From NCBI GenBank assembly GCA_003155135.1, contig PMFN01000028.1:1-64000 (forward strand): a DNA stretch of 64,000 nucleotides. Direction: 5' to 3'. Position 1 is the first letter of the stretch. Each line of letters begins with the position of its first letter. Both the position numbers and the translations under genes were made by a program. Shown here one piece after another: positions 1-64,000 of the stretch. This stretch comes from Acidimicrobiaceae bacterium (GTDB taxonomy: Bacteria; Actinomycetota; Acidimicrobiia; Acidimicrobiales; RAAP-2). A model generated the notes under the pieces. That model saw nothing but the letters and a program-made list of their open reading frames with translations. It was not told the origin of the DNA and did not search any database.

Positions 1-268
1 TCGGCGGGGTTGAGACGTAGGTGCGTCGAACCGGCCCTTGTCCAGAGGAGCACCCCGGGCCGTTGGCGCCGACGAGCCAAGGCGTGAGCGTCAGGTGCGG
101 CCGTCACGATGCTCAATTGCTCGTCAGCCCAGCTCAGCGGCGTGCCTGAGCCGGTTGGCGGTGCGGGTCGCCCGCTGCGCGCTGCGCGCACCAGATCGCA
201 GCACCCCGTGACGCCTTGCGAGCACTGGCGGTCAGGACGAGCCACGAACGCCCGTGGTCGCCGGCGTC
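1..268. other. No gene recognised at left edge
   Basis: No reading frame here, on either strand, looks like a protein I recognise. There is a short GC-rich repetitive patch of GCGCTGCGC units near 176-192. It is the 3' side of the GH44 gene, so it may hold that gene's terminator, but no clear stem with a T-run was found. Confidence 0.4.
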
Positions 269-2740
269 CTAACCCATCGAGACCACGGCTCGATCGAGTG
301 GCTTACCGCCCATCGAGCCGTGGAACTGTGCGTCGCCGAAACTGAAGATGCCGCCGTCGGACGCCGCCTCCCAGTAGCCCCCGCCGTCGCTGGTCGCCGT
401 CATGGCCACGATCGGCCGGTTGAGCGCCGCCCCGCCCATCGAGCCGTGGAAGGTGGCGTCACCGAAGTTGAAGATGCCACCGTCGGAGGCCACCTCCCAG
501 TAGCCGGCGCCGTCGCTGGTCGGTGCCATCGACACGATCGGCGCGTTGAGCGGCTTGCCGCCCATCGAGCCGTGGAACCCGGCGTTGCCGAAGGAGAACA
601 CCCCGCCGTCGGAGGCCACCTCCCAGTAGCCCCCGCCATCGTCCGTGGGCGCCATCGCCACGATCGGTGCAGCGAGCGGCTTGCCGCCCATCGAGCCCCC
701 GAAGGCGGCGTCGCCGAAGGTGAAGACGCCACCGTCGGCGGCCACCTCCCAGTAGCCCTTGCCGCTGGGCGCGGCCGCCATCCCGACGATGGGCGCGTCG
801 AGATGGCGGCCACCCATCGAGCCGTAGAAGGCGGCGTCGCCGAAGCTGAAGATGCCCCCATCGGAGGCCACCTCCCAGTAGCCCTTGCCATCGGGGGTCG
901 CCACCAACCCGACGATGGGCGCGTCCAGCGGCCGACCGCCCATCGAGCCGTAGAAGGCGGCGTCGCCGAAGGTGAAGACGCCGCCGTCGGCGGCCACCTC
1001 CCAGTAGCCCTGTGCGCCCGGGGCGGGCACCGGGTGCGTCCCCGCCGGCGGGATGACGAGGAGCGAGATCGAGTTCGCGGGGAAACTGGTCGTGAGCGAA
1101 CCGGCGGTGATCGCCTGGTCGGGCTGGCGAACGATCGCCGAGAGGTTGCTGCCGTCGTAGGTGTAGAGCTGCGCACTGGGACCGCTCGCGAACCCGCCCA
1201 GGGATACCGGCGCGTCGAGGGCACCTGCGGTCTTGTTGACCACCATCACGGTCAGCGCCCCATCAGAGCTGCGCGTGGCGGCGTACACCGACAACTGGCC
1301 CTGGTCGGTGCTCGTCGCCTGCACGGACGTGTCGCCGAACGTGCTGCCCTGTCCGTCGTAGTCGCGGTACATGCGGAAGGCGTACGCGCCGGGCTGTGAC
1401 GTGGTCGGCGGGCCCCACAAGGTGGCGAGGTCAAGTCCCTGGGCGCCGAAGATCCCGAGCGCGTCGGCTTGGGCCAGTGCCCCGTTCATCGAGTCGAGCG
1501 CACCGAAGTTGTACTCGGTGATGGCCGTCTTCGTGCCCGGGTAGTACTGGTTGACCCAGCTCTTCATGCGCGGGATCAGGTCGATGTCGCCGTAGTACTG
1601 GCCGATCCAGTCGTTCTCGACGAACGAGGGGTCCCAGAGGGAGCGGGTGGCCTGCAGGCGGGCGGCCTGAGTGGCGGCGTCACCCTCCTCGCACAGGGCG
1701 ATGCAGTCGCTCGGGCTCGGCAAGCCCGACGGGGTCGTCGGGTAGTAGTGCTCGTCGAAGTAGTCGAGCAGCCTCGTCCCGTGCTGCTTCTGGTAGAGGG
1801 CGAGCTGCTGGAGGTAGTACTGCGCCTCCCAGATGCTGCCGCCGTGGCTCGCCTGGTTGTCGCCGGCCGGCCCGGCGTCGACGTAGGCCGCCCAGCCGAA
1901 GTCGCCGGGACCGTCGATCGAGGCTGTCGGGTCGACCGACTTGACGGCAGCGGCGTATTGCTCGGTGAGCCCGACCAGCTCGTCCCAGCCCGTCTTGGCG
2001 GGGTGGACGTCGCGGTGGGTGTTGTCCCACCCCGACGGCTCGTTGTCCATCTCGTAGATGCCCACGCCACCCTGGGCGGCCGTGCCGTACTTGTCCACGA
2101 AGTGCTGCACCCACTGCGCCTCGAAAGCAGGCGAGTTCGCCTGGTTGTTCGAGGCGATGTCGGTGTCGGCGATGGTCGCACCCGAGGTGGTGAGCCCGTT
2201 GCCGCACTGCCCACCGCCGGGCAGCGTCACATACGGGTTGACGGACTGCTGGGCCCCGTAGACCGACGTCGGGAAGGAGCAATTGGTGGCCGCTGCATTG
2301 TTGATCCACGGGATGATCGGGATCGTCATGATCGTCTGGCCGCCCGAGGCCCGGTCCTTGTCGACCAGTGCGTCCGCCGAGGCGCTTGGTACCGGGTCGG
2401 CGCTCCCGCTGCCGCTCATGAAGTACCAGTCGCCGCCCGAGTTCGATGAGTCCTGCTCCCAGTTGTAGCGCGTGGTCGCATCGCCGCCCCAGCGCTCGAC
2501 CGGGATCTTGAGCTCGGTGGCCAGGCCCTGGTCGACGCCATAGCTGTTCATGCCGTAGATGAGCGGGCTGATGGCGTGCACGCCTGCGGTGGGGTCGATG
2601 GAGAGGGCAACGCCGCCGGCAGCAGACGCGAGCGTCCCATCGGGGAAAGCCACGACCAGCGCGGGCAGCACGAGGGTGACGCCCAACGCGGCCCATCGGG
2701 GTCGGCGATGCGACCGGCGTCGGTGGGTGGGTCTGGGCAA
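269..2740 (-). CDS. Secreted GH44-type glycoside hydrolase with C-terminal repeats
   Basis: Probably an extracellular endo-acting beta-glycanase of family GH44 (cellulase or xyloglucanase type). After a signal peptide (an Arg-rich start, then about 16 hydrophobic residues ending near ASAAGG) comes a GH44-like TIM-barrel domain with the hallmark WGGDATTRYNWE near residue 84. The acid/base Glu is in DNEPSGWDN (about residue 234) and the nucleophile in AITEYNFG (about 409). A beta-sandwich tail follows, then six 42-residue repeats of the GYWEVASDGGIFSFGD type (578-823). The TTG start at 2740 is chosen because it puts the signal peptide at the N terminus, with GAGG 5 nt upstream. ATG codons at 2857 and 2839 would add long non-signal leaders. 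The family is known; the substrate is inferred. Confidence 0.8.
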   Translation of the reverse strand: MPRPTHRRRSHRRPRWAALGVTLVLPALVVAFPDGTLASAAGGVALSIDPTAGVHAISPLIYGMNSYGVDQGLATELKIPVERWGGDATTRYNWEQDSSNSGGDWYFMSGSGSADPVPSASADALVDKDRASGGQTIMTIPIIPWINNAAATNCSFPTSVYGAQQSVNPYVTLPGGGQCGNGLTTSGATIADTDIASNNQANSPAFEAQWVQHFVDKYGTAAQGGVGIYEMDNEPSGWDNTHRDVHPAKTGWDELVGLTEQYAAAVKSVDPTASIDGPGDFGWAAYVDAGPAGDNQASHGGSIWEAQYYLQQLALYQKQHGTRLLDYFDEHYYPTTPSGLPSPSDCIALCEEGDAATQAARLQATRSLWDPSFVENDWIGQYYGDIDLIPRMKSWVNQYYPGTKTAITEYNFGALDSMNGALAQADALGIFGAQGLDLATLWGPPTTSQPGAYAFRMYRDYDGQGSTFGDTSVQATSTDQGQLSVYAATRSSDGALTVMVVNKTAGALDAPVSLGGFASGPSAQLYTYDGSNLSAIVRQPDQAITAGSLTTSFPANSISLLVIPPAGTHPVPAPGAQGYWEVAADGGVFTFGDAAFYGSMGGRPLDAPIVGLVATPDGKGYWEVASDGGIFSFGDAAFYGSMGGRHLDAPIVGMAAAPSGKGYWEVAADGGVFTFGDAAFGGSMGGKPLAAPIVAMAPTDDGGGYWEVASDGGVFSFGNAGFHGSMGGKPLNAPIVSMAPTSDGAGYWEVASDGGIFNFGDATFHGSMGGAALNRPIVAMTATSDGGGYWEAASDGGIFSFGDAQFHGSMGGKPLDRAVVSMG
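272..1009 (-). repeat. Six in-frame 126-bp (42-residue) repeats
   Basis: Six tandem copies encode GYWEVAsDGGiFsFGDA, then GSMGGkPLdaPIV and a variable tail. The last copy is cut to 36 residues by the stop. Units differ at many synonymous and some replacement sites, so they are an old protein repeat and not a fresh DNA duplication. Conserved Trp, Phe and Gly spacing suggests a beta-propeller-like or wall-binding module. Similar repeats are common on secreted proteins of Acidimicrobiia, so this is useful for placing the organism. Confidence 0.85.
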
Positions 2741-2910
2741 CGAGGCCTCGCTTCCGTCCGGGCTTCGCGTCCCCGGCAGTGACCGAGCCGGTACGACGAC
2801 AGGCAAAGCGTAAGCCCACGCAACCCGATCCGCCGGCATCCATCGGGCAACCGTCATTGTGTCTGCGGCGAACTCGGGCTGGGTGCCGCCGGCGGTGCCC
2901 CGTCGTTGTC

Positions 2911-3204
2911 GCGCCACATGGCCGAGCGCGGGACGGCCGAGGGCTTCTGCGAGTTCGCCATCCACCGCTCGGCGTACCAGCTTTGAGAGGCGCGGACCCG
3001 CACTCCTTCGGGATCCCGCCGCTCGCCGGGTTCGGCGTCGGCGCAAGCGGAGCAGGCTTCTACGACGCCCATGTCGAGGCCAACGAGGAGCTTCAGCACA
3101 TCGCCGCCCACGACATGGGCGACGGCCTCGGGGACCTCGAGCCCGCGCTCAGGAGCGGCATCGTCTTCGGCGCCCGCGCGCTCACCCACGTCGAGCGCGC
3201 CTGA
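2911..3204 (+). pseudogene. Frameshifted haem-oxygenase-like iron enzyme remnant
   Basis: Two fragments in different frames join into one recognisable pattern. An ATG at 2918 opens MAERGTAEGFCEFAIHRSAYQL and runs into a stop at about 2984. A second frame immediately after it continues ADPHSFGIPPLAG and then FYDAHVEANEELQHIAAHD to a stop at 3204. The order HRSAYQL / ADPHsfgIP / HVEaneeHxxxAahD is that of the iron-containing redox (TENA/haem-oxygenase-like) family. The usual middle segment is shortened, so there is a deletion as well as a frameshift. The remaining 3205-3525 shows another short protein-like stretch (PDASQDAEFGADAARDQRL, about 3217-3380) that I cannot name. The assignment rests on pattern memory. 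Confidence 0.5.
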
Positions 3205-3525
3205 ACGAGCCTCTCGTGCAGGTGCCCGACGCGAGCCAGGATGCCGAGTTCGGCGCAGACGCCGCTCGGGACCAGCGTCTGATCGACGAGTTAGCCGGGC
3301 ACGGCGTCACCGAGGACGAGCTGCCCGACCACGTCCGGCTCGTCGCCCGAGGCGGCGGGGAAGGCCGAGCCCGGGAGGTCATGCCGACACGCCGAGCGCG
3401 CATCGCCGGAGCGCCTGTGCGGGCATCGCAGCATCCAAGAGAGCCCGGCTCCCCGCCGCCGCCTCGCAGCGGCAGCACTCCGAGCGTCGCGACCTCATCC
3501 CGACTAGGCCATCATTGGCGGACCC

Positions 3526-4617
3526 ATGGACAACCGACCCACTGACGCACGCGGGTTGACCCGTTCGGACTACCGGCTCTTCGCTGCCGGTGCGGTCTTG
3601 ACGGTCGGCTCTGCGCTCGCATACTTCCTGCACGCGCCGAGCGTTGCGGCCTTTGTCATCTCCGCCGTCGGCCTTGCCATCCTCGCCGTCGTCGTGGGGC
3701 GCAGCGTGGACGGGCTGGGCGACCGCCTCGGCCCGGGCATGACCGGTGTGGTCCAGTCCGCGCTGGGCAACCTCCCCGAGCTGTTCATCTCGGTGTTCGC
3801 GTTGCGCGCCGGGCTGTTGGTGGTCGTGCAATCGGCGCTCGTCGGCTCGATCCTGGCGAACGTCCTCTTGGTGCTCGGCATCGCGTTCGTCGCCGGTGGT
3901 CTCCGGCACGGGACCCAGCGATTCGCGGCCGAAGGGGCGCGCACCGTTGCCCTCCTCCTCTTCTTGGCGGTCGCGGTGCTGATCGTCCCGACCGTGACCT
4001 CGGAGCTCAATGCGCCGGCGGCACACCACGAGGTAGCGCTCTCGAACGTGGCGGCGGTGGTGCTCCTCTGCGTCTACGGGCTCTCAATCGCCGCATCGGT
4101 GCTGTCGAGGCGCCGTGGCGGCGAGGTGGCAGGTGGCGGCGAGGCGCCGCACAGCCCGTGGCCCCTGTGGGTGGTGCTCACCGCCCTGCTCGTTTCGAGC
4201 GTGGCGGCCGCATTCGTCTCGGAATGGTTCATCGACGCCCTCACTCCCGCCATCAAGGTGCTCCACATCTCCGAGGCCTTCGCCGGTCTCGTCATCGTGG
4301 CCATCGCCGGCAACGCTGTCGAGAACGTCGTGGGGGTGCGACTCGCCGCCCAGGACAAGATGGACTACGCGCTGTCGATCATCCTGCAGAGCCCGGTACA
4401 GATCGCACTCGCCCTCTTCCCGATCCTGGTGCTGTTCTCGCCGGTGATCGGAGGGGCGACCCTGACCCTGGTCTTGCCGCCACTGCTGGTCGTCGTACTC
4501 GCCCTCTCGGCGGTGATCACGATCCTCGTGGTCTTCGACGGGGAGTCGAACTGGCTCGAGGGCGCCTGTCTGGTCGGTCTCTATGCCGTGGTCGCCACCG
4601 CCTTTTGGTGGGGCTAG
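3526..4617 (+). CDS. Ca2+/H+ antiporter, CaCA/Cax family
   Basis: A 363-residue inner-membrane cation/proton exchanger, probably extruding Ca2+ in exchange for protons. The protein is almost entirely hydrophobic, with about 11 predicted helices in two inverted halves. The first half carries the alpha-1 motif GNLPELFISVFAL (about residue 83) followed by GSILANVLLVLG. The second half carries the alpha-2 motif AIAGNAVENVVGVRLA (about 262) and QSPVQIALALFPILVL. Paired GN-x-x-E motifs in two repeats define the CaCA superfamily. The usual GNAAEH of the second repeat is GNAVEN here. The ATG at 3526 follows a short leader, and the gene converges on the next, leftward gene. Confidence 0.85.
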   Translation: MDNRPTDARGLTRSDYRLFAAGAVLTVGSALAYFLHAPSVAAFVISAVGLAILAVVVGRSVDGLGDRLGPGMTGVVQSALGNLPELFISVFALRAGLLVVVQSALVGSILANVLLVLGIAFVAGGLRHGTQRFAAEGARTVALLLFLAVAVLIVPTVTSELNAPAAHHEVALSNVAAVVLLCVYGLSIAASVLSRRRGGEVAGGGEAPHSPWPLWVVLTALLVSSVAAAFVSEWFIDALTPAIKVLHISEAFAGLVIVAIAGNAVENVVGVRLAAQDKMDYALSIILQSPVQIALALFPILVLFSPVIGGATLTLVLPPLLVVVLALSAVITILVVFDGESNWLEGACLVGLYAVVATAFWWG

Positions 4618-4657
4618 GGCGCCCGTCGGCGATGCGCTGGCCGAGGCGAGGCGCCGT

Positions 4658-5038
4658 TCAGTCGAGCGCGCTGGGGGCGACGGCGAGGTCGACGACCGCC
4701 TGCCGCGTCACGCCGAGCGAGTCCGCCGCGCGCCCGACCAGTCCCTCGAGATAGATGGCGAGTCCCAGGATTGCGGTGCGCTCGTCGCCTGCGAGGAGGG
4801 GCACCGGCTCACTCGCGCCATCGAGGGCCGAGACCCGAAGGAGTGCGTCGCGCACGTCGAGGAGCGACGCGGTCGCCCGGTCGACGTCGGCGCCGGCCTG
4901 TGCCATCCACAGGCTCAGGCCCAGCTCCAGGCTGAGGCAGCCTTCGAGCAGCTCCTCGGGCTCGAGGACGGCCAGTCCGAGGGCGGCGGCGTGTGCAAAT
5001 TGCGCGCTCTGTCGACGTGGGGCTGGAACTGAACTCAT
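4658..5038 (-). CDS. Hypothetical alpha-helical protein
   Basis: 126 residues, not recognised. The translation is leucine- and alanine-rich and mostly helical, with an acidic first half (LAVLEPEELLEGCL) and a C terminus rich in short hydrophobics. There is no signal peptide, membrane segment or metal motif. The ATG at 5038 is preceded by a GGAAA that could serve as a ribosome binding site. It sits alone between the convergent antiporter gene and the divergent ku. The opposite strand also has open frames here, but their Arg/Pro/Ser-rich translations look like shadows. Confidence 0.5.
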   Translation of the reverse strand: MSSVPAPRRQSAQFAHAAALGLAVLEPEELLEGCLSLELGLSLWMAQAGADVDRATASLLDVRDALLRVSALDGASEPVPLLAGDERTAILGLAIYLEGLVGRAADSLGVTRQAVVDLAVAPSALD

Positions 5039-5120
5039 CTTTCCAATAGTTTCAAAGGGGTGTAACGGAGTGGTGGATCACCGCTCACCTGGGTAGAAGT
5101 CGGACAACCAGGAGGGAACG

Positions 5121-6110
5121 ATGGCACGCGCAATCTGGAAGGGCTCGCTCAGCTTCGGGCTCGTCAACGTGCCGGTCGGCCTCTATACGGCCACCCAGGA
5201 CAAGACGATCCATTTCAACCAGTTCGAAGAGGGCACGTCGGACCGCATCCGCTATAAGCGGGTTAACGAGCGCACCGGCGAGGAAGTGGATTACGCGCGC
5301 ATCGTCAAAGGCGTCGACCTCGGCGGCGGGGAGTTCGCGATCTTGACCCCCGACGAACTCGACGCAGCGGCGCCGGAGAAGTCGCGCACCATCGATATCG
5401 AGGGTTTCGTCGACCTCGCCGATATCGACCCGATCTACTACCGCACGACCTACTTCCTCGCTCCGGAGGGCGACGCCGCGCGCCGGGCTTACGCGTTGCT
5501 GCGCAAAGCGATGCAAGAGTCCAACAAGGTCGGCATCGCCACCTTCGTCATGCGCAACAAGGAGTACCTCGTGGCCATCCGGCCCGAGGACGAGGTGATC
5601 GCTCTCGAGACGATGTACTTCGCCGACGAGATCCGCACGCCCAGCGAAGAGCTCCCGAACCTGTCGACCGACGGTAAGTTCACTGCCAAAGAGCTCGACA
5701 TGGCCCAGTTGCTCATCGATTCGCTGGCCCAGGACTTCGATCCGACCAAGTACCACGACGATTACCGGCGCCAAGTGGAAGAGCTCGTCGAGACCAAGCG
5801 CCAGGGCGGCGTGATCGAGACCGCACCTCGCCCGGCGCGCTCGAGCAACGTCGTCGACCTGCTCGAAGCGCTCCAAGCGAGCGTCGAGGACGCCGGGCGG
5901 CGCCCGGCGTCGGACCGGACCAAGCCCGCAGCAGGTGCGAAACGGGCCTCCAAGCGGTCCACCGCTGCGTCCAAGGCTCCTGCACGCTCAAGTGCGAAGC
6001 GTGACCGCGTGGGTGCAGTACCGGCGACGGTGGCGAAGAAGAGCACCGCTCGCAAGCCCGCCGCCAAGAAGGCCACCACCGGGAGCACACCGCGGCGCAA
6101 GGCGTCCTGA
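5121..6110 (+). CDS. ku: Ku protein for non-homologous end joining
   Basis: Homodimeric DNA-end-binding protein that threads onto broken ends and recruits a ligase. The 329-residue product begins MARAIWKGSLSFGLVNVPV, the invariant start of bacterial Ku, and has the core beta-barrel signatures TIHFNQF, EEVDYARIVKG, YYRTTYFL and the RNKEYLVAIRP segment. Residues 1-250 are the Ku core. The rest is a Lys/Ala/Ser-rich tail typical of actinobacterial Ku, thought to help DNA binding. A strong AGGAGGGA lies just before the ATG. No ligD-type ligase is nearby, so the partner must be encoded elsewhere. Confidence 0.95.
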   Translation: MARAIWKGSLSFGLVNVPVGLYTATQDKTIHFNQFEEGTSDRIRYKRVNERTGEEVDYARIVKGVDLGGGEFAILTPDELDAAAPEKSRTIDIEGFVDLADIDPIYYRTTYFLAPEGDAARRAYALLRKAMQESNKVGIATFVMRNKEYLVAIRPEDEVIALETMYFADEIRTPSEELPNLSTDGKFTAKELDMAQLLIDSLAQDFDPTKYHDDYRRQVEELVETKRQGGVIETAPRPARSSNVVDLLEALQASVEDAGRRPASDRTKPAAGAKRASKRSTAASKAPARSSAKRDRVGAVPATVAKKSTARKPAAKKATTGSTPRRKAS

Positions 6111-6204
6111 GCCGACACGGGCGCGGTCTCTCGGCGGTTGCGCGCGCGCGTCGCGGCTGGGATGCTCGCCCTGTGCCGAGGTCCGCGTCCCACCTCTTCG
6201 CCCC

Positions 6205-7305
6205 GTGAGCCCAGAACCGTTGAGCGGCCCACCGGCCAAGGTCCTGCTGGTGGGCTTCGGTTTCGGCGGCTCGGTGTTCCACGCCCCGTTCATCGACGCG
6301 GAACCACGGCTCGAGCTGGCGACGGTCGTGACGTCGGACCTCCGGCGTCGAGACGAGGTGGTCGAACACCACCCAAGCGCCACGGTCGCCGTCAACCTCG
6401 ACGAGGCGCTGGCCAGCGACGTCGACTACTCACTGGCCGTCGTCACCACACCCAACGCCACCCACGTGCCGATCGCCGAGACGCTGCTCGCCCGGGGCAT
6501 CCCGCTCGTGGTCGACAAGCCGGTGGCCCCGACCGCCGAGCAGGCCCGGCAACTCGGGCGACTCGCCGAGGAGCACGGGGCGGCAGTCGTCCCCTTTCAG
6601 AACCGGCGCTACGACGCGGACTTCCGTACCGTCGAGCGCCTGCTCGAGGCAGGCCCGCTCGGGACCCTCGCACGGTTCGAGTCCCGCTATGAGCGCTGGA
6701 AGCCCGAGGTCGACGCTTCGAGCCCACGGGGATGGAAGGAGGACTCCGACCCCGCGGCCGCCAACGGGATCATCTACGACCTCGGGGCGCACCTCGTCGA
6801 CCAGGCGGTGGTGCTGTTCGGGCACCCGGAGCGCGTCTACGCCGAGATCGCCACCCGCCGGCCTGGCGCACGGGTCAATGACGACGTGTTCATCGCGCTC
6901 AGCTACCCGGGGGGCCTCGAGGCCCACCTGTGGATGAACGCGGCGGCGGCCCTGCCCGGCCCTCGCTTTCGCCTTCTCGGCTCGGTGTGTGGCTTCGAGA
7001 AGTACGGCATGGACACCCAGGAGAATGCCCTCCTTGCCGGTGCACTCCCCCGCAGCCCCGGCTTCGGCGATGAGCCGGCTGGATCCTGGGGCGTGCTCGG
7101 CACGCCCGAGTCGAGCGAGCCGGTCCCGAGCCTCACCGGCGACTACGGCCTCTTCTACGGGGGTGTCGCCCATTGGCTCTACGACGGGGCCGAACCCCCG
7201 GTGCAGCTCGGCGACTCGATCCTCGGGCTCGAGATCATCGAGGCCGCCCTTCGCTCGGCAGCGAGCGGCCAGGTGGTCGGCCTCGACCCCGCACCGGCCG
7301 CCTGA
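6205..7305 (+). CDS. Gfo/Idh/MocA-family oxidoreductase
   Basis: A 366-residue NAD(P)-dependent dehydrogenase of the glucose-fructose oxidoreductase type. The Rossmann motif VGFGFGGSVFHAPF is near residue 15, followed by VVTTPNATHVPIAETLL and the conserved LVVDKPVAPT loop, whose Lys is catalytic in the family. The C-terminal alpha/beta domain has GIIYDLGAHLVDQAVVLFG. The overall pattern matches the YhhX/IolX-like subgroup acting on sugars or inositols; the substrate is unknown. The GTG at 6205 is chosen because it lies 12 codons before the Rossmann strand; upstream in-frame codons read as Ku-tail antisense-like sequence. The ribosome binding site is weak, so translation may be leaderless. Confidence 0.8.
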   Translation: MSPEPLSGPPAKVLLVGFGFGGSVFHAPFIDAEPRLELATVVTSDLRRRDEVVEHHPSATVAVNLDEALASDVDYSLAVVTTPNATHVPIAETLLARGIPLVVDKPVAPTAEQARQLGRLAEEHGAAVVPFQNRRYDADFRTVERLLEAGPLGTLARFESRYERWKPEVDASSPRGWKEDSDPAAANGIIYDLGAHLVDQAVVLFGHPERVYAEIATRRPGARVNDDVFIALSYPGGLEAHLWMNAAAALPGPRFRLLGSVCGFEKYGMDTQENALLAGALPRSPGFGDEPAGSWGVLGTPESSEPVPSLTGDYGLFYGGVAHWLYDGAEPPVQLGDSILGLEIIEAALRSAASGQVVGLDPAPAA

Positions 7306-7380
7306 GCCCGGCCGGGGCGGCCGTTGTGGCCCTTACACTGCGATGGTCCGCGCAAGCTCGCGATGTCCCGGAGGACCCTG

Positions 7381-8967
7381 ATGCCCGCACTCGAGCGCAA
7401 GTGGTGGACGTTGATCGCCGTCTGCACCGCGATCTTCATGTTGTTGCTCGACATCACCGTCGTCAACGTCGCCCTGCCGGACATCCAAAAGTCGCTCCAC
7501 TCGTCCTTCAGCGACCTGCAATGGGTGGTCGACGCCTACGCCCTCACGCTGGCTGCCTTCCTCCTCACCGCCGGTGTCGTGGGCGACATCTTCGGGCGCC
7601 GCGAGGTCTTCGCCATCGGCCTCGCCGTCTTCTCGCTGGCCTCGCTCGCCTGTGGGCTCTCGACCACATCGTTGATGCTCAACCTCTCTCGGGCGGTGCA
7701 GGGCGTGGGAGGGGCGATCATGTTCGCCACGTCGCTCGCGCTGATCGCCGCCGCATTCTCGGGGCGAGAACGCGGCACGGCCTTTGGCATCTACGGGGCC
7801 GTGACCGGTGCCGCGGTCGCCGTCGGGCCCCTGGTCGGGGGGGCCATCACCAGCTCGATCGGCTGGCGCTGGATCTTCTTCCTCAACGTGCCGATCGGGG
7901 TCTTCGCCATCGTCGTCACCCTGCTCAAGATCTCCGAGTCGAAGGACCCGGCCAACCGACGCATCGACTGGATCGGCTTCGTCAGCTTCTCCGTGTCGCT
8001 CTTCTTGCTGGTCTTCGCCCTGGTGCGGGGCAACGACCTCGGCTGGGGCAGCACCGAGATCGTGACCATGCTGGTGGGGTCGGTCGTGCTCATGGGCGTG
8101 TTCATCGCCGCCGAGCGGTTCGGCTCGGACCCGATGCTCGACCTCAGCCTCTTCCGGCGACCGGCCATGAACGGCATCTCGATCGCCGTGTTCTGTCTGT
8201 CCGCGTCGATCTTCTCGCTGTTCTTGTACCTCACCTTGTACCTCCAAGACGGGCTCGGCTACGGCCCCTTCCAGGCCGGCCTGCGCTTCTTGCCCATCAC
8301 CTTGTTGTCCTTCGCCGTCGCCCCCTTCGCCGGGCGAGCCACCGTGCGCCTGCCGTCGCGCCTCTTGATCGGCCTCGGCATGGCCTTCATCACCGGGGGG
8401 CTCCTCCTGATCGGCACCACGTCGCCCACCTCGAGCTGGACGCAGCTCCTGCCCGGCTTCATCGTCACCGGCATCGGCGTCGGGATGGTCAACCCGGTCG
8501 TCGCCTCCGCCGCGGTGAGCGTCGTCCCGCCCGAGCGCAGCGGGATGGCCTCGGGGGCCAACTCCACCTTCCGCCAGATGGGCATCGCCACGGGCATCGC
8601 CGCGCTCGGGGCGTTCTTCCAGAGCCAGATCCTCCACAAGACCATTGCCGCGCTCTCGACCACGACCACCGGCCAGAGCCTGCTCGGGCACTCCGCCCAG
8701 CTGGGCACCGCCCTCCAGGCAGGGGCGGTGCGCAGTGCGGCCGCCGCCCTGCCCCAGGCTCCCCACGCGGCGCTCCTGCACGCCTACCGCAGCGGGTTCT
8801 CCTCGACGATCAACGAGCTGGCCTGGATCGCCGCGGGCGTCGCCTTCGTCGGTGCGGTCGCAGCCTTCGCCCTCGTGCGCCAGCGCGACTTCGTGGTGAG
8901 CCATGACCGTGGGCCCCGGCCGTCCGAGCCAGCCGGGGCGGCGGCGGCGGGGGCGGCCAAGTCCTGA
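7381..8967 (+). CDS. MFS drug exporter, DHA2 (EmrB/QacA) family
   Basis: A 528-residue proton-driven exporter with 14 predicted membrane helices. Helix 1 has LLLDITVVNVALPDIQ, helices 2-3 carry GDIFGRREVF, and helix 5 has the antiporter motif C region (GAVTGAAVAVGPLVGG), all typical of EmrB/QacA exporters. A long loop between the last helices (about 425-480) is Gln/Ala-rich. The ATG at 7381 has a perfect GGAGGA 5 nt upstream. An upstream ATG at 7363 is in frame but would bury that site. A TACACT hexamer at 7334-7339 could be a -10 box. The substrates cannot be read from sequence. Confidence 0.85.
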   Translation: MPALERKWWTLIAVCTAIFMLLLDITVVNVALPDIQKSLHSSFSDLQWVVDAYALTLAAFLLTAGVVGDIFGRREVFAIGLAVFSLASLACGLSTTSLMLNLSRAVQGVGGAIMFATSLALIAAAFSGRERGTAFGIYGAVTGAAVAVGPLVGGAITSSIGWRWIFFLNVPIGVFAIVVTLLKISESKDPANRRIDWIGFVSFSVSLFLLVFALVRGNDLGWGSTEIVTMLVGSVVLMGVFIAAERFGSDPMLDLSLFRRPAMNGISIAVFCLSASIFSLFLYLTLYLQDGLGYGPFQAGLRFLPITLLSFAVAPFAGRATVRLPSRLLIGLGMAFITGGLLLIGTTSPTSSWTQLLPGFIVTGIGVGMVNPVVASAAVSVVPPERSGMASGANSTFRQMGIATGIAALGAFFQSQILHKTIAALSTTTTGQSLLGHSAQLGTALQAGAVRSAAAALPQAPHAALLHAYRSGFSSTINELAWIAAGVAFVGAVAAFALVRQRDFVVSHDRGPRPSEPAGAAAAGAAKS

Positions 8968-9011
8968 CGCCGCACCGGGCGCGCCGAGAACGAAGCAGGT
9001 AGCGTGCGGCG

Positions 9012-10055
9012 GTGCGCGCCGCCGTCCTCCTCGCCGAGCGATCCGTCGGGATGGAGGAGGTCCCCGACGCCCGACTCCCGGGCCCCGACGGGGTGGTCGT
9101 GACGATCGAGCAGGCGGCGATCTGCGGATCGGATCTGCACCTCTACCACGGTGATCTCGGCCTCGAGCGTGTCCAGCTCGGCCATGAGGCCGTGGGCCTC
9201 GTCGCCGAGGTCGGCGCCGACGTGCACACGCTCTCGGTCGGCGACAGGGTCCTCATCTCGGGGGTGATCGCCTGCGGGCACTGCACCTCCTGCTGGCGCG
9301 GCGACCCGGTGGGCTGTCGCAACGGCCAGACCGCGGTCCTCGGGACCACGCCGGAGCTTCCCGGTGGCCAGGCCGAGGCCATCGGCGTCCCCGGCGCCGA
9401 CGCCTTCGTCACCAAGGTCCCCGACGGCATCGGCGTCGAGGACTCGGTGCTGCTCACCGACATCCTGCCCACCGGCTACCTGGGGGCGCTGCGCGCCGAC
9501 ATCACGCCCGGCGACACCGTGGTCGTCGTCGGACTGGGGCCGGTCGGGATCATGGCGCTCGAGTGCGCCGGGCTCTTCGGCCCGGCGCGCATCCTCGCCG
9601 TCGACGTCGTCCCCGACCGCCTCGCGCGTGCTGCTCGACTCGGCGCCGAACCGATCGACGCACGCGACGGAGGGGCGGTGGCCGCCGTCGCCGAGGCCAC
9701 GGCGGGACGCGGTGCCGAAGCCGTCATCGAGGCTGTCGGCCTCGACCAGACCATCATCGACGCCATCTCGATGACGGCGGTCAACGGCACGGTCTCGGTG
9801 ATCGGGGTCAACCTCAACATGGCGCTGCCGTTCCCCATGGGCTTTGCCTTCTTGCGCTCGATCACCGTGCGCAGCACCATCGCCGCCATCCCGGGCACAT
9901 GGGGCGCCCTCATCCCGCTCCTCGAGTCGGGGCGGCTTCGCCCCGAAGGCACCTTCACCCACCATCTGGGGCTCTCCGAGGTGGGGGACGCCTACGCCAT
10001 TTTCGATGAGCGGCGCGACGGGGTGCTCAAGGTCCTGCTCGACCCTCGCCGCTAG
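9012..10055 (+). CDS. Zinc-dependent alcohol dehydrogenase (MDR family)
   Basis: A 347-residue medium-chain dehydrogenase. Catalytic zinc ligands are Cys in AAICGSDLHL (about residue 38) and His-Glu in LGHEAVGLVAEVG (about 57). The structural zinc site follows as CGHCTSCWRGDPVGC. The nucleotide-binding domain has VVVVGLGPVGIMALECA followed by an Asp (ILAVDVV), which favours NAD+ over NADP+. The GTG start opens with RAAVLL as in relatives. The gene ends 6 bp before the convergent membrane-protein gene. The substrate is not evident; relatives oxidise secondary or polyol alcohols. Confidence 0.85.
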   Translation: MRAAVLLAERSVGMEEVPDARLPGPDGVVVTIEQAAICGSDLHLYHGDLGLERVQLGHEAVGLVAEVGADVHTLSVGDRVLISGVIACGHCTSCWRGDPVGCRNGQTAVLGTTPELPGGQAEAIGVPGADAFVTKVPDGIGVEDSVLLTDILPTGYLGALRADITPGDTVVVVGLGPVGIMALECAGLFGPARILAVDVVPDRLARAARLGAEPIDARDGGAVAAVAEATAGRGAEAVIEAVGLDQTIIDAISMTAVNGTVSVIGVNLNMALPFPMGFAFLRSITVRSTIAAIPGTWGALIPLLESGRLRPEGTFTHHLGLSEVGDAYAIFDERRDGVLKVLLDPRR

Positions 10056-10061
10056 AAGCGC

Positions 10062-11186
10062 CTAGTCGGCCGCTGGCCGGTCCGGGTAGGGCTGGTCGGG
10101 GGTCCGGTCGAAGATGCGCGGCGCACGGGGCGGCCCGAGCTCGGGCCGCTCGAGGACCCAGGGCCCGACTGGGGCCATGATGATCTCGGTCAGCTGGTCG
10201 ACGATGGACTCGTAGTTGACCCGCCAGCCCCGGAAGTGGCGCCACGCCTCGTCGGGCGTGCGCTCCATCGGGAAGTCGACGGACTGCATGCGGGTGATGC
10301 CCTCCATGTACTCGCCATAGGTCAGTCGGATGGGTGCGAGCGGCACCGGGTCGGGGTCGTACTCGAGGCGCAGCGCGCCGGCGAGCGAACGCAGGCAGTT
10401 GGTGCCCATCTGGAGGAACAGGCGCGCCTGGCGCGGCGAGGAGCCCGGGCACGTGGCGTCGTGGAGGGCGGCGGCGTCGAGCATGGCGAGGAGCCCGAGC
10501 AGCCAGGAGCGATCGGATGCGGGCGAGCGGAACCACATGAGCGAGGGGTAGTTGGTGTGGCTCTCGGAGACCTCAGCCGCCCAGCGCTCCCAGTTGGCGT
10601 AGAGCTCGGGCAGCTCCGCCATGGTGTGGAACCACTGCGAACGGGTCAGGATCTCGGGCCCCCAGGCAGGTATCCCGCCGCGGGTGGCCAGAAGGGTCAC
10701 CTGGGACTCGCGCGTGGCGAACGCGCTGTAGAGGGTGGGGAGGTAGGCGATCTCCATGGCGATGACCAAGAGCCCGCAGCCCGCGGCGATGAACTCGAGG
10801 GACTCGGTCGAGCCCCGGCGGCCCGAGACCACCCCGAGCGTGAAGACCGATGAGCCCGAGATGGCGAGGGCGTGGCCGAAGCCGGTGCCGTCGCTCACCC
10901 AGAAGGTGATGAGCCCGAACCCGATGATCAGCAACACCAGCCAGGCGATGAACAGCGAGATCATCGAGAGCGGTCCGACGATGGCCATCAGGCGGTCGCG
11001 TGCCTCATAGGTGCGCAATCGCCGGCGCATCGGCCGCGCCACGCCCGTGATGACCTCCGCCACGGCGCGCAGCAGGTGCGACGTGTTCGAGCGTGGCACG
11101 ATCAGCGTGCTGAAGACGCTCCACAGCGTGCCCACGACGACCACGATGCCGGCCACCAGGCAGACGGCATGCAGCGTCTCGCTCAC
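10062..11186 (-). CDS. K+-channel-like membrane protein with degenerate filter
   Basis: 374 residues. Helices near 8-29 and 68-96 are followed by a pore-loop-like stretch (GHALAISGSSVFTLGVV, about 104-120) and a further helix (about 130-155). This is the TM-P-TM layout of two-helix ion channels. The filter position reads FTLGVVSG, not TVGYG, so potassium selectivity is doubtful. The C-terminal 220 residues are soluble and mostly helical, with two Trp-rich segments. I cannot assign a family name. The ATG at 11186 lies 33 bp after the stop of the neighbour at 11220, so the two genes probably share a leftward transcript. Confidence 0.6.
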   Translation of the reverse strand: MSETLHAVCLVAGIVVVVGTLWSVFSTLIVPRSNTSHLLRAVAEVITGVARPMRRRLRTYEARDRLMAIVGPLSMISLFIAWLVLLIIGFGLITFWVSDGTGFGHALAISGSSVFTLGVVSGRRGSTESLEFIAAGCGLLVIAMEIAYLPTLYSAFATRESQVTLLATRGGIPAWGPEILTRSQWFHTMAELPELYANWERWAAEVSESHTNYPSLMWFRSPASDRSWLLGLLAMLDAAALHDATCPGSSPRQARLFLQMGTNCLRSLAGALRLEYDPDPVPLAPIRLTYGEYMEGITRMQSVDFPMERTPDEAWRHFRGWRVNYESIVDQLTEIIMAPVGPWVLERPELGPPRAPRIFDRTPDQPYPDRPAAD

Positions 11187-11219
11187 CAGCCTCCCGTCAT
11201 CGACCGCCCCTGTGTCATC

Positions 11220-12476
11220 TCAGCCCGACGAGACGTTGAGCGAGACGCGACCTGGGAACGCCCCAACCAGCCCGGTGAGGCCCGCCTGGGTCGCGTCGAA
11301 ACCGAAGACCCAGCGCAGCTGGGCGGTGACCGCCTGGCGGACGACGGGCCACTCGTCGGTGACCGGGGTGTCCGGCGCCGAGCAGCCATCGCTGGCCAGC
11401 GGCACGAGGGACGCAGGCACGCTCAGGTGGATGGCGGCGGCGGCGGCCAACAGGCCACCCTGGCCCGGCGCGAGCTGGCAGATGTCGGCGAACACGAGGT
11501 GGCCCGCACCGGTCAGGGTGATCAGGCGCTTCGGGATGACCATGGCGCGATAGGCGCTGGCGATGGTTCCTGCCCCGACGACGTGGTCGCTCGTTCCGAC
11601 CATGAGCATGCCCGGCTTGTCGGGGACCTTGCTCCCTGCACCGGTGCTGGTCTGCCCGAACGAGCCGACGGTCGCCCCGGCGAGCCCGATGAAGGTCGTG
11701 ATGCGAGCGTCAGAGGCCGCGGCCGCTTCGGAGACCGCCCCGCCGAGCGAGTGGCCGACGGCTGCCACCTTGGACAGGTCGATCTTGTTGTGCAGGGTGC
11801 TCGAGTGCCGTGCGTTCTCCGAGCCCATGAGCGAGATGGTGTCGGCTTGCTCGGCGAGGTCGGCTTCGTCGGACGCGGCGGTGCCGGTCTTGCCCGAGAG
11901 GAGCGCTGTCAGGTCGCTGGCGAGGAAGTCGGGGGCGGCCACCACGAAGCCCCAGGTGGCGAGGCGCGACGTGAGGAAGCTCGACTGGTCGCGATAGCCC
12001 GAGTAGCCGTGGCTGAAGACCACGAGCGGGAAACGCCCTTGGGCAGCGGGCACGCCGCGGTAGGCGCCCGTCGGGTAGATGACCCCCTTGTAGCCGGCGG
12101 GGAGGAGCGCCTTGAGGTTGGTGGGGAGCCAGTCGGACAGGTTGTAGGTGGCGGGTGCGACGCCCTTCACCGAGCCCGGCGAGGCCGGATACCAGACCTC
12201 GACCTGGGCGCCGTCACTCGGCAGGGTGAGCGTGGCCTCCCCGGCGGCGAAGGGCCCGGGCTTGGTGAAGGTGGTCGGCCCGAGGTCCCCAACGGTCGGG
12301 ACCGTGTCGCCGTCGATGACCGTGGTCTGGGCCTCGCTGGCGACAGCCGCCTTCGACGTCGAGGGGGCCGTGGCGATCGCCAGCGCGGCGGCGGCCAGGG
12401 CAAGGACCGTGAGCACGGCAAGGATGGCGAAGGGGACAGCCCTCGGCGACCGGGATGACGCGGGGACCTCTGCCAT
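11220..12476 (-). CDS. Secreted alpha/beta hydrolase (PAF-acetylhydrolase/chlorophyllase-like)
   Basis: A 418-residue exported serine esterase or lipase. A hydrophobic segment at about 16-36 is a signal peptide or anchor. The hydrolase core shows the oxyanion loop VVFSHGYSGYRDQSS, the nucleophile elbow GHSLGGAV, a candidate acid in MVGTSDHVV and the histidine in TGAGHLVFAD. The block VEVWYPA-x20-30-LP is typical of the platelet-activating-factor-acetylhydrolase/dienelactone group. The ATG at 12476 has GGAGG 6 nt upstream; a second ATG at 12491 lacks one. The gene sits just downstream of a 34-bp palindrome that separates it from the MFS gene on the same strand. Confidence 0.75.
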   Translation of the reverse strand: MAEVPASSRSPRAVPFAILAVLTVLALAAAALAIATAPSTSKAAVASEAQTTVIDGDTVPTVGDLGPTTFTKPGPFAAGEATLTLPSDGAQVEVWYPASPGSVKGVAPATYNLSDWLPTNLKALLPAGYKGVIYPTGAYRGVPAAQGRFPLVVFSHGYSGYRDQSSFLTSRLATWGFVVAAPDFLASDLTALLSGKTGTAASDEADLAEQADTISLMGSENARHSSTLHNKIDLSKVAAVGHSLGGAVSEAAAASDARITTFIGLAGATVGSFGQTSTGAGSKVPDKPGMLMVGTSDHVVGAGTIASAYRAMVIPKRLITLTGAGHLVFADICQLAPGQGGLLAAAAAIHLSVPASLVPLASDGCSAPDTPVTDEWPVVRQAVTAQLRWVFGFDATQAGLTGLVGAFPGRVSLNVSSG

Positions 12477-12494
12477 CGTGAACCTCCGCAACAG

Positions 12495-12528
12495 ACGACG
12501 GCACGCCGAGATCTCGGCGTGCCGTCGT
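12495..12528. promoter_or_regulatory. 34-bp perfect palindrome (operator or terminator)
   Basis: Two 17-nt arms pair with no loop and no mismatch, centred on AGATCT between 12511 and 12512. It sits between the MFS gene (stop at 12583) and the hydrolase gene (ATG at 12476, ribosome binding site at 12483-12487), both leftward. No T-run follows on the leftward transcript, so it is not a classic terminator. A zero-spacer palindrome this close to a start codon fits a dimeric repressor site or a processing/attenuation hairpin. Confidence 0.7.
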
Positions 12529-12582
12529 GACAGATGTGGCCTGGATTATGGCCCAGCATGCGCTGGGCTGGGCAATCGGGTG

Positions 12583-14412
12583 CTACACCGACGCAGTGGG
12601 CTGCCCGGAGGAGCTGCTGAGGCGGGCCAGCTCCTCGGTGACGAGCCGCTCGTACTCCTCCTCGTCGCGCTTGGCCTTGCCCGGGCTCCACCGTCCCTTG
12701 ATCAAGAAGATCGTGGGCAAGAAGAGGACCATGCCACCCACGCAGACCCAGTACCAGCGCTGCCACTGCTTGGCCGTCTCGCCGACCGCCTTCTGCAGGG
12801 CGGTCAGCTGCGCCGAGTGAGCGGAGAGGTAGTTGAGCTGCTTGGTGTAGGGCACCACCAGCGTGGTCAGGTTCTTCTGGTTGGCCACCAGCTGGGCGAA
12901 GTTCGCAGGCCCGATCGCCTTGGTCACCGCCGCGATGTTCGCCGGCGACGGGTTCGCCGCCACCGCGTTCACCACGGCCTGGTTCGCCGAGATGACCTTG
13001 AGCAGTGCGGCGTGGCTCTCGGCGAACGCCACGGACGCTGCGTGGTCCTTCAAGAAGGTCTGGATCTGGGGCGTGGCGTAGGGATCGTTGTCGACGATCG
13101 GGTTCACCGTGTTGATCACGACCGGCAAGAAGATGAACGACACGGCGACCACCAGGCGCAGGATCCAGCCCCACAGGGCCAGTCCTGTGGCCACGAGGGC
13201 CGGGTTCTTCGCCTCGACCGTCTCGGTATAGGCCGCCATCCACGGGGCGTAACAGATCGACAGGCACACTGCGAGGCACACGCCGAGGAAGGCGAGCGTC
13301 GAGTAGCCGGTGTTGGGGTGCGTCGACTGGAGCAGGAAGATGATCAAGAAGATGATGGCCCCGATGGCACCGACCGCCATGAAAGGCTTGCGGACCTTCA
13401 ACTTGTCCGAGACGAAGCCGACCACGATGAGGGCCACGATCTCCGCCCCCCAGAACCACTCGTTCAAGCCGTTGGCCTGGGTCACCGTGAAGTTCGAGCC
13501 GTCGGGGTTCTTGAATACCGTCGACCAGTAGATCGTGAAGAATCCGGCGGCCGCGTAGTACACGAGGAGGAAGAGGGAGATGCCCAGGGCCGAGCCGACC
13601 AGGTCCCACTTGAGGATCTGCGCCCAGGGCCGCTGCGTCGCCTTGATGACCTCTTCGTCGGAGATGCCGAGCGCACGCGCCTCGAGGAGCGCCGCGTCGT
13701 TCATCGACACCATCAGCTGGTCACGCAGTTTGGAGGAGAGGTCCTTCAAGAAGAAGAGCGCCAGCACGAACACCACGAGCGACGTGATGCCCGAAAAGTA
13801 GAACTGGCTGTGCCAGCCGCTGGGGTTGGTGGTGCTCACGAAGTGGTCGAGCGTGTGGGCGGCGACGACGCTGACCACGAGGGAGCCGACCACGGGACCG
13901 AGGGTCCAAAAGCCCATGGCCGACGCACGGCCGATCTGGGGGCTGAAGTCGCGGACGAGGGCGGGGGTGGCGACCAGGATCGCCCCCTCGACCAAGCCGA
14001 GCACGGAGACCACGGCGGCGAAGGACCATTCCGAGGTCGTGGCGGGGATGCCGATGGCCACGAGGAGCCCGACGATGAGCAGGCCGTAGATCACCACGTT
14101 CGAGCGTCCAAGGCGGTCGGTGAGGCTGGCGGCCAGGGAGGCGAAGGCGCCGATGGCGTTCGAGATGATGACGATCCACACGTAGAAGGAGAACGACATG
14201 TGATAGGTCGCCAGGATGTTCGGCGTCACACCGGTCTGCGTGTAATAGGTGTAGTAGAGGACGATCGTGGCGAGGACTGCCAGGCTCAGCAGCCCGATGC
14301 GGTGCCCGGTTTCGGGATACTCGTCGATCTCGTGGACGAAGAGGAACCGGAAGAGCGAGCTGTGCCGCTTGGCGTCTGCGGGCGCCGCCGCACTCGATGT
14401 CGTCGTGGTCAT
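12583..14412 (-). CDS. MFS transporter with large extracytoplasmic insert
   Basis: A 609-residue carrier with about 12 helices. The first half has SLTDRLGRSNVVIYG, the MFS motif A region between helices 2 and 3. Between the penultimate and last helices lies an unusual insert of about 117 residues (437-553), Ala/Asn/Gln-rich and helical, which should face outside. The C-terminal tail is charged (KAKRDEEEYERL) and cytoplasmic. The ATG at 14412 follows a GGGGGG-type ribosome binding site; an upstream ATG at 14457 does not. The substrate is unknown. It probably forms a unit with the secreted hydrolase downstream, suggesting import or export of an ester or its product. Confidence 0.75.
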   Translation of the reverse strand: MTTTTSSAAAPADAKRHSSLFRFLFVHEIDEYPETGHRIGLLSLAVLATIVLYYTYYTQTGVTPNILATYHMSFSFYVWIVIISNAIGAFASLAASLTDRLGRSNVVIYGLLIVGLLVAIGIPATTSEWSFAAVVSVLGLVEGAILVATPALVRDFSPQIGRASAMGFWTLGPVVGSLVVSVVAAHTLDHFVSTTNPSGWHSQFYFSGITSLVVFVLALFFLKDLSSKLRDQLMVSMNDAALLEARALGISDEEVIKATQRPWAQILKWDLVGSALGISLFLLVYYAAAGFFTIYWSTVFKNPDGSNFTVTQANGLNEWFWGAEIVALIVVGFVSDKLKVRKPFMAVGAIGAIIFLIIFLLQSTHPNTGYSTLAFLGVCLAVCLSICYAPWMAAYTETVEAKNPALVATGLALWGWILRLVVAVSFIFLPVVINTVNPIVDNDPYATPQIQTFLKDHAASVAFAESHAALLKVISANQAVVNAVAANPSPANIAAVTKAIGPANFAQLVANQKNLTTLVVPYTKQLNYLSAHSAQLTALQKAVGETAKQWQRWYWVCVGGMVLFLPTIFLIKGRWSPGKAKRDEEEYERLVTEELARLSSSSGQPTASV

Positions 14413-14547
14413 CAGGACCCCCCCTGTGTCAACCGGGCCCACCCCTCTAGGCCGCAAGCGTGAACCTAGCCCAACTCCGGGTCGGGCGACACTTCTTCGT
14501 TACATGATGTTCACGATGCTCCGGGCTGCCGGGCGCACCACGCCGTT

Positions 14548-14930
14548 TCACCAGGTCGGCAACGTTCGAGAAGTGCTCTTCGCTGCGCACCGTGGGGAGT
14601 CACGCAGGTGGTCGACGAGGGTGCGCAGCCGGGCGAGGAAGCCGTGGCTCCCACCACGCCGAGCGTCGGGGGTGACGTTGGTGGGCCAGTGCTTGACCAC
14701 GTCACTGGCCGACGGGACCAGCTCGTCACGCTGTCGGTCACTGAGGCCTCCCTCGGCGGCGGCCAGTGCCTCTCACAGGTGCATCCCTCCTCCGCGAGGA
14801 GACGGCGGACGGGCTGGACCGCACCCTCGTCGCCCTGGCCGTCGTCGAGGGCCCTGGGCGGGATCCCCTGCACCATCTTCTCGAGCACGCCGAGCAGCTC
14901 ACGGCGCTCGGCGTCGTCAGCTCGCAACCC
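14548..14930 (-). pseudogene. Decayed gene remnant, unrecognised
   Basis: Two leftward segments read like real protein but lie in different frames. Residues GLRADDAERRELLGVLEKM through RRLLAEEG occupy about 14784-14930. EALAAAEGGLSDRQRDELV and then SHGFLARLRTLVDHLRDSP run from about 14772 to a stop at 14548. A TGA and a frame change separate them. The composition is helical, acidic and basic in turn, unlike the Arg/Ser/Pro-rich shadow frames around it. I do not recognise the parent family. The rest of 14413-15340 also holds only short protein-like scraps on both strands, such as a rightward LEEAERSKTVEGLVVRGLS near 15150. Confidence 0.4.
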
Positions 14931-15367
14931 CGCAACCCTAACCCCCGTCCGAGCGTCCCTCGAACTCGACACTCGGCACCTCGGGGGCCTCGGCCACGCG
15001 CTCACGCGCCGCCTCGCGGACGGCCACCTCGCGCTCCGACTCCTTGCCGATCACCGCGTGCTGGTAGCGCTGCTCGACCCGGCAGGCCCGGTTCGCCGCC
15101 GGGCTTCGGCGGGCTCCTCGAAGCTCTCGAGCATGTCGATGCGCCACGGTCCTCGCGCTCGAGGAGGCCGAGCGCAGCAAGACCGTCGAAGGGTTGGTCG
15201 TGCGTGGCCTTTCCGAACGCGGTGCTGCCGTCGTCCATGTCTCCACGGCGCCCGCACGGCCGGACCCTCTGCCCACGGCGGGGGCCGCCAGGGAGGTTTT
15301 CCCAGGTCTGTGGTTTGGATCGACGAGCGAGTGGGGTACCTAGAGGTCAGCCTAAAGGAGGTCGATC

Positions 15368-15625
15368 ATGCGGGACATTTCGAATGCAGAAACATCCATC
15401 GCAGGCGACCCCATCGGGTCCCACAACCGCCCGGTGCAGTTCGGCTCGGGCCGTGTGTGCGGCGAGGACGACTGCGCGACGCGCCTGTCCATCTACAACG
15501 CGGACCCCTACTGCTCGGTCCACGGCGGGAGGCCGCACCTGAAGAGCCCCTCGACGCGGCGTCGCCGGCGCCCCAGCCGGCGCATCGAGGTCACCACCGA
15601 CGACCTGACGCAGGCCGCCAGTTGA
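15368..15625 (+). CDS. Small conserved Cys-rich (zinc-ribbon-like) protein
   Basis: 85 residues. The centre holds CGEDDCATRLSIYNADPYCSVHGG, with Cys-x4-Cys-x12-Cys-x2-His spacing that could bind one zinc ion. The C terminus is basic (SPSTRRRRRPSRR), suggesting nucleic-acid contact. Small proteins with this pattern recur in actinobacteria, but no function is known to me. A very strong AAAGGAGG at 15354-15361 precedes the ATG, so expression is probably high. A 31-codon frame follows after one base. Confidence 0.7.
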   Translation: MRDISNAETSIAGDPIGSHNRPVQFGSGRVCGEDDCATRLSIYNADPYCSVHGGRPHLKSPSTRRRRRPSRRIEVTTDDLTQAAS

Positions 15626-15626
15626 G

Positions 15627-15722
15627 ATGACCGCCGTGCTGTTCTGGCTGCTTGACCGCATGGCGGCCATCCGGCCGAGCAACGCCGAACTCGACCTCGC
15701 GTCGCACGGCTTCGACGCCTGA
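15627..15722 (+). CDS. Possible 31-residue small protein
   Basis: An ATG starts 1 nt after the stop of the Cys-rich gene and gives MTAVLFWLLDRMAAIRPSNA, then ELDLASHGFDA before a TGA. Codon use has the G/C-ending third positions of local genes. The first 12 residues are amphipathic and hydrophobic. Tight coupling to a strongly initiated gene makes translation plausible. No homologue is known to me, and it may be a chance frame. Confidence 0.35.
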   Translation: MTAVLFWLLDRMAAIRPSNAELDLASHGFDA

Positions 15723-15744
15723 GGCGTCGGCCGCCGCATTCGGG

Positions 15745-16059
15745 TCAGTCGAAGGGGAGCTGCGGCGCGTCGGCGAGCGAGAGCCGCTCTGCTGCGGTGT
15801 GCTTCGAGCGAGGGGCATAGACCTGCTCCGGGCGAAACGAGCGCACGGTGCGCTCCCCGGTCCGTCCGCCGACCACTTCGACCCACTCCTCGCCGTTGCC
15901 CGTGTTGCGCACGTGGGCGAGAAACGTCCAGCTCGCACGGTGCAGCCGTGTGTCGGCCACCTCGACCGGGTCGCCGGCACGCAGCCCCGCCCACCGCTCG
16001 GCGCGCTCGAGATGGGTCCGCCCGATCGGTTCGGGCGCTCGACGTGTGCGGCGGCCCAC
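15745..16059 (-). CDS. Conserved hypothetical small beta-rich protein
   Basis: 104 residues. The core GDPVEVADTRLHRASWTFLA and EEWVEVVGGRTGERTVRSFR alternates hydrophobic and polar residues like a small beta-barrel (SH3- or Tudor-like), ending with FRPEQVYAP. There are no catalytic motifs, signal peptide or membrane segments. I think actinobacterial homologues exist but cannot name the family with confidence. It is transcribed away from the RecB-like gene, with about 170 bp of shared upstream DNA. Confidence 0.6.
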   Translation of the reverse strand: MGRRTRRAPEPIGRTHLERAERWAGLRAGDPVEVADTRLHRASWTFLAHVRNTGNGEEWVEVVGGRTGERTVRSFRPEQVYAPRSKHTAAERLSLADAPQLPFD

Positions 16060-16227
16060 GTCAGACCTCCCGCCGGCAGGATCCAGGGGCGGTGCGTCGT
16101 CGCCAGCAGACGGTGCTCACAACGACCCTTTCTACTCTCTGTCCCCGAGCGCGGCGCGGCGGCTCGAGGACCCCTGCTCCCACGAGGTCCAAGGGGCGGT
16201 GACAACCGGGCAATACTCTCTTCCTCC

Positions 16228-17022
16228 GTGCCGTTCGCTCCGCCCCGCTCCCTCTCGCCCTCCAAGGTCGCCTCGTTCACGAGCTGCCCCCTGGCCTTTC
16301 GCCTGAGCATCATCGACCGGCTTCCCGAAGCACCATCGGTTCCGGCGGTGAAGGGGACCGTGGTCCATGCCGCCCTCGAGCGGCTCTTCTCCCATTTCGG
16401 CCGCGGGGAGCGGACCCGGGGGGTCGCGCTCGGTTGCCTCGACGAGGCAATGACGGCGATCGGCGATGACCCCGAGTTCGTGGCTCTCGGCCTTGACGAC
16501 GCGGGCCGCAGGGCCATGGCCGACGAAGCCGCCATCCTCGTCGGGAACTACTTCGAGTTGGAGGACCCCAACGAGGTCTCCCCCGTCGGCATCGAGATGG
16601 GGCTCGAGGCCGATATCGGCGACCTGCGCCTGCGCGGCATCATCGACCGGCTTGACCGCCGGCCCGACGGCGAGCTGGTTGTCGTGGACTACAAGACCGG
16701 CCGGGCGCCCTCGGCCCGCTACGAGCAGGCCCGCCTCAGCGGCGTGCACATCTACGCGTTGCTGGTCGAACGCGTGCTCGGCCGCTTCCCGGCCGAGGTG
16801 CGCCTCTTGCACCTGCGCGACCCGGTCGTCATCACCGCGACCCCGAGCGAGCAGACCGTCCGAGGGCAGCGCCAGCGCACCAGCGCGGTGTGGTCGGCCA
16901 TCGGCCGGGCCTGTGAACAGGAGGAGTTCCGGCCGAAGCCGGGCCCGCTGTGCCGCTTCTGCAGCTTCCGGTCGATGTGCCCCGCCTTCGGCGGTGTGCC
17001 CCCCGAGCTGGTGGCTTCGTGA
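16228..17022 (+). CDS. RecB-like PD-(D/E)XK nuclease with four-Cys Fe-S pattern
   Basis: A 264-residue stand-alone nuclease domain of the RecB/AddB/Cas4 superfamily. It shows a start SPSKVASFTSCPLAFRL, GTVVHAALERLF (motif I helix), GIIDRLDRR and LVVVDYKTGRAPS (the active-site D-x(n)-D-x-K), a QARLSGVHIYALL helix, and a C-terminal LCRFCSFRSMCP. The N-terminal Cys plus C-x2-C-x5-C is the arrangement that holds a 4Fe-4S cluster in AddB and Cas4. No helicase or Cas genes are nearby. The GTG at 16228 places the conserved SPSKV start properly. Its stop overlaps the next gene's GTG by 3 bp, so they are coupled. Its role is probably DNA repair. Confidence 0.8.
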   Translation: MPFAPPRSLSPSKVASFTSCPLAFRLSIIDRLPEAPSVPAVKGTVVHAALERLFSHFGRGERTRGVALGCLDEAMTAIGDDPEFVALGLDDAGRRAMADEAAILVGNYFELEDPNEVSPVGIEMGLEADIGDLRLRGIIDRLDRRPDGELVVVDYKTGRAPSARYEQARLSGVHIYALLVERVLGRFPAEVRLLHLRDPVVITATPSEQTVRGQRQRTSAVWSAIGRACEQEEFRPKPGPLCRFCSFRSMCPAFGGVPPELVAS

Positions 17023-17573
17023 TCGGCAAGAGAGCTGGCTTCCGTCGGGCCGCACGCCGCTTCGACGACGCCGTCGACGAGGTCGTCGAGCCGCTGCGCA
17101 AGAACGCAGCCCTCACCAGTGTGGCCGCTGCGGTCTCCAACCTCGCCGACTACGGGTTTGTCTGGACGGTGGTGGCATCCGCCAAGGGCCGACGCCGGGG
17201 AACCCGGCGGGCGGCCCTGCGCAGGCTCGGCACCGCCGGGGTCTCCTCGCTCGCACTGAACGCCGCCATCAAGGCGGTCGTGGACCGGGGCCGCCCCGAA
17301 CAGGCTGCAGCGAACGCCGAGCCGGGTGCGATCCCGGTGCGCGAACCCACCTCGTCGAGCTTCCCGAGCGGCCACACGCTCGCCGCCTTCACCACCGCGG
17401 TGGTGCTCGCCGACTCCCCCGCGCAGGCAGTCGCCTTCATCGGGTTCGCCGCCGTTGTCGGCGCCAGCCGCATCCAGCTGGGTGCGCACCATGCGAGCGA
17501 CGTCGCCGGAGGGGCGCTCATCGGCGCGGGGCTCGGTGCGCTGCTCCGCTCCACCAACCGGAGGCGGCGGTGA
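17019..17573 (+). CDS. PAP2-family membrane phosphatase
   Basis: 184 residues. The three PAP2 motifs are present: KAVVDRGRP (K85...R92-P93), FPSGHT (P116-H119) and SRIQLGAHHASD (S150-R151...H157...D161). The histidines in motifs 2 and 3 form the phosphohistidine and proton relay. The protein is short, with only about four hydrophobic segments, as in actinobacterial lipid phosphatases acting on prenyl or phosphatidic substrates. The GTG overlaps the nuclease stop, and its own TGA overlaps a possible GTG of the next gene. Confidence 0.85.
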   Translation: MIGKRAGFRRAARRFDDAVDEVVEPLRKNAALTSVAAAVSNLADYGFVWTVVASAKGRRRGTRRAALRRLGTAGVSSLALNAAIKAVVDRGRPEQAAANAEPGAIPVREPTSSSFPSGHTLAAFTTAVVLADSPAQAVAFIGFAAVVGASRIQLGAHHASDVAGGALIGAGLGALLRSTNRRRR

Positions 17574-17623
17574 CCACGGCGTCGGCTGGGAATGCGGCCC
17601 GTGGCCGAGAGGTTGGAGCAGAT

Positions 17624-18229
17624 ATGGAACTGCCCCCCTTTTCCGTCACGTGGGACTACCGATGCCCCTTCGCCCGCAACGCCCACGAATTCCTCGTCGC
17701 GGCACTCAAGGACGGTGCGCCCTTCGACGTGGAGTTCGTGCCGTTCACGCTCACGCAGGGCCACCTCGACGACGGGGCGGTGCCGGTGTGGGACGACCCT
17801 GCGCGCGGAGCGGACCTCCTCGCCCTCGAGACGGGCGTCGTCGTGCGCGACCACTTCGCCGACCGGTTCCTCGACGTCCACGGCGCCTTGTTCTCGGCCC
17901 GCCACGACGAGGGGGCCGACCTGCGGCGTCGTGACGTGGTGGCCGGCGTGCTCGAGGCGTGCGGGGTCTCCTCCGAGAAGGTGTTCGCCGAGATCGGCGA
18001 CGGCTGGGCCCGCCAGGAGATCCGCCGGGCCTACGAGCGCTGCGTCGGCACCTATGAAGTCTTCGGCGTGCCGACCTTCATCGCCGAGGACCGTGCCGCG
18101 TTCGTCCGGCTCATGACCAGTCCGGCCACCGATCCGCAGGATCCGGCCGCCCTCATCGAGCGGCTCGTGACCATGCTCATCGGCCAGCCCGAGCTGAACG
18201 AGTTCAAGCACACGACCCTCAGCCGCTGA
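17624..18229 (+). CDS. DsbA-fold thioredoxin-like protein
   Basis: 201 residues. SVTWDYRCPFARNAHEFLV near residue 6 is the start of a DsbA/FrnE-like thioredoxin fold. The motif is C-P-F-A, so only one active-site Cys remains, as in 2-hydroxychromene isomerase or glutathione-transferase-kappa relatives. A helical insertion follows, and the cis-Pro loop appears as FGVPTFIAED near 145. The enzyme may use mycothiol. The ATG at 17624 has a GGAG 6 nt upstream; a GTG at 17570 in the same frame also has a site and overlaps the previous gene. Its last 11 bp overlap the convergent LLM gene. Confidence 0.75.
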   Translation: MELPPFSVTWDYRCPFARNAHEFLVAALKDGAPFDVEFVPFTLTQGHLDDGAVPVWDDPARGADLLALETGVVVRDHFADRFLDVHGALFSARHDEGADLRRRDVVAGVLEACGVSSEKVFAEIGDGWARQEIRRAYERCVGTYEVFGVPTFIAEDRAAFVRLMTSPATDPQDPAALIERLVTMLIGQPELNEFKHTTLSR

Positions 18230-19145
18230 TCGCCTCGGGTTGCGTGGCCACGCGGCTGAGCAGCTCGAAGGTGGCGGCGCGCTCGTCGGGGTCACCCACC
18301 ACCGAGGCCAAAAGGTCAGTGCCGCCCGCCGCCGCCAGCCGTCCGAGCTCGTTCAGGATCTGCTCTTCGGAACCGACCAACGCGATGTCCGACGCGCTCG
18401 ACGCACCTTCCCGGTCGAGCATGGCCCGGTAGGACGGCAGGTTCGGGTAGATCGAGAACACCTCGTCGATGCGGCCGCTCGCCCGCTCATGGTCGGCGGT
18501 CATGCAGATCGGGAGGGCGACGGCCACCCGCGGCGAGGGTCGCCCGGCCTCGGTCGCCGCCTGGTGCAGCGTCGGGGCGATGTGCGAGGCGATGGTGCTG
18601 ATCCCGGTCATCCATGTGACCGTGCCGTCGGCGTGTGCGCCGGCCAGCCGCAGCATGGCGGGCCCGAGGGCAGCGACGAGCACCGGCGGAGGGGTACTCC
18701 CGGGGATGTCGAGGGGTGCGATCGACACGCACTTGAGCACCTCGCCCTCGACGCTCACGGCCTCCCCGTGGAGCATGGGCAGAAGGGCGCTCAGGTACTC
18801 GCCCATGTAGCGCGCCGGGCGGCTGTAGTCATAGCCCCACAGCCCCTCGACCACGATCTGGTGCGAGAGGCCGATGCCGAGGGTGAGCCGGCCACCCGTC
18901 GCCTGCTGCACGGTGAGGGCCTGCGCGGCGAGCATCTGGGGGTGGCGCGGGTAGACGGGCACGACCGCGGTGCCGAGCCCGATCGTGGGCACTGCCCGGC
19001 CGAGCACCGCCAACAGCGTGAGCGCGTCGGGCCCGAAGATCTGGCTCACCCAGACGCTGTCGAGGCCGGCCGCTGCCAGCTCCCCGACGTCGTCGATCAA
19101 CGTGTCGAGCGGCTTGCCCACGTCCAAGGTGATCCCGATCCGCAT
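18219..19145 (-). CDS. F420-dependent LLM-class oxidoreductase
   Basis: A 308-residue luciferase-like TIM barrel, probably F420-linked. The start MRIGITLDVGKPLDTLIDDV leads to AAAGLDSVWVSQIFGPDALT and TIGLGTAVVPVYPRHPQMLA, both characteristic of the actinobacterial LLM group. GRLTLGIGLSHQ is the phosphate-binding stretch. The ATG at 19145 has GGGGAG about 6 nt upstream. The substrate is not evident. The gene is divergent from purK with about 50 bp between the starts. Confidence 0.85.
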   Translation of the reverse strand: MRIGITLDVGKPLDTLIDDVGELAAAGLDSVWVSQIFGPDALTLLAVLGRAVPTIGLGTAVVPVYPRHPQMLAAQALTVQQATGGRLTLGIGLSHQIVVEGLWGYDYSRPARYMGEYLSALLPMLHGEAVSVEGEVLKCVSIAPLDIPGSTPPPVLVAALGPAMLRLAGAHADGTVTWMTGISTIASHIAPTLHQAATEAGRPSPRVAVALPICMTADHERASGRIDEVFSIYPNLPSYRAMLDREGASSASDIALVGSEEQILNELGRLAAAGGTDLLASVVGDPDERAATFELLSRVATQPEAISG

Positions 19146-19199
19146 ACCCGCTCCCCTCGACGCCGCCGGGTCCACCGGGTGCCCGGTAACGTGCCCCTC

Positions 19200-20417
19200 G
19201 TGGCGAACCGGTCTGACGATAGTGGCCAGCGAGGCCGCGGGCCCGGTGTGGTGGGGGTGGTCGGCGGCGGTCAGCTCGCCCGCATGCTCTTCGAGGCGGC
19301 GAGCGCGCTCGGCATCGACACGGTCCTCTTGAGCGAGCAGCCCGACGACGCAGCCGTGGCCGCCGCCGGACGCGTCCTGGTGGGCACTCCCGGGGACCTC
19401 CTCGCCATGGAGGCCCTTGCCGCGTGCGCCGACGTCATCACCTTCGACCACGAGCAGGTCGACCTCGCCGTCCTCTCACAGCTGGCCGAACACGGCACCA
19501 CCGTCCTCCCCGGGGTGGCGGCCCTCGAGCTCGCCGTCGACAAGGCCACCATGCGGCAGCGCTTCTTCGACGCCGGGGTGGCGGTGCCCGACTTCGAAGT
19601 GCTCGACCTTCGCCAGGGTGCCGCCGTGGCCATGGCTGCCATCGGGCGCGTCGCCGGGCGGGCCGGCTGGCCGGTAATGGCCAAGGCGACGCGCGGGGGC
19701 TACGACGGCAAGGGCGTCTGGCCTCTCGAGTCGAAGGAGGCCGCGGCCGCGGCTGTCGAGCGGTCGATCGCCTCGGGGGCGTCCACGCTGCTGGTCGAGG
19801 CCATGGTGCCCATCGACACCGAGCTGGCGGTCCTGGTGGCGACCGGCACCGACGGGACCTCGGTGGCGTGGCCGGCGGTCGAGACCACCCAGGTCGACGG
19901 GGTGTGCCGGGAGGTGCTCGCCCCCGGGCACCTCTCCGCCGACCTCTTGGCGCGAGCCGGCGACATGGCGCGGCGAGCGGCACGAGAGGTGGCGGCGGTC
20001 GGGGTGCTCGCCGTCGAGCTGTTCGCCACCGGCGGCGAGGTGCTCGTGAACGAGGTGGCGGCCCGGCCCCACAACACCGGGCACTGGAGCATCGAGGGGG
20101 CGACCACCTCGCAGTTCGAGAACCACCTGCGCGCCGTGCTGTCGCTGCCGCTCGGCTCGACCGCGCCTCGGGCGCCCGCGGTCGCCAGTGTCAACGTGTT
20201 CGGCCCGGCCGACGGGTCCGACCCGCGCCGGATGCTCGCCGGGGCGCTGCGCGTCGAAGGGGCACACGTGCACCTCTACGGCAAAGAGGCTCGACCGGGT
20301 CGCAAACTCGGCCACGTGACCGTCCTCGGCGACGATCCCGACGACGCCCGGCGTCGGGCATGGCAGTGTGCAGGGGCGCTCGGCACGCTGCCACCGCCCG
20401 GCGTACGACTCGACTGA
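19200..20417 (+). CDS. purK: N5-carboxyaminoimidazole ribonucleotide synthase
   Basis: An ATP-grasp enzyme of purine synthesis: AIR + bicarbonate + ATP gives N5-CAIR. 405 residues. [18 protein letters not shown] opens the PurK pre-ATP-grasp domain. [10 protein letters not shown] replaces the commoner FE(F/N)ENV. The ATP-grasp core has [30 protein letters not shown], a [18 protein letters not shown] stretch and [18 protein letters not shown], the product-binding signature. The C terminus binds nucleotide ([19 protein letters not shown]). GTG codons at 19200 and 19191 are both possible; the nearer one is taken. purE follows 8 bp later. Confidence 0.92.
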
Positions 20418-20425
20418 GGAGTGCA

Positions 20426-20965
20426 ATGACCAACCCCACATCCCAGGCCCCCGGCGGCTCCGAGAGGACCCCAGTGGTCGCGGTCGTCATGGGCAGCTCG
20501 TCGGACCTCGGCGTCATGCGCGGCGCCGTCGAGGTGCTCGAGCGGTTCGGCGTCGCCCACGAGACCGCCGTGGTCTCGGCGCACCGCACCCCCGAGGACA
20601 TGGTCGAGTTCGGCCATGCGGCGCTCGGCCGCGGGTTGAAGGTGCTCATCGCCGGGGCAGGCGGGGCCGCCCACCTCCCGGGCATGCTCGCCGCCACCAC
20701 CACCCTTCCGGTCATCGGCGTGCCGGTCTCCCTCTCCACGCTCGACGGGCTCGACTCGCTGCTCTCCATCGTCCAGATGCCGAGGGGCGTGCCGGTCGCC
20801 ACCGTCGCCATCAACGGGGCACGCAACGCCGGGGTCCTGGCCGTGCGCGTGCTCGCCCTCGGTGACCCGGTGCTCGCCGAGGCCCTCGTCGCCTATCGGG
20901 GCGAGCTGGCCGACCAGGCCCGATCGCAAAACGCCGAGCTGGCGAGCGAAGGCCCCTCGGACTGA
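20426..20965 (+). CDS. purE: N5-carboxyaminoimidazole ribonucleotide mutase
   Basis: Converts N5-CAIR to CAIR, the step after PurK. 179 residues. [19 protein letters not shown] is the class I PurE nucleotide loop, [15 protein letters not shown] holds the catalytic His, and [19 protein letters not shown] is the second conserved loop. GAGGAG lies 5 nt before the ATG, and the gene follows purK after 8 bp, so they form an operon. An N-terminal extension of about 15 Ser/Pro/Thr-rich residues is dispensable-looking. Confidence 0.95.
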
Positions 20966-21018
20966 GGGCGGACGCCGACGGGCACTCCCCCAGCCGGCGG
21001 GGCGCTACCGTCAGGGCC

Positions 21019-21852
21019 GTGAGCAGCAGCCTTGCCGAGAGACTCGGGTACCGCAGCGACGCAAAGCTGCTGATCATCAACGCCGACGAGCTGGGCTTCT
21101 GCCACTCCTCGAACGTCGGCACCTTCGAGTGCGTCCGCACCGGCCTCGTCACGAGCGCGTCGCTCATGGTGCCGTGCCCGTGGGCACGAGAGGCCGCTGC
21201 GCGCTATCGGGGCGAGGACGTCGGGGTTCGGCTCACGCTCACCGCGGAGCACGAGCTCTACCGATGGGGCCCGATCACCCACGCGCCGTCCCTGCTCGGC
21301 GGCGACGGCGGGTTCCCGCGCACGAACGAGGACGTCTGGGACCATGCCGACCTCGACGAGGTGCGACGAGAGGCCCGGGCACAGATCGAGCGGGCGATCC
21401 TGTGGGGCTTCGACGTCAGCCACCTCGACACGGCGCACTCGACGATGCTGCTGCGGCCCGAGTTCTTCGACGTCTACCTCGACCTCGCCGTAGAGTTCGA
21501 GCTGCCCATCGCCATGTTCGACGCCACCGCCGAATCCCTCATCGGCTTCCCGGCGCGCGATCTCGCCGCCGAAGCGGGCGTCCTGTTCCCGGACCAGGAC
21601 CTCTGGGCGCCCGGCGTCGACGCCCGCGAGCTGCTCCAGTCGCTCGGCTCCCTCGGCCCCGGCGTCACCGAGCTGCCCCTGCGCCCCGCCGTCGACTCGG
21701 CGGAGCTGCGCTCGATCACACCCTCGTGGGGGGCACGGGTGGACGACCACGCAATCGTCTGCGAGGAGGACACCTTGCGCGACGCGCTGCTCGACGCAGG
21801 CGTCACCCTCATTGGCTACCGGGCGCTGCGCGAGGCGCAGCGCCGGGGCTGA
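21019..21852 (+). CDS. YdjC/ChbG-like deacetylase with altered metal site
   Basis: 277 residues of the ChbG/HpnK carbohydrate-deacetylase fold. The family start NADDFG reads NADELGFCHSSN (21-32). The block usually VG(L/V)HLxLT reads VGVRLTLTAE, with Arg71 where the zinc-ligand His sits. The second His block reads HLDTAHST (135-142) and not HLDSHxH. The rest is well kept (YRWGPITHAPSLL, PEFFDVYLDLAVEF). Substitution of canonical metal ligands implies a changed site or loss of catalysis. The gene starts with a GTG 53 bp after purE and ends 9 bp from the convergent mca. Confidence 0.75.
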   Translation: MSSSLAERLGYRSDAKLLIINADELGFCHSSNVGTFECVRTGLVTSASLMVPCPWAREAAARYRGEDVGVRLTLTAEHELYRWGPITHAPSLLGGDGGFPRTNEDVWDHADLDEVRREARAQIERAILWGFDVSHLDTAHSTMLLRPEFFDVYLDLAVEFELPIAMFDATAESLIGFPARDLAAEAGVLFPDQDLWAPGVDARELLQSLGSLGPGVTELPLRPAVDSAELRSITPSWGARVDDHAIVCEEDTLRDALLDAGVTLIGYRALREAQRRG

Positions 21853-21861
21853 CCAGCCGGC

Positions 21862-22749
21862 TCAGCTCGGGCGCGCCGCCGGCAGCGTCGAGGCGCCCAC
21901 GCCGGCGAAGAGGTCGTCCTCTTCCACGTCGACGGGCCCGATGCGACTGCGCGCCAGGCGGTAGTCGTCGTAGGGGTGGATGGTCGCCTGGACCTCCGGC
22001 GGGAGGCCGAACCACATCTTCGACGTGGGGTCGACCTGGGTGGCGTGGGCCTTCAAGGCCCGCAGCCGGACGTCGTCGTAGCCCGTGATGTCGATGCGTG
22101 CGCTGAAGGGGATGTCCCGGTCGAGCCGTGCCAGCCAGCGCTCGTCGAAGGGTGACTCAAGGCCAAGCTCGAGGAACTTCGCGTGCACCCCGCGCATGCG
22201 GGCCACCGGCCAGACCGTGTAATAGAGCTTGGAGGGGGCGAACGGCACCCCGGCCTCGGGATAGCGGTCCGGGTCGGCTGCCGCCTCGAAGGCCTCGACG
22301 CTGATCTCGTGCGAGCGGATGTGATCGGGGTGCGGGTACTCGCTCTGGTCCTCGGGATAGGTAACCATCACCTGGGGGCGCACCCGGCGCACGACCTCGA
22401 CGAGTCGGCCGACCGCCTCGTCGAACGGCGCCATGGCGAAGGACTCGGGGTTCTCGTTCGACGGGCTGGCCGCCATCCCCGAGTCGCGATAGCCGAGCAT
22501 GACGACTTCGTCGTAGCCAATGATGCCGGTGGCGGCCTCGAGCTCCATCCGGCGGATATCGGCCATCTGGTCTCGGACCTCTTGACTGTCCATGGCCGGA
22601 TTCAGGACCTCGCCCTCCTCGCCGCCGGTGCAACAGACGAGAACCGTGTGGATACCTTCGTGGTGGTAACGGGCAACGGTGCCGGGCCCTTTGGACGATT
22701 CATCGTCGGGATGGGCGTGCACCGTCAGAAGGCACGGTCGTTCTTGCAT
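21862..22749 (-). CDS. mca: Mycothiol S-conjugate amidase
   Basis: A zinc amidase that cleaves mycothiol S-conjugates during detoxification, yielding a mercapturic acid for export. 295 residues of the PIG-L/MshB fold. The start VHAHPDDESSKG (His13, Asp16) and EYPHPDHIRSHE (His143) provide the zinc site. The DSGMA and NEnPESF blocks and the C-terminal KMWFGLPPE with Lys favour Mca over MshB. Its presence implies mycothiol as the main thiol and supports an actinobacterial host. It is divergent from pspA. Confidence 0.9.
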   Translation of the reverse strand: MQERPCLLTVHAHPDDESSKGPGTVARYHHEGIHTVLVCCTGGEEGEVLNPAMDSQEVRDQMADIRRMELEAATGIIGYDEVVMLGYRDSGMAASPSNENPESFAMAPFDEAVGRLVEVVRRVRPQVMVTYPEDQSEYPHPDHIRSHEISVEAFEAAADPDRYPEAGVPFAPSKLYYTVWPVARMRGVHAKFLELGLESPFDERWLARLDRDIPFSARIDITGYDDVRLRALKAHATQVDPTSKMWFGLPPEVQATIHPYDDYRLARSRIGPVDVEEDDLFAGVGASTLPAARPS

Positions 22750-22802
22750 CTTTCCAAGGTAGTGGAGGCTCCGGGCGTGCCCCGCGCTCGCCCGGTGGGC
22801 CT

Positions 22803-22808
22803 TATGCT
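22803..22808 (+). promoter_or_regulatory. Candidate -10 box of the pspA operon
   Basis: TATGCT lies 39 nt before the pspA GTG, inside the 97-bp mca-pspA divergent region. No good TTGACA-like box is seen 17 nt upstream, so a sigma factor with a different -35 preference or an activator is possible. GAGGAGGG at 22831-22838 is the ribosome binding site. Confidence 0.3.
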
Positions 22809-22846
22809 CTCAGAAGGGCAGTTCGCACCCAGAGGAGGGCTGACGA

Positions 22847-23650
22847 GTGACCAGCGTGTTCAAGCGGATGTCCGCCATCCTGCAGGCAAAAACCAACAAG
22901 GTGCTGGACAAGGCCGAGGACCCGCGCGAGACGCTGGACCTCTCCTACGAAAAGCAGTTGGAGAGCCTCCAGAAGGTCCGTCGCAGCGTGGCCGACGTGG
23001 CGACGGCCCGCAAGCGGATCGAGCTGCAGGCCGGCCAGCTCCAAAAGCAGGCCGACAAGCTCCAGGCCCAGGCCAAGGCCGCCCTCAGCCAGAACAACGA
23101 GGAACTGGCCCGAGAGGCACTGGCCCGGCGCGCCGCGCTCGGCGAGCAGCTGGCGGACCTCCAGACCCAGCACCAGCAGGTGAGCGAGCAGGAGGAGAAG
23201 CTCGTCGAGACCTCCCAGCGGCTCCAGGCCCAGGTCGAGCAGTTCCGCACGCGCAAGGAGACCCTGAAAGCCACCTACACGGCCGCCGAGGCCCAGACCA
23301 AGGTGGGCGAGGCGGTGTCGGGGATCTCGAAGTCGATGGGCGACGCCGGCAGCACGATGCAGCGGGCCCAGGACAAGATCGCCGGCATGCAGGCGCGGGC
23401 CGGGGCGATCGACGAGCTGCTCGCCTCGGGTGCCCTTACCGACCTCAACACGCCGGTCGACGACATCCAGGCCCAGCTCGACAAGGTCTCGGCCACGTCC
23501 CAGGTCGACAACGAACTCGCGGCCCTCAAAGCCGAGATCTCGACCGGTGCGCCGGCCGCCGAGCTCCCTGGCGTCAAAGACGCCGAACTGGTCGAGGGGT
23601 CCGAGGCGCCCGCCACTGACGACGCTCCAACTGGAGGTAGCACCCACTGA
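22847..23650 (+). CDS. pspA: Phage shock protein A (PspA/IM30/Vipp1 family)
   Basis: A peripheral inner-membrane protein that forms ESCRT-III-like rods and rings and stabilises damaged membranes. 267 residues, nearly all coiled coil. FKRMSAILQAKTNKVLDKAEDP matches the N-terminal membrane-binding helix and following conserved EDP. Long heptad regions cover 30-150, and the C-terminal third is less ordered, with an acidic tail (ELVEGSEAPATDDA). It begins with GTG after GAGGAGGG and overlaps the htpX ATG by 1 bp, so it is the first gene of a three-gene stress operon. Confidence 0.9.
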   Translation: MTSVFKRMSAILQAKTNKVLDKAEDPRETLDLSYEKQLESLQKVRRSVADVATARKRIELQAGQLQKQADKLQAQAKAALSQNNEELAREALARRAALGEQLADLQTQHQQVSEQEEKLVETSQRLQAQVEQFRTRKETLKATYTAAEAQTKVGEAVSGISKSMGDAGSTMQRAQDKIAGMQARAGAIDELLASGALTDLNTPVDDIQAQLDKVSATSQVDNELAALKAEISTGAPAAELPGVKDAELVEGSEAPATDDAPTGGSTH

Positions 23651-24600
23651 TGTCCCGAGCACGCAACATCGAGAACGACCGGGGCCTGACCGCCCGCATG
23701 TTCTTGACCGGGCTGTTCCTGGTCGTCCTCTACGGCGCCTTCATCGCCGTCCTGTGGAAGATCGGCCTCTCCTTCGGTCTGATCGTCGTCATCGCCGTCG
23801 CGTTCCTCTTCGCGCAGTACTGGTTCGCCGACAAGATCGCCCTGTGGGGCATGCACGGCCGGATCGTCACCCCCGAGGAGGCGCCCGAGCTCCACGGCGC
23901 CATCGACCGGCTCTGCGCCCTCGCCGACATGCCCAAGCCGCGCGTCGCCATCGCGGACACCGACGTGCCGAACGCCTTCGCCACCGGCCGGAGCCCGAAG
24001 GCCGCCGTGGTGTGCGCCACCACCGGCCTGCTGCGCCGGCTCGACGAGCCCGAGATCGAGGCCGTGCTCGCCCACGAGCTCTCCCACGTCGCCCACCGAG
24101 ACGTCGCGATCATGACGATCGCCTCCTCGCTCGGCGTGGCGGCCGGGCTCATGACCCGAGCCGTCTTCTACGCCACGATGTTCGGCGGCGGGGGGCGGGG
24201 CGGAGGCAACAACCAGAGCGGCCAGCAGGTGGTGCTCGTCGAGATGGGCATCATGGTCGTCTCCATCGTCGTCTACGCCATCAGCTTCTTGCTGACCCGT
24301 GCCCTCTCGCGCTACCGGGAACTCGCCGCTGACCGATCCGGAGCCCTGCTGATCGGTCGACCGTCGACGCTCGCCTCGGCCCTCGTCAAGATCACCGGCG
24401 AGATGTCGCGCATCCCGACCAACGACCTGCGCAAGGCCGAGGCATTCAACGCCTTCTTCTTCACCCCGGCCATCGCCCAGCCCCGCCAGGGCGAGCGACA
24501 GGGCCTCTCGCTCGGCTCACTCTTCTCGACGCACCCGACCCTCGAGCGCCGCCTCGCGCAGCTCTCCGAGCTCGAGTCCGAGCTGAACACTCCTCGCTGA
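23650..24600 (+). CDS. htpX: HtpX-like M48 membrane metalloprotease
   Basis: A zinc endopeptidase that degrades misfolded membrane proteins. 316 residues. Two N-terminal helices (about 18-38 and 41-60) are followed by the conserved ADTDVPNAFATGRSPKAAVV. The catalytic HELSHVAHRD (H-E-x-x-H, near 140) and the third ligand Glu in YRELAADRSG follow. A Gly-rich loop and two more helices separate these. The start overlaps the pspA stop (TGATG). In actinobacteria htpX beside pspA is a known arrangement for envelope stress. Confidence 0.92.
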   Translation: MSRARNIENDRGLTARMFLTGLFLVVLYGAFIAVLWKIGLSFGLIVVIAVAFLFAQYWFADKIALWGMHGRIVTPEEAPELHGAIDRLCALADMPKPRVAIADTDVPNAFATGRSPKAAVVCATTGLLRRLDEPEIEAVLAHELSHVAHRDVAIMTIASSLGVAAGLMTRAVFYATMFGGGGRGGGNNQSGQQVVLVEMGIMVVSIVVYAISFLLTRALSRYRELAADRSGALLIGRPSTLASALVKITGEMSRIPTNDLRKAEAFNAFFFTPAIAQPRQGERQGLSLGSLFSTHPTLERRLAQLSELESELNTPR

Positions 24601-24607
24601 GCCCACG

Positions 24608-25222
24608 GTGGGCTTCCTCGATGCGCTGCGCGGACGCAGCCAGCCGGTCCGGGCGAACCTCGACGCGCTCTTCGCCCTGCCGTCGGCGGCGGTGACCTTG
24701 GAGACCGCGGCGGGGCTCGTGTCGTCAGGCAACGCCGGTATCTGCTGGAAGCCGCCGGCCTCCCAGTCCGCCGAGGACGTCCAGCGCGAGATCACCGAGC
24801 TGCTCGGGATCGGTGACGCCGGCGATGCCTCGTCGACCACCCCCGCAGCGAGCCTGCCCACCATGACCCAGCAGGAGGACAGCTACGGGTACCGCTGGCT
24901 GCTGCTCGAGGACCCCGCCATCGACGACCTGGTCACCCGCGTCCACATGGTCAACACGTCGCTCACCGAAGCGGGATGGGGTCCGCAGCTCTTGTGCTCG
25001 GTGTTCTCCTTCGTTCCCGGCCCTGAGGCGGGACCCGAGCAGAAGAGCATCTTCCTCGTCTACCTCTACAAGCGGGGCACGTTCTACCCGTTCGCCCCGC
25101 TCGGCGGCGAGAAACGCGACACCGAGAACGAGCTGCGGGTCCGCTCGGTGCTCGGCAGCGACCTCCCGGTCGAAGCGGACCTCTCCCGGTGGTTCCCCCT
25201 GTGGGACCTGCCGGTCGCCTGA
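24608..25222 (+). CDS. pspAB: PspA-associated protein PspAB
   Basis: 204 residues. The start GFLDALRGRSQPVRANLDAL, then FALPSAAVTLETA, is typical of PspAB, a soluble partner often encoded with PspA in actinobacteria. The C-terminal part has SYGYRWLLLED, VTRVHMVNTSLTEAGWGPQLL and LVYLYKRGTFYPFAPLGGEKRD, all conserved. Its biochemical role is not established. It starts with GTG 7 bp after htpX, completing the pspA-htpX-pspAB operon. Confidence 0.88.
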   Translation: MGFLDALRGRSQPVRANLDALFALPSAAVTLETAAGLVSSGNAGICWKPPASQSAEDVQREITELLGIGDAGDASSTTPAASLPTMTQQEDSYGYRWLLLEDPAIDDLVTRVHMVNTSLTEAGWGPQLLCSVFSFVPGPEAGPEQKSIFLVYLYKRGTFYPFAPLGGEKRDTENELRVRSVLGSDLPVEADLSRWFPLWDLPVA

Positions 25223-25250
25223 GAGGGGCGTCTCGGCGCGCTGGGCGCGC

Positions 25251-25466
25251 TCACCCCCTCGAGCGCACGTGCTCGTCGAGGTGCTCGAGAATCTGAGGCG
25301 AGCGCTGCTCGTGCTGGCGGGCTGACGCCTCGTCCTCGAAGCCCCTGTGCGTGAGACGGAGCCTCGTGCCATCGCGGGCGGGCGCGAGCTCCATCGTGAC
25401 CACCGTCTCGGCACCCACGGTCTCCCTGCACCCGTGACCCAGGTGAGCCTGGTCTTTCCGGTCCAT
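25251..25466 (-). pseudogene. Truncated SRPBCC (AHSA1-like) domain
   Basis: About 71 codons encode ETVGAETVVTMELAPARDGT, RLRLTHRGFEDEASARQHEQ and a terminal LEHLDEHV helix. This is the C-terminal half of the activator-of-Hsp90-ATPase-like SRPBCC fold found in ArsR-linked stress genes. The N-terminal half (helix and first strands) is missing, and the DNA upstream belongs to the following MFS gene. This looks like a 5' truncation by a rearrangement. Confidence 0.6.
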
Positions 25467-25642
25467 CAGCGAAATGACGGACGGCGCGAGACGAAGGTGA
25501 CGAAATGATGACCCGGAATGCCCAGTTCACCAAAAGTTCGGTCAGTGTTCGCGTGGCGTTCATCTTCAGAATTCCTGGCGTCAACCTTCGGCCGCAAGAG
25601 TGTGGTGCGGTCGCTCCCGAGGGGAGCGAGGAAGGGATCGAC

Positions 25643-27199
25643 GTGGACGCAGTTGCGGCGGGGGCGGGCGACGGAGTGACCGGACCCCGGGCGGCGTCGG
25701 TCAGCGATCTTCTCAACGATGCCCCGAGGAGCAAATTCCACCGTCGCACAGTGCTCGTGTCTGGTGTCGGGTTCTTCACCGACGCCTATGACCTCTTCGT
25801 CATCAGCACGGTCGCCACCATCGTCGCCGTTCAGTGGCACCTGAGCACGCTCCAGACGAGCTGGGTGACCGGATCGGCCATCCTCGGTGCATTCTTCGGC
25901 GCCTTCATCTTCGGTCGGATCGCTGACATCCTCGGCCGCAAACGGGTCTACACGATGGTCGCCGCCATCATGATCGTCGGTGCACTTGCCTCCGCCTTCG
26001 CTCCGGGATTCCTCTGGTTGGTGATTGCCCGCTTCGTCCTTGGACTCGGCATCGGCGGGGACTACCCGGTCTCCGCGGTGCTCATGAGCGAGTACTCGAA
26101 CCGAAAGGACCGCGGTCGACTGGTCGGAATGGTGTTCTCCATGCAGGCGCTCGGTCTCATTGTGGGCCCCCTGGTCGGATTGCTCCTCCTGTCGTCGGGC
26201 ACCAGCCACGATCTGACGTGGCGGATCATGCTGGGCCTCGGCGCGGTTCCCGCCGCCGGTGTCATCTACCTGCGGTCGAAGATGCCCGAATCGCCACGCT
26301 TCAAGGCGCAGGTCCAAGGCGACGCCGCGCAGGCGAGCGAGGAAATCACCAGCTATTCCGGAGGGGTCGTGGCGTCGTCGACGCCGACAGCAGCGCAAGG
26401 CACGCGGCTCGGGCTCAAGCAATTCCTGAGTGACCGCCGCACGCTCGTCCTGCTGCTCGGGACTGCCGGCTCGTGGTTCCTCTTCGATTACGCCTACTAC
26501 GGCAACACCCTCTCGCTCCCCGCCATCTTGAAGGAAGTGGACGCCACGGCGTCGCTCGAGACCAAGCTGCTCTGGACGCTCGGCATCTTCGTGGTCTTTG
26601 CGGTGCCCGGTTACATCGCGGCCGTGCTCACCATGGACCGCATCGGCCATCGGCGCCTGCAGTTCATCGGGTTCGCCGTGATGGCGGTGGCCTTCCTCGT
26701 CCTGGCGGCGTTCGAGAACCTGACCACGATGGTCGCCCCGTTCCTCGCCATCTTCGGGCTCAGCTACTTCTTCGTCGAGTTCGGGCCCAACATGACCACC
26801 TTCGTGCTGCCTTCGGAGGTGTTCCCCGTGAGCATGCGGACGACCGGCCACGGGATCGCCGCTGGTGTCGGCAAGCTCGGGGCGTTCGTCGGCGTCTTCT
26901 TGGTCCCCCAGCTGCAGAAGCACTACGGGCTGCGGGGCATGCTCACCATCGCCGGCATCGCCGCCGTCTTGGGGTTTGCCCTCACCGGCGTGCTCCCCGA
27001 GCCGTCGGGTCGGACCCTCGAAGACATGGGCGGCCAGCCGGCTGGGGATCCGACGCCGGCGCCGGGAGCCGACGCCACGGTTGCAACGCCGGGCGCACCT
27101 CGCCCGAACGCGAGCCACGCGGCAAACCGCACCTCGAAGCCGGCGCCCCCCAGGACAGTGGACAGGCCGGTGGGCGAGCACGCTGCGCCCATCGCCTAG
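25643..27199 (+). CDS. MFS transporter, phosphate:H+ symporter (PHS) type
   Basis: A 518-residue carrier with 12 predicted helices. GVGFFTDAYDLFVISTVATI (helix 1), GRIADILGRKRVYTMVA (motif A) and VLGLGIGGDYPVSAVLMSEY (helix 4, the PHS signature GGDYP-x-SA) match fungal and actinobacterial inorganic phosphate symporters. A central cytoplasmic loop (about 215-245) and a Pro/Ala-rich tail of about 50 residues are variable. The GTG at 25643 has GGAAGGGA upstream; an ATG at 25505 adds an unlikely soluble leader. The gene lies between two truncated genes, which suggests it arrived by transfer. Confidence 0.8.
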   Translation: MDAVAAGAGDGVTGPRAASVSDLLNDAPRSKFHRRTVLVSGVGFFTDAYDLFVISTVATIVAVQWHLSTLQTSWVTGSAILGAFFGAFIFGRIADILGRKRVYTMVAAIMIVGALASAFAPGFLWLVIARFVLGLGIGGDYPVSAVLMSEYSNRKDRGRLVGMVFSMQALGLIVGPLVGLLLLSSGTSHDLTWRIMLGLGAVPAAGVIYLRSKMPESPRFKAQVQGDAAQASEEITSYSGGVVASSTPTAAQGTRLGLKQFLSDRRTLVLLLGTAGSWFLFDYAYYGNTLSLPAILKEVDATASLETKLLWTLGIFVVFAVPGYIAAVLTMDRIGHRRLQFIGFAVMAVAFLVLAAFENLTTMVAPFLAIFGLSYFFVEFGPNMTTFVLPSEVFPVSMRTTGHGIAAGVGKLGAFVGVFLVPQLQKHYGLRGMLTIAGIAAVLGFALTGVLPEPSGRTLEDMGGQPAGDPTPAPGADATVATPGAPRPNASHAANRTSKPAPPRTVDRPVGEHAAPIA

Positions 27200-27277
27200 T
27201 CCGGTCATCCACGCCCTGCCGCGGGCCGATCCCGCGCCCGAGGGCACCGTGGCGCCCGGTTACGCCCGTCGCGCGGT

Positions 27278-27757
27278 GTGAGCAGGGAGGTTTCGGGCTC
27301 CCACCAGCTCGACATCAACGACGACGGGCACTTCTCGACGGTGCTGGTGGGTATTGGTGATCTCGACACCCGTGCGATCACCGTCGCCAACGCGGGGCAC
27401 CTCAACCCGCTCATCGTGGTCGGGCCCGAATCAGGCTACGCAGCCACCAAGGTCGGTCCGCCCCTCGGCGTGGAACCGATCGCCTACAGCCCGACGACGT
27501 TCGTGCTGCCGCCAGGGTCGGCGTTCCTGGCGTTCACCGACGGACTGGTCGAGCGCCGGGGGGAGAGCATCGAGGTGGGCCTCGAGCGCCTGGAACACGC
27601 GGCAACCGCCTCGGACCCGAGCCTCGACGGCCTGCTCAGCAGGATCGTCGACGACCTCGCCCACGAGGGGTCAGAGGACGACGTCGCCATTCTGGCCTTC
27701 AGGTGGCGAAACGCCGCCGGGGCGCAAGGCAGCGACACCGGTCCGGTCCGCGGCTGA
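27278..27757 (+). pseudogene. 5'-truncated SpoIIE/RsbU-type PP2C phosphatase
   Basis: 159 codons match the second half of the PP2C-like phosphatase domain of RsbU/SpoIIE regulators: DGHFSTVLVGIGDLDTRAIT, VANAGHLNPLIVVG, VGPPLGV, FLAFTDGLVERRGESIEVGL and EDDVAILAFRW. The first conserved metal-binding motif (the family's D-x-x-GHG) and any sensor region are absent. 27200-27277 does not supply them. A catalytically active product is therefore unlikely. Confidence 0.6.
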
Positions 27758-27842
27758 GGCCGGTGCACCGCCGGGAAGCGGCTCTCTTCTCGTCACCGAG
27801 GTCGCCTCCGTGTCACGCGGCCCTCTCGCTACGCTTCGCCGG

Positions 27843-28631
27843 GTGAGCCTTCCCGACCCCAGAGGACCCGACCCGGGTGGCCTCGACCCCGGCGCCATCG
27901 ATCATCCTGATCGCCAAGTGGTGCTCGACGGCGCCGTCAACTTCCGTGACGTCGGCGGCTATCTCGCCGCCGACGGCCGGCGCATCCGTTGGCGGCGACT
28001 GTTTCGCGCCGACGGCCTCTCCTCGCTGAGCGAGCGCGACCGCGGCGTGATCCGTGACCTCGGCGTCGCCACGGTGATCGACCTGCGCACCACCACCGAG
28101 CTCAGGGGCGGGCGGTTCCCGACCGAGGACATACCGGTCGGCTTCCACCACCTGCCGTTGCTCGACGCGGTGCCCGATCCGGCGCGCTTCGAGAAGGCAC
28201 CGGGGTTCCTCGCCACGCAGTACCAGGAGATGGTGGATGAGGCGGCCGATCAGATCGTCCAGGTCCTCTCCGTGGTGGCGCTCGGTGAGGATCGACCGGT
28301 CATCGTCCACTGCACGGCCGGCAAGGACCGCACGGGCGTGCTCATCGCCGTCCTGCTCGGCGTGCTCGGCGTGCCCGACGACACCATCGTGGGCGATTAC
28401 GCCCTGAGTGCGCGCGCCATGAGTGCGCTCCAAGCCCGGCTGGTCGAGCGCTACCCGGAGAGTCGAGAGTTGATCGACTCGGCCGACGAGCTGTTCTCAG
28501 CGGCGCCGGCCACCATTGCGGCGCTGCTGAGCGCGTTGCGGGCCCGGTGGGGTTCGTGCGAGGCCTACCTGCGGGCGTCGGGAGCCGACGCCGCGATGCT
28601 CAACGCGCTTCGCCGGCGACTGCTCGACTGA
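27843..28631 (+). CDS. Tyrosine/serine protein phosphatase (PTP-B type)
   Basis: 262 residues. NFRDVGGYLAADGRRIRW near 33 is the typical start of the bacterial DSP/PtpB group, with LFRADGLSSLSERDR next. The P-loop VHCTAGKDRTG carries nucleophile Cys157 and Arg163; the extra Lys-Asp in the loop is the lipid-phosphatase-tolerant variant seen in mycobacterial PtpB. A C-terminal helical segment completes the fold. The GTG at 27843 follows a short untranslated stretch. The substrate may be phosphoproteins or phosphoinositides. Confidence 0.85.
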   Translation: MSLPDPRGPDPGGLDPGAIDHPDRQVVLDGAVNFRDVGGYLAADGRRIRWRRLFRADGLSSLSERDRGVIRDLGVATVIDLRTTTELRGGRFPTEDIPVGFHHLPLLDAVPDPARFEKAPGFLATQYQEMVDEAADQIVQVLSVVALGEDRPVIVHCTAGKDRTGVLIAVLLGVLGVPDDTIVGDYALSARAMSALQARLVERYPESRELIDSADELFSAAPATIAALLSALRARWGSCEAYLRASGADAAMLNALRRRLLD

Positions 28632-28742
28632 CCGGGAACCGGTTTGCGGCGCCCGCGAGGCGGGGTCACCACGTCGCCGCGATGGACCATCGCCTCTAGT
28701 GCGAGCAGGGCGGCGCCGCCACGCTGGAGGTGGGAGGCCTTC

Positions 28743-30077
28743 ATGGAGCGCTTTAGGGACCGAAGCGATGCCGGTCGCCGCTTGGCGAGGGTGCTGATGG
28801 AGCTGAAGAACTCCGACCCCTTGATTCTTGCCTTGCCACGAGGCGGCGTCCCTGTTGCCTACGAGGTGGCCGTTGCGTTGTGCGCCCCGCTGGACATCTT
28901 GATCGTGCGCAAGCTGGGCGTGCCGTTCCAGCCGGAACTGGCAATGGGCGCCATCGGTGAGGACGAGGTGCTGGTGGTCGACGAGAGGGTTGTCGCTGAC
29001 GCGCGCATCACCGCCCCCGAGTTCTGGGCGGTCGAGTACACCGAGCGCCAGGAACTGGAGCTGCGGGTTCGCCGTTTCCGTGGTGGGCGCCCACCGTTGT
29101 CGTTGGAGCGGCGAACGGTGATCATCGTCGACGACGGCATCGCCACCGGTTCCACGGCGCGCGCCGCGTGCCAGCTCGCCCGGGCGCGAGGGGCGCAGCG
29201 GGTCATCCTGGCCGTACCGGTCGCATCGGCGACCACGCTCGAGCAACTGCGTCCCGAGGTCGACGAGCTGGTGTGCCTGAAGTCGCCGAGGTGGGCCGGG
29301 TCCGTCGGGCAGTCGTACGACGAATTCTCCCAAGTGTCCGATGAGCAGGTGGTGGCGCTCCTGTCGCACGCTGCGCAGCACGAGGCCCTCCCCACCACCG
29401 CTGCGCGTTCGCCGAGCGTCGATTGTCGGGATGACGAGGTGACGATCGAAGTCGACGGGATCCCGCTCTCGGGCCATCTCACCGTCCCCGAAGCCTCGAA
29501 GGCATTCGTGCTGTTCGCACACGGCAGCGGGAGCAGCCGCCACAGCCCGCGCAACCGATTCGTGGCCACCACGCTGAACGGTCGCGGACTGGCCACGCTG
29601 CTCTTCGACCTCCTCTCGCACGACGAAGAGGCCGAGAGAAGCAATGTCTTCGATATCGACCTGTTGGCCCAACGCCTGCTCGCGGCCACGCACTGGCTGA
29701 GGGGGGAGGCAGAGGCCGAGGGCGCCCGGTTTGGTTATTTCGGAGCGAGCACCGGTGCCGCCGCCGCACTGGTCGCGGCGGCGGAGCCGGCGGCCGGGAT
29801 CGATGCGATCGTCTCGCGCGGCGGCCGACCGGACCTGGCGGGCTCCCGCCTCGCGGCGGTCCGAGCGCCCACGCTGCTGCTGGTCGGCGGCCACGACCCC
29901 GTAGTGCTCGAGCTCAGCCGCCGGGCGCAAGCGGCCCTCACCTGCGAGAACCGCTTGGCTATCGTCCCAGGCGCCACACACCTCTTCGAGGAGCCCGGGG
30001 CCTTGGAAGCGGTGGCCGCGCAAGCCGGCGATTGGTTCACCCGATATCTGGCGCCACTGGTCGAGGCCCGCTCGTGA
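28743..30077 (+). CDS. Phosphoribosyltransferase fused to alpha/beta hydrolase
   Basis: 444 residues with two domains. Residues 1-212 are a type I phosphoribosyltransferase-like domain: LALPRGGVPVAYEVA, LIVRKLGVPFQPELAMGA and the PRPP loop VIIVDDGIATGSTA (126-139). Residues 230-440 are a dienelactone-hydrolase-like domain with the elbow GASTGAA (Ser336), GGHDP (Asp385) and ATHLFEEPG (His413). The ATG at 28743 has GGGAGG 7 nt upstream. The erythromycin-esterase-family gene follows 19 bp later. This pairing recurs in bacteria, but its pathway is unknown to me. Confidence 0.85.
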   Translation: MERFRDRSDAGRRLARVLMELKNSDPLILALPRGGVPVAYEVAVALCAPLDILIVRKLGVPFQPELAMGAIGEDEVLVVDERVVADARITAPEFWAVEYTERQELELRVRRFRGGRPPLSLERRTVIIVDDGIATGSTARAACQLARARGAQRVILAVPVASATTLEQLRPEVDELVCLKSPRWAGSVGQSYDEFSQVSDEQVVALLSHAAQHEALPTTAARSPSVDCRDDEVTIEVDGIPLSGHLTVPEASKAFVLFAHGSGSSRHSPRNRFVATTLNGRGLATLLFDLLSHDEEAERSNVFDIDLLAQRLLAATHWLRGEAEAEGARFGYFGASTGAAAALVAAAEPAAGIDAIVSRGGRPDLAGSRLAAVRAPTLLLVGGHDPVVLELSRRAQAALTCENRLAIVPGATHLFEEPGALEAVAAQAGDWFTRYLAPLVEARS

Positions 30078-30096
30078 TCGGCCACGCGGGCCGGCA

Positions 30097-31473
30097 ATGT
30101 CCGGTGACCGGTCCGGTGCTGACGTGGAACCCCAGCCGGTGACGTTCGCGCCCGAGGGACCAGTCGACTTGTCCACCGCCGGGCTCGTTCCCTTGACCGG
30201 TGCCGAGGACGATTACGATCAGTTGCTCCGCGCGGTCGGCGACCGGCGGTTCGTCCTCCTCGGTGAAGCGAGCCACGGGACCCACGACTTCTACCGCGAG
30301 CGTGCCAGGATCACCCAGCGCCTCATCGTCGAGAAGGGCTTCAGCGCCGTCGCCGTCGAGGCCGACTGGCCCGACGCCTACCGGGTCAACCGCTACGTGC
30401 TGGGCCAGTCGGCCGATGCCGACGCCACGGCCGCGCTGGCGGACTTCCGGCGATTCCCGGGTTGGATGTGGCGCAACACCGACATCGCCGCATTCATCGG
30501 TTGGCTCAGGTCGTACAACGACGCGTGCGACGGACCCCTTCGCCAGGTTCGCTTCTACGGACTCGACCTCTACAGCCTCCGTGCCTCCATGGAGGCGGTG
30601 GTGGCGTACCTCGACGCCAACGACGCCGCCGCCGCTGCGCGTGCCCGGGACCGGTTCAGCTGCTTCGACCACGTGGGGGGCGAGGGTCCCGACTACGGCA
30701 ACGCCGTCCGGCTCGATCTCACCGTCCCCTGCGAGCGCGAGGTGATCGCCGAGCTGGTGGACCTGCGCCAGCACGCGGCCGCCCTGATGGCCAGCGACGG
30801 TCAGGCAGCCGCGGACGAGTACTTCGTGGCCGAGCAGAACGCTCGAGTCATCCACAACGCCGAGCGCTACTACCGGGAGATGTACCTGGGCGCGGTGTCG
30901 TCGTGGAACCTGCGCGACGAGCACATGGCAGCGACACTGGCAAACCTCGCCTCCCACCTCGACCAGCTGCGTGGTCGGTCGAAGATCGTGGTCTGGGAGC
31001 ACAACTCGCATGTGGGCGACGCCCGTGCCACTGAGCTCGGTCAGGCGGGCGAGTTCAACGTGGGCCAGCTGGTGCGGACCGCCTGGGGGGAGGACTGCCT
31101 GCTGGTCGGATTCACCACCGACCACGGCCGGGTGACCGCGGCGTCCGAGTGGGGCGGCCCGGCCGAGCGAAAACACGTGCGACCCGCACTCGAGGGCAGC
31201 TACGAGAAGCTCTTCCACCAGGCACCGGTGAAAAGCTTCTCGATGTTCCTTGACCCCGCGCACGACGCGCTGAGCGGTCCGCTGCTCGAGAGGGCCATCG
31301 GGGTGATCTACCGCCCGGAGACAGAGCGCGCCAGCCACTGGTTCCACGCCCGCCTGGCCGCGCAGTTCGACGCGATTGTCCACATCGATCGGACGACGGC
31401 GGTCGAACCGCTGGACCGGACCTCGTTCTGGGACGAAGGCGAACCCCCCGAGACGTACCCGACCGGGCTCTGA
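30097..31473 (+). CDS. Erythromycin esterase-family protein
   Basis: 458 residues. The EreA/SucC-like motifs are present: VLLGEASHGTHDFYRERARI (Glu57, His60, His63), AVEADWPDAYRVNRYV, VRFYGLDLYSL, and IVVWEHNSHVGDARATE with a conserved Glu-His. Ere-fold enzymes hydrolyse ester or lactone bonds, but most members, including those beside PRTase/DLH fusions, are not shown to act on macrolides. No resistance function is inferred. It is probably cotranscribed with the upstream fusion. Confidence 0.85.
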   Translation: MSGDRSGADVEPQPVTFAPEGPVDLSTAGLVPLTGAEDDYDQLLRAVGDRRFVLLGEASHGTHDFYRERARITQRLIVEKGFSAVAVEADWPDAYRVNRYVLGQSADADATAALADFRRFPGWMWRNTDIAAFIGWLRSYNDACDGPLRQVRFYGLDLYSLRASMEAVVAYLDANDAAAAARARDRFSCFDHVGGEGPDYGNAVRLDLTVPCEREVIAELVDLRQHAAALMASDGQAAADEYFVAEQNARVIHNAERYYREMYLGAVSSWNLRDEHMAATLANLASHLDQLRGRSKIVVWEHNSHVGDARATELGQAGEFNVGQLVRTAWGEDCLLVGFTTDHGRVTAASEWGGPAERKHVRPALEGSYEKLFHQAPVKSFSMFLDPAHDALSGPLLERAIGVIYRPETERASHWFHARLAAQFDAIVHIDRTTAVEPLDRTSFWDEGEPPETYPTGL

Positions 31474-31687
31474 GCCCGGGTCGTCCGGCTACGGATTCTG
31501 CTCCTCACCGACGCTCGCTTCGCCGGCCGCGAGGCAGCGAGGCAGCGAGGACGCCGATCGGGCGGGGCGGCAGCTCGAACGGTCGCCCGTGCCTGCGGCC
31601 GCTGCCGGACAACGCCCGCTCCCCCACCTCGGCGGCGCGCCCGGAAACCCGCCGGTTGGGCGCCGGGCAGGCGTCGTCCCGGCAATG
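31474..31687. other. Intergenic gap between convergent genes
   Basis: Both flanking genes end here. A short direct repeat of AGGCAGCG occurs twice in a row near 31532. There is no recognisable gene, and no hairpin with a T-run was found. Confidence 0.4.
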
Positions 31688-32689
31688 TCAAGGCCGCGGC
31701 GACAATCCCTCGGCCCGACGCACGAGTATGCGCGCCAGGGTCGTCGGGTGACCGAAGAGACCTGGCAGCCCGCCGCTGTGCAACAGGATCGTCCGCTCGC
31801 CCGGCCGGATCTGACCGTCATCGATGGCGCTCACCAGGCCGGCGAGGGCGCGTCCGGTGTAGATGGGGTCGAGGACGATCCCCTCGGTCCCCGCCGCCAG
31901 CTGCAGCGCAGCCATCACCGGCTCGGTGAGTTCGCCATAGCCGGCGCCCACGTGGTCGAGTCGGATGCTGAGGCGCTCGGCACCCACCGGCGCGCCGCCC
32001 AGCCCTCCCACCAGCTCGGCCACCTTGGCCGCCGGCCGACTGATGGCACCACAGTTGACCCCGAGCACCTTGCCTTCGCCGAGCGCGTACACCAGCCCGG
32101 CCATGGTGCCGCCCGAGCCGAGGGCGGTGACGACCGTCGTCAGGTCCGGTGCTTGCGCCAAGAGTTCGCGACCACAATCGACGTAGCCACGAGCCCCGAG
32201 CACATTCGAGCCCCCGTAGGGGAAGAGCACCGGGGTTGCGCCTCGCTCCCGGAGCTGTTCGGTGACACTGCGAGCGGCGGCGTCGAGGTCTTCGTCGTCG
32301 ACGGCGCCCGCCCAGACGATGGAGGCGCCGAAGAGGCCGTCGAGCGCAAGGTTGCCCCCGAGCGGGCCGTCAACTGCGGAGCTCGCCAGGACCAGGACGA
32401 CATCGAGGCCCACTCTCGCCCCAGCGGCGGCGGTCAGCCGCGCGAAGTTGCTCTGGCGCGCGCCGCTGGTCACCAAGGTGTCGGCTCCGTCAGCGAGTGC
32501 CGCACCGCAGAGCAGCTCAAGCTTGCGCACCTTGTTGCCGCCACCGCCCAGGCCGCTGAGATCGTCCCGCTTGATCCACAGGTCCTCGGGACCGAGGCCG
32601 AGCGAGCAGCCCAGTCGGGAGGCCTTCTCGAGCGGGGTCGGCCAGCTGCCGAGCGGGACACGCCCGATGGGGAGGGGCTGGGCGCTCAA
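31688..32689 (-). CDS. D-cysteine desulfhydrase / ACC deaminase-like PLP enzyme
   Basis: 333 residues of fold-type II PLP family. LWIKRDDLSGLGGGGNKVRK holds the Schiff-base Lys in the G-G-N-K-x-R-K motif. TLVTSGARQSNFARLTAAAG is the substrate loop, FPYGGSNVLGARGYVDC the middle block, and a Gly-rich ALGSGGTMAGLVYALG binds the PLP phosphate. Whether it acts on D-cysteine or 1-aminocyclopropane carboxylate is not decided. The TTG at 32689 with GAGG upstream is preferred; the end of the CPT gene lies 10 bp away. It is last in a four-gene leftward run. Confidence 0.8.
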   Translation of the reverse strand: MSAQPLPIGRVPLGSWPTPLEKASRLGCSLGLGPEDLWIKRDDLSGLGGGGNKVRKLELLCGAALADGADTLVTSGARQSNFARLTAAAGARVGLDVVLVLASSAVDGPLGGNLALDGLFGASIVWAGAVDDEDLDAAARSVTEQLRERGATPVLFPYGGSNVLGARGYVDCGRELLAQAPDLTTVVTALGSGGTMAGLVYALGEGKVLGVNCGAISRPAAKVAELVGGLGGAPVGAERLSIRLDHVGAGYGELTEPVMAALQLAAGTEGIVLDPIYTGRALAGLVSAIDDGQIRPGERTILLHSGGLPGLFGHPTTLARILVRRAEGLSPRP

Positions 32690-32699
32690 TCGGGGATCC

Positions 32700-33383
32700 T
32701 CAGCTCTCCCATGGGGCGCTCTGACCTGACCGCCCGCTGGCGAACGCCGAAGGCACGCTGGGCTCAAGCGGCCCGGTCGACCGCCGCAGTCCCCCGATGC
32801 TCCACCGCTCTTCGAGCGCCTGGGCGATGGCCGCCGCCGATTGCACGACGTCGAGGACGCCGACGTCGATTTGCAGGTCATAGTGGACGCCCTCGTGCAC
32901 CGAGGAAGCTTGCTGGCGGGCCATACCCGCCACCCGATCGCCGCGTGCTTCCTCCCGGGCGCCGGCGATCTCCGGCCCACAGCGCAGGCCCACCCAGTGC
33001 GTCTCGTTGTCGCCGAGCGCCTCCCGCCAACGCAGCTGGTCGGTCGCAGCACCGAGCAGGACCTCGTCGAGGAGGACGTCGGCCCCTCCCGCCACCAGGG
33101 TCGCCACCGCCAGCTGGTACTGCGCGTAGAGGCCGAGGAACCGCGCACCCCGGGTGACCACGCCGTCCTCGAACACGATGCCCTCGGCATCCTCAAACAT
33201 CGCCGGAGGCAGTGTCCAGAGAAACACGTCGATGCCGAGCAGGAGCCAGGTCCCATCGAGCGAGGACTGCAGCGTGCGGCCGATCGTCGTCTTTCCCGCA
33301 CCCGAACCGCCGTTGAGCACGACCAGGTGCCCTCCCCGGGCGTGGGTGCGTGGCACCACCGGGAGGCTACTGCCCGCCGGCAT
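32700..33383 (-). CDS. Chloramphenicol phosphotransferase-like kinase
   Basis: 227 residues of the CPT P-loop family. The Walker A is LVVLNGGSGAGKTTIGRTLQ. FLGLYAQYQLAVATLVAGGADVLLDEV is the lid and Walker-B-like region, and GLRCGPEIAGAREEARGDRVAGMARQQ ending in VHEGVHYDL matches the C-terminal signature of CPT from Streptomyces venezuelae. Most family members have unknown small-molecule substrates, so an antibiotic role is only a possibility. The tail of about 30 Ser/Pro-rich residues is unusual. Confidence 0.75.
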   Translation of the reverse strand: MPAGSSLPVVPRTHARGGHLVVLNGGSGAGKTTIGRTLQSSLDGTWLLLGIDVFLWTLPPAMFEDAEGIVFEDGVVTRGARFLGLYAQYQLAVATLVAGGADVLLDEVLLGAATDQLRWREALGDNETHWVGLRCGPEIAGAREEARGDRVAGMARQQASSVHEGVHYDLQIDVGVLDVVQSAAAIAQALEERWSIGGLRRSTGPLEPSVPSAFASGRSGQSAPWES

Positions 33384-33421
33384 CGCCGCGCCCGAGGGCG
33401 GTCGAGTCGAGCCGGGACTGG

Positions 33422-33706
33422 TCAGGCCAGCGAGTCGATGGCCTCGGCCAGGCCGAGGTCCCTTTGCGTGAGGCCACCGGCCGAGTGGGTCGACAGCCTG
33501 AGGGTCACGGTGTCCCAGCGGATGTCGATGTCGGGGTGGTGGTCGGCGGCCTCTGCGAGCGCACCGACGGCGTTCACGTAGGCGAGCGCCCCGGCGAAGT
33601 TCCCCTTCCGAACCACCTTGACCAACTCATCGCCCTCGCGGCGCCAGTCCAGGCGCTTCGCGGTGAGGGCGACGTCGATGGCATCGTTGCCGAGTCGTTC
33701 GACCAC
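33422..33706 (-). CDS. phhB: Pterin-4a-carbinolamine dehydratase
   Basis: 94 residues. The catalytic pattern E-x3-HHP-x5-W-x9-H-x8-D is fully kept in EAADHHPDIDIRWDTVTLRL and following residues, so it should be active. The enzyme dehydrates 4a-hydroxytetrahydrobiopterin in aromatic-amino-acid hydroxylation. No hydroxylase gene is nearby. Members of this family (COG2154) have been tied by comparative genomics to molybdopterin metabolism, and here moaC is two genes away on the other strand. It lies 19 bp after fumC on the same strand. Confidence 0.88.
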   Translation of the reverse strand: MVERLGNDAIDVALTAKRLDWRREGDELVKVVRKGNFAGALAYVNAVGALAEAADHHPDIDIRWDTVTLRLSTHSAGGLTQRDLGLAEAIDSLA

Positions 33707-33725
33707 GGTTGCTCCTCCCGGCCGG

Positions 33726-35132
<1,407 letters not shown>

Positions 35133-35213
35133 ATCGCCAGCATGGGGCGCCCCGGCACCCCCACGCAAGATCGGCACAGAGCCCGTAACGACCCCCGTGC
35201 CTACACTCGGGTC

Positions 35214-35684
35214 GTGAGCAGCGGGTTCACCCACCTCGACGGCCAGGGCAACGCCCGTATGGTCAACGTCACCGGCAAGGAGCCCACCCGGCGCCGGGCC
35301 GTGGCTCGCTGCACCGTGCGCGCCGGAGCCGCCGACCTGCGTGCGCTCGAGCCCGGCGGCTCGGCCCACGAGGCCATCGAAGCCGCCCGGTGGGCGGGCG
35401 TCCAGGCAGCGAAGGCCACCTCTGACCTCATCCCCCTGTGCCACCCGCTCCCCCTCGGCAACGTGTCCGTTGAGGTCTCCGTCGGCGACGGTTCGGTCTC
35501 GATCGCCGCGGTCACCGAGACCTTCGAGCGGACCGGGGTCGAGATGGAGGCGCTCACCGCGTGCGCGGTGGCGGCGCTGACCGTGATGGGCGCGTGCGGG
35601 AGCGACGGCTCGCCGCCCGTGCTCGAGGGCCTCGCCCTGTTCGAGAAGACCGGCGGCCGCTCGGGGACGTGGCGGCGAGGGTGA
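35214..35684 (+). CDS. moaC: Cyclic pyranopterin monophosphate synthase
   Basis: Second step of molybdenum cofactor synthesis, converting the MoaA product to cPMP. 156 residues. [23 protein letters not shown] opens it, [14 protein letters not shown] holds an active-site His, and [18 protein letters not shown] the conserved helix. The Lys in the C-terminal FEKTGGRSG is expected for the family. A TACACT about 9 nt before the GTG suggests near-leaderless transcription. Other moa genes lie 13 kb away, so moaC is split from them. Its stop abuts the convergent MMPL gene with no gap. Confidence 0.92.
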
Positions 35685-37985
35685 TCAGGGCCCGGGCCCG
35701 GCGGGGGCGGCCAGCACCGGGGGCGGACCATCCACCGGCTGTGGGCCACCAAGGCCGACGGTGAACAAGCGCGACGGCCACCAGTTCCACCGCCCGAGCA
35801 GCACCACCGCCGAGGGCACGAGGAGGGTGCGCACGACGAAGGTGTCGAGGAGGATGCCGAGCGAGAGCCCAGTGCCGATCTGGCGCACCTGGCCCGAGGT
35901 GGCGATGGCCAGGATGCCGAACGTGCCCGCCAGCACCAGTCCGGCCGAGGTGATCGTGGTCCCCGTCGTCCCGAGGGCGGCGACCACGGCCTGGCGCAGC
36001 GGGAGGGTGGCCGCCTCCTCGCGGATGCGGGTCATGAGCAGGATGTTGTAGTCCTCGCCGAGGGCCATGATGAACACGAACATGAAAAAGGGCAGGGTGA
36101 AGTTGATGCCGAGCTGCCCTCCCACGATGACGAAGAGCGCCACGGCGAGGCCGAGCGAGGCCAGGTAGGAGAGCCCGACGCTCGCCACGAGGTAGAGCGG
36201 GGCGACCAGCGATCGCAGCACCAGGGCCAAGAGGATGGCCAGGACCACCATCACGAGCGGGGCCACCCGCAGGATGTCACTGGCGGAGATCGAGCTGACG
36301 TCGGCCGCCCCCGCAGCTTGGCCGGCGACCCCGGTCTCGGTGGCACCGATGCTCCGGCCGACCGACGCCACCTCGGCGCGTAGGGATGGGATGGCCTGGA
36401 GGGCTGCCGTCGAGCCGGGCGATCCCGCCACCAGTCCCACCCGGTAGAGGATCGTGCGCCCGTCCTCGCTGATGAACTCTGCGGTCGCCCGGTAGGCGTT
36501 GTAGAAGAAGGGGTCCACGTGGGTGCCCGCCGGTTCGGTGGCGGCGAGCGCGCCGGGCGGCCCGAGTCGCCGGTAGGCAGAGGAGAGGGCCTCGGGCGGC
36601 AGGTGCACCCCGTTGGCCGACAGTGCGCCCGTCACCGACGAGAAGGAGCCTGACGAGGAGAGCCCGTCTTGGGCTTGGTCGAGGAGGGCGGTGTCCGACC
36701 AGACGTCGCGGTCGAGCCGGAACACGACGTCGGTGCCGCTGAGCGACGCCACGCCGAAGTGCTGGGCGAGCACGGCCTCGCCGATGCCCGAGTTCGAGCC
36801 GACGATGTACCCGCCGGGGTCGAAGCCCGACGGGGCGTAGGCGACCAGGCTCGATGCCAGGGCCCCGAGGACGGCCGTGCCGATGACCAGGGCGGCGACC
36901 GGCCGGCCCGAGACTCGCGCCGCAATGCGACCCCACCGCCCGACTTTCGGCGGCCCCGGCTGCGGGGTGCTCGGCCAGAAGACGGCGCGGCCGAAGATGG
37001 AGAGGAGCGCTGGGAAGAAGGTCAGTTCGACGACCAGGACCACGGCGATGCCGATCGCCAGCCCAGGGCCCACGCCCCGGTAGAGGCCGAAGCTGGCCAC
37101 CACCAGGCTCAGTAGGGCGGCGATGACGGTCAGCGCCGAGAAGGAGATCGACTCCCCCACACGCTCGACCGAGGCGATGATCGCCTCGTCGGCCGACAGG
37201 CCCCGTCGGAGGTTCTCTCGGTAGCGGAAGATGAGGAACAGGCCGTAGTCGGTGCCTGCCCCGAGCACGAGCGCCGTGAGCAGCAGCTGCATCAACGATG
37301 AGATCTGCACGCCGAACTTCGAGGACTCGGCGATGAGCGGGCCGGCCAGTGCGAGTGCCAGCCCCGCCGGGGCCAGGGTAACGAGCGGTGCGAGAGCAGA
37401 GCGAAACGCCAGGGCCAGCAGCACGAGGATGAAGATGGCCGAGAGCAGCTGGACATGGTTGGCGGTGTGGTTGCCTGCCGCCTGCTGGTCCACCAGTTCG
37501 GGCAGCGGTCCGGTCAAGAAGATCCCGAATCCGGGCAGCTCCTCCTGCGAGAGGATCCCGCGGACCGATGCCACTGCCGCTGCCCCCGCATGCCCCCCGC
37601 CTTCGGTCGCGTTGGAGAACTCGATGATCGCCGTGCGCGCCTGGCCGTCAGCCGAGACCGCCGCATCGCGTACCGAGACCACGTTGGCGACGTGGCGCGC
37701 CTCGCGCTCGACGGCGTCGAAGCGATCGTTGTCCACAGCAGTGAGCGCCCGGTCTTGGCGTGTGGCAACGAGGGTGCCGACCTGCGTGTTGCCCCCGAGA
37801 AAGGGGGCGGCGAGCTGCGCGGCGCGCACGCTCGGCGAGTTGGTGGGCAAAAAGGCGGTGGTGTCGTTCTTGATGACGCCGCCGATCCCGGGGAGCAAGA
37901 GCACGGCGAGGACGGTCGCGGCCACCCACCACACCACGATCACCCAACGGAAGCGGACGGAGAACCGTCCGATCGCCGCGAACAC
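35685..37985 (-). CDS. MMPL/RND-family transporter
   Basis: 766 residues with 12 predicted helices in two repeats of 1+5. Helix 1 (about 13-35) is followed by a large extracytoplasmic domain (about 40-170), then five helices, then a second large loop (about 380-540) and five helices. LMQLLLTALVLGAGTDYGLFLIFRYRE in the first half and FFMFVFIMALGEDYNILLMTRIREE in the second are the conserved MMPL pore motifs with the proton-relay Asp-Tyr. Substrates in relatives are lipids or siderophores; not determinable here. The start is GTG. Confidence 0.9.
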   Translation of the reverse strand: MFAAIGRFSVRFRWVIVVWWVAATVLAVLLLPGIGGVIKNDTTAFLPTNSPSVRAAQLAAPFLGGNTQVGTLVATRQDRALTAVDNDRFDAVEREARHVANVVSVRDAAVSADGQARTAIIEFSNATEGGGHAGAAAVASVRGILSQEELPGFGIFLTGPLPELVDQQAAGNHTANHVQLLSAIFILVLLALAFRSALAPLVTLAPAGLALALAGPLIAESSKFGVQISSLMQLLLTALVLGAGTDYGLFLIFRYRENLRRGLSADEAIIASVERVGESISFSALTVIAALLSLVVASFGLYRGVGPGLAIGIAVVLVVELTFFPALLSIFGRAVFWPSTPQPGPPKVGRWGRIAARVSGRPVAALVIGTAVLGALASSLVAYAPSGFDPGGYIVGSNSGIGEAVLAQHFGVASLSGTDVVFRLDRDVWSDTALLDQAQDGLSSSGSFSSVTGALSANGVHLPPEALSSAYRRLGPPGALAATEPAGTHVDPFFYNAYRATAEFISEDGRTILYRVGLVAGSPGSTAALQAIPSLRAEVASVGRSIGATETGVAGQAAGAADVSSISASDILRVAPLVMVVLAILLALVLRSLVAPLYLVASVGLSYLASLGLAVALFVIVGGQLGINFTLPFFMFVFIMALGEDYNILLMTRIREEAATLPLRQAVVAALGTTGTTITSAGLVLAGTFGILAIATSGQVRQIGTGLSLGILLDTFVVRTLLVPSAVVLLGRWNWWPSRLFTVGLGGPQPVDGPPPVLAAPAGPGP

Positions 37986-38019
37986 CGCTAGGACAGCACT
38001 GGTGGGACGGGACAGGTGC

Positions 38020-39048
38020 TCACGAGGCCAGTGCAGCTACGGCCAACTCGGCCATGCCCACCGTGAGGGGGGTCTCGGCCACAAAGCCCAGCTGGTGGCG
38101 GGCCCGCTCGGGGGAGGCCACGATGTGGCGCACGTCACCGAGGCGCCAGCGGCCGCTCACCCCAGGAGCGGGTGCGGGCCGACCTAGGGCCTCCCAAAGG
38201 GCGTTGGCGAGCTCCAAGATGGTCGCCGGCTGGCCACTCGCCACATTGAACGCCCCCTGCGCGCCCGGCGGGGCGCACAGCGCTGCGAGGTTGGCGCGAG
38301 CCACGTCGCGCACATGGACGAAGTCACGGCGTTGCCCGCCGTCCTCGAAGACCACCGGGGCCACTCCACGTCGTAATGCGCTCATGAAGATGCTCGCCAC
38401 GCCCGAGTACGGCGTGTCGAGCGGGGCCCTCGGCCCATAGACGTTGTGATAGCGCAGCGACAGTACCGAGGCGCCCGACTCCCGGCCGAAGGCGGCACAC
38501 AGGTGCTCCTGGTGGACCTTGGTGGCGGCATAGACATTGCGCGGGTCGGCCGGCGACGACTCGTCGACTAGCGCCGGTTGGAGGTCGCCGCCGCACCGGG
38601 GACACGGGGGCTCGAAGCGGCCTTCGGCCAGTCGCTCGGGCGTGCGCGGCCCTGGGCGCACGATGCCGCAGCGCTCGCAGTGCCCAGCGCCCTCGCCGTA
38701 GTAGACCATGCTCCCGGCCACCACGAGGCGACCAGTGAACTGCGCCTCGTCGAGCGCCGACAGCAGGACCGCGGTACCGAGATCGTTGTCGTTCACGTAG
38801 TCGACAACGTCGGCGAAGCGCACCCCGAGCCCAACGCGCGCCGCCTGGTGGCTGATGGCGTCGACACCGTCGAGGAGCCCGGCCCATGTGGCGGGCTCGC
38901 GGATGTCGGCGAGCACATAGCGAGCCGACGGGTTCTCGAACTCCGAGGCGACCCGGTCGACGACCACCACGTCGTGGCCCTCGTCCACGAGGAGGTCGAC
39001 CAGGTGGGAGCCGATGAAGCCCGAGCCGCCCGTGACGAGGACCCTCAC
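38020..39048 (-). CDS. NAD-dependent sugar epimerase with zinc-ribbon insertion
   Basis: 342 residues of the extended SDR (GalE/RmlB-like) family. TGGSGFIGSHLVD (about 6-18) binds NAD, with an Asp (VVVVDRV) favouring NAD+. The catalytic pair is in YAATK (Tyr173, Lys177), after SMVYYG. An insertion before it carries CERCG (124-128) and CPRCGG (149-154), a four-Cys zinc ribbon, joined by a PRTPERLAEGRFEPP linker. The GTG at 39048 is chosen because it begins five residues before the Gly-rich strand. The enzyme probably makes an activated sugar for the glycosyltransferases next door. Confidence 0.82.
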   Translation of the reverse strand: MRVLVTGGSGFIGSHLVDLLVDEGHDVVVVDRVASEFENPSARYVLADIREPATWAGLLDGVDAISHQAARVGLGVRFADVVDYVNDNDLGTAVLLSALDEAQFTGRLVVAGSMVYYGEGAGHCERCGIVRPGPRTPERLAEGRFEPPCPRCGGDLQPALVDESSPADPRNVYAATKVHQEHLCAAFGRESGASVLSLRYHNVYGPRAPLDTPYSGVASIFMSALRRGVAPVVFEDGGQRRDFVHVRDVARANLAALCAPPGAQGAFNVASGQPATILELANALWEALGRPAPAPGVSGRWRLGDVRHIVASPERARHQLGFVAETPLTVGMAELAVAALAS

Positions 39049-39217
39049 GGCGCCTGCACGCCGACGGGCACCCCGGCGCCAGCGCGCGTCGTTGTGGCGA
39101 ACCTCACAGCTCGACGGTAGCGATGCGACGAGCCCGGTGGGCACAGCCTGGGCGAATTTAGAGATTCGTAATGGGCAAACGCGTCGTGCGCCGGGGGTTG
39201 CTCGGTACCGTGCCTCT

Positions 39218-39859
39218 GTGCCCGACGTGATCTTGCCCGTCCTGAACGAGGTGCAGGCACTGGGCTGGATCCTTCCCCGTCTCCCGGCCGGCTACCGGGC
39301 CATCGTCGTGGACAACGGGTCCGACGACGGCTCTGCCGCTCTCGCCACCGAGCTCGGTGCCGATGTCATCTGCGCGCCGGTGCGGGGCTTCGGCTCGGCG
39401 TGCTGGGCCGGGCTCCAGGCCGCCGAGGACGACATCGTCTGCTTCATGGACGCGGACGCCTCTCTCGACCCGGGCGACCTGCCACTCGTCGCCGGGCCGA
39501 TCGCCGACGGTGCTTGTGACCTCATGCTGGGTTCGCGTGCGGCGCGCCGCGGCTCGTGGCCGCTGCACGCCCGCCTCGCCAACCTGGCGCTCATGGCCGA
39601 GGTGCGGCGCCGGAGCACTCTCACACTGCGCGACCTCGGGCCGATGCGTGCAGCGAGACGCCAGCCCCTGGTCGATCTCGGCATCGAGGACCGCCGCTCG
39701 GGATGGCCGCTCGAGATGGTGCTGCGGGCCGAGCGGGCCGGATGGCGCGTCGCCGAATGCCCCGTGCCCTATCACCCCCGCTCCGGGCGCTCCAAGGTCA
39801 CCGGCACCGTGCGCGGCACCCTCCAGGCCGTCGGGGACATGGCGGCCCTCCTTCGATGA
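39218..39859 (+). CDS. Family 2 glycosyltransferase (DPM1-like)
   Basis: 213 residues. VILPVLNEVQALGWIL (nucleotide strand), AIVVDNGSDDGSA, and VCFMDADASLD (the D-x-D metal site) mark a GT-A fold. The C-terminal region DRRSGWPLEMVLRAERAGW and PVPYHPRSGRSKVTGT is the acceptor side of dolichol- or polyprenyl-phosphate sugar synthases. It may load a sugar on polyprenyl phosphate for the GT39-like enzyme encoded at 41134-42663. The GTG at 39218 gives a compact N terminus. Overlaps the next gene by 4 bp (ATGA). Confidence 0.85.
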   Translation: MPDVILPVLNEVQALGWILPRLPAGYRAIVVDNGSDDGSAALATELGADVICAPVRGFGSACWAGLQAAEDDIVCFMDADASLDPGDLPLVAGPIADGACDLMLGSRAARRGSWPLHARLANLALMAEVRRRSTLTLRDLGPMRAARRQPLVDLGIEDRRSGWPLEMVLRAERAGWRVAECPVPYHPRSGRSKVTGTVRGTLQAVGDMAALLR

Positions 39860-40524
39860 CCGATCCCGGGGGCTACCAGGTGGCCATCATGGCCAAATCG
39901 CCACGGCCGGGCACGGTCAAGACCCGCCTGTGCCCCCCACTCACCCCCGCACAGGCGGCCCGCCTCGCCACGGCAGCCATCCTCGACACCGTCGCCGCCG
40001 GCCTCTCGTCGCAGGCCAGGAGGGTTACCGTGGTGCTCGACGGGCCTCAAGGCCCGTGGCTGCCCAAGCGGGTCGAGGTGATCCCCCAGCGCACGGGGCC
40101 GTTCGGGGACCGTCTGGCCGGTGCGATCGACGATGCCTGCTCGGAACTCGCGCTCCCGGTGCTGGTGATCGGCATGGACACCCCACAGGTCACCGGCGCG
40201 GGCCTCGATGCGGCCGCGCTCCCCCTCCTGGAGGAAGCCGACGCGGTGCTCGGACCGGCCGAGGACGGTGGGTACTGGGTGATCGGGACGAACGAGCCGC
40301 ACGCCGACATGTTCGCCGGCGTGCCGATGAGCACCGATGCCACGTGTGCCGCACAGCGGGCCCAACTCCACCGCCTGGGATTGCGAGTGCGCGAGGTGGC
40401 CACCTTGCGCGACGTGGACGACTTCGACGACGCACTGAGCGCGGCGCTCATCGCCCCGCGCACACAGTTCGCAGCCGAGCTCGACCTCATGCTGGCCTTC
40501 ATCGATGCACCGGCGGCGATGTGA
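39856..40524 (+). CDS. TIGR04282/DUF2064 GT-A transferase
   Basis: 222 residues. VAIMAKSPRPGTVKTRLCPP is the hallmark start of this GT-A group, followed by LPVLVIGMDTPQVT (the metal D-x-x-x-P region), and ADAVLGPAEDGGYWVIGTNE. Members are linked in cyanobacteria to arsenosugar synthesis; no arsenic gene is present here, so that role is not assumed. The ATG overlaps the GT2 stop, and its own stop overlaps the methyltransferase GTG, giving a strict three-gene rightward operon. Confidence 0.85.
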   Translation: MTDPGGYQVAIMAKSPRPGTVKTRLCPPLTPAQAARLATAAILDTVAAGLSSQARRVTVVLDGPQGPWLPKRVEVIPQRTGPFGDRLAGAIDDACSELALPVLVIGMDTPQVTGAGLDAAALPLLEEADAVLGPAEDGGYWVIGTNEPHADMFAGVPMSTDATCAAQRAQLHRLGLRVREVATLRDVDDFDDALSAALIAPRTQFAAELDLMLAFIDAPAAM

Positions 40525-41144
40525 CCGTCACGTTCTCGTCCACCTCGCACCTGCGCACCGAAGACGGGCGGCGCCTCGCGCTCGATGTGCGCAAGTGGCT
40601 CGCCCCCGCCGACCCGGTCGACGAGTCGCTCCTCGAGCGCGTGGTGGCGCCGGTGCTCGACGTGGGCTGCGGGCCCGGGCGCCACGTGCAGGCCCTGTTC
40701 CAGCGCGACGTGGAGGCCCTCGGCCTCGACATCTCGCCGACTGCCGTGGCCATCGCCCGGCGAAACGGCGCGACGGTGCTGCAGCGATCGGTCTTCGACA
40801 CGCTCCCCCATCCGGGCCGCTGGCGGAGCGCGCTGCTGCTCGACGGGAGCATCGGGATCGGGGGCGACCCCGGCGCACTGTTGCGCCATGTGAGCGGTGC
40901 GCTGGCCGACGAGAGCAGGATCCTGGTCGAGACCGAGGCCCCCGATGTCCGCTCCGAGAGCATGCTCGCCTGCATCGAGACGGCCTCGGGGCAGAGCCCA
41001 TGGTTCTCGTGGGCACGCGTCTCGCACAGGGATCTCAGCAAGCTCGCCGCCGAGGCGGGGCTCGAGCTCGCCTGCGCCTGGGAGGACGCCGGGCGCTGGT
41101 TCGGCCAACTCGAACGGTCGATGGCGACCGCGCTCAGCGCCTGA
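40521..41144 (+). CDS. SAM-dependent class I methyltransferase
   Basis: 207 residues. Motif I is VLDVGCGPGRHVQAL (about 46-60), followed by LGLDISPTAVAIARR (post-I) and SALLLDGSIGIGGDPGALLR (motif II region). An N-terminal segment LRTEDGRRLALDVRKWLAP precedes the fold. The acceptor is unknown, but coupling to two glycosyltransferases suggests a sugar or lipid intermediate. Starts with GTG overlapping the previous stop. Its 3' end overlaps the convergent GT39-like gene by 11 bp. Confidence 0.85.
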   Translation: MTVTFSSTSHLRTEDGRRLALDVRKWLAPADPVDESLLERVVAPVLDVGCGPGRHVQALFQRDVEALGLDISPTAVAIARRNGATVLQRSVFDTLPHPGRWRSALLLDGSIGIGGDPGALLRHVSGALADESRILVETEAPDVRSESMLACIETASGQSPWFSWARVSHRDLSKLAAEAGLELACAWEDAGRWFGQLERSMATALSA

Positions 41145-42663
41145 CGAACTCGAGGTAGGGGCGAAACGCCACGTCGGTGCGCGGGAAGAAGCACTGGTAG
41201 CAGGAGAACACCCGACCGCCGGGTTGGAACTGCGCAGCGAGGGCTGGCGCGAGCATGTCGATCTCACCCTTGTTGTCGAGGTAGACAACTCGAACGGACG
41301 GGTCATCGAGCGAGGAGGCAATGCTCGCGAGCAGGTCTCGCCGCGCCACCGTCGACGAGCTCCGCAAGACCTCGTGGACGGCCTCCCCCTGCGCCCAGGA
41401 CGGCTTGCCGGCCATCGTCTCGTACCACGGGTGGTCCAAGACGATGACGTCGCCGGGCGTCGTCGCCACCCGGGCGATGAACTGGCGGCCCGCTGCGGCG
41501 TCAGCCGCCGTCGGGAGCAGGTGCGACGGGTGATCGCTCAACCAGGCCACCTGGACCACCACCACCGCCGCCAGCACCACCCCGACGAGGGCGGGGCGCC
41601 CCGCGCCGGCCCGGCGCAGCCCGTCGTAGCCGAGCGCCGCCCCGATGGCGACAGCCGCGTACAGCGGGAGCAGGACGTCACGGCCGCCGCCTGAGTGCAG
41701 CCGGGAGACCCAGGACGCGCCGACCATGCCGGCGGTAGCGGCGAGCCAGAAGGGCCAGGCCGTCCTCGTGGCCTTCCTCGACCACCCGACGATGAGGCCG
41801 ACGCCGGCGAGGGCGATGGCCCAGCCCACCGGGGCGAGCAGGTCGTGGGTGAAGAACTTCGTCCACTGCACCGAGTCGAGCGGCTGACCCGTGAGCTCGG
41901 TGTCGATGTAGTAGCGGTACCAGCCCGCAGTCGCGGTGTCGAGGATCACGGTGGACACCACGACCGCCAACCCAGCGGTTGCCGCCGCGGCCAGCCCGAC
42001 CCGCCGACGCGTGACCACCAAGAAGACGAGCATCGGTGCGGCCGCCAAGAGGGCGGTCTGCTTCGTGAAGAAGCTGGCGAAGACGAGCAGCCCGACCAAT
42101 GCCCCCCCTTGCCAGGTGGTCGCCCTCCTCGCTGCGGCCACCGCCGCCAAGAGGAGGAACAAGAAGAGCGAGTCGACACGCCCGATGTCGAGCCAAGCGC
42201 CGCCGACCTCGAAGGTGGCGGCGAACATCCCCGCGGCAAGCAATCCGGCCACCGCGTCGCCCGTCTCACGCCGGACCATGGTGAACAGCAGGGCGAAGCA
42301 CCCGAGCGAGGAGAGGAACGACACGAGCCGCAGCGGCAGGAAGCCGAGGCCGGTCACGTGGGCGACGAGTGCCGACACCCAGAAGTACAGCGGCGTGTAG
42401 GAGTAGGCGACGTAGTGCAGCGTGGGGGCGGTGTAGATCGGCTGGCCGTGCAGCACCCGCCCGACCATCTCGACACTGCCCCCCTCCATCCACTCGAGCT
42501 CGTAGCGATAGCCGAGCTGGTGGGCCGCCACCCAGAGATAGACGGCGATGGGGACGACCGAGGCGCAGATGACGACGACGCGCGACAGGGCACCGAGACG
42601 CGAGCGCCGAGGGCGATCGCCGCCTTCGGCGCTCAGGCGCTCGCCGAGTGTGCTCGTCGCCAT
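41134..42663 (-). CDS. GT39-like polytopic glycosyltransferase
   Basis: 509 residues with about 11 helices in the first 400 and a soluble tail. An acidic first loop ELEWMEGGSVEMVGRVLHGQ followed by YVAYSYTPLYFW is the PMT_2/family-39 pattern, in which acidic residues of loop 1 are catalytic. ASFFTKQTALLAAAPML and YPxDTELTGQ-like segments recur in such enzymes. The C-terminal part contains VIVLDHPWYETMAGKPSWAQ and CYQCFFP. It probably transfers a sugar from a polyprenyl carrier outside the membrane. Its ATG at 42663 overlaps the upstream gene's 3' end by 31 bp. Confidence 0.78.
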   Translation of the reverse strand: MATSTLGERLSAEGGDRPRRSRLGALSRVVVICASVVPIAVYLWVAAHQLGYRYELEWMEGGSVEMVGRVLHGQPIYTAPTLHYVAYSYTPLYFWVSALVAHVTGLGFLPLRLVSFLSSLGCFALLFTMVRRETGDAVAGLLAAGMFAATFEVGGAWLDIGRVDSLFLFLLLAAVAAARRATTWQGGALVGLLVFASFFTKQTALLAAAPMLVFLVVTRRRVGLAAAATAGLAVVVSTVILDTATAGWYRYYIDTELTGQPLDSVQWTKFFTHDLLAPVGWAIALAGVGLIVGWSRKATRTAWPFWLAATAGMVGASWVSRLHSGGGRDVLLPLYAAVAIGAALGYDGLRRAGAGRPALVGVVLAAVVVVQVAWLSDHPSHLLPTAADAAAGRQFIARVATTPGDVIVLDHPWYETMAGKPSWAQGEAVHEVLRSSSTVARRDLLASIASSLDDPSVRVVYLDNKGEIDMLAPALAAQFQPGGRVFSCYQCFFPRTDVAFRPYLEFVRR

Positions 42664-43094
42664 GACCAAAGGGCCAGGACGCCACAGACCAGCCAAACGG
42701 CGCAGAGCACCGCAGCCAGACCGTGCGCGTAGTTCCATGGGAGACGGCTGAACCCCGCCCGGGGGCTCTTCCCCCAGCTCCCGACCAAGGGATAGGCGTA
42801 GAGGGTCACCACTGCGCTGGCGATGAGCCCGACGTCGACCGGCACCCGGAGCCAGCCCGGCAGCACGTGCCGCACCCCGACGGCGACCAGCAGGACGATC
42901 GGCACCACGATGGCGTCGTTCACGATGTTCGCCCCGATGAGCAGCCGTAGGACGGCGGGAGGATTCGACTGCTCGACGAGGCCGTGGAGGCCGAAGACGA
43001 TGCCCGCCCAGCCCACCACCAGCGCGGCCCACATGAGCAGGCCGTGCGGTGCCTCCTCGGCTGCCTCTGGCGTCGGGAGTTCCGTACTGCTCAC
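42633..43094 (-). CDS. Four-helix membrane protein of the molybdoenzyme operon
   Basis: 153 residues, not recognised by name. Helices at about 19-39, 50-74, 85-105 and 124-145 span the membrane. LLIGANIVNDAIVVPIVLLV has a polar N-D pair in the second helix, and NYAHGLAAVLCAVW has a His that could bind a cofactor. The GTG overlaps the stop of the upstream molybdoenzyme (GTGA), so the two are translationally coupled. It may be an accessory membrane partner of that enzyme. Confidence 0.7.
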   Translation of the reverse strand: MSSTELPTPEAAEEAPHGLLMWAALVVGWAGIVFGLHGLVEQSNPPAVLRLLIGANIVNDAIVVPIVLLVAVGVRHVLPGWLRVPVDVGLIASAVVTLYAYPLVGSWGKSPRAGFSRLPWNYAHGLAAVLCAVWLVCGVLALWSWRRAHSASA

Positions 43095-44482
43095 AGCACG
43101 ACCACCGAGGTGATCCACTTCGTCTGGAGCACCCCCGGCCGGTCGGGCGCGATGAGCCGGACCGGGTAGCCGTGGTCGAGGTCGAGCACCGCACCGTTCA
43201 GCTCGAGGGCGAGCAACGTGTCGGGGTCCGACGTGTGCGCGCCGTCGACCACCGAGCTCGAGTACAGCCGGCCGGCGTCTTCGAGGGACTCGACCCGCAC
43301 GCTCGCCCCCGGCACGGCCCCGACGATGCGCAGGAGGACCGGCATCGACACGCCTCGCCACGACGCGGCCGCGCTCCAACCCTCGACGCAGGTGATGGGC
43401 AGCCCTGCATCTCGCTGGGGTAGGGCCCGCAGCTCGGCGAGGGTGAAGTCCTGGGGGCGGGCGCAGCGCCCGCTCACCCCCAGGCGGTAGGCGGGGTCGA
43501 CGGCCGACGTCGTGACCCCGGCCTCGACCGCTGACTGGTTGACGGGCAGGTGCGCCGGGCCGACCGACGGGTTGCGCGGCGCGAGGGCGGCCAGCCGCTG
43601 CAACGGCGCGACCGTCTCGCCGGCGACGGTCAGAACGAGCACACCGGCGGTCGCGAACAGCGTCGCCACGAAGCCCCGACGCGAGAGTCGCGTGGCTCCG
43701 GTCATCGCCGGCACCGGGGCAGACTCTGTGGCCTCGGGCGTGAGGTCCACCTCCTCGGAGCTTCGAGCCATCGCCGGAACCGGCGCAGGCTCGGTGGCCT
43801 CGGGCGTGAGGTCCACCGCCTCCTCGGATCCTCGGGCGATCGCCTGGCTGGCGGTCGCCGCCTTGGCCGCGATGTGGATGACGAGGGCCCCGACCACCAT
43901 CCACGCCGTCCAGAAGTGCGCTGTCGGGAAGAAGAACGGCATCGGGCTGTACCAGTAGTCGATGTTCGCCACACCGGTGATGAGCAGGAACAGGGATCCG
44001 CCCACCAACGGGATGAGGCTCAGGCGCTCGAGCGCCTGAGCGACATTGCGGATGGGGGGCCAGGCGAAGAGCTTCGGCCAGACGGTCCAGAGCTTGCCGA
44101 GCAGGAGCGGGATCGTCGCGATCCCGGTGACCACGTGGACGCCTTCGGTGACCCGGTACAGGTTGACCGGGCGCGCCGGGAGGTGGAACCAGGTGGGCGG
44201 GTGCTGGGCGAGGTAGTCGACGAGGCCGGTGAGGAAGCACACGGTGAAGGCCACCCCGAGGGTGATGCCGAGCACCGAGGCCACCCACTCGTCGTGCAAC
44301 GGGCTCTCGAAGCGGGCGTCGATGCGCTCGGACTGCTCCTTGGCTCGTCGGCTGAGTGGTTCCACTCTGGCGTGGACCGTAGCGGCGAGCCGCTCTCGCG
44401 CTCGGACCGCGGGCGCAGCAGGTGCCTCAGGATCGGGTTCGCCGGGTGTCCCCGGGTCCGACGCCACTTGCTCAGGGGGCAC
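43091..44482 (-). CDS. Membrane-bound sulfite-oxidase-fold molybdoenzyme with cytochrome b-like domain
   Basis: 463 residues. Residues 66-206 contain four helices with His116, His189 and His203 suitable for b-type haem, like cytochrome b561/YedZ-like anchors. A Pro/Glu/Ala-rich linker (218-261) contains a tandem repeat of about 22 residues. SRRGFVATLFATAGVLVL (268-285) looks like a second anchor. Residues 310-463 match the molybdopterin domain of the sulfite oxidase/MsrP superfamily, with the Mo-ligand Cys365 in LPITCVEGWSAAASWRGV. The domain is only the pterin core. The electron donor and substrate are unknown. It ends the mod operon gene order at 44528, 45 bp downstream of modBC. Confidence 0.82.
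   Translation of the reverse strand: MPPEQVASDPGTPGEPDPEAPAAPAVRARERLAATVHARVEPLSRRAKEQSERIDARFESPLHDEWVASVLGITLGVAFTVCFLTGLVDYLAQHPPTWFHLPARPVNLYRVTEGVHVVTGIATIPLLLGKLWTVWPKLFAWPPIRNVAQALERLSLIPLVGGSLFLLITGVANIDYWYSPMPFFFPTAHFWTAWMVVGALVIHIAAKAATASQAIARGSEEAVDLTPEATEPAPVPAMARSSEEVDLTPEATESAPVPAMTGATRLSRRGFVATLFATAGVLVLTVAGETVAPLQRLAALAPRNPSVGPAHLPVNQSAVEAGVTTSAVDPAYRLGVSGRCARPQDFTLAELRALPQRDAGLPITCVEGWSAAASWRGVSMPVLLRIVGAVPGASVRVESLEDAGRLYSSSVVDGAHTSDPDTLLALELNGAVLDLDHGYPVRLIAPDRPGVLQTKWITSVVVL
43701..43835 (-). repeat. Tandem 66/69-bp repeat in the linker
   Basis: Two adjacent copies, 43701-43766 and 43767-43835, share ATCGCCGG, CTCGGGCGTGAGGTCCACC and neighbouring bases. They encode EEAVDLTPEATEPAPVPAM-like units in the linker between the haem-binding helices and the molybdenum domain. 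The second copy (first in the protein) has one extra codon. The repeat is in frame and recent enough to be still 80-90% alike by eye. Confidence 0.75.
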
Positions 44483-44527
44483 ATGATGACGGTATCTTCC
44501 GCCCGCGCGCAGAGAGCACTTCCGTTC

Positions 44528-46369
44528 TTACGAAACGCGAAATTCGTGCACGTCGGTGGTCTCTCGCGGCCACAGTGCCACCGCACCGGGCGCGATGCCG
44601 ATCGAGCAGCGCTCACCCGGGCTGGCAGCCGTCGTGGGCCAGGCACCTGGCTGGCGAGCCACCAGCTCGAAGCCAGGCGCCAACTCGACGAGCACCTCGG
44701 TCGCCGTGCCGAGCTCCATCACGTCCACGATCAGCCCCCCATGGCCTCCCGGGGCGTCGAGATCGATGCTCTCAGGCGCCACCTGCCACCACACGTCCGT
44801 GCCGACCAGGTCCGGGAAGGGTGCCACGTCGAAGCGCAGCCCGGCCACTTCGACGCTCCCGTCGGCATCGCGCACCGCAGCGAAGACGTTGCGCAGCCCC
44901 ACCAGGCGGGCCACCTCCGCCGATCTCGGTCGGCCGAAGACTGTTGCGCGGTCCCCCGCCTGGAGCACCCGGCCGGCGGCCAGCACCAGCACCTCGTCGG
45001 CCAGCAGCGCCGCCTCTTCTGGGTCGTGGGTCACGAGGACGCAGGCGATCCCGTACTCGGCGAGGAGGCGGTGCACCTCGCGTCGCAGCTCATGGCGCAG
45101 CGGTGTGTCGAGCGCGGAGAACGGCTCATCGAGCAACAAGAGCTCGGGATCGCTCGAAAGGGCGCGGGCGAGGGCCACGCGTTGACGCTGCCCGCCCGAG
45201 AGCTGGTGAGGACGGCGGTCGGCCAGCTCGACCAACCCGAGTCGCTCGAGCCAGAACGCTGCCCGACCGGGTGTCGAGCGCGGGCCCATCGCGAGTTGCT
45301 GCCAGACGGTGCGGTGCGGGAACAGGCTTGGCTCCTGGGGGACGTAACCAACGGAACGCTGCGCAGGCGCCGTCTCGAGCTCGCGCCCACCCACCGTCAC
45401 CCGGGCGGCAGGCTCCGGGCCGAGGCCCGCCAGGCACCGCAGCGCCGTCGTCTTGCCCGCCCCCGAGGCGCCGAGCAGGGCCGCGCCCCGACACGGCGTG
45501 GAGGTGGCCGCCGTCAGGTGGAACGAGCCGACTCGCCGTTCAAGGGCGAAGGTCAGCTCGGAGGTGCGACGTGGCGGTGGGGCCATCGCCGCGGGCACGT
45601 CGACGCGCACCCGACGCGTCGGGGGTCGGAACCGCAGCAGGGCGAGGAACACGGCCGCGACGGCAACGGCGAGGGCGGCGGGAGCGAGCGTGAATGTGAG
45701 ACCGCTGCCGGCGAACTGGGTGTAGGCGTACACCGGCAGCGTGAACGGATGGTAGGCGAGGATGACATTGGCCCCGAACTCACCGAAGGCCCGGAGCCAC
45801 GCCAGCAGCAGCCCCGCGGCGATCCCCGGACCCGCAATGGGCACACAGACCCGCAGGAATGTCGCGAACTCGCCCATGCCGAGCGTCGCCGCCACGTCGG
45901 TGTAGGCGCTCGAGACCGTGCCGAAGGCGCTGCGCGCCGCCACGATGAGAAACGGCGCGGCGACGAACGTCTGCGCCAGGACGATGCCGACCAAGCTGTC
46001 GGTGAGATGGCCACCGAAGAGACGGCCGAGCGGCGTGTACGGGCCGACGAGGGCCAAGAGGAGGACGCCACTGATGAGCGGCGGGAGGGCGAGCGGGAGC
46101 AGGACCGCCACGCCGACCGCGCCTGCGGTCCGGCTCGAGTTGTTGGCCAGGAGGTAGGCGAGGGGAATGCCCAGGACAGCGATGATCGCCGTGGCGATGC
46201 TGGCCGAGAGCACCGAGGTCCACAACGCGCCCCACAGCCCGGGTTGGCCGAATCCCTTGTTGGGCGTGTCGGCCAGGTGGACGAAGAGGCCGACCACGGG
46301 TACCACGAGGTACAGCACCAGGAGCGCCGCCAGCCACGGCAGCGGCGAGTGCAACCAGCGACCCCTCAA
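44528..46369 (-). CDS. modBC: Fused molybdate/tungstate ABC permease-ATPase (ModB-ModC)
   Basis: 613 residues. 1-250 is a ModB/CysT-type permease with about six helices and the EAA loop TDVAATLGMGEFATFLRVCV (about 157-180). 270-480 is an ABC ATPase: Walker A LLGASGAGKTT (300-307), Q-loop VPQEPS, signature LSGGQRQRVALARA (390-394), Walker B LLLLDEPFSALD, and the His switch LVTHDPEEA. The last 110 residues are a TOBE domain with VELAPGFELVARQP. Permease and ATPase are normally separate genes. The TTG at 46369 overlaps the modA stop by 4 bp. The homodimer would supply both halves of the importer. Confidence 0.88.
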   Translation of the reverse strand: MRGRWLHSPLPWLAALLVLYLVVPVVGLFVHLADTPNKGFGQPGLWGALWTSVLSASIATAIIAVLGIPLAYLLANNSSRTAGAVGVAVLLPLALPPLISGVLLLALVGPYTPLGRLFGGHLTDSLVGIVLAQTFVAAPFLIVAARSAFGTVSSAYTDVAATLGMGEFATFLRVCVPIAGPGIAAGLLLAWLRAFGEFGANVILAYHPFTLPVYAYTQFAGSGLTFTLAPAALAVAVAAVFLALLRFRPPTRRVRVDVPAAMAPPPRRTSELTFALERRVGSFHLTAATSTPCRGAALLGASGAGKTTALRCLAGLGPEPAARVTVGGRELETAPAQRSVGYVPQEPSLFPHRTVWQQLAMGPRSTPGRAAFWLERLGLVELADRRPHQLSGGQRQRVALARALSSDPELLLLDEPFSALDTPLRHELRREVHRLLAEYGIACVLVTHDPEEAALLADEVLVLAAGRVLQAGDRATVFGRPRSAEVARLVGLRNVFAAVRDADGSVEVAGLRFDVAPFPDLVGTDVWWQVAPESIDLDAPGGHGGLIVDVMELGTATEVLVELAPGFELVARQPGAWPTTAASPGERCSIGIAPGAVALWPRETTDVHEFRVS

Positions 46370-47274
46370 CCCGACGAGGCGAGGCGTGCCAGCGCCGAAG
46401 GGGCGCCCCTGCCGACCAGCTTCGGTGGCCGGATCGCCACGAAGCCCGACGTCTGGAGGCCCGCCCGCCCCTTCGGCCCGAGGAGGTAGCGCACGAAGGC
46501 CCTGGCGTTGGCTGCGTTCGGTGCCCCCCGCAGCACCGTGACCGTGTAGGTGGCCGAGAGTTTGAGCGAACCGAGGGGGACCGTCGGGATGCCAGCGGCC
46601 TTGGCCTCGGCGGCGTAGAAGAAGCCGGCGTCGAGCTGGCCGGACTGCAGGCGCCCCACCAACGTCTCTTCGGGGAACACCGTGGCGGTGGAGGAGAGCA
46701 CGCTCGTGAGCGAGGGGTCCTTCTCGTTCTTGGCCGTGGCGTTGACCGCCTGGACGGCCAGGACGCCCTTCGGGTCGAGGGCCGGATCGGTGCGGCCGAG
46801 AAGGAAGCCTGGCTTGGTGACCACCTTGTACCAGGGCTGCGTCTTGAGGTCGGCGGCGAAGGTGCTCTTCGGGTTGTAGCCGAGCACGAGCGGGGAAGTG
46901 GCGAACTTCACGTACCAGCTCACCCAACTCCCGTTCGTGGGGCCGGCCAGCGTCAGGTTGACCGCTGGGCTGGCGCTCACGAACACATCGCCCTGCTGGA
47001 CGCCCCCTTTGATGTCGGTCGCGAGGGCGCTCGAACCCCCGGCGAAGCCGTTCACCGTGATACCGGTCGACGTGGTGAAGCCCGGGCCGATGACGTTGGT
47101 CATGACATCGGTGAGCGAGCCGGCGTAGAGGACCGCGACCGACCCCGCGCCGGTCGTGGCCGCATCGGCGAGGTCCGTCGTCACCAGTGTGACCGCACCG
47201 GCGAGAACGGCACCGGCGGCGAGGGCGGCGACCAGCCGACTCCCGGCAGTGTGGCGCATGCCCAACGCTCGCAT
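46366..47274 (-). CDS. modA: Molybdate/tungstate-binding protein (ModA/WtpA-like)
   Basis: 302 residues. A signal peptide (about 10-38, ending DLADAATT) is followed by VAVLYAGSLTDVMTNVIGP. GFAGGSSALATDIKGG and QGDVFVSASPAVNLTL form the oxyanion-binding loops, and FLLGRTDPALDPKG matches the WtpA type, which binds tungstate as well as molybdate. The ATG at 47274 begins one base after the regulator's stop, and a second ATG is at 47259. Its stop overlaps modBC. It delivers the oxyanion to the fused permease-ATPase. Confidence 0.85.
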   Translation of the reverse strand: MRALGMRHTAGSRLVAALAAGAVLAGAVTLVTTDLADAATTGAGSVAVLYAGSLTDVMTNVIGPGFTTSTGITVNGFAGGSSALATDIKGGVQQGDVFVSASPAVNLTLAGPTNGSWVSWYVKFATSPLVLGYNPKSTFAADLKTQPWYKVVTKPGFLLGRTDPALDPKGVLAVQAVNATAKNEKDPSLTSVLSSTATVFPEETLVGRLQSGQLDAGFFYAAEAKAAGIPTVPLGSLKLSATYTVTVLRGAPNAANARAFVRYLLGPKGRAGLQTSGFVAIRPPKLVGRGAPSALARLASSG

Positions 47275-47275
47275 C

Positions 47276-47665
47276 TCAGTGCGGCGCCAGTTCGACGACG
47301 ACGTTCGTCGCCTTGATCGACGCCACGGCCCGCACGCCGGGCTCGAGATTGAGCTCATCGGCCGCTTCCCTGCTCATCAGCGACACCAGGCGGTGGGGTC
47401 CCGCCACGATGTCGACCTTGGCCATGACGGTGTCTCTCGTGACGGCGGTCACGATGCCGACGAAGCGGTTCCGGGCCGAGGTCGACTCGGTCCCGGGCTC
47501 CTCGGCGAAGGTGCGGGCGAACGCGGCGAGGATGGGCCCTTCGATGACTCGCTTGCCCTCCGGGGATGCCACCGCCACGAGCCGGCCCTGGTCCACCCAG
47601 CGGCGCACCGTGTCGGCGCTGACACCGAGCAGGGCGGCAGCCTGGCTGATCCGGTAGGTCTCCAC
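47276..47665 (-). CDS. HTH-TOBE molybdate-responsive regulator
   Basis: 129 residues. VETYRISQAAALLGVSADTV and RRWVDQGRLVAV form a MerR/excisionase-type helix-turn-helix (about 4-50). Residues 64-126 are a TOBE/Mop domain (RNRFVGIVTAVTRDTVMAKV, GPHRLVSLMSREAADEL, GVRAVASIKATNVVVE), which binds molybdate or tungstate. It is a likely sensor for the operon it heads. GTG at 47665 is chosen since homologues begin near the TYR; the frame is open to a TTG at 47716. Upstream lie two copies of TTGCGGCA. Confidence 0.82.
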   Translation of the reverse strand: METYRISQAAALLGVSADTVRRWVDQGRLVAVASPEGKRVIEGPILAAFARTFAEEPGTESTSARNRFVGIVTAVTRDTVMAKVDIVAGPHRLVSLMSREAADELNLEPGVRAVASIKATNVVVELAPH

Positions 47666-47687
47666 GAGGCGGACACTACCGGGCGCA

Positions 47688-47716
47688 TGCCGCAAGAGTC
47701 CCGAATTCTGCCGCAA
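47688..47716. promoter_or_regulatory. TTGCGGCA direct repeat, candidate operator
   Basis: On the minus strand, TTGCGGCA occurs at 47716-47709 and 47695-47688, 21 bp apart start to start, with 13 bp between. This is two helical turns, so both copies face the same side of the DNA. It lies upstream of the mod operon and close to the divergent mogA, so it could be the binding site of the operon's own HTH-TOBE protein. Confidence 0.4.
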
Positions 47717-47781
47717 ATACCACGGAAATTGCTTACAAAGTGCGTACCTGCAGCGTCAAGCGCGCTCAGTAAGCTGCCACC

Positions 47782-48252
47782 GTGCAACTTGCGGCCAAGG
47801 TGGTGACCGTGTCCGACGCGGTCGCAGCGGGCACCCGGGAGGACCGCTCCGGACCCGCGGTGGCCGCCGTACTCACCGAAGCGGGATTCTCTGTGACCGA
47901 GCACGTCACCGTCCCCGATGGCCTCGAGCCACTCAGCTCGACCCTCGTGCGCCTGGCGGAGGGGTTCTGCGGGGTGATCGCCACCACCGGCGGTACCGGG
48001 CTCGCCGAGCGCGACCTCACCCCCGAGGCGACGAGCAACGTCGTCGAACGCGAGGCGCCCGGGCTGGCGGAAGCGATGCGTGCGGCCGGACCCCTCGGGC
48101 GCCTCACCCGCGGCAAGGCGGGCACGCTCGGCGCCGCACTCATCCTCAATCTTCCGGGTTCGCCGGCGGGCGCAGCGGAGCACCTCGCTGCGGTGATCGA
48201 TGTGCTGCCCCACGCCGTGGCCCTGCTTGCCGGCGAGACCACGCACCACTGA
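47782..48252 (+). CDS. mog: Molybdopterin adenylyltransferase/MoaB-like protein
   Basis: 156 residues of the MogA/MoaB fold. VVTVSDAVAAGTREDRSGPA is the start, GVIATTGGTGLAERDLTPEA is the conserved TTGGTG loop, and LGAALILNLPGSPAGAAEHL closes the active site. It adenylates molybdopterin before metal insertion by MoeA. The GTG lies in a 116-bp region shared with the divergent regulator. It is the only rightward gene of the locus and converges on moaD. Confidence 0.9.
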   Translation: MQLAAKVVTVSDAVAAGTREDRSGPAVAAVLTEAGFSVTEHVTVPDGLEPLSSTLVRLAEGFCGVIATTGGTGLAERDLTPEATSNVVEREAPGLAEAMRAAGPLGRLTRGKAGTLGAALILNLPGSPAGAAEHLAAVIDVLPHAVALLAGETTHH

Positions 48253-48273
48253 GCCACCGCGAGGACCTGGCGG

Positions 48274-48510
48274 TCAGCCCCCCGAGACGGGCGGGATGAC
48301 CGCCACCTCGTCATGGCCGGCGACGGGCCACTCCCGTTCCGCCGGCTCGCCGTTCACCCAGATGCGGCACTGGCCGAGCAGCTCCGCGAAGTCTGCGCCG
48401 AAGCGGTCGCACGCCCAGGCCAGGACGTCGCCCACCGTCTCGCCCGGTGCGCTCGCTTCGCCGATTCCGGCGGCGCTGCGGGCGGGCCCGAACAGCCGCA
48501 GCCTCGCCAT
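48274..48510 (-). CDS. moaD: Molybdopterin synthase small subunit
   Basis: 78 residues with the ubiquitin-like fold. RLRLFGPARSAAGIGEASAP is the first hairpin, and VNGEPAEREWPVAGHDEVAVIPPVSGG ends in the Gly-Gly that is thiocarboxylated. The ATG overlaps the moaA stop (TGATG). It is last in the leftward operon moaE-moeA-moaA-moaD. No moeB-type activating enzyme is present in the window, so it must lie elsewhere. Confidence 0.93.
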   Translation of the reverse strand: MARLRLFGPARSAAGIGEASAPGETVGDVLAWACDRFGADFAELLGQCRIWVNGEPAEREWPVAGHDEVAVIPPVSGG

Positions 48511-49565
48511 CAGCCGCCGATCATCGACATCGAGCGGCTCGGGCGTAAGAACCCGGGATCGTTGATGCCGTGGCCCGGAAGCTTGCGCCACACCGAGCGC
48601 CGGAACAGCAATTCCACGTCCCGGTCCGAGCCACCGCTGCGCAGGATGTCTCGCAGCGACGCCTCATCGTCGGAGAAGAGGCAGTTGCGCACCGCGCCGT
48701 CGGACGTGATGCGCATGCGGTCACAGGTGCCGCAGAACGGGCGCGTGACGCTCGCGATGACCCCGATCTCCCCCGAACCGTCGATGTAGCGGTAGCGGGT
48801 GGCCGGCGCCGGATCTCCCGGCGCCTCCACTGGCTCGATGGGCCAGCGCGCATGGATGCGCGCGAGCACGTCGGCGGCGGGCACAACGGAGCTGCGGTCC
48901 CATGCGCCCTCGGCGTCGAGGGGCATGAACTCGATGAAGCGCACCGTGCGGCCGGTGCGCCGCCCGAACTCGGCGAAGGACTCGACCTCGTCGTCGTTGA
49001 CGCCGCCAACGGGCACCATGTTGACCTTGAGCGGACCGAGGCCGGCCGCTTCGGCTGCGTCCATCGCCTCGAGCACCACGGGGAGGCTCCCCCGGCGACG
49101 GATGAGGGGGAAGCGCTCGGGATCGAGCGAGTCGCAGCTCACGTTCACCCGCATGAGCCCGGCGTCGGCCAACGGCCGGGCGAGGGCCGCCAAGCGCGTC
49201 CCGTTCGTGGTCATGGCCAGGTCATCGAAGCCCAGCGCCGCCAGACGCCCGACAATGTCGACGACGTCGCGTCGCAACAACGGCTCGCCCCCGGTCAGGC
49301 GCAGGGCCACGATGCCGAGCCCCTTGGCGACGCGCGCCAGCCGGACGATCTCGTCGGCGGTCAACTGGTTGGCACGCGGTTCGAATCGCATTCCCGTGGC
49401 CGGCATGCAGTAGACGCAGCGCAGGTTGCACCGGTCGGTGAGCGACAGCCGGAGGTCGCGGTGTACCCGGCCATGGACGTCGAGCAGCGGGCCCGAATCG
49501 GACATGTCGGGCACGCTGCGTCGGCGGGTCGCGCCAACCTCGACGAAGGACACCGCCGCGTTCAC
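48510..49565 (-). CDS. moaA: GTP 3',8-cyclase
   Basis: A radical-SAM enzyme starting molybdenum cofactor synthesis from GTP. 351 residues. The N-terminal cluster is CNLRCVYC (Cys46, 50, 53), followed by ALRLTGGEPLLRRDVVDIV and the TTNGTRLA strand. The C-terminal 4Fe-4S cluster is CGTCDRMRITSDGAVRNCLF, and the tail ends SMIGG, the Gly-Gly needed for activity. The GTG overlaps the moeA stop by 4 bp. A second ATG at residue 21 is also reasonable. Confidence 0.95.
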   Translation of the reverse strand: MNAAVSFVEVGATRRRSVPDMSDSGPLLDVHGRVHRDLRLSLTDRCNLRCVYCMPATGMRFEPRANQLTADEIVRLARVAKGLGIVALRLTGGEPLLRRDVVDIVGRLAALGFDDLAMTTNGTRLAALARPLADAGLMRVNVSCDSLDPERFPLIRRRGSLPVVLEAMDAAEAAGLGPLKVNMVPVGGVNDDEVESFAEFGRRTGRTVRFIEFMPLDAEGAWDRSSVVPAADVLARIHARWPIEPVEAPGDPAPATRYRYIDGSGEIGVIASVTRPFCGTCDRMRITSDGAVRNCLFSDDEASLRDILRSGGSDRDVELLFRRSVWRKLPGHGINDPGFLRPSRSMSMIGG

Positions 49566-50824
49566 CGGCGCGCCACCGCTGCCGTGCGCCTCGAGGCGGC
49601 CGCAAGGGCGTCGGCCTCGAGGAGGAGGATGTCCACCTGCTCGCCCGCGCCGATGCCGGTGCCGTCGGGCACCTCGGCGAGTGCGTTCGCCGCCGCCATC
49701 GCTGAGAGCACGTGCGACGCCTGCACCCCGCTCGAGCGCACGTGGATGCGGCCGTCGGCACCAGCCTCGGCGATGACGCGCAAGAAGTGGGTCTTGCCGT
49801 CGCGTACCCGCTCGAGCGGCTCATCGGCGACAGCCGACAGCTGCGGCGCTCCGAAGGCGGGGCGCCCGGCCAACTGGTTGAGGGCGGGCCGGACGAGCAA
49901 CTCGAAGCTGACCATGGCCGAGACCGGGTTGCCGGGCACCCCGAAGATCGGAGTGGCGCTCGCCGTCGCCACGCCGAATGCGAACGGCTTGGCCGGCTTG
50001 ATGGCGATCTGCATCCAGTGCATGGTGCCCTCGCAGAGGCGCCCGAGCACGACTTTCACGAGATCGGCGTCACCCACGCTGACCCCACCCGACACCACGA
50101 CGGCGTCGCAGCGCTCGCTCCCGAGCGTCACCGCCTCGGTGATGGCCTCTTCGTCGTCGGGCGCCACGCCGAGGTCGACGGCCTCGCAGCCGGCGCGCTC
50201 GACGAGCGCGAGCAGCGACGGCCTGTTGGCGTCGCGGATCTGTCCCGGTGCGAGCGGCGAGCCCGCCGCCACGAGCTCGTCGCCGGTCGAGAGCACCCCT
50301 ACCCGCGGTCGGCGGATGACCTCGACCCGCTCGACGCCGATGGCGGCGAGCACCCCGAGATGTGCAGGTCCGAGGTGGGTGCCGGCGTCCACGACAACCT
50401 GGCCGGCGACGAGGTCGTCGCCCGGGTGCCGGACGAACTCCCCCCGTCGGACCACCGACTCGATGGTGACCTCGCCTGCACCCGGTCCTGGCATCGTGCG
50501 CTCGATCATGCAGACGGCGTCAGCACCCGAGGGCAGCGGCGCCCCGGTCATGATCCGGACTGCTTCGCCGCCGCCCAGCGACGCCGGCGCCATGCCCGCA
50601 AGTGTGGTGGCCACGACGTTGAGCACGACCGGTGCCTCGAGCGTGTCGGCGGCCACCAGGGCGAAGCCGTCCATCGAGGAGTTGGCGAAGGCAGGCACCG
50701 GCGCATCGGCCACGACGGGCGAGGCGGTGACGCAACCGAGTGCCGAGGCGAGGGGGCACGGGACCACGTCGAGCGGAGAGCAGGCGTCGAGGACAATGCG
50801 ACGGGCGTCGGCGAGGCCGATCAC
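49562..50824 (-). CDS. moeA: Molybdopterin molybdenumtransferase
   Basis: Inserts molybdate into adenylated molybdopterin. 420 residues. VPAFANSSMDGFALVAADT opens domain I, EAVRIMTGAPLPSGADAVCM the middle, and RVGVLSTGDELVAAGSPLAPGQIRDAN the MogA-like domain with the conserved D-x-N. DAVVVSGGVSVGDADLVK and FGVPGNPVSAMVSFELLVRP are signatures. The GTG at 50824 overlaps the moaE stop by 4 bp. Confidence 0.95.
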   Translation of the reverse strand: MIGLADARRIVLDACSPLDVVPCPLASALGCVTASPVVADAPVPAFANSSMDGFALVAADTLEAPVVLNVVATTLAGMAPASLGGGEAVRIMTGAPLPSGADAVCMIERTMPGPGAGEVTIESVVRRGEFVRHPGDDLVAGQVVVDAGTHLGPAHLGVLAAIGVERVEVIRRPRVGVLSTGDELVAAGSPLAPGQIRDANRPSLLALVERAGCEAVDLGVAPDDEEAITEAVTLGSERCDAVVVSGGVSVGDADLVKVVLGRLCEGTMHWMQIAIKPAKPFAFGVATASATPIFGVPGNPVSAMVSFELLVRPALNQLAGRPAFGAPQLSAVADEPLERVRDGKTHFLRVIAEAGADGRIHVRSSGVQASHVLSAMAAANALAEVPDGTGIGAGEQVDILLLEADALAAASRRTAAVARR

Positions 50825-51327
50825 GACGGACGCAGGCTCTGGTCGCCACGTTGCACCGCACCGTGGCCGACGTGGGCGGCGCCGTCCACCTCGCACGGCA
50901 GCCCCCAGGAGCTGCCGTCGGCCCAGGTCTCGAACTTCCAGATCGGAACCGTCGCCTTCACCTCGTCGATGCAAAAGCGAGCGGCGCTGAAGGCCTCCTC
51001 ACGATGGGCCGTGACCACGGCGACCATGACCGCTGTCTCCCCGACCCTGAGCACCCCGACGCGGTGCACGAGGGCCAGTCGCCGAATACTCGGCCAGCGT
51101 CGGCGGGCCTCGGCTGCCACTCTCGCCATGCGCCCTTCGCAGTACTCGCCATATGCCTCGTACTCGAGGCTCACGACGCCGTCGCGGCCCTCGGCGTGGT
51201 CGCGCACCGTGCCGAAGAACGTCACGGTCGCTCCGCAGTCGGGCTGAGCCGTCCACGCAAGCACCTCACCGACGGCGATCGGCACCTCGGTGAGGGAAAT
51301 CCAGTCGTTCGTCTCGCCCGGTTCCAT
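50821..51327 (-). CDS. moaE: Molybdopterin synthase large subunit
   Basis: 168 residues. GATVTFFGTVRDHAEGRDGV has the active-site Arg, LEYEAYGEYCEGRMARVA the helix, VHRVGVLRVGETAVMVAVVTAHR the core strand, and FCIDEVKATVPIWKFETW holds the catalytic Lys. Converts cPMP to molybdopterin with MoaD. It is first in the operon. The C-terminal tail of about 25 residues is longer than usual. Confidence 0.94.
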   Translation of the reverse strand: MEPGETNDWISLTEVPIAVGEVLAWTAQPDCGATVTFFGTVRDHAEGRDGVVSLEYEAYGEYCEGRMARVAAEARRRWPSIRRLALVHRVGVLRVGETAVMVAVVTAHREEAFSAARFCIDEVKATVPIWKFETWADGSSWGLPCEVDGAAHVGHGAVQRGDQSLRPS

Positions 51328-51505
51328 GCCCTTCTGAGTGTAGGAGGAACGCCATCGCCACCTCTTGCGGGCGAGACGTGCTCACGAGGCCGGTTAAGCG
51401 AAATGTAAGGAGCGCCCCGATGCCACGAGCCCGCAGCTGCGTAGCCTTGGAACCATGGCCATCGGCACCATCGAGAAGCAGGCACCACGCCGGTACGCTG
51501 GCCCG

Positions 51506-52192
51506 ATGGCATCGGTGCTCGTGGTCGACGACGACGAGGTGGTGCGAGACGTCGTCGTGCGCTACCTCGACCGGGAGGGCTTCGAGTCGCGCCAGGCAGC
51601 TGACGGCGAGGCGGCGCGCAGAGCGATCAGTGAGCAGGTCCCCGACCTCGTCATCTTGGACGTCATGTTGCCCGAGATGAACGGCCTCGATGTCTGCCGG
51701 TGGGTCCGCTCAGTCAGCCAGGTGCCGATCATCCTGCTCACCGCGCGCGGCGAGGAGTCCGACCGAATCATCGGCCTCGAGCTCGGGGCCGATGACTACG
51801 TGGTCAAGCCCTTCTCGCCGCGCGAGCTCACCGAGCGGGTCAAGGCCGTGCTGCGCCGCACGACGGCGCCCCCCCACCACGGCTCGTCGCGCCTCGAGGT
51901 CGGCGGCCTCGTCATCGACGCCGAGACGCGTGAGGTGACGAGGGAGGGCCGCGAGCTCGCCCTCACCGCCACCGAGTTCGACCTGCTGTGGTGCCTGGCG
52001 AGCCACCCGCGGGTGGTGTTCTCGAGAGAGCAGCTGCTCGCCACCGTCTGGGGCTATGAGGCGGCCCTCGATGCCGGCACCAGCACCGTCACCGTGCACG
52101 TCCGCCGGGTCAGGGAGAAGATCGAAGAGGACGCCTCTCATCCCAAGTGCATCACGACCGTCTGGGGCGTCGGCTACCGGTTCGAGCCGTGA
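51506..52192 (+). CDS. OmpR/PhoB-family response regulator
   Basis: 228 residues. The receiver has acidic pocket VVDDDE, phospho-acceptor Asp52 in LVILDVMLPEMNG, Thr79 in LLTARG and Lys101 in VVKPFSP. The winged-helix output domain follows (about 130-228), with ALTATEFDLLWCLASHPRVV and TVTVHVRRVREKIEEDA. The ATG at 51506 matches the normal family start; an ATG at 51455 would add 17 residues. The stop overlaps the sensor kinase start. The target genes are not evident. Confidence 0.9.
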   Translation: MASVLVVDDDEVVRDVVVRYLDREGFESRQAADGEAARRAISEQVPDLVILDVMLPEMNGLDVCRWVRSVSQVPIILLTARGEESDRIIGLELGADDYVVKPFSPRELTERVKAVLRRTTAPPHHGSSRLEVGGLVIDAETREVTREGRELALTATEFDLLWCLASHPRVVFSREQLLATVWGYEAALDAGTSTVTVHVRRVREKIEEDASHPKCITTVWGVGYRFEP

Positions 52193-53370
52193 TCACCAAC
52201 GCGCTGGTTGTCGGGGGTCTCACCCTTCTTGTCGGCGTGCTGGCCGCGCTCGGACTGCGGGCCTTGCCGTCGGTGCGCCTCCAGCTGGCGGGACTGGCCC
52301 TTGTGGCAGTGACCCTGCCCCTCGCCGCCGTCCTGCTCTCGGGGTCGGTCATGCTCCACATGGGCGCTGAGGCGGAGCTGGCGGCCATCGCCCTGGCGGC
52401 AGGTGTGGCGGGGGTGGTCGGCGCCCTCGTGGTGGCTCGCAGCATCACCACCCACCTGGAACGCGTGCGGGCGGCGTCGGTTCGCCTGGCCGGCGGCGAA
52501 CTCGGCGAGCGCGCCCCCGAGGGTGGCCCGTCGGAGATCGCCGAGCTCGCCAGCTCGTTCAACTCGATGGCCGAGCATCTCGAAGAGGTCTTCGATTCGC
52601 GCCGCCAGCTGGTCGCCTGGGCCAGCCACGACCTCCGGGCCCCGATCACCTCGCTCCGGGCGATGCTCGAGGCCATCGAGGACGGCGTCGTCGAGCCCAC
52701 GCACTACCTCGGCGCGCTGCAGAGCCAAGTCCGCCTGCTCGCCGCCATGGTCGACGACCTCTTCGAGCTGGCTTGCATCGACGCCGGCGCCACCGCGCTC
52801 GAGGTCGAAGACGTCGACATGGTGGCCCTGCTCACCTCGTGCATGCACCGCTTCGAGCTCGAGGCCGACGCCAAGGGGGTGCGCATCATCCCGGTGCTGC
52901 GCGACCGCCTCGCCACGGCGCGTTGTGCCCCCGACAAGGTGGAGCGCGTCCTCGCCAACCTGGTGACCAACTCGCTCCGCTACACCCCGGTCGGGGGCAC
53001 CATCACCCTCTCCCTCACCCGGGCGGCGGGCAGTGTCTTCGTCTCGGTGGAGGACACCGGGGCGGGCATCGCCCCCGAGAGCATCGAGCGGGTGTTCGAG
53101 CCGTTCTTCCGCGCCGACGTCGCCCGGACCCCCGAGAGCGGGAGCGCGGGCCTCGGCCTCGCCATCGCCCGCGGGCTCATCGACGCCCAGGGCGGGCGCA
53201 TCTGGGCCGAAAACCCCTCTTCGGGCGGGACACGGATCTGCTTCGTGCTGCCGGCCCCCGACGACGAAGCGCCGCTCAGCCGCTCGGCAGGGCCGACGCG
53301 GCGGCACGCGGGCATCGAGGGCCCGGGCGCCACGGCGTCGGCTGAACGGTCGGTGAACCCGGTCGACTGA
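52189..53370 (+). CDS. Sensor histidine kinase without periplasmic domain
   Basis: 393 residues. Hydrophobic stretches at about 2-22, 31-51 and 62-83 are joined by very short loops, so there is no extracellular sensor domain and stimuli are probably sensed in the membrane. A HAMP region (84-135) leads to the H-box WASHDLRAPI (His147), N-box VLANLVTNSLRYTP, G1 DTGAGIAPE and G2 GLGLAIARGLI. The tail of 45 residues is disordered. The GTG overlaps the regulator stop. Confidence 0.9.
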   Translation: MITNALVVGGLTLLVGVLAALGLRALPSVRLQLAGLALVAVTLPLAAVLLSGSVMLHMGAEAELAAIALAAGVAGVVGALVVARSITTHLERVRAASVRLAGGELGERAPEGGPSEIAELASSFNSMAEHLEEVFDSRRQLVAWASHDLRAPITSLRAMLEAIEDGVVEPTHYLGALQSQVRLLAAMVDDLFELACIDAGATALEVEDVDMVALLTSCMHRFELEADAKGVRIIPVLRDRLATARCAPDKVERVLANLVTNSLRYTPVGGTITLSLTRAAGSVFVSVEDTGAGIAPESIERVFEPFFRADVARTPESGSAGLGLAIARGLIDAQGGRIWAENPSSGGTRICFVLPAPDDEAPLSRSAGPTRRHAGIEGPGATASAERSVNPVD

Positions 53371-53483
53371 CCTGCGTCCAAAGGGCTGCACCGCTCACCC
53401 GCCGACGCCGATAGCCTCCCTCTCGCCGCCAAGGTGGCGACCGAAAACCACGGGGCCGCGGCCCCCGACCATGAGGAGCAACC

Positions 53484-53885
53484 GTGTCCGACACCCTCTC
53501 CGAGAAAGCCCGAGCGCTCCTGGCCCGCCCCGTGCTGGCCAGCCTCGCCACCATCTCGGCCGACGGCAGCCCGCAGATCACCCCGCTGTGGATCGACGTC
53601 GACGGCGACGATCTGCTCGTGAACACCGCTGAAGGCCGCCGCAAGGCCCGTAACATGCACCACAACCCCCACGTTGCCGTCTCGGTGGTGGACCCCGATG
53701 ATCCCTACAACGTGGTCGCCGTGCGCGGCACGGTCATCGACATGACCCACGAGGGTGCCGACGCGGATATCGACCGCCTCGCCAAGAAGTACCTGGGCGT
53801 CGACGAGTACCCGATGCGCACCGAGGGTGAGGTGCGCGTGACGGTGCGGATCAGGACGGACCGCATCTCCATGCAGGCCGGCTGA
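53484..53885 (+). CDS. PPOX-class flavin/F420-dependent protein
   Basis: 133 residues with the split-barrel fold. FxxPxLASLATISADGSPQITPLWI, then LLVNTAEGRRKARNMHHNPH and VAVSVVDPDDPYNVVAVRG, define the actinobacterial FDOR-B/PPOX group, which binds F420 or FMN/haem. GAGGAGCAACC precedes the GTG. It stands alone between the kinase and a convergent gene. Substrates are unknown. Confidence 0.85.
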   Translation: MSDTLSEKARALLARPVLASLATISADGSPQITPLWIDVDGDDLLVNTAEGRRKARNMHHNPHVAVSVVDPDDPYNVVAVRGTVIDMTHEGADADIDRLAKKYLGVDEYPMRTEGEVRVTVRIRTDRISMQAG

Positions 53886-53894
53886 GACCGCACC

Positions 53895-54713
53895 TCAGCG
53901 AGCCGCCAGCCGCTCGAGCAGCCCCAGGTCCGGAAGTGCGGCGTGCTCGTCGGGCCACCCGAGACGCCAGATGATCCCGTCAGCTTGGGGCCGCCCGGCC
54001 ACGGCTGCGGCGGGTGGGCCCCGCCAGAGCAGCTGCGGCGGTGCCGTTGCACCCAGCACGGCCATCGCCGTGGTGCGCTCGTCACGCAGCACAGCGAGGG
54101 CCTCTGGTGCCACGTCGGCGACCCAGGCGGCGACGGCCGCGCCACACTCCCTTGCCACCTCGTCGGCGGCCAGGGCACCGAGGCCGCCCTCGGGCAGCGC
54201 CACCATGATCGGGGGGCCTCCCGGCTGGTCCGGCCCGGGCCGGTTCGGGGCGTCGTGGAGGGCGAAGTGCACACCGGAGAAACTCGCGGGCCTACCCGAG
54301 AAGAGCCGGGAGAGGACGACCGCCGCCTCGGCGAGCATGCCCGGCTCCCCCTCAATGCAGACCGCCGCCCGTCCCCCGCTGACCACGTCGAGCGTCGTGA
54401 GGTCACGGGCGAGCACGCTCGGGTTGCGGCCGTCGGGCAGGGTGGCCACCACGCCGAGGACCAAGGTGCGCGTGACCTCGCTCAGCGCGCCGGCAAGGGT
54501 GAGTGGGTCAAGAGCGCGCGCGACCTGTGCGCCGCGCAACCACAGGGTGTCGAGACCTGCCGCTTCGGCGTCGGCCGCGAACGCTGCGAGTCGCTCGAAG
54601 CCGGCGCCCGCGGGGAACGGGCCGACCTCGATGCCGACGCCACCGAGGCGCCCTCGTGTGCCGTGCTGCGCGCTGGTCGTGCTCGTTTCGCCCGACGGTG
54701 CGACCGGGGTCAC
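53895..54713 (-). CDS. LLM-class luciferase-like protein
   Basis: 272 residues of a divergent bacterial-luciferase-like barrel. FAADAEAAGLDTLWLRGAQ, then RTLVLGVVATLPDGRNPSVL, ARDLTTLDVVSGGRAAVCIE and a C-terminal half with less similarity. Some signature residues are replaced, for example no clear GWGxxE. A Pro/Ala-rich insertion is near 165. The GTG overlaps the SPFH stop by 4 bp. F420 or FMN binding is possible but not certain. Confidence 0.65.
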   Translation of the reverse strand: MTPVAPSGETSTTSAQHGTRGRLGGVGIEVGPFPAGAGFERLAAFAADAEAAGLDTLWLRGAQVARALDPLTLAGALSEVTRTLVLGVVATLPDGRNPSVLARDLTTLDVVSGGRAAVCIEGEPGMLAEAAVVLSRLFSGRPASFSGVHFALHDAPNRPGPDQPGGPPIMVALPEGGLGALAADEVARECGAAVAAWVADVAPEALAVLRDERTTAMAVLGATAPPQLLWRGPPAAAVAGRPQADGIIWRLGWPDEHAALPDLGLLERLAAR

Positions 54714-55735
54714 CGAGAGGTGATGCCGCCGTTCTTCTCGGGCCCGCCCGAACCGTTGGTGACCGCGGCGGGCACGGCGTCCTCGCTGCGCCCGAGCGCG
54801 TCGACCAGCACCTGGGCGGCGCCTACGAGGCCTGCGGCCTCGTAGGGGACGACCACCTTCGAGTTGGGCGCACTGGCCAGGTCCTGGAGGGCCCGCAGCT
54901 GGAGCACGGCCAGGGTGTTGGGGTTGATGGTGGCCTTGTCGATGGCGCTCAGTGCCAGCTGCTCGCCTTCACCGCGCAGCTGGCGGGCCGCCTTCTCACC
55001 GGAGGCCTGGAGCTCGAGCGACTGGCGCTGGGCCTCGGCCTGGAGGATGACCGCCTGCTTGGCGCCCTCGGCCTCGAGGACGGCCGCCTGCTTGCGGCCC
55101 TGTGCGCTGTTGATGGCCGCCTGCTGCTGGCCCTCGGAGGTGAGGATGGCCGCGCGCTTGTGCTGCTCGGCCTCCTTCTGCTCGGACATGGCCTGGAGCA
55201 CGTTGGTCGGGGGGGTGATGTCGAGGATCTCGATGCGGTTGAGCCGCACCCCCCACTTCATCGTGGCGTCGGCCATGTGCTCCTGCATGCGGGTGTTGAT
55301 GGTGTTGCGCTCGGAGAGGGACTGGTCGAGGGTCATCTCGCCGAAGACCGCCCGCAGTGCGGTGCGCGACAACTGGTCGACGGCGAGTTGGAAGTCGTTG
55401 ATCTCGAAGAGGGCCGACTTCACGTCGATCACCTGGCAGAAGATCGTGGCCGAGACCCGCAACGCCACGTTGTCCTTGGTGATGACCGACTGCTGGTCAC
55501 CGGTCATCGGGAACTCGCGCATGTCGACCTTTTCCATGCGGTCGGCGAAGGGCAAGAGGATGGACATGCCGGGCTGGCGGATCGACCGGAACTCCCCGAA
55601 GCGCTTCACCACCCCGACGTAGCCCTGCTGGACGATGCGCAGGGCCCGGAGCAAGAAGTACCCGACGACGCCAACGGCGACGACGCCGATGATCACCCCT
55701 GCCACTACCCCGTCATATGCGCTGGCGATGATCAT
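54710..55735 (-). CDS. SPFH/Band 7 (stomatin-like) membrane protein
   Basis: 341 residues. One N-terminal helix (about 8-29) anchors it, then the SPFH domain: RIVQQGYVGVVKRFGEFRSI, PGMSILLPFADRMEKVDMRE, VSATIFCQVIDVKSALFEI. RTALRAVFGEMTLDQSLSER and a long Ala/Glu/Gln-rich coiled coil (about 190-290) follow. This matches QmcA/HflK-like oligomeric scaffolds of membrane microdomains. The ATG at 55735 has GGAG 6 nt upstream. The NfeD-like partner is 34 bp upstream. Confidence 0.9.
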   Translation of the reverse strand: MIIASAYDGVVAGVIIGVVAVGVVGYFLLRALRIVQQGYVGVVKRFGEFRSIRQPGMSILLPFADRMEKVDMREFPMTGDQQSVITKDNVALRVSATIFCQVIDVKSALFEINDFQLAVDQLSRTALRAVFGEMTLDQSLSERNTINTRMQEHMADATMKWGVRLNRIEILDITPPTNVLQAMSEQKEAEQHKRAAILTSEGQQQAAINSAQGRKQAAVLEAEGAKQAVILQAEAQRQSLELQASGEKAARQLRGEGEQLALSAIDKATINPNTLAVLQLRALQDLASAPNSKVVVPYEAAGLVGAAQVLVDALGRSEDAVPAAVTNGSGGPEKNGGITSR

Positions 55736-55769
55736 CTGCACTCCTTCGTTCAGTTGCCCGTGGCGTTCG

Positions 55770-55982
55770 TCATGGAGAGTCGGTCGGGAAGACGACGAGG
55801 AGGCCGCGCTCGATGTCGGCGACCACCACCTCGCTCCCCGGGTCGATGGTGAGTGAGGGGTCGAGGGGGATGGCGAGCCAATCCTCGCCACGGGCGCGCA
55901 CGCTGCCCGGCACCCGTGCGCCGCGGATCTCTTTGGTGACGAAGGCGGTCTCGCCGATCATCCCCTGCACTCCGTTGAGCAC
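55770..55982 (-). CDS. Short NfeD-like OB-fold protein
   Basis: 70 residues resembling only the C-terminal OB domain of NfeD: VLNGVQGMIGETAFVTKEIR, WLAIPLDPSLTIDPGSEVVV and ADIERGLLVVFPTDSP. No membrane or protease domain is encoded. The GTG at 55982 has a strong GGAGGCGG upstream; ATGs at 56009 and 55934 are alternatives. NfeD proteins pair with stomatins, and the SPFH gene is next, so the pair is functional by context. Confidence 0.75.
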   Translation of the reverse strand: MLNGVQGMIGETAFVTKEIRGARVPGSVRARGEDWLAIPLDPSLTIDPGSEVVVADIERGLLVVFPTDSP

Positions 55983-56094
55983 GATCCGCCTCCTTCCCTC
56001 GCCAGGCACCGAGCGCTCGGGCCCGGCCCCATCTCTTACTCTATGAGCCTGGCGCCAGGTTCGACGAACGAATCTGGCACAGGGGCGAATTCCC

Positions 56095-56388
56095 CTAGAG
56101 CTCGGCCTCGGGGAGCCGTTCGACGTTCACGTCGCGGAAGGTCACGACGCGCACCGAGGGGACGAAGCGGGCGGGGCGGTACATGTCCCAGACCCACGCG
56201 TCGCGCAGCTCAAGCTCGACGCAGGCCGGCTGGGTGTCCGATCGCACGGTGAGGGCGACCTCGTTGGCCAGGTAGAAGCGTCGCTCGGTCTCGACGACGT
56301 AGGAGAACATCGAGAGCACCGCTCGGTACTCCTGGACGAGTGCCAGCTCGATCTCTGCCTCATAGCGCTCGAGCTCTTCTTCACTCAT
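56095..56388 (-). CDS. DUF2469 family protein
   Basis: 97 residues. LERYEAEIELALVQEYRAVL, SMFSYVVETERRFYLANEV and DAWVWDMYRPARFVPSVRVV are conserved in actinobacterial DUF2469. Its role is unknown. It usually sits near rnhB and rplS. Here it follows rplS without lepB or rnhB between. Gene start at ATG 56388. Confidence 0.88.
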   Translation of the reverse strand: MSEEELERYEAEIELALVQEYRAVLSMFSYVVETERRFYLANEVALTVRSDTQPACVELELRDAWVWDMYRPARFVPSVRVVTFRDVNVERLPEAEL

Positions 56389-56445
56389 GACGTACCCCGG
56401 TACCCGTCGAGGCGGTGCGGGGCCGGCATGGCACCGGCACCCTGC

Positions 56446-56799
56446 TCACGAACGTGGCGTCCGGCGCTCCTTGATCTTGGCCGCCTTGCCGGAGCGCTCA
56501 CGCAGGTAGTACAGCTTGGCGCGGCGGACGTCGCCCAGCGTGGCGACTTCGATCTTCGCGATGGTCGGCGAGTGGACCGGGAACGTGCGCTCCACGCCCA
56601 CGCCGAAGCTGACCTTGCGGACCGTGAAGGTCTCGGTCACGCCGCCGTGCTGGCGGCGGATGACCACGCCCTGAAAGACCTGGACGCGCTCGCGGGTGCC
56701 TTCGACGACGCGCACGTGCACCTTGACGGTGTCACCGGGGCGGAAGTCGGGAATGTCGTCGCGCAGGGAGTCGCGGTCGATGATTTCGGTGGGATGCAT
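56446..56799 (-). CDS. rplS: 50S ribosomal protein L19
   Basis: 117 residues. [58 protein letters not shown] and [20 protein letters not shown] match L19, which sits at the 30S-50S interface. The gene follows trmD by 12 bp in the conserved order rpsP-(KH)-rimM-trmD-rplS. Confidence 0.97.
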
Positions 56800-56811
56800 G
56801 GGATGCGCGCC

Positions 56812-57600
56812 TCAACTCTGACGGGATTTGCCGGACTCAACATCGTAGCCGTGCCGGGCGAGGACCTCCACCTCACCCTGCTCGAGGAGGAGGAGCACCT
56901 CCTCGGGCCCGAGCCCCCCACGGGCAGCGACCAGGTCGGGACGGCGCTCGAGCGTGCGCACGAGCGTCTGCGCAGCCCGCCAGCGGGCCACCTTGGCGTG
57001 GTCGCCCGAGCGCAGGACCTCGGGGACCCCCCAGCCCCGGAACTCGGCGGGCCTCGTGTACTGCGGGTACTCGAGCAGCCCGTCGGCGAAGCTCTCCTCG
57101 GTGACTGACGCCTCGTTGCCGAGGACCGAGGGCACCAGGCGCGTGACCGCCTCGATCACGACGAGGGCCGCGGCCTCACCGCCGGCCAGGACGAAATCGC
57201 CGATGGAGAGCTCCCCGTCGACCAGGTGGTCGCCCACCCGCTGGTCGACGCCCTCATAGCGCCCGCACAGGAGGGAGAAGCCCTCGAGCCCTGCGAGCTC
57301 GCGGGCGACCCCCTGGTCGAAGGGGCGCCCACCGGGGGTGAGGAAGAAGAGCGGCCGGGGTAGGCCCTCGGTCGAGGTCACCTGCTCGACGGCGGCGAAG
57401 AGGGGCTCGGGCATCAGCACCATGCCCGCTCCCCCGCCGAACGGCGCGTCGTCGACGGTCCGCCTGGCGTCGCTCGCACCGTCGCGCAGGTCGTGGGCCC
57501 GCAGGTCGAGGAGCGCCGCCTCACGGGCCCGGCCGAGCAGGCTGGCCCGTGAGAAGCCCTCGATCAGCTCGGGGAAGAGGGTGAAGACGTCGATGCGCAT
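56812..57600 (-). CDS. trmD: tRNA (guanine-N1)-methyltransferase
   Basis: Methylates G37 of tRNAs with G36 to prevent frameshifting. 262 residues. MRIDVFTLFPELIEGF, RTVDDAPFGGGAGMVLMPEP, LLCGRYEGVDQRVGDHLVDG, ELSIGDFVLAGGEAAALVVI and the C-terminal DGLLEYPQYTRP with PEVLRSGDHAKVARWR are all family blocks. The SAM-binding deep knot is complete. Starts at ATG 57600, 4 bp after rimM. Confidence 0.97.
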   Translation of the reverse strand: MRIDVFTLFPELIEGFSRASLLGRAREAALLDLRAHDLRDGASDARRTVDDAPFGGGAGMVLMPEPLFAAVEQVTSTEGLPRPLFFLTPGGRPFDQGVARELAGLEGFSLLCGRYEGVDQRVGDHLVDGELSIGDFVLAGGEAAALVVIEAVTRLVPSVLGNEASVTEESFADGLLEYPQYTRPAEFRGWGVPEVLRSGDHAKVARWRAAQTLVRTLERRPDLVAARGGLGPEEVLLLLEQGEVEVLARHGYDVESGKSRQS

Positions 57601-57604
57601 GGCG

Positions 57605-58057
57605 TCAGTCGAAGAGGCCGTCGGGGATGTCGACGATGATGCGCGCGCCGCTCGTGTGCTCGACCACGAAGCGCAGCGGGACGAGACGTCCGCCGTCGAG
57701 AACGAGGAGGTCGCTCGCCGGGTTGGCCTCGACCGCCTCGACCACGCCGAGCACCGCGCCGGCCGTGTCGACGACCTCGGCGCCGAGCAGCTCGTGCACG
57801 AAGATGACCCCGTCCACCTCGGTGGCCACGGCGCGCAGCGCCGTGCCGCGCAGCGCCTCGGCGCCGTGGCGGTCGGTGACGCCCTCGAAGAAGACGAGGT
57901 GGCGGCCCTGGTGGGGGCGCGAGCGCTGCACCACGAGGCGGCCGCCGTCGGTTTCGAGGACCGAGCCGGGGGCGAGCCGCTCGGTGATGGGCGACCAGAG
58001 GTCGACGACCACCTCACCGGCCAGGCCGTGCGCCTTCAGCACCCGCCCCACGTCCAA
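57605..58057 (-). CDS. rimM: Ribosome maturation factor RimM
   Basis: 150 residues. DVGRVLKAHGLAGEVVVDLW opens the N-terminal barrel and a PRC-barrel follows (DGVIFVHELLGAEVVDTAGA, LGVVEAVEANPASDLLVL). RimM helps assemble the 30S head around S19. The start is TTG at 58057, with no better codon near; the first residues of homologues would be L-L-D/E-V-G-R. Confidence 0.93.
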   Translation of the reverse strand: MDVGRVLKAHGLAGEVVVDLWSPITERLAPGSVLETDGGRLVVQRSRPHQGRHLVFFEGVTDRHGAEALRGTALRAVATEVDGVIFVHELLGAEVVDTAGAVLGVVEAVEANPASDLLVLDGGRLVPLRFVVEHTSGARIIVDIPDGLFD

Positions 58058-58103
58058 CAGGGGCTGGAGGGGTTCTCCGCTCAGTGCGCCGTTGCTCCTT
58101 GGA

Positions 58104-58526
58104 TCAGTCGTCGACGATGTCGACGCTGGTCTGGACGCCGTCGCGCGCCCCCGCCACCCCGACCAGGGTGCGGATGGCCTGGGCGGTGCGGCCGCGCCGG
58201 CCGATCACGCGGCCCATGTCCTCGGGGGCCACGTGCAGGCGCAGCCGGACGCTGCCCTGACGTGCCTCGGTGTGGACCACGACCGACTCGGGCTCGTTCG
58301 CCAAGGATCGGGCCAGGTAGCCGAGCACCGCTGTCGGGGTGCCGCCCTCGGAGCGGTTCGCGCCCTCCGCCGCGTCGATCTCGTCGTCATCGTCGAGGTC
58401 CTCTTCGATGACGGCGTTGACGTCGCCGTCTTCGTAGTCGTCGATCTCGTTCACGTCGTCGTCGGCGTAGTCGTCCTCGACCACGTTGACGTCACCCTCG
58501 ACGTAGCCCTCGCCCTCGACGCTCAC
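58104..58526 (-). CDS. khpA: KH-domain RNA-binding protein (KhpA-like) with acidic N-terminal extension
   Basis: 140 residues. 66-140 is a KhpA-like single KH domain: [39 protein letters not shown] (the GxxG loop as GRRG at 109-112), [14 protein letters not shown]. Residues 1-55 are extra and contain about 26 Asp/Glu and no Lys/Arg, with three spaced DVN motifs. KhpA usually is 75-80 residues. The GTG overlaps the rpsP stop (GTGA), confirming it. The extension could tune RNA or ribosome contacts. Confidence 0.88.
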
Positions 58527-58807
58527 TTGGCCTTCGCCGCCGTGAACTCGTCCCAGGCACCCGAGGTCTTGAGCAGCTTCTCGACGCGCTCGGTCGGCTG
58601 GGCCCCCTGCGAGAGCCACTTGAGCGCCTTGGCGTTGTCGATCAGCACAACGGCGTCGGGCTCGGCGGTCGAGCGCCCACGGGGGGCGTAGGTGCCCAGG
58701 ATCTCGAGAAAGCGGCCGTCACGCGGGGAGCGGCTGTCCGCCGCCACGACCCGGTAGGTCGGTTGCTTCTTCTTGCCCATCCGCACCAGGCGGAGCTTGA
58801 CTGCCAC
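58523..58807 (-). CDS. rpsP: 30S ribosomal protein S16
   Basis: 94 residues. [40 protein letters not shown] and [20 protein letters not shown] are diagnostic. GTG at 58807, with AGGAAAGAG upstream, is the family start. It overlaps the KH gene and begins the 3-gene unit rpsP-KH-rimM. Confidence 0.96.
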
Positions 58808-58960
58808 GAGCTCTTTCCTCCATTGTTCTCTTGCCACCGGCGTGGCTGAAGTCCTCTGCCACACGGTGGCGGCATCTATTCTCGCAGGTCTGAGCGACCC
58901 CGCGGCCACGGGGGTGCGAGACGTCCGCTCTGCTCGGCGGCTCGGGCCTCGCCGCCCAGC

Positions 58961-60514
58961 TCAGCGGGGCTTGGGCGGGGTCACCCGCCCGCCCTTTTTC
59001 TTCTTCTTGCCCGAGCCCTTCGCACCCTTGGTGCCGCCATGGGAGACGGCCGGGGCGCCGAGCCCGGGAAAGGCGCCCGCCCCCGGGCCTGAGGGCGCCG
59101 ACGCCAGCAGCTCCGAGAGGCTCGAGTCGGCCCCGGGCATCGAGCCGGGGGAAAGGCCCGCCATCGCGCCCCTGCGGCCGCCCAGCATCCCGCCGAGCTT
59201 GCCGAGGCCGCCGGCCTGGGCCATCGCCCCGCCGCCGAAGCCCTTCATCATCTTCTGCATCTCTTTGAACTGCTTGAGCAGCTGGTTGACGTCCCCGGTG
59301 CTCGAGCCGCTGCCCCTGGCGATCCGGGCGCGCCGCGAACCGTCGATGAGCGTCGGGTCGGCACGCTCGGCGGGGGTCATCGACCGCACGATGGCCTCCA
59401 CCCGGCCGATCTCGCGGTCGTCGATCTGGTCGGCCGCCTGGCGCATCTCCTTCGACATCCCCGGCAGGAGCTTCATGACCCCACCGAGGGACCCGAGCTT
59501 TCGGACCTGCTGGAGCTGGGCCAAGAAGTCGTCGAAGGTGAAGCGGCCCTCGAGGAGCCGTCCCGCCGAGCTGGCGACCGCGTCGGCGTCCATAGTCCGC
59601 TCGGCCTGCTCGATCAGACTCAGCACGTCGCCCATGCCGAGGATCCGGTCGGCCATGCGGTCAGGGTGGAAGAGGTCGAAGTCCGCGAGCTTCTCGCCGG
59701 TCGAGGCGAAGACGATCGGGCGCCCGACGACCTCCTTCACGCTGAGGGCGGCCCCACCGCGGGCGTCGCCGTCGAGCTTGGTCAAGATGACGCCGTCGAG
59801 GGCGAGGGTGGCGTGGAAGGCGTTGGCGGTCGCCACCGCGTCCTGCCCGGTCATGGCGTCGATGACCAAGAACGTGTAGTGCGGAGCGGTCGCCTCGGAG
59901 ATCTGGCGGACCTCGGCCATCAGCTCCGCGTCGATGGCCAGGCGACCGGCGGTGTCGATGATGCAGACGTCGCGCCCCAGGCGGACCGCTTCGTCGACCC
60001 CGGCCTTGGCCGTTGCCACGGGGTCACCGGGTTGGCTGAAGACGGTGACGCCGGCCTGGGAACCGAGGACGCGCAACTGCTCGACGGCGGCAGGGCGCTG
60101 GAGGTCGGCGGCGACCAGGAGCGGGTTGCGCCCCTGCCCCTTCCACCACTGGGCGAGCTTGGCCGCCGTCGTGGTCTTGCCCGAGCCCTGCAGTCCCGCG
60201 AGCAGCACGACGGTCGGGGGGCGCGAGGCGTAGGTGAGCTTGAGCGTCTCGCCGCCGAGGATCGAGACGAGCTCCTCGTGGACGGCCTTGATGACCTGCT
60301 GGCCAGGGCTCAGGCTCTTGGAGAGCGCCTCACCCGAGCAGCGCTCGCGCACCGCTGCCACGAAGCCGCGCACCACGCCGAGCTCGACGTCGGCCTCGAG
60401 CAGGGCGGTGCGGATCTCGGCGAGTGCCTCGTCGAGGTCGGCGTCGGTGAGCCGGCCCCGGGAGCGCAGGCGCCCGGCGATGCGCTCGAGACGGTCGGAA
60501 AGTGCATCGAACAT
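58961..60514 (-). CDS. ffh: Signal recognition particle protein Ffh
   Basis: SRP54 GTPase that targets membrane proteins cotranslationally. 517 residues. The N domain is followed by G1 GLQGSGKTTTAAKLA, DTAGRLAIDAELM (G3), and TKLDGDARGGAALSVKEV (G4). The M domain has the Met-rich GVMKLLPGMSKEMRQAADQI and RARIARGSGSSTGDVNQLLKQF, which binds SRP RNA. The C-terminal tail is Gly/Met-rich and ends in a Lys run. SRP RNA is not in the window. Confidence 0.97.
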   Translation of the reverse strand: MFDALSDRLERIAGRLRSRGRLTDADLDEALAEIRTALLEADVELGVVRGFVAAVRERCSGEALSKSLSPGQQVIKAVHEELVSILGGETLKLTYASRPPTVVLLAGLQGSGKTTTAAKLAQWWKGQGRNPLLVAADLQRPAAVEQLRVLGSQAGVTVFSQPGDPVATAKAGVDEAVRLGRDVCIIDTAGRLAIDAELMAEVRQISEATAPHYTFLVIDAMTGQDAVATANAFHATLALDGVILTKLDGDARGGAALSVKEVVGRPIVFASTGEKLADFDLFHPDRMADRILGMGDVLSLIEQAERTMDADAVASSAGRLLEGRFTFDDFLAQLQQVRKLGSLGGVMKLLPGMSKEMRQAADQIDDREIGRVEAIVRSMTPAERADPTLIDGSRRARIARGSGSSTGDVNQLLKQFKEMQKMMKGFGGGAMAQAGGLGKLGGMLGGRRGAMAGLSPGSMPGADSSLSELLASAPSGPGAGAFPGLGAPAVSHGGTKGAKGSGKKKKKGGRVTPPKPR

Positions 60515-60609
60515 TGAGCGCTCAGGCTACCGGACGCCGGGCCGTGCCCGGCCGGCGCGCCGGTCCTGCGCCGGAGCCGTGCGGGCCCGCGGGCGCCGCA
60601 GCGGCGGGC

Positions 60610-61860
60610 TCAGGCGTCGAGCAGGGCGTCGACGAATGCCTGGGGGTCGAAGGCGACGAGGTCGTCGGGGCCCTCCCCCAGTCCGACGAGCTTCACGGGG
60701 ATCCCGAGCTCGCGCTGGATGGCGATCACCACGCCGCCCTTGGCGGTCCCGTCGAGTTTGGTGAGCACCACACCCGTGACGTCGACGGCCTCGGTGAACT
60801 GGCGCGCCTGCACCAGCCCGTTCTGGCCGGTGGTGGCGTCGAGGACGAGCAGGACCTCGCTCACCACGCCGGGCGGTCGGTCTGCGACCCGGCGGATCTT
60901 CTTCAGCTCCTCGACCAGGTTCACCTTCGTGTGCAGGCGCCCGGCGGTGTCGGCCAGCACCAGGTCATTGCCACGCGCCGACGCCCGCTGCACCGCGTCG
61001 AACACGATGGCCGAGGGGTCCCCGCCCTCGGCCCCTCGCACGATCTCTGCTCCCGAGCGCTCCGCCCACTGGGCCAGCTGCTCGCCGGCCGCAGCGCGGA
61101 AGGTGTCGCCGGCGGCGAGCAGCACCGAGCGGCCCTGGGCCGCCTCCTGGCGGGCCACCTTGCCGACCGTCGTGGTCTTGCCCACGCCGTTGACCCCGAC
61201 GAACAGCCAGACGTTGGTGACGTCGGCGGCCTGGTCGAAGTGCAGCTGTCGCCCCGAGCGCACGGCGCCGTCACCGGCGCCCGCCCCTGCGGTCGCTGCG
61301 GCTGCGCCGTCGTGGGCGGGGGCGCCCTCGTGGGCCGCCACCACCGAGCCGAGGTCGCCCTCTGCGACGTAGGTCGCCTCGCCGGGCACCGAGAGGAGCC
61401 GGACGAGGTCCGAGCGAAGGGCGTCGAGGAGCCCGTCGGTGCCCTGGACCTCACGCGCACCCACCCGGCTGCGCAGGTCGGCGAGCAGCGCGTCGGCGGT
61501 GCCGACCCCGACGTCGGCTCGCAGCAGCGCGTCTTCGATCTGCTCCCAGGTCTCGGCGTCGACCGAGCCCCGGCCCCGCACGGCGCGCACCGGCGAGAAG
61601 AGCCCACGGGCTCGGCCCAGCCGTTCCCGGAACCCCGGAGGGGCGACCGGCTCGGCTGCCGGCGCCTCGGCTGCGGGGGCAGGGGCCGGTTCGCGCAGCG
61701 TGTCGGGCGGCGCTCCCGGGGGCCGGGTAAGGGTGCCCGCGCCGGGGGTGCCGGCGCTCGGCTGCTCGGCCGGCGGCCGGCGGCGGGTGCGCAGCGCCAC
61801 CGCGGCGACGACCACGAGGGCCACGACGACCACGGCGACGATGATCCAGATGGCGGCCAT
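60610..61860 (-). CDS. ftsY: SRP receptor FtsY
   Basis: 416 residues. A helix at 5-24 anchors it to the membrane, unlike Gram-negative FtsY, followed by a Pro/Ala-rich linker to about 75. The NG domain has FVGVNGVGKTTTVGKVARQE, LAAGDTFRAAAGEQLAQWAE, LVLADTAGRLHTKVNLVEEL and VVLTKLDGTAKGGVVIAI. A second Ala/Gly-rich insertion (178-198) interrupts the N domain. It lies 37 bp downstream of smc. Confidence 0.96.
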   Translation of the reverse strand: MAAIWIIVAVVVVALVVVAAVALRTRRRPPAEQPSAGTPGAGTLTRPPGAPPDTLREPAPAPAAEAPAAEPVAPPGFRERLGRARGLFSPVRAVRGRGSVDAETWEQIEDALLRADVGVGTADALLADLRSRVGAREVQGTDGLLDALRSDLVRLLSVPGEATYVAEGDLGSVVAAHEGAPAHDGAAAATAGAGAGDGAVRSGRQLHFDQAADVTNVWLFVGVNGVGKTTTVGKVARQEAAQGRSVLLAAGDTFRAAAGEQLAQWAERSGAEIVRGAEGGDPSAIVFDAVQRASARGNDLVLADTAGRLHTKVNLVEELKKIRRVADRPPGVVSEVLLVLDATTGQNGLVQARQFTEAVDVTGVVLTKLDGTAKGGVVIAIQRELGIPVKLVGLGEGPDDLVAFDPQAFVDALLDA

Positions 61861-61897
61861 GAACTGGCCATCCTAATGGGCGGCGCCCGGCGCGCCG

Positions 61898-64000
61898 TCA
61901 GGTGGGGACGGCTTCTCGCGCCACCTTCTGGCTCACCACCTGGCTCGAGCCGCCCGGGGCCATGGTCACCCCGTAGAGGGCGTCACCGGTCTCCATGGTG
62001 CGCTTCTGGTGGCTCACGATGATCAGCTGCGCCTCGGCGCGGAACTCGCGCACGAGGCCCAAGAAGCGGTGCAGGTTGACGTCGTCGAGGGCGGCTTCGA
62101 CCTCGTCCATCAGGTAGAAGGGCGACGGGCGCGAGCGGAAGACGGCGAAGAGGAACGCGAGGGCGGCCAAGGAGCGCTCGCCGCCCGAGAGGAGCGAGAC
62201 CCGCCGCACATTGCGCCCGAGCGGGCGCACCTCGACCTCGATCCCCGTCTTCAACAGGTCGTCGGGCTCGGTGAGGACCAGGCGCCCGGTGCCGCCGGGG
62301 AAGAGCGTGGCGACGAGCGAGGAGAAGTGCTCGTTCACGTCGGCGGCGGCGGCGGCGAACGACGACATGATCTCCTCGTCGAGCGTGCGGACGACCTCTT
62401 GGAGCTCCCGGCGGGCCGAGCGCACATCGTCGACCTGGGTGTCGAGCTCGCGGTGGCGCTCCTCGAGCACCGAGAGCTCCTCCAACGCCAGTGGGTTGAT
62501 GAGCCCGAGGGCACCGAGTCGTTCGGTCAGGTCCGCCGCGTGCTCCGCCGCGCTGCGGCCGGCGGGCAGCTCGGGGCACGGGGCACCGAGCACCTCGTCG
62601 GGCGTGCTCGTGAGGTCGTGGCTGATCACCTCGGCGAGCGCGTCGGCGCGCAGCGCCACCTCGGCGATCTCGAGGTCGTGGACCCGGGTGCGCTCGCGCA
62701 CCTGCTGGAGGCGCGCCTCGGTGCTCGAGCGCTCGAGCCGGAGGTGCTCGAGGCGCTCCCCGCCGGCGCGCACGGCCGCCACCTGGCCCCGGTAGTCCGC
62801 ACGCAGGGTCTCGAACACCGCCTCGAGGCGCTCCCTCTCCCCTTCGAGGAGGGCACCCAGACGCACGAGTGCACGCCCGTCGGCCTCGAGGCGCTCACGG
62901 CGCGCCTGCGCGGCCTCACGCTCTTCTGCGTGGCCCTCGAGGCGCCGCTCCACCTCGGCCCGGCGCCGCGCCAGCACCCGGCGGCGCTCCTCGAGGCCGG
63001 CCGTGCGGACCTCGAGCGACTGGCGAGCGGCGCGCAACTCGGCACGGCGCTCCTCGAGGACCGACGCGGCGCTCGTGGCCAGGGCCGCCTCGGCCACGGC
63101 GGCAGCGGCGGCCTCCTCGATCGCCGGGATCGCCTCTTCCACCTCCAAGAGCGCCTCGGCCGCCTCCTCCACGCGCTGGGCCGCCTCGTCACGGGCCGCC
63201 TCGGCCTCGGCGAGTTCGACGGCCAACCGGGAGCGCTCGACACCGGACCGGGAGCGCTCGGCGTCGGCAGCATGACGAGCGGCGACATGGCGGTCGAGCT
63301 CGCGGCGCGCGTCGAGCTCGCCGCGCTGCGCCGCGCTGAGCCCGGCGCGGGCTTCGGCCAGGCGGGCGCCGGCGGCATCGGCCTCGGCCGCCAGGCGGCC
63401 GGCGGTGACGGTTGCCTCCTCGACGGCCGCACGCGTCACCACGCCCTTCGACGAGCGCACCCGCCACCCGCTCGTGGCGAAGCGGTCCCCGGCGGCGGTC
63501 ACGACAACGAGATCGGGGCGCTCGAGGGCGAGGTCGATCGCGGTGTCGATCCCCCCGACGCGCACCGCGTCGGCCAAGAGCACGTCGAGGACGGCGGCCA
63601 CCTCGGGGGTCGATGTCGTCCGCAGCGACACGTGGGGGCGCAGCCACGCTGCCCCCGCCGGCGCCTCGCCGGCTGCTCGGCGAGCGCTGCGCGCCGGCGC
63701 GAGCACCGCGCCGGTCAGGCCCTCGGAGCGAAGGCGCGACAGGGCCTCGGAGGCTGCGGCCCGGTTCTCGACCACCACGGCGGCCACCGAGGCGCCCGCA
63801 GCTGCCTCGAAGGCCTCCTCCCAACCGGGGTCGATGACCACGAGGTCGACGAGGGCGCCGACCACCCCATCGACGTCGGCGAGGAGATCGCGACCCGCCG
63901 CCCCCTGCAGCTCGCTCAGCGCACGGGCCAGGGCCTCGGCGCGCGCCGCGCTGCGATGGCGTGCCTCGTCGGCGAGCGATGCCTCGGTCTCGGCGGCGCC
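61898..64000 (-). CDS. smc: Chromosome partition protein SMC (C-terminal two thirds, partial)
   Basis: The open frame continues through 64000, so the N terminus lies outside. The visible part starts in coiled coil (ALARALSELQGAAGRDLLAD), then the hinge domain (GVVGALVDLVVIDPGWEEAF), coiled coil with long Ala/Glu/Arg runs, and a C-terminal ATPase half: signature LLSGGERSLAALAFLFAVF and Walker B FYLMDEVEAALDDVN, with the D-loop. It organises and segregates the chromosome. Internal GTG/ATG codons are not starts. Confidence 0.95.
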   Translation of the reverse strand, partial: GAAETEASLADEARHRSAARAEALARALSELQGAAGRDLLADVDGVVGALVDLVVIDPGWEEAFEAAAGASVAAVVVENRAAASEALSRLRSEGLTGAVLAPARSARRAAGEAPAGAAWLRPHVSLRTTSTPEVAAVLDVLLADAVRVGGIDTAIDLALERPDLVVVTAAGDRFATSGWRVRSSKGVVTRAAVEEATVTAGRLAAEADAAGARLAEARAGLSAAQRGELDARRELDRHVAARHAADAERSRSGVERSRLAVELAEAEAARDEAAQRVEEAAEALLEVEEAIPAIEEAAAAAVAEAALATSAASVLEERRAELRAARQSLEVRTAGLEERRRVLARRRAEVERRLEGHAEEREAAQARRERLEADGRALVRLGALLEGERERLEAVFETLRADYRGQVAAVRAGGERLEHLRLERSSTEARLQQVRERTRVHDLEIAEVALRADALAEVISHDLTSTPDEVLGAPCPELPAGRSAAEHAADLTERLGALGLINPLALEELSVLEERHRELDTQVDDVRSARRELQEVVRTLDEEIMSSFAAAAADVNEHFSSLVATLFPGGTGRLVLTEPDDLLKTGIEVEVRPLGRNVRRVSLLSGGERSLAALAFLFAVFRSRPSPFYLMDEVEAALDDVNLHRFLGLVREFRAEAQLIIVSHQKRTMETGDALYGVTMAPGGSSQVVSQKVAREAVPT

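Follow-up and report, generated by a model that had tools for sequence, protein, structure and literature searches.

A phosphoribosyltransferase-hydrolase fusion followed by an Ere-family gene in an acidimicrobial genome: a candidate stress-survival module

Introduction

Among described proteins, close counterparts of the gene pair analyzed here come from Mycobacterium tuberculosis, in which we take Rv0571c to be a phosphoribosyltransferase (PRT)-hydrolase fusion, its block presumably to hold no gene of the erythromycin esterase (Ere) family, and Rv0574c to be CapA-like. The available excerpts of one report list Rv0571c among the genes of the DosR block Rv0569-Rv0574c, label it a putative phosphoribosyltransferase, place Rv2030c, Rv0574c and Rv2631 (RtcB) likewise in DosR blocks, and call the DosR-regulon proteins Rv0571c and Rv2030c uncharacterised (PMC5309233). 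Rv2030c is a single protein with both a PRT and an Ere domain and belongs to the hypoxia-induced HspX operon (accessible part of PMC4410610); Rv0571c changed less than two-fold in one expression study and was thus excluded from its clustering (PMC2275270, in excerpt). We liken these M. tuberculosis proteins to the pair by description, and architectures of both types are seen in its relatives.

Single-domain relatives also exist. The 'dienelactone hydrolase' 2O2G from Anabaena is a 223-residue chain without a PRT domain, and we know of no functional test of it. TT1426 of Thermus (1WD5) is a 208-residue PRT chain without a hydrolase, whose Arg32 and Lys56 are thought to bind pyrophosphate (PMC2427199, partial text). 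For the Ere family (PF05139), the accessible part of PMC7979712 gives E47, H50, E78, R261 and H289 as the catalytic residues of EreC, and describes the solved relatives BcR135/136 as implicated in succinoglycan biosynthesis. In the literature that we searched, no paper brings PRT, Ere and dienelactone hydrolase together, and the relatives' literature, as far as its available sections go, names no substrate, in agreement with a first-pass annotation of the pair that knew of none.

Here we analyze such a pair in a window of 64,000 nucleotides, i.e., positions 1 to 64,000 of contig PMFN01000028.1 from an Acidimicrobiaceae bacterium (GCA_003155135.1). The pair is one more member of a known, functionally uncharacterised set that is widespread in bacteria.

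Results

A PRT-hydrolase fusion with conserved active-site residues

The first gene of the pair (28743-30077, plus strand) is one ORF of 444 aa with an ATG start, upstream of which GGGAGG (28732-28737) is a candidate ribosome site that could serve it. Pfam matches to Pribosyltran (PF00156; 53.8 bits, residues 12-179), Hydrolase_4 (33.7 bits, 252-357) and DLH (23.0 bits, 308-431, passing the cut-off of 21), together with the alignments to 1WD5 and 2O2G, bear out the first-pass description of a PRPP-binding domain joined to an alpha/beta hydrolase in a single gene. Residues 3-208 (28749-29366, plus strand) align with the whole PRT domain of TT1426 (E 5e-36; Foldseek rank 2), and R33 and K57 fall on its Arg32 and Lys56, R33 opening the pyrophosphate loop R33-G34-G35 (28839-28847, plus strand). 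The PRPP-binding loop VDDGIATGST (residues 129-138; 29127-29156, plus strand) lies within the stretch IVDDGIATGST; its residues are intact, as had been claimed, although the 'P-loop' of that claim is a PRPP-binding loop and not a Walker-A P-loop. Judged by sequence, with its fold, two acidic residues plus TG.T, and Arg/Lys pair all present, the domain is a type I phosphoribosyltransferase of the TT1426 kind; the fusion, unlike TT1426, carries a hydrolase as well.

Residues 232-436 (29436-30050, plus strand) align with 2O2G over the whole hydrolase domain (E 2.5e-62). On the strength of this alignment and of conservation, the domain is an alpha/beta serine hydrolase with the predicted Ser-Asp-His triad S336/D385/H413, nearly invariant and as first annotated. 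Classical dienelactone hydrolases use a cysteine nucleophile; position 336 is serine in 85 of 86 proteins, and we rejected that assignment.

To define conservation, we used 86 aligned fusions, i.e., the window's and those of 85 of 93 loci in which a simple gene caller returned a single ORF. The 93 loci, window excluded, comprise 80 named loci from an alignment-based contig search (the best 80 of 556) and 13 from a survey of the phylum; the eight outside the alignment are L122, for which the gene caller erred, and seven that carry PRT and hydrolase on two neighbouring ORFs. Among the PRPP residues, D130 is present in 86/86 proteins and D131, T135 and G136 in 85/86 each; the pyrophosphate residues R33 and K57 are kept in 85/86 each, S336 in 85/86, and D385 and H413 in 86/86. 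L058 is the only exception for the PRPP residues, and L133 the only one for the triad. It had been stated at the outset that the annotation would suffer if most homologues lacked the PRPP residues; we looked for this, and one protein in 86 deviates. That protein (L058:8288-9628) has lost its PRPP and pyrophosphate residues, keeps the hydrolase triad, and has a PRPP synthetase gene directly downstream of it. Separately, L122:7425-12946, from Mycobacterium sp. SM1, holds two PRT-hydrolase copies in tandem.

The predicted structure of the fusion (mean pLDDT 88.1, pTM 0.59) is confident within the domains, not as a whole, and residues 215-227 (29385-29423, plus strand) form a linker predicted to be disordered (pLDDT < 50). 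The first-pass annotation had read the fusion as a substrate channel. Our data do not support this proposal, given a linker with predicted disorder and domains that also exist as proteins of their own; nor do the pTM of 0.59, the two-ORF loci and a varied gene order lend it support.

The downstream gene encodes an Ere-superfamily protein

A 19 bp gap (30078-30096), as first reported, separates the fusion from an ORF of 458 aa with an ATG start (30097-31473, plus strand). Its product matches Erythro_esteras (PF05139) over the full length (419.6 bits) and 2QGM with an E of 4e-18. All 17 Ere proteins that we aligned share E57, H60, E88, R273 and H302; the first three align with E47, H50 and E78 of EreC, and the last two with its R261 and H289, though by way of a second segment that matches weakly, which makes that part less certain. 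From profile and E/H/E/R/H set, the protein belongs by sequence to the Ere superfamily, sharing family and catalytic residues with EreC and BcR135/136. It differs from them in scoring far below the NCBIfam macrolide-esterase cut-offs (EreB 54.8 bits against 750; EreD 20.5 against 800).

Ere is an optional but genuine partner

Across 248 genomes of the window's order, 17 had an Ere match, the window's own included, and in 11 of these 17 a PRT match, a hydrolase match or both lay no more than 2 kb from the Ere gene, the hydrolase alone in two cases (G311 and G354). If genes were placed at random in genomes of 2-5 Mb, simple arithmetic would predict such proximity with a chance of ~1% or less per genome, and the pairing exceeds chance; the association of fusion and Ere proposed by the first-pass annotation is thus real. 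The remaining six comprise two fusions of Ere to protein-L-isoaspartate methyltransferase (PIMT; G294, and G391, cut at a contig end) and four genomes with neither partner (G520, G508, G365 at a contig end, and G480 with a distant match). In the phylum survey, which overlaps that of the order in some genomes (G000, G123 and G294 among the Ere-bearing ones), 296 genomes yielded 24 full-length Ere matches (E ≤ 1e-60), i.e., 10 linked to PRT (7 of them PRT-Ere single genes), 2 linked to PIMT (L074, and L075 with only the PIMT end in frame) and 12 without either partner. At E ≤ 0.001, 198 of these 296 genomes matched the PRT or the hydrolase, ~30 of them only weakly.

Seen from the fusion side, the picture differs. 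Ere is adjacent in 7 of the 93 fusion loci (window left out, the 80 named loci being the best 80 of 556, and some loci cut by contig ends), and L105, where it lies 7.6 kb away, is counted among the 86 non-adjacent ones. Ere falls within 200 bp in 2 of 14 fusion-spanning phylum matches and 6 of 80 named loci (the best 80 of 556), which without the window makes the 7 of 93, and within 2 kb in 4 of 26 fusion-spanning matches in the order. Frequent separation of the two genes, which had been foreseen as counting against the annotation, is hence found when starting from the fusion, but from the Ere side the linkage holds (11/17 and 10/24). Given 7/93 (best 80 of 556 plus 13) in one direction and 11/17 and 10/24 in the other, Ere prefers PRT/hydrolase company and the fusion mostly occurs without Ere, which makes Ere an optional but genuine partner.

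The three domains recur in several arrangements

PRT and hydrolase are encoded as two genes in Nostoc (L006) and Haladaptatus (L009), and as two ORFs in 7 of 93 loci (including the best 80 of 556, and selected for matching both domains); the fusion itself is also found in Rhodococcus. Three separate adjacent genes occur in Sphingobium (L007), Novosphingobium (L008) and G123, and gene order varies, being Ere-hydrolase-PRT in the first two and hydrolase-PRT in L009. Single-gene triple fusions were found in Rhizobium (881 aa), Salipiger (883 aa) and an uncultured proteobacterium (862 aa), a Pfam domain scan having been run on one triple fusion; five plasmid records in PLSDB (four Rhizobium, one Salipiger) cover the whole length of the triple fusion, either in a single piece or in two. 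The PRT-Ere fusion is one form of the module (7 of 24 full-length Ere matches in the phylum) and has the architecture of Rv2030c, where Ere is fused directly to PRT without a hydrolase, whereas the window has a separate Ere gene behind a PRT-hydrolase fusion. In Deinococcus deserti, a published table (PMC2669436, in excerpt) lists Ere and PRT genes with the neighbouring tags Deide_2p00990 and Deide_2p01000.

In a 35-row Ere tree, the PRT-Ere fusions formed one group (support 100/97), and the other linkages lay elsewhere: the window with L142 and L160; L004/L005 and L007/L008; L103/L107/L149; and L154. The label linked or alone requires 6 changes (gains or losses), at least 4 of which are forced by well-supported branches. 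Because several rows were found through fusion or plasmid searches, the tree shows repeated linkage, not frequency.

A related Ere domain is also fused behind PIMT on plasmids of alphaproteobacteria and in actinobacteria that belong to the window's order (L165:7356-9314, L166:7302-9314, L167:7545-9569, L168:7332-9323, L074:7505-9634, L174:1-1863), i.e., with an N-terminal PIMT in place of the window's PRT-hydrolase partner. PIMT repairs isoaspartate in proteins, so these fusions suggest damage repair. The literature on isoaspartate and Ere that we searched described no PIMT-Ere fusion; a graspetide paper that surfaced contains none in its accessible text.

Fusion relatives sit among stress and dormancy genes

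We ran the neighbourhood survey of fusion and Ere proteins that the first-pass annotation had proposed, and found repeated Ere linkage and stress/dormancy neighbours. Counts were taken for 93 loci (including the best 80 of 556) at 0-5 kb ("near", 0.87 Mb) and 5-10 kb ("far", 0.72 Mb), with families named from the Pfam matches of representatives. In these 93 loci (best 80 of 556 included), near and far counts were 16 and 6 for USP, 13 and 0 for Rv2632c-like, 12 and 2 for CapA-like (plus L115, where the CapA gene touches the fusion), 7 and 2 for RtcB, 4 and 0 for archease, 7 and 0 for PolX, 6 and 3 for CBS, 3 and 0 for PRPP synthetase, and 5 and 0 for Ere, the last missing L154 (same gene) and L160 (not called). 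Since families were picked for recurring near the fusion, near stretches were longer, and related Streptomyces loci share synteny that inflates some counts, these figures are descriptive and not an unbiased test. PRPP synthetase overlaps the fusion end by 4 bp in Rhodococcus opacus (L002), comes immediately after the fusion in L058, and is no more than 2.3 kb away in L124 and L055. Genes for archease and the RNA ligase RtcB occur close to the fusion in Mycolicibacterium agri (L088:10497-12323), an actinobacterium (L051) and an acidimicrobial genome (L115). Overall, a good part of the fusion relatives sit among stress and dormancy genes.

In the window itself, genes near the pair encode an M48 peptidase, PspAB, part of a SpoIIE-type phosphatase and a tyrosine phosphatase. 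The M48 peptidase stands beside the PspA-associated PspAB (23650-25222); these two, 3.5 kb ahead of the fusion on its upstream side, may form an envelope-stress pair. The SpoIIE-type phosphatase ORF (27278-27757) covers profile positions 55-192, its N-terminal part apparently missing or frameshifted, and on the minus strand a chloramphenicol-phosphotransferase-like (CPT) ORF adjoins a PLP-dependent-enzyme (PALP) ORF (31691-33383). No RtcB match was found in the window's genome, nor an Rv2632c-like one, in a search in which no control matched either. Rv0571c lies in a DosR block; the window showed no DosR-like box with ≤2 mismatches to a mycobacterial palindrome, but another organism may use another motif.

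Neither the fusion nor the Ere protein matched PHROGs, a scan of IMG/VR using two short peptide patterns yielded no confirmed relative, and neither did a genome-contig search with a single fusion protein as query. PADLOC returned only ShosT for the fusion (20.2 bits, over the PRPP loop), nothing for Ere or a Rhizobium triple fusion, and mad2 for a Bradyrhizobium PIMT-Ere protein (80 bits, over the methyltransferase part). Given these results, a phage or defence role was set aside.

Discussion

What the alignments and surveys establish is a PRT with intact PRPP and pyrophosphate residues tethered to an intact Ser-hydrolase, both repeatedly found in linkage with an Ere-type esterase whose catalytic residues are conserved. 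PRPP use, esterase chemistry and a shared pathway are what we infer from the conserved residues and the linkage. The reading we prefer, with confidence that is about evenly balanced, is that the two genes encode three enzyme domains that work as a metabolic module for stress survival, in the salvage or repair of a damaged or acyl-modified metabolite. The PRT would transfer phosphoribose from PRPP to a heterocyclic acceptor, or release it in reverse, and the two hydrolases, acting either ahead of the PRT step or following it, would hydrolyse an ester, lactone or acyl group of that compound, so that non-growing cells could salvage or clear it; our guess is that the metabolite is nucleobase-like. 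The enzymes would be neighbours in one pathway, flexibly tethered or separate, with no rigid channel. Active-site conservation, Ere linkage, triple fusions, PRPP synthetase and stress neighbours, and the DosR blocks argue for such a module. Against it stand the loci with non-adjacent Ere (86/93) and the rarity of PRPP synthetase within 5 kb (3/93; both counts including the best 80 of 556), as well as L058, which lies beside a PRPP synthetase without PRPP residues, a window genome that gave neither an RtcB nor an Rv2632c-like match (no control matching in the latter search), and a window with no match to the mycobacterial DosR palindrome. The less than two-fold change of Rv0571c (PMC2275270, in excerpt) is also at odds with a simple dormancy story.

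Other explanations can be weighed on the same evidence. The PRT could sense PRPP and turn the hydrolase tethered to it on or off with nucleotide status, transferring no phosphoribose. PRT folds can act in this way, as in PyrR and PurR, and both the few loci with PRPP synthetase neighbours and L058, with its hydrolase kept and its PRPP residues lost, would fit; we nevertheless consider a sensor unlikely, given the conservation of the pyrophosphate-binding R33 and K57 (85/86 each) and the occurrence of PRT and hydrolase as separate adjacent genes (7/93, including the best 80 of 556; L006-L009). It is similarly improbable that the three genes are united only by their stress regulon and island and act on different substrates: stress islands do collect unrelated genes, and Ere is optional beside the fusion (7/93, best 80 of 556 included), but shared regulation alone can hardly account for triple fusions that fall in separate parts of the Ere tree, or for the PRT-Ere fusions.

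Inactivation of a macrolide or other antibiotic, with Ere cleaving the lactone and the fusion modifying the drug, is suggested by PF05139 membership and the conserved Ere catalytic residues. We regard it as very improbable, however, in view of scores far under the EreB (54.8 bits against 750) and EreD (20.5 against 800) cut-offs, recurrent identified neighbours that are stress and repair genes, and relatives (BcR135/136) implicated in succinoglycan biosynthesis (PMC7979712, accessible part). The PIMT-Ere fusions likewise point to damage repair, not antibiotic resistance.

The salvage or repair module could be part of something broader. A doubtful but consequential extension is that PRT, hydrolase and Ere make up a single conserved pathway by which non-growing cells carry out PRPP-dependent repair or salvage, and in which Ere, as the hydrolytic partner common to both, swaps between PRT-hydrolase and the protein-repair methyltransferase PIMT. 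If this were true, solving the pathway would give the function of the DosR-regulon proteins Rv0571c and Rv2030c at once. The recurrent fusions tell which enzymes to assay together, and the role of these dormancy genes would thereby become directly testable.
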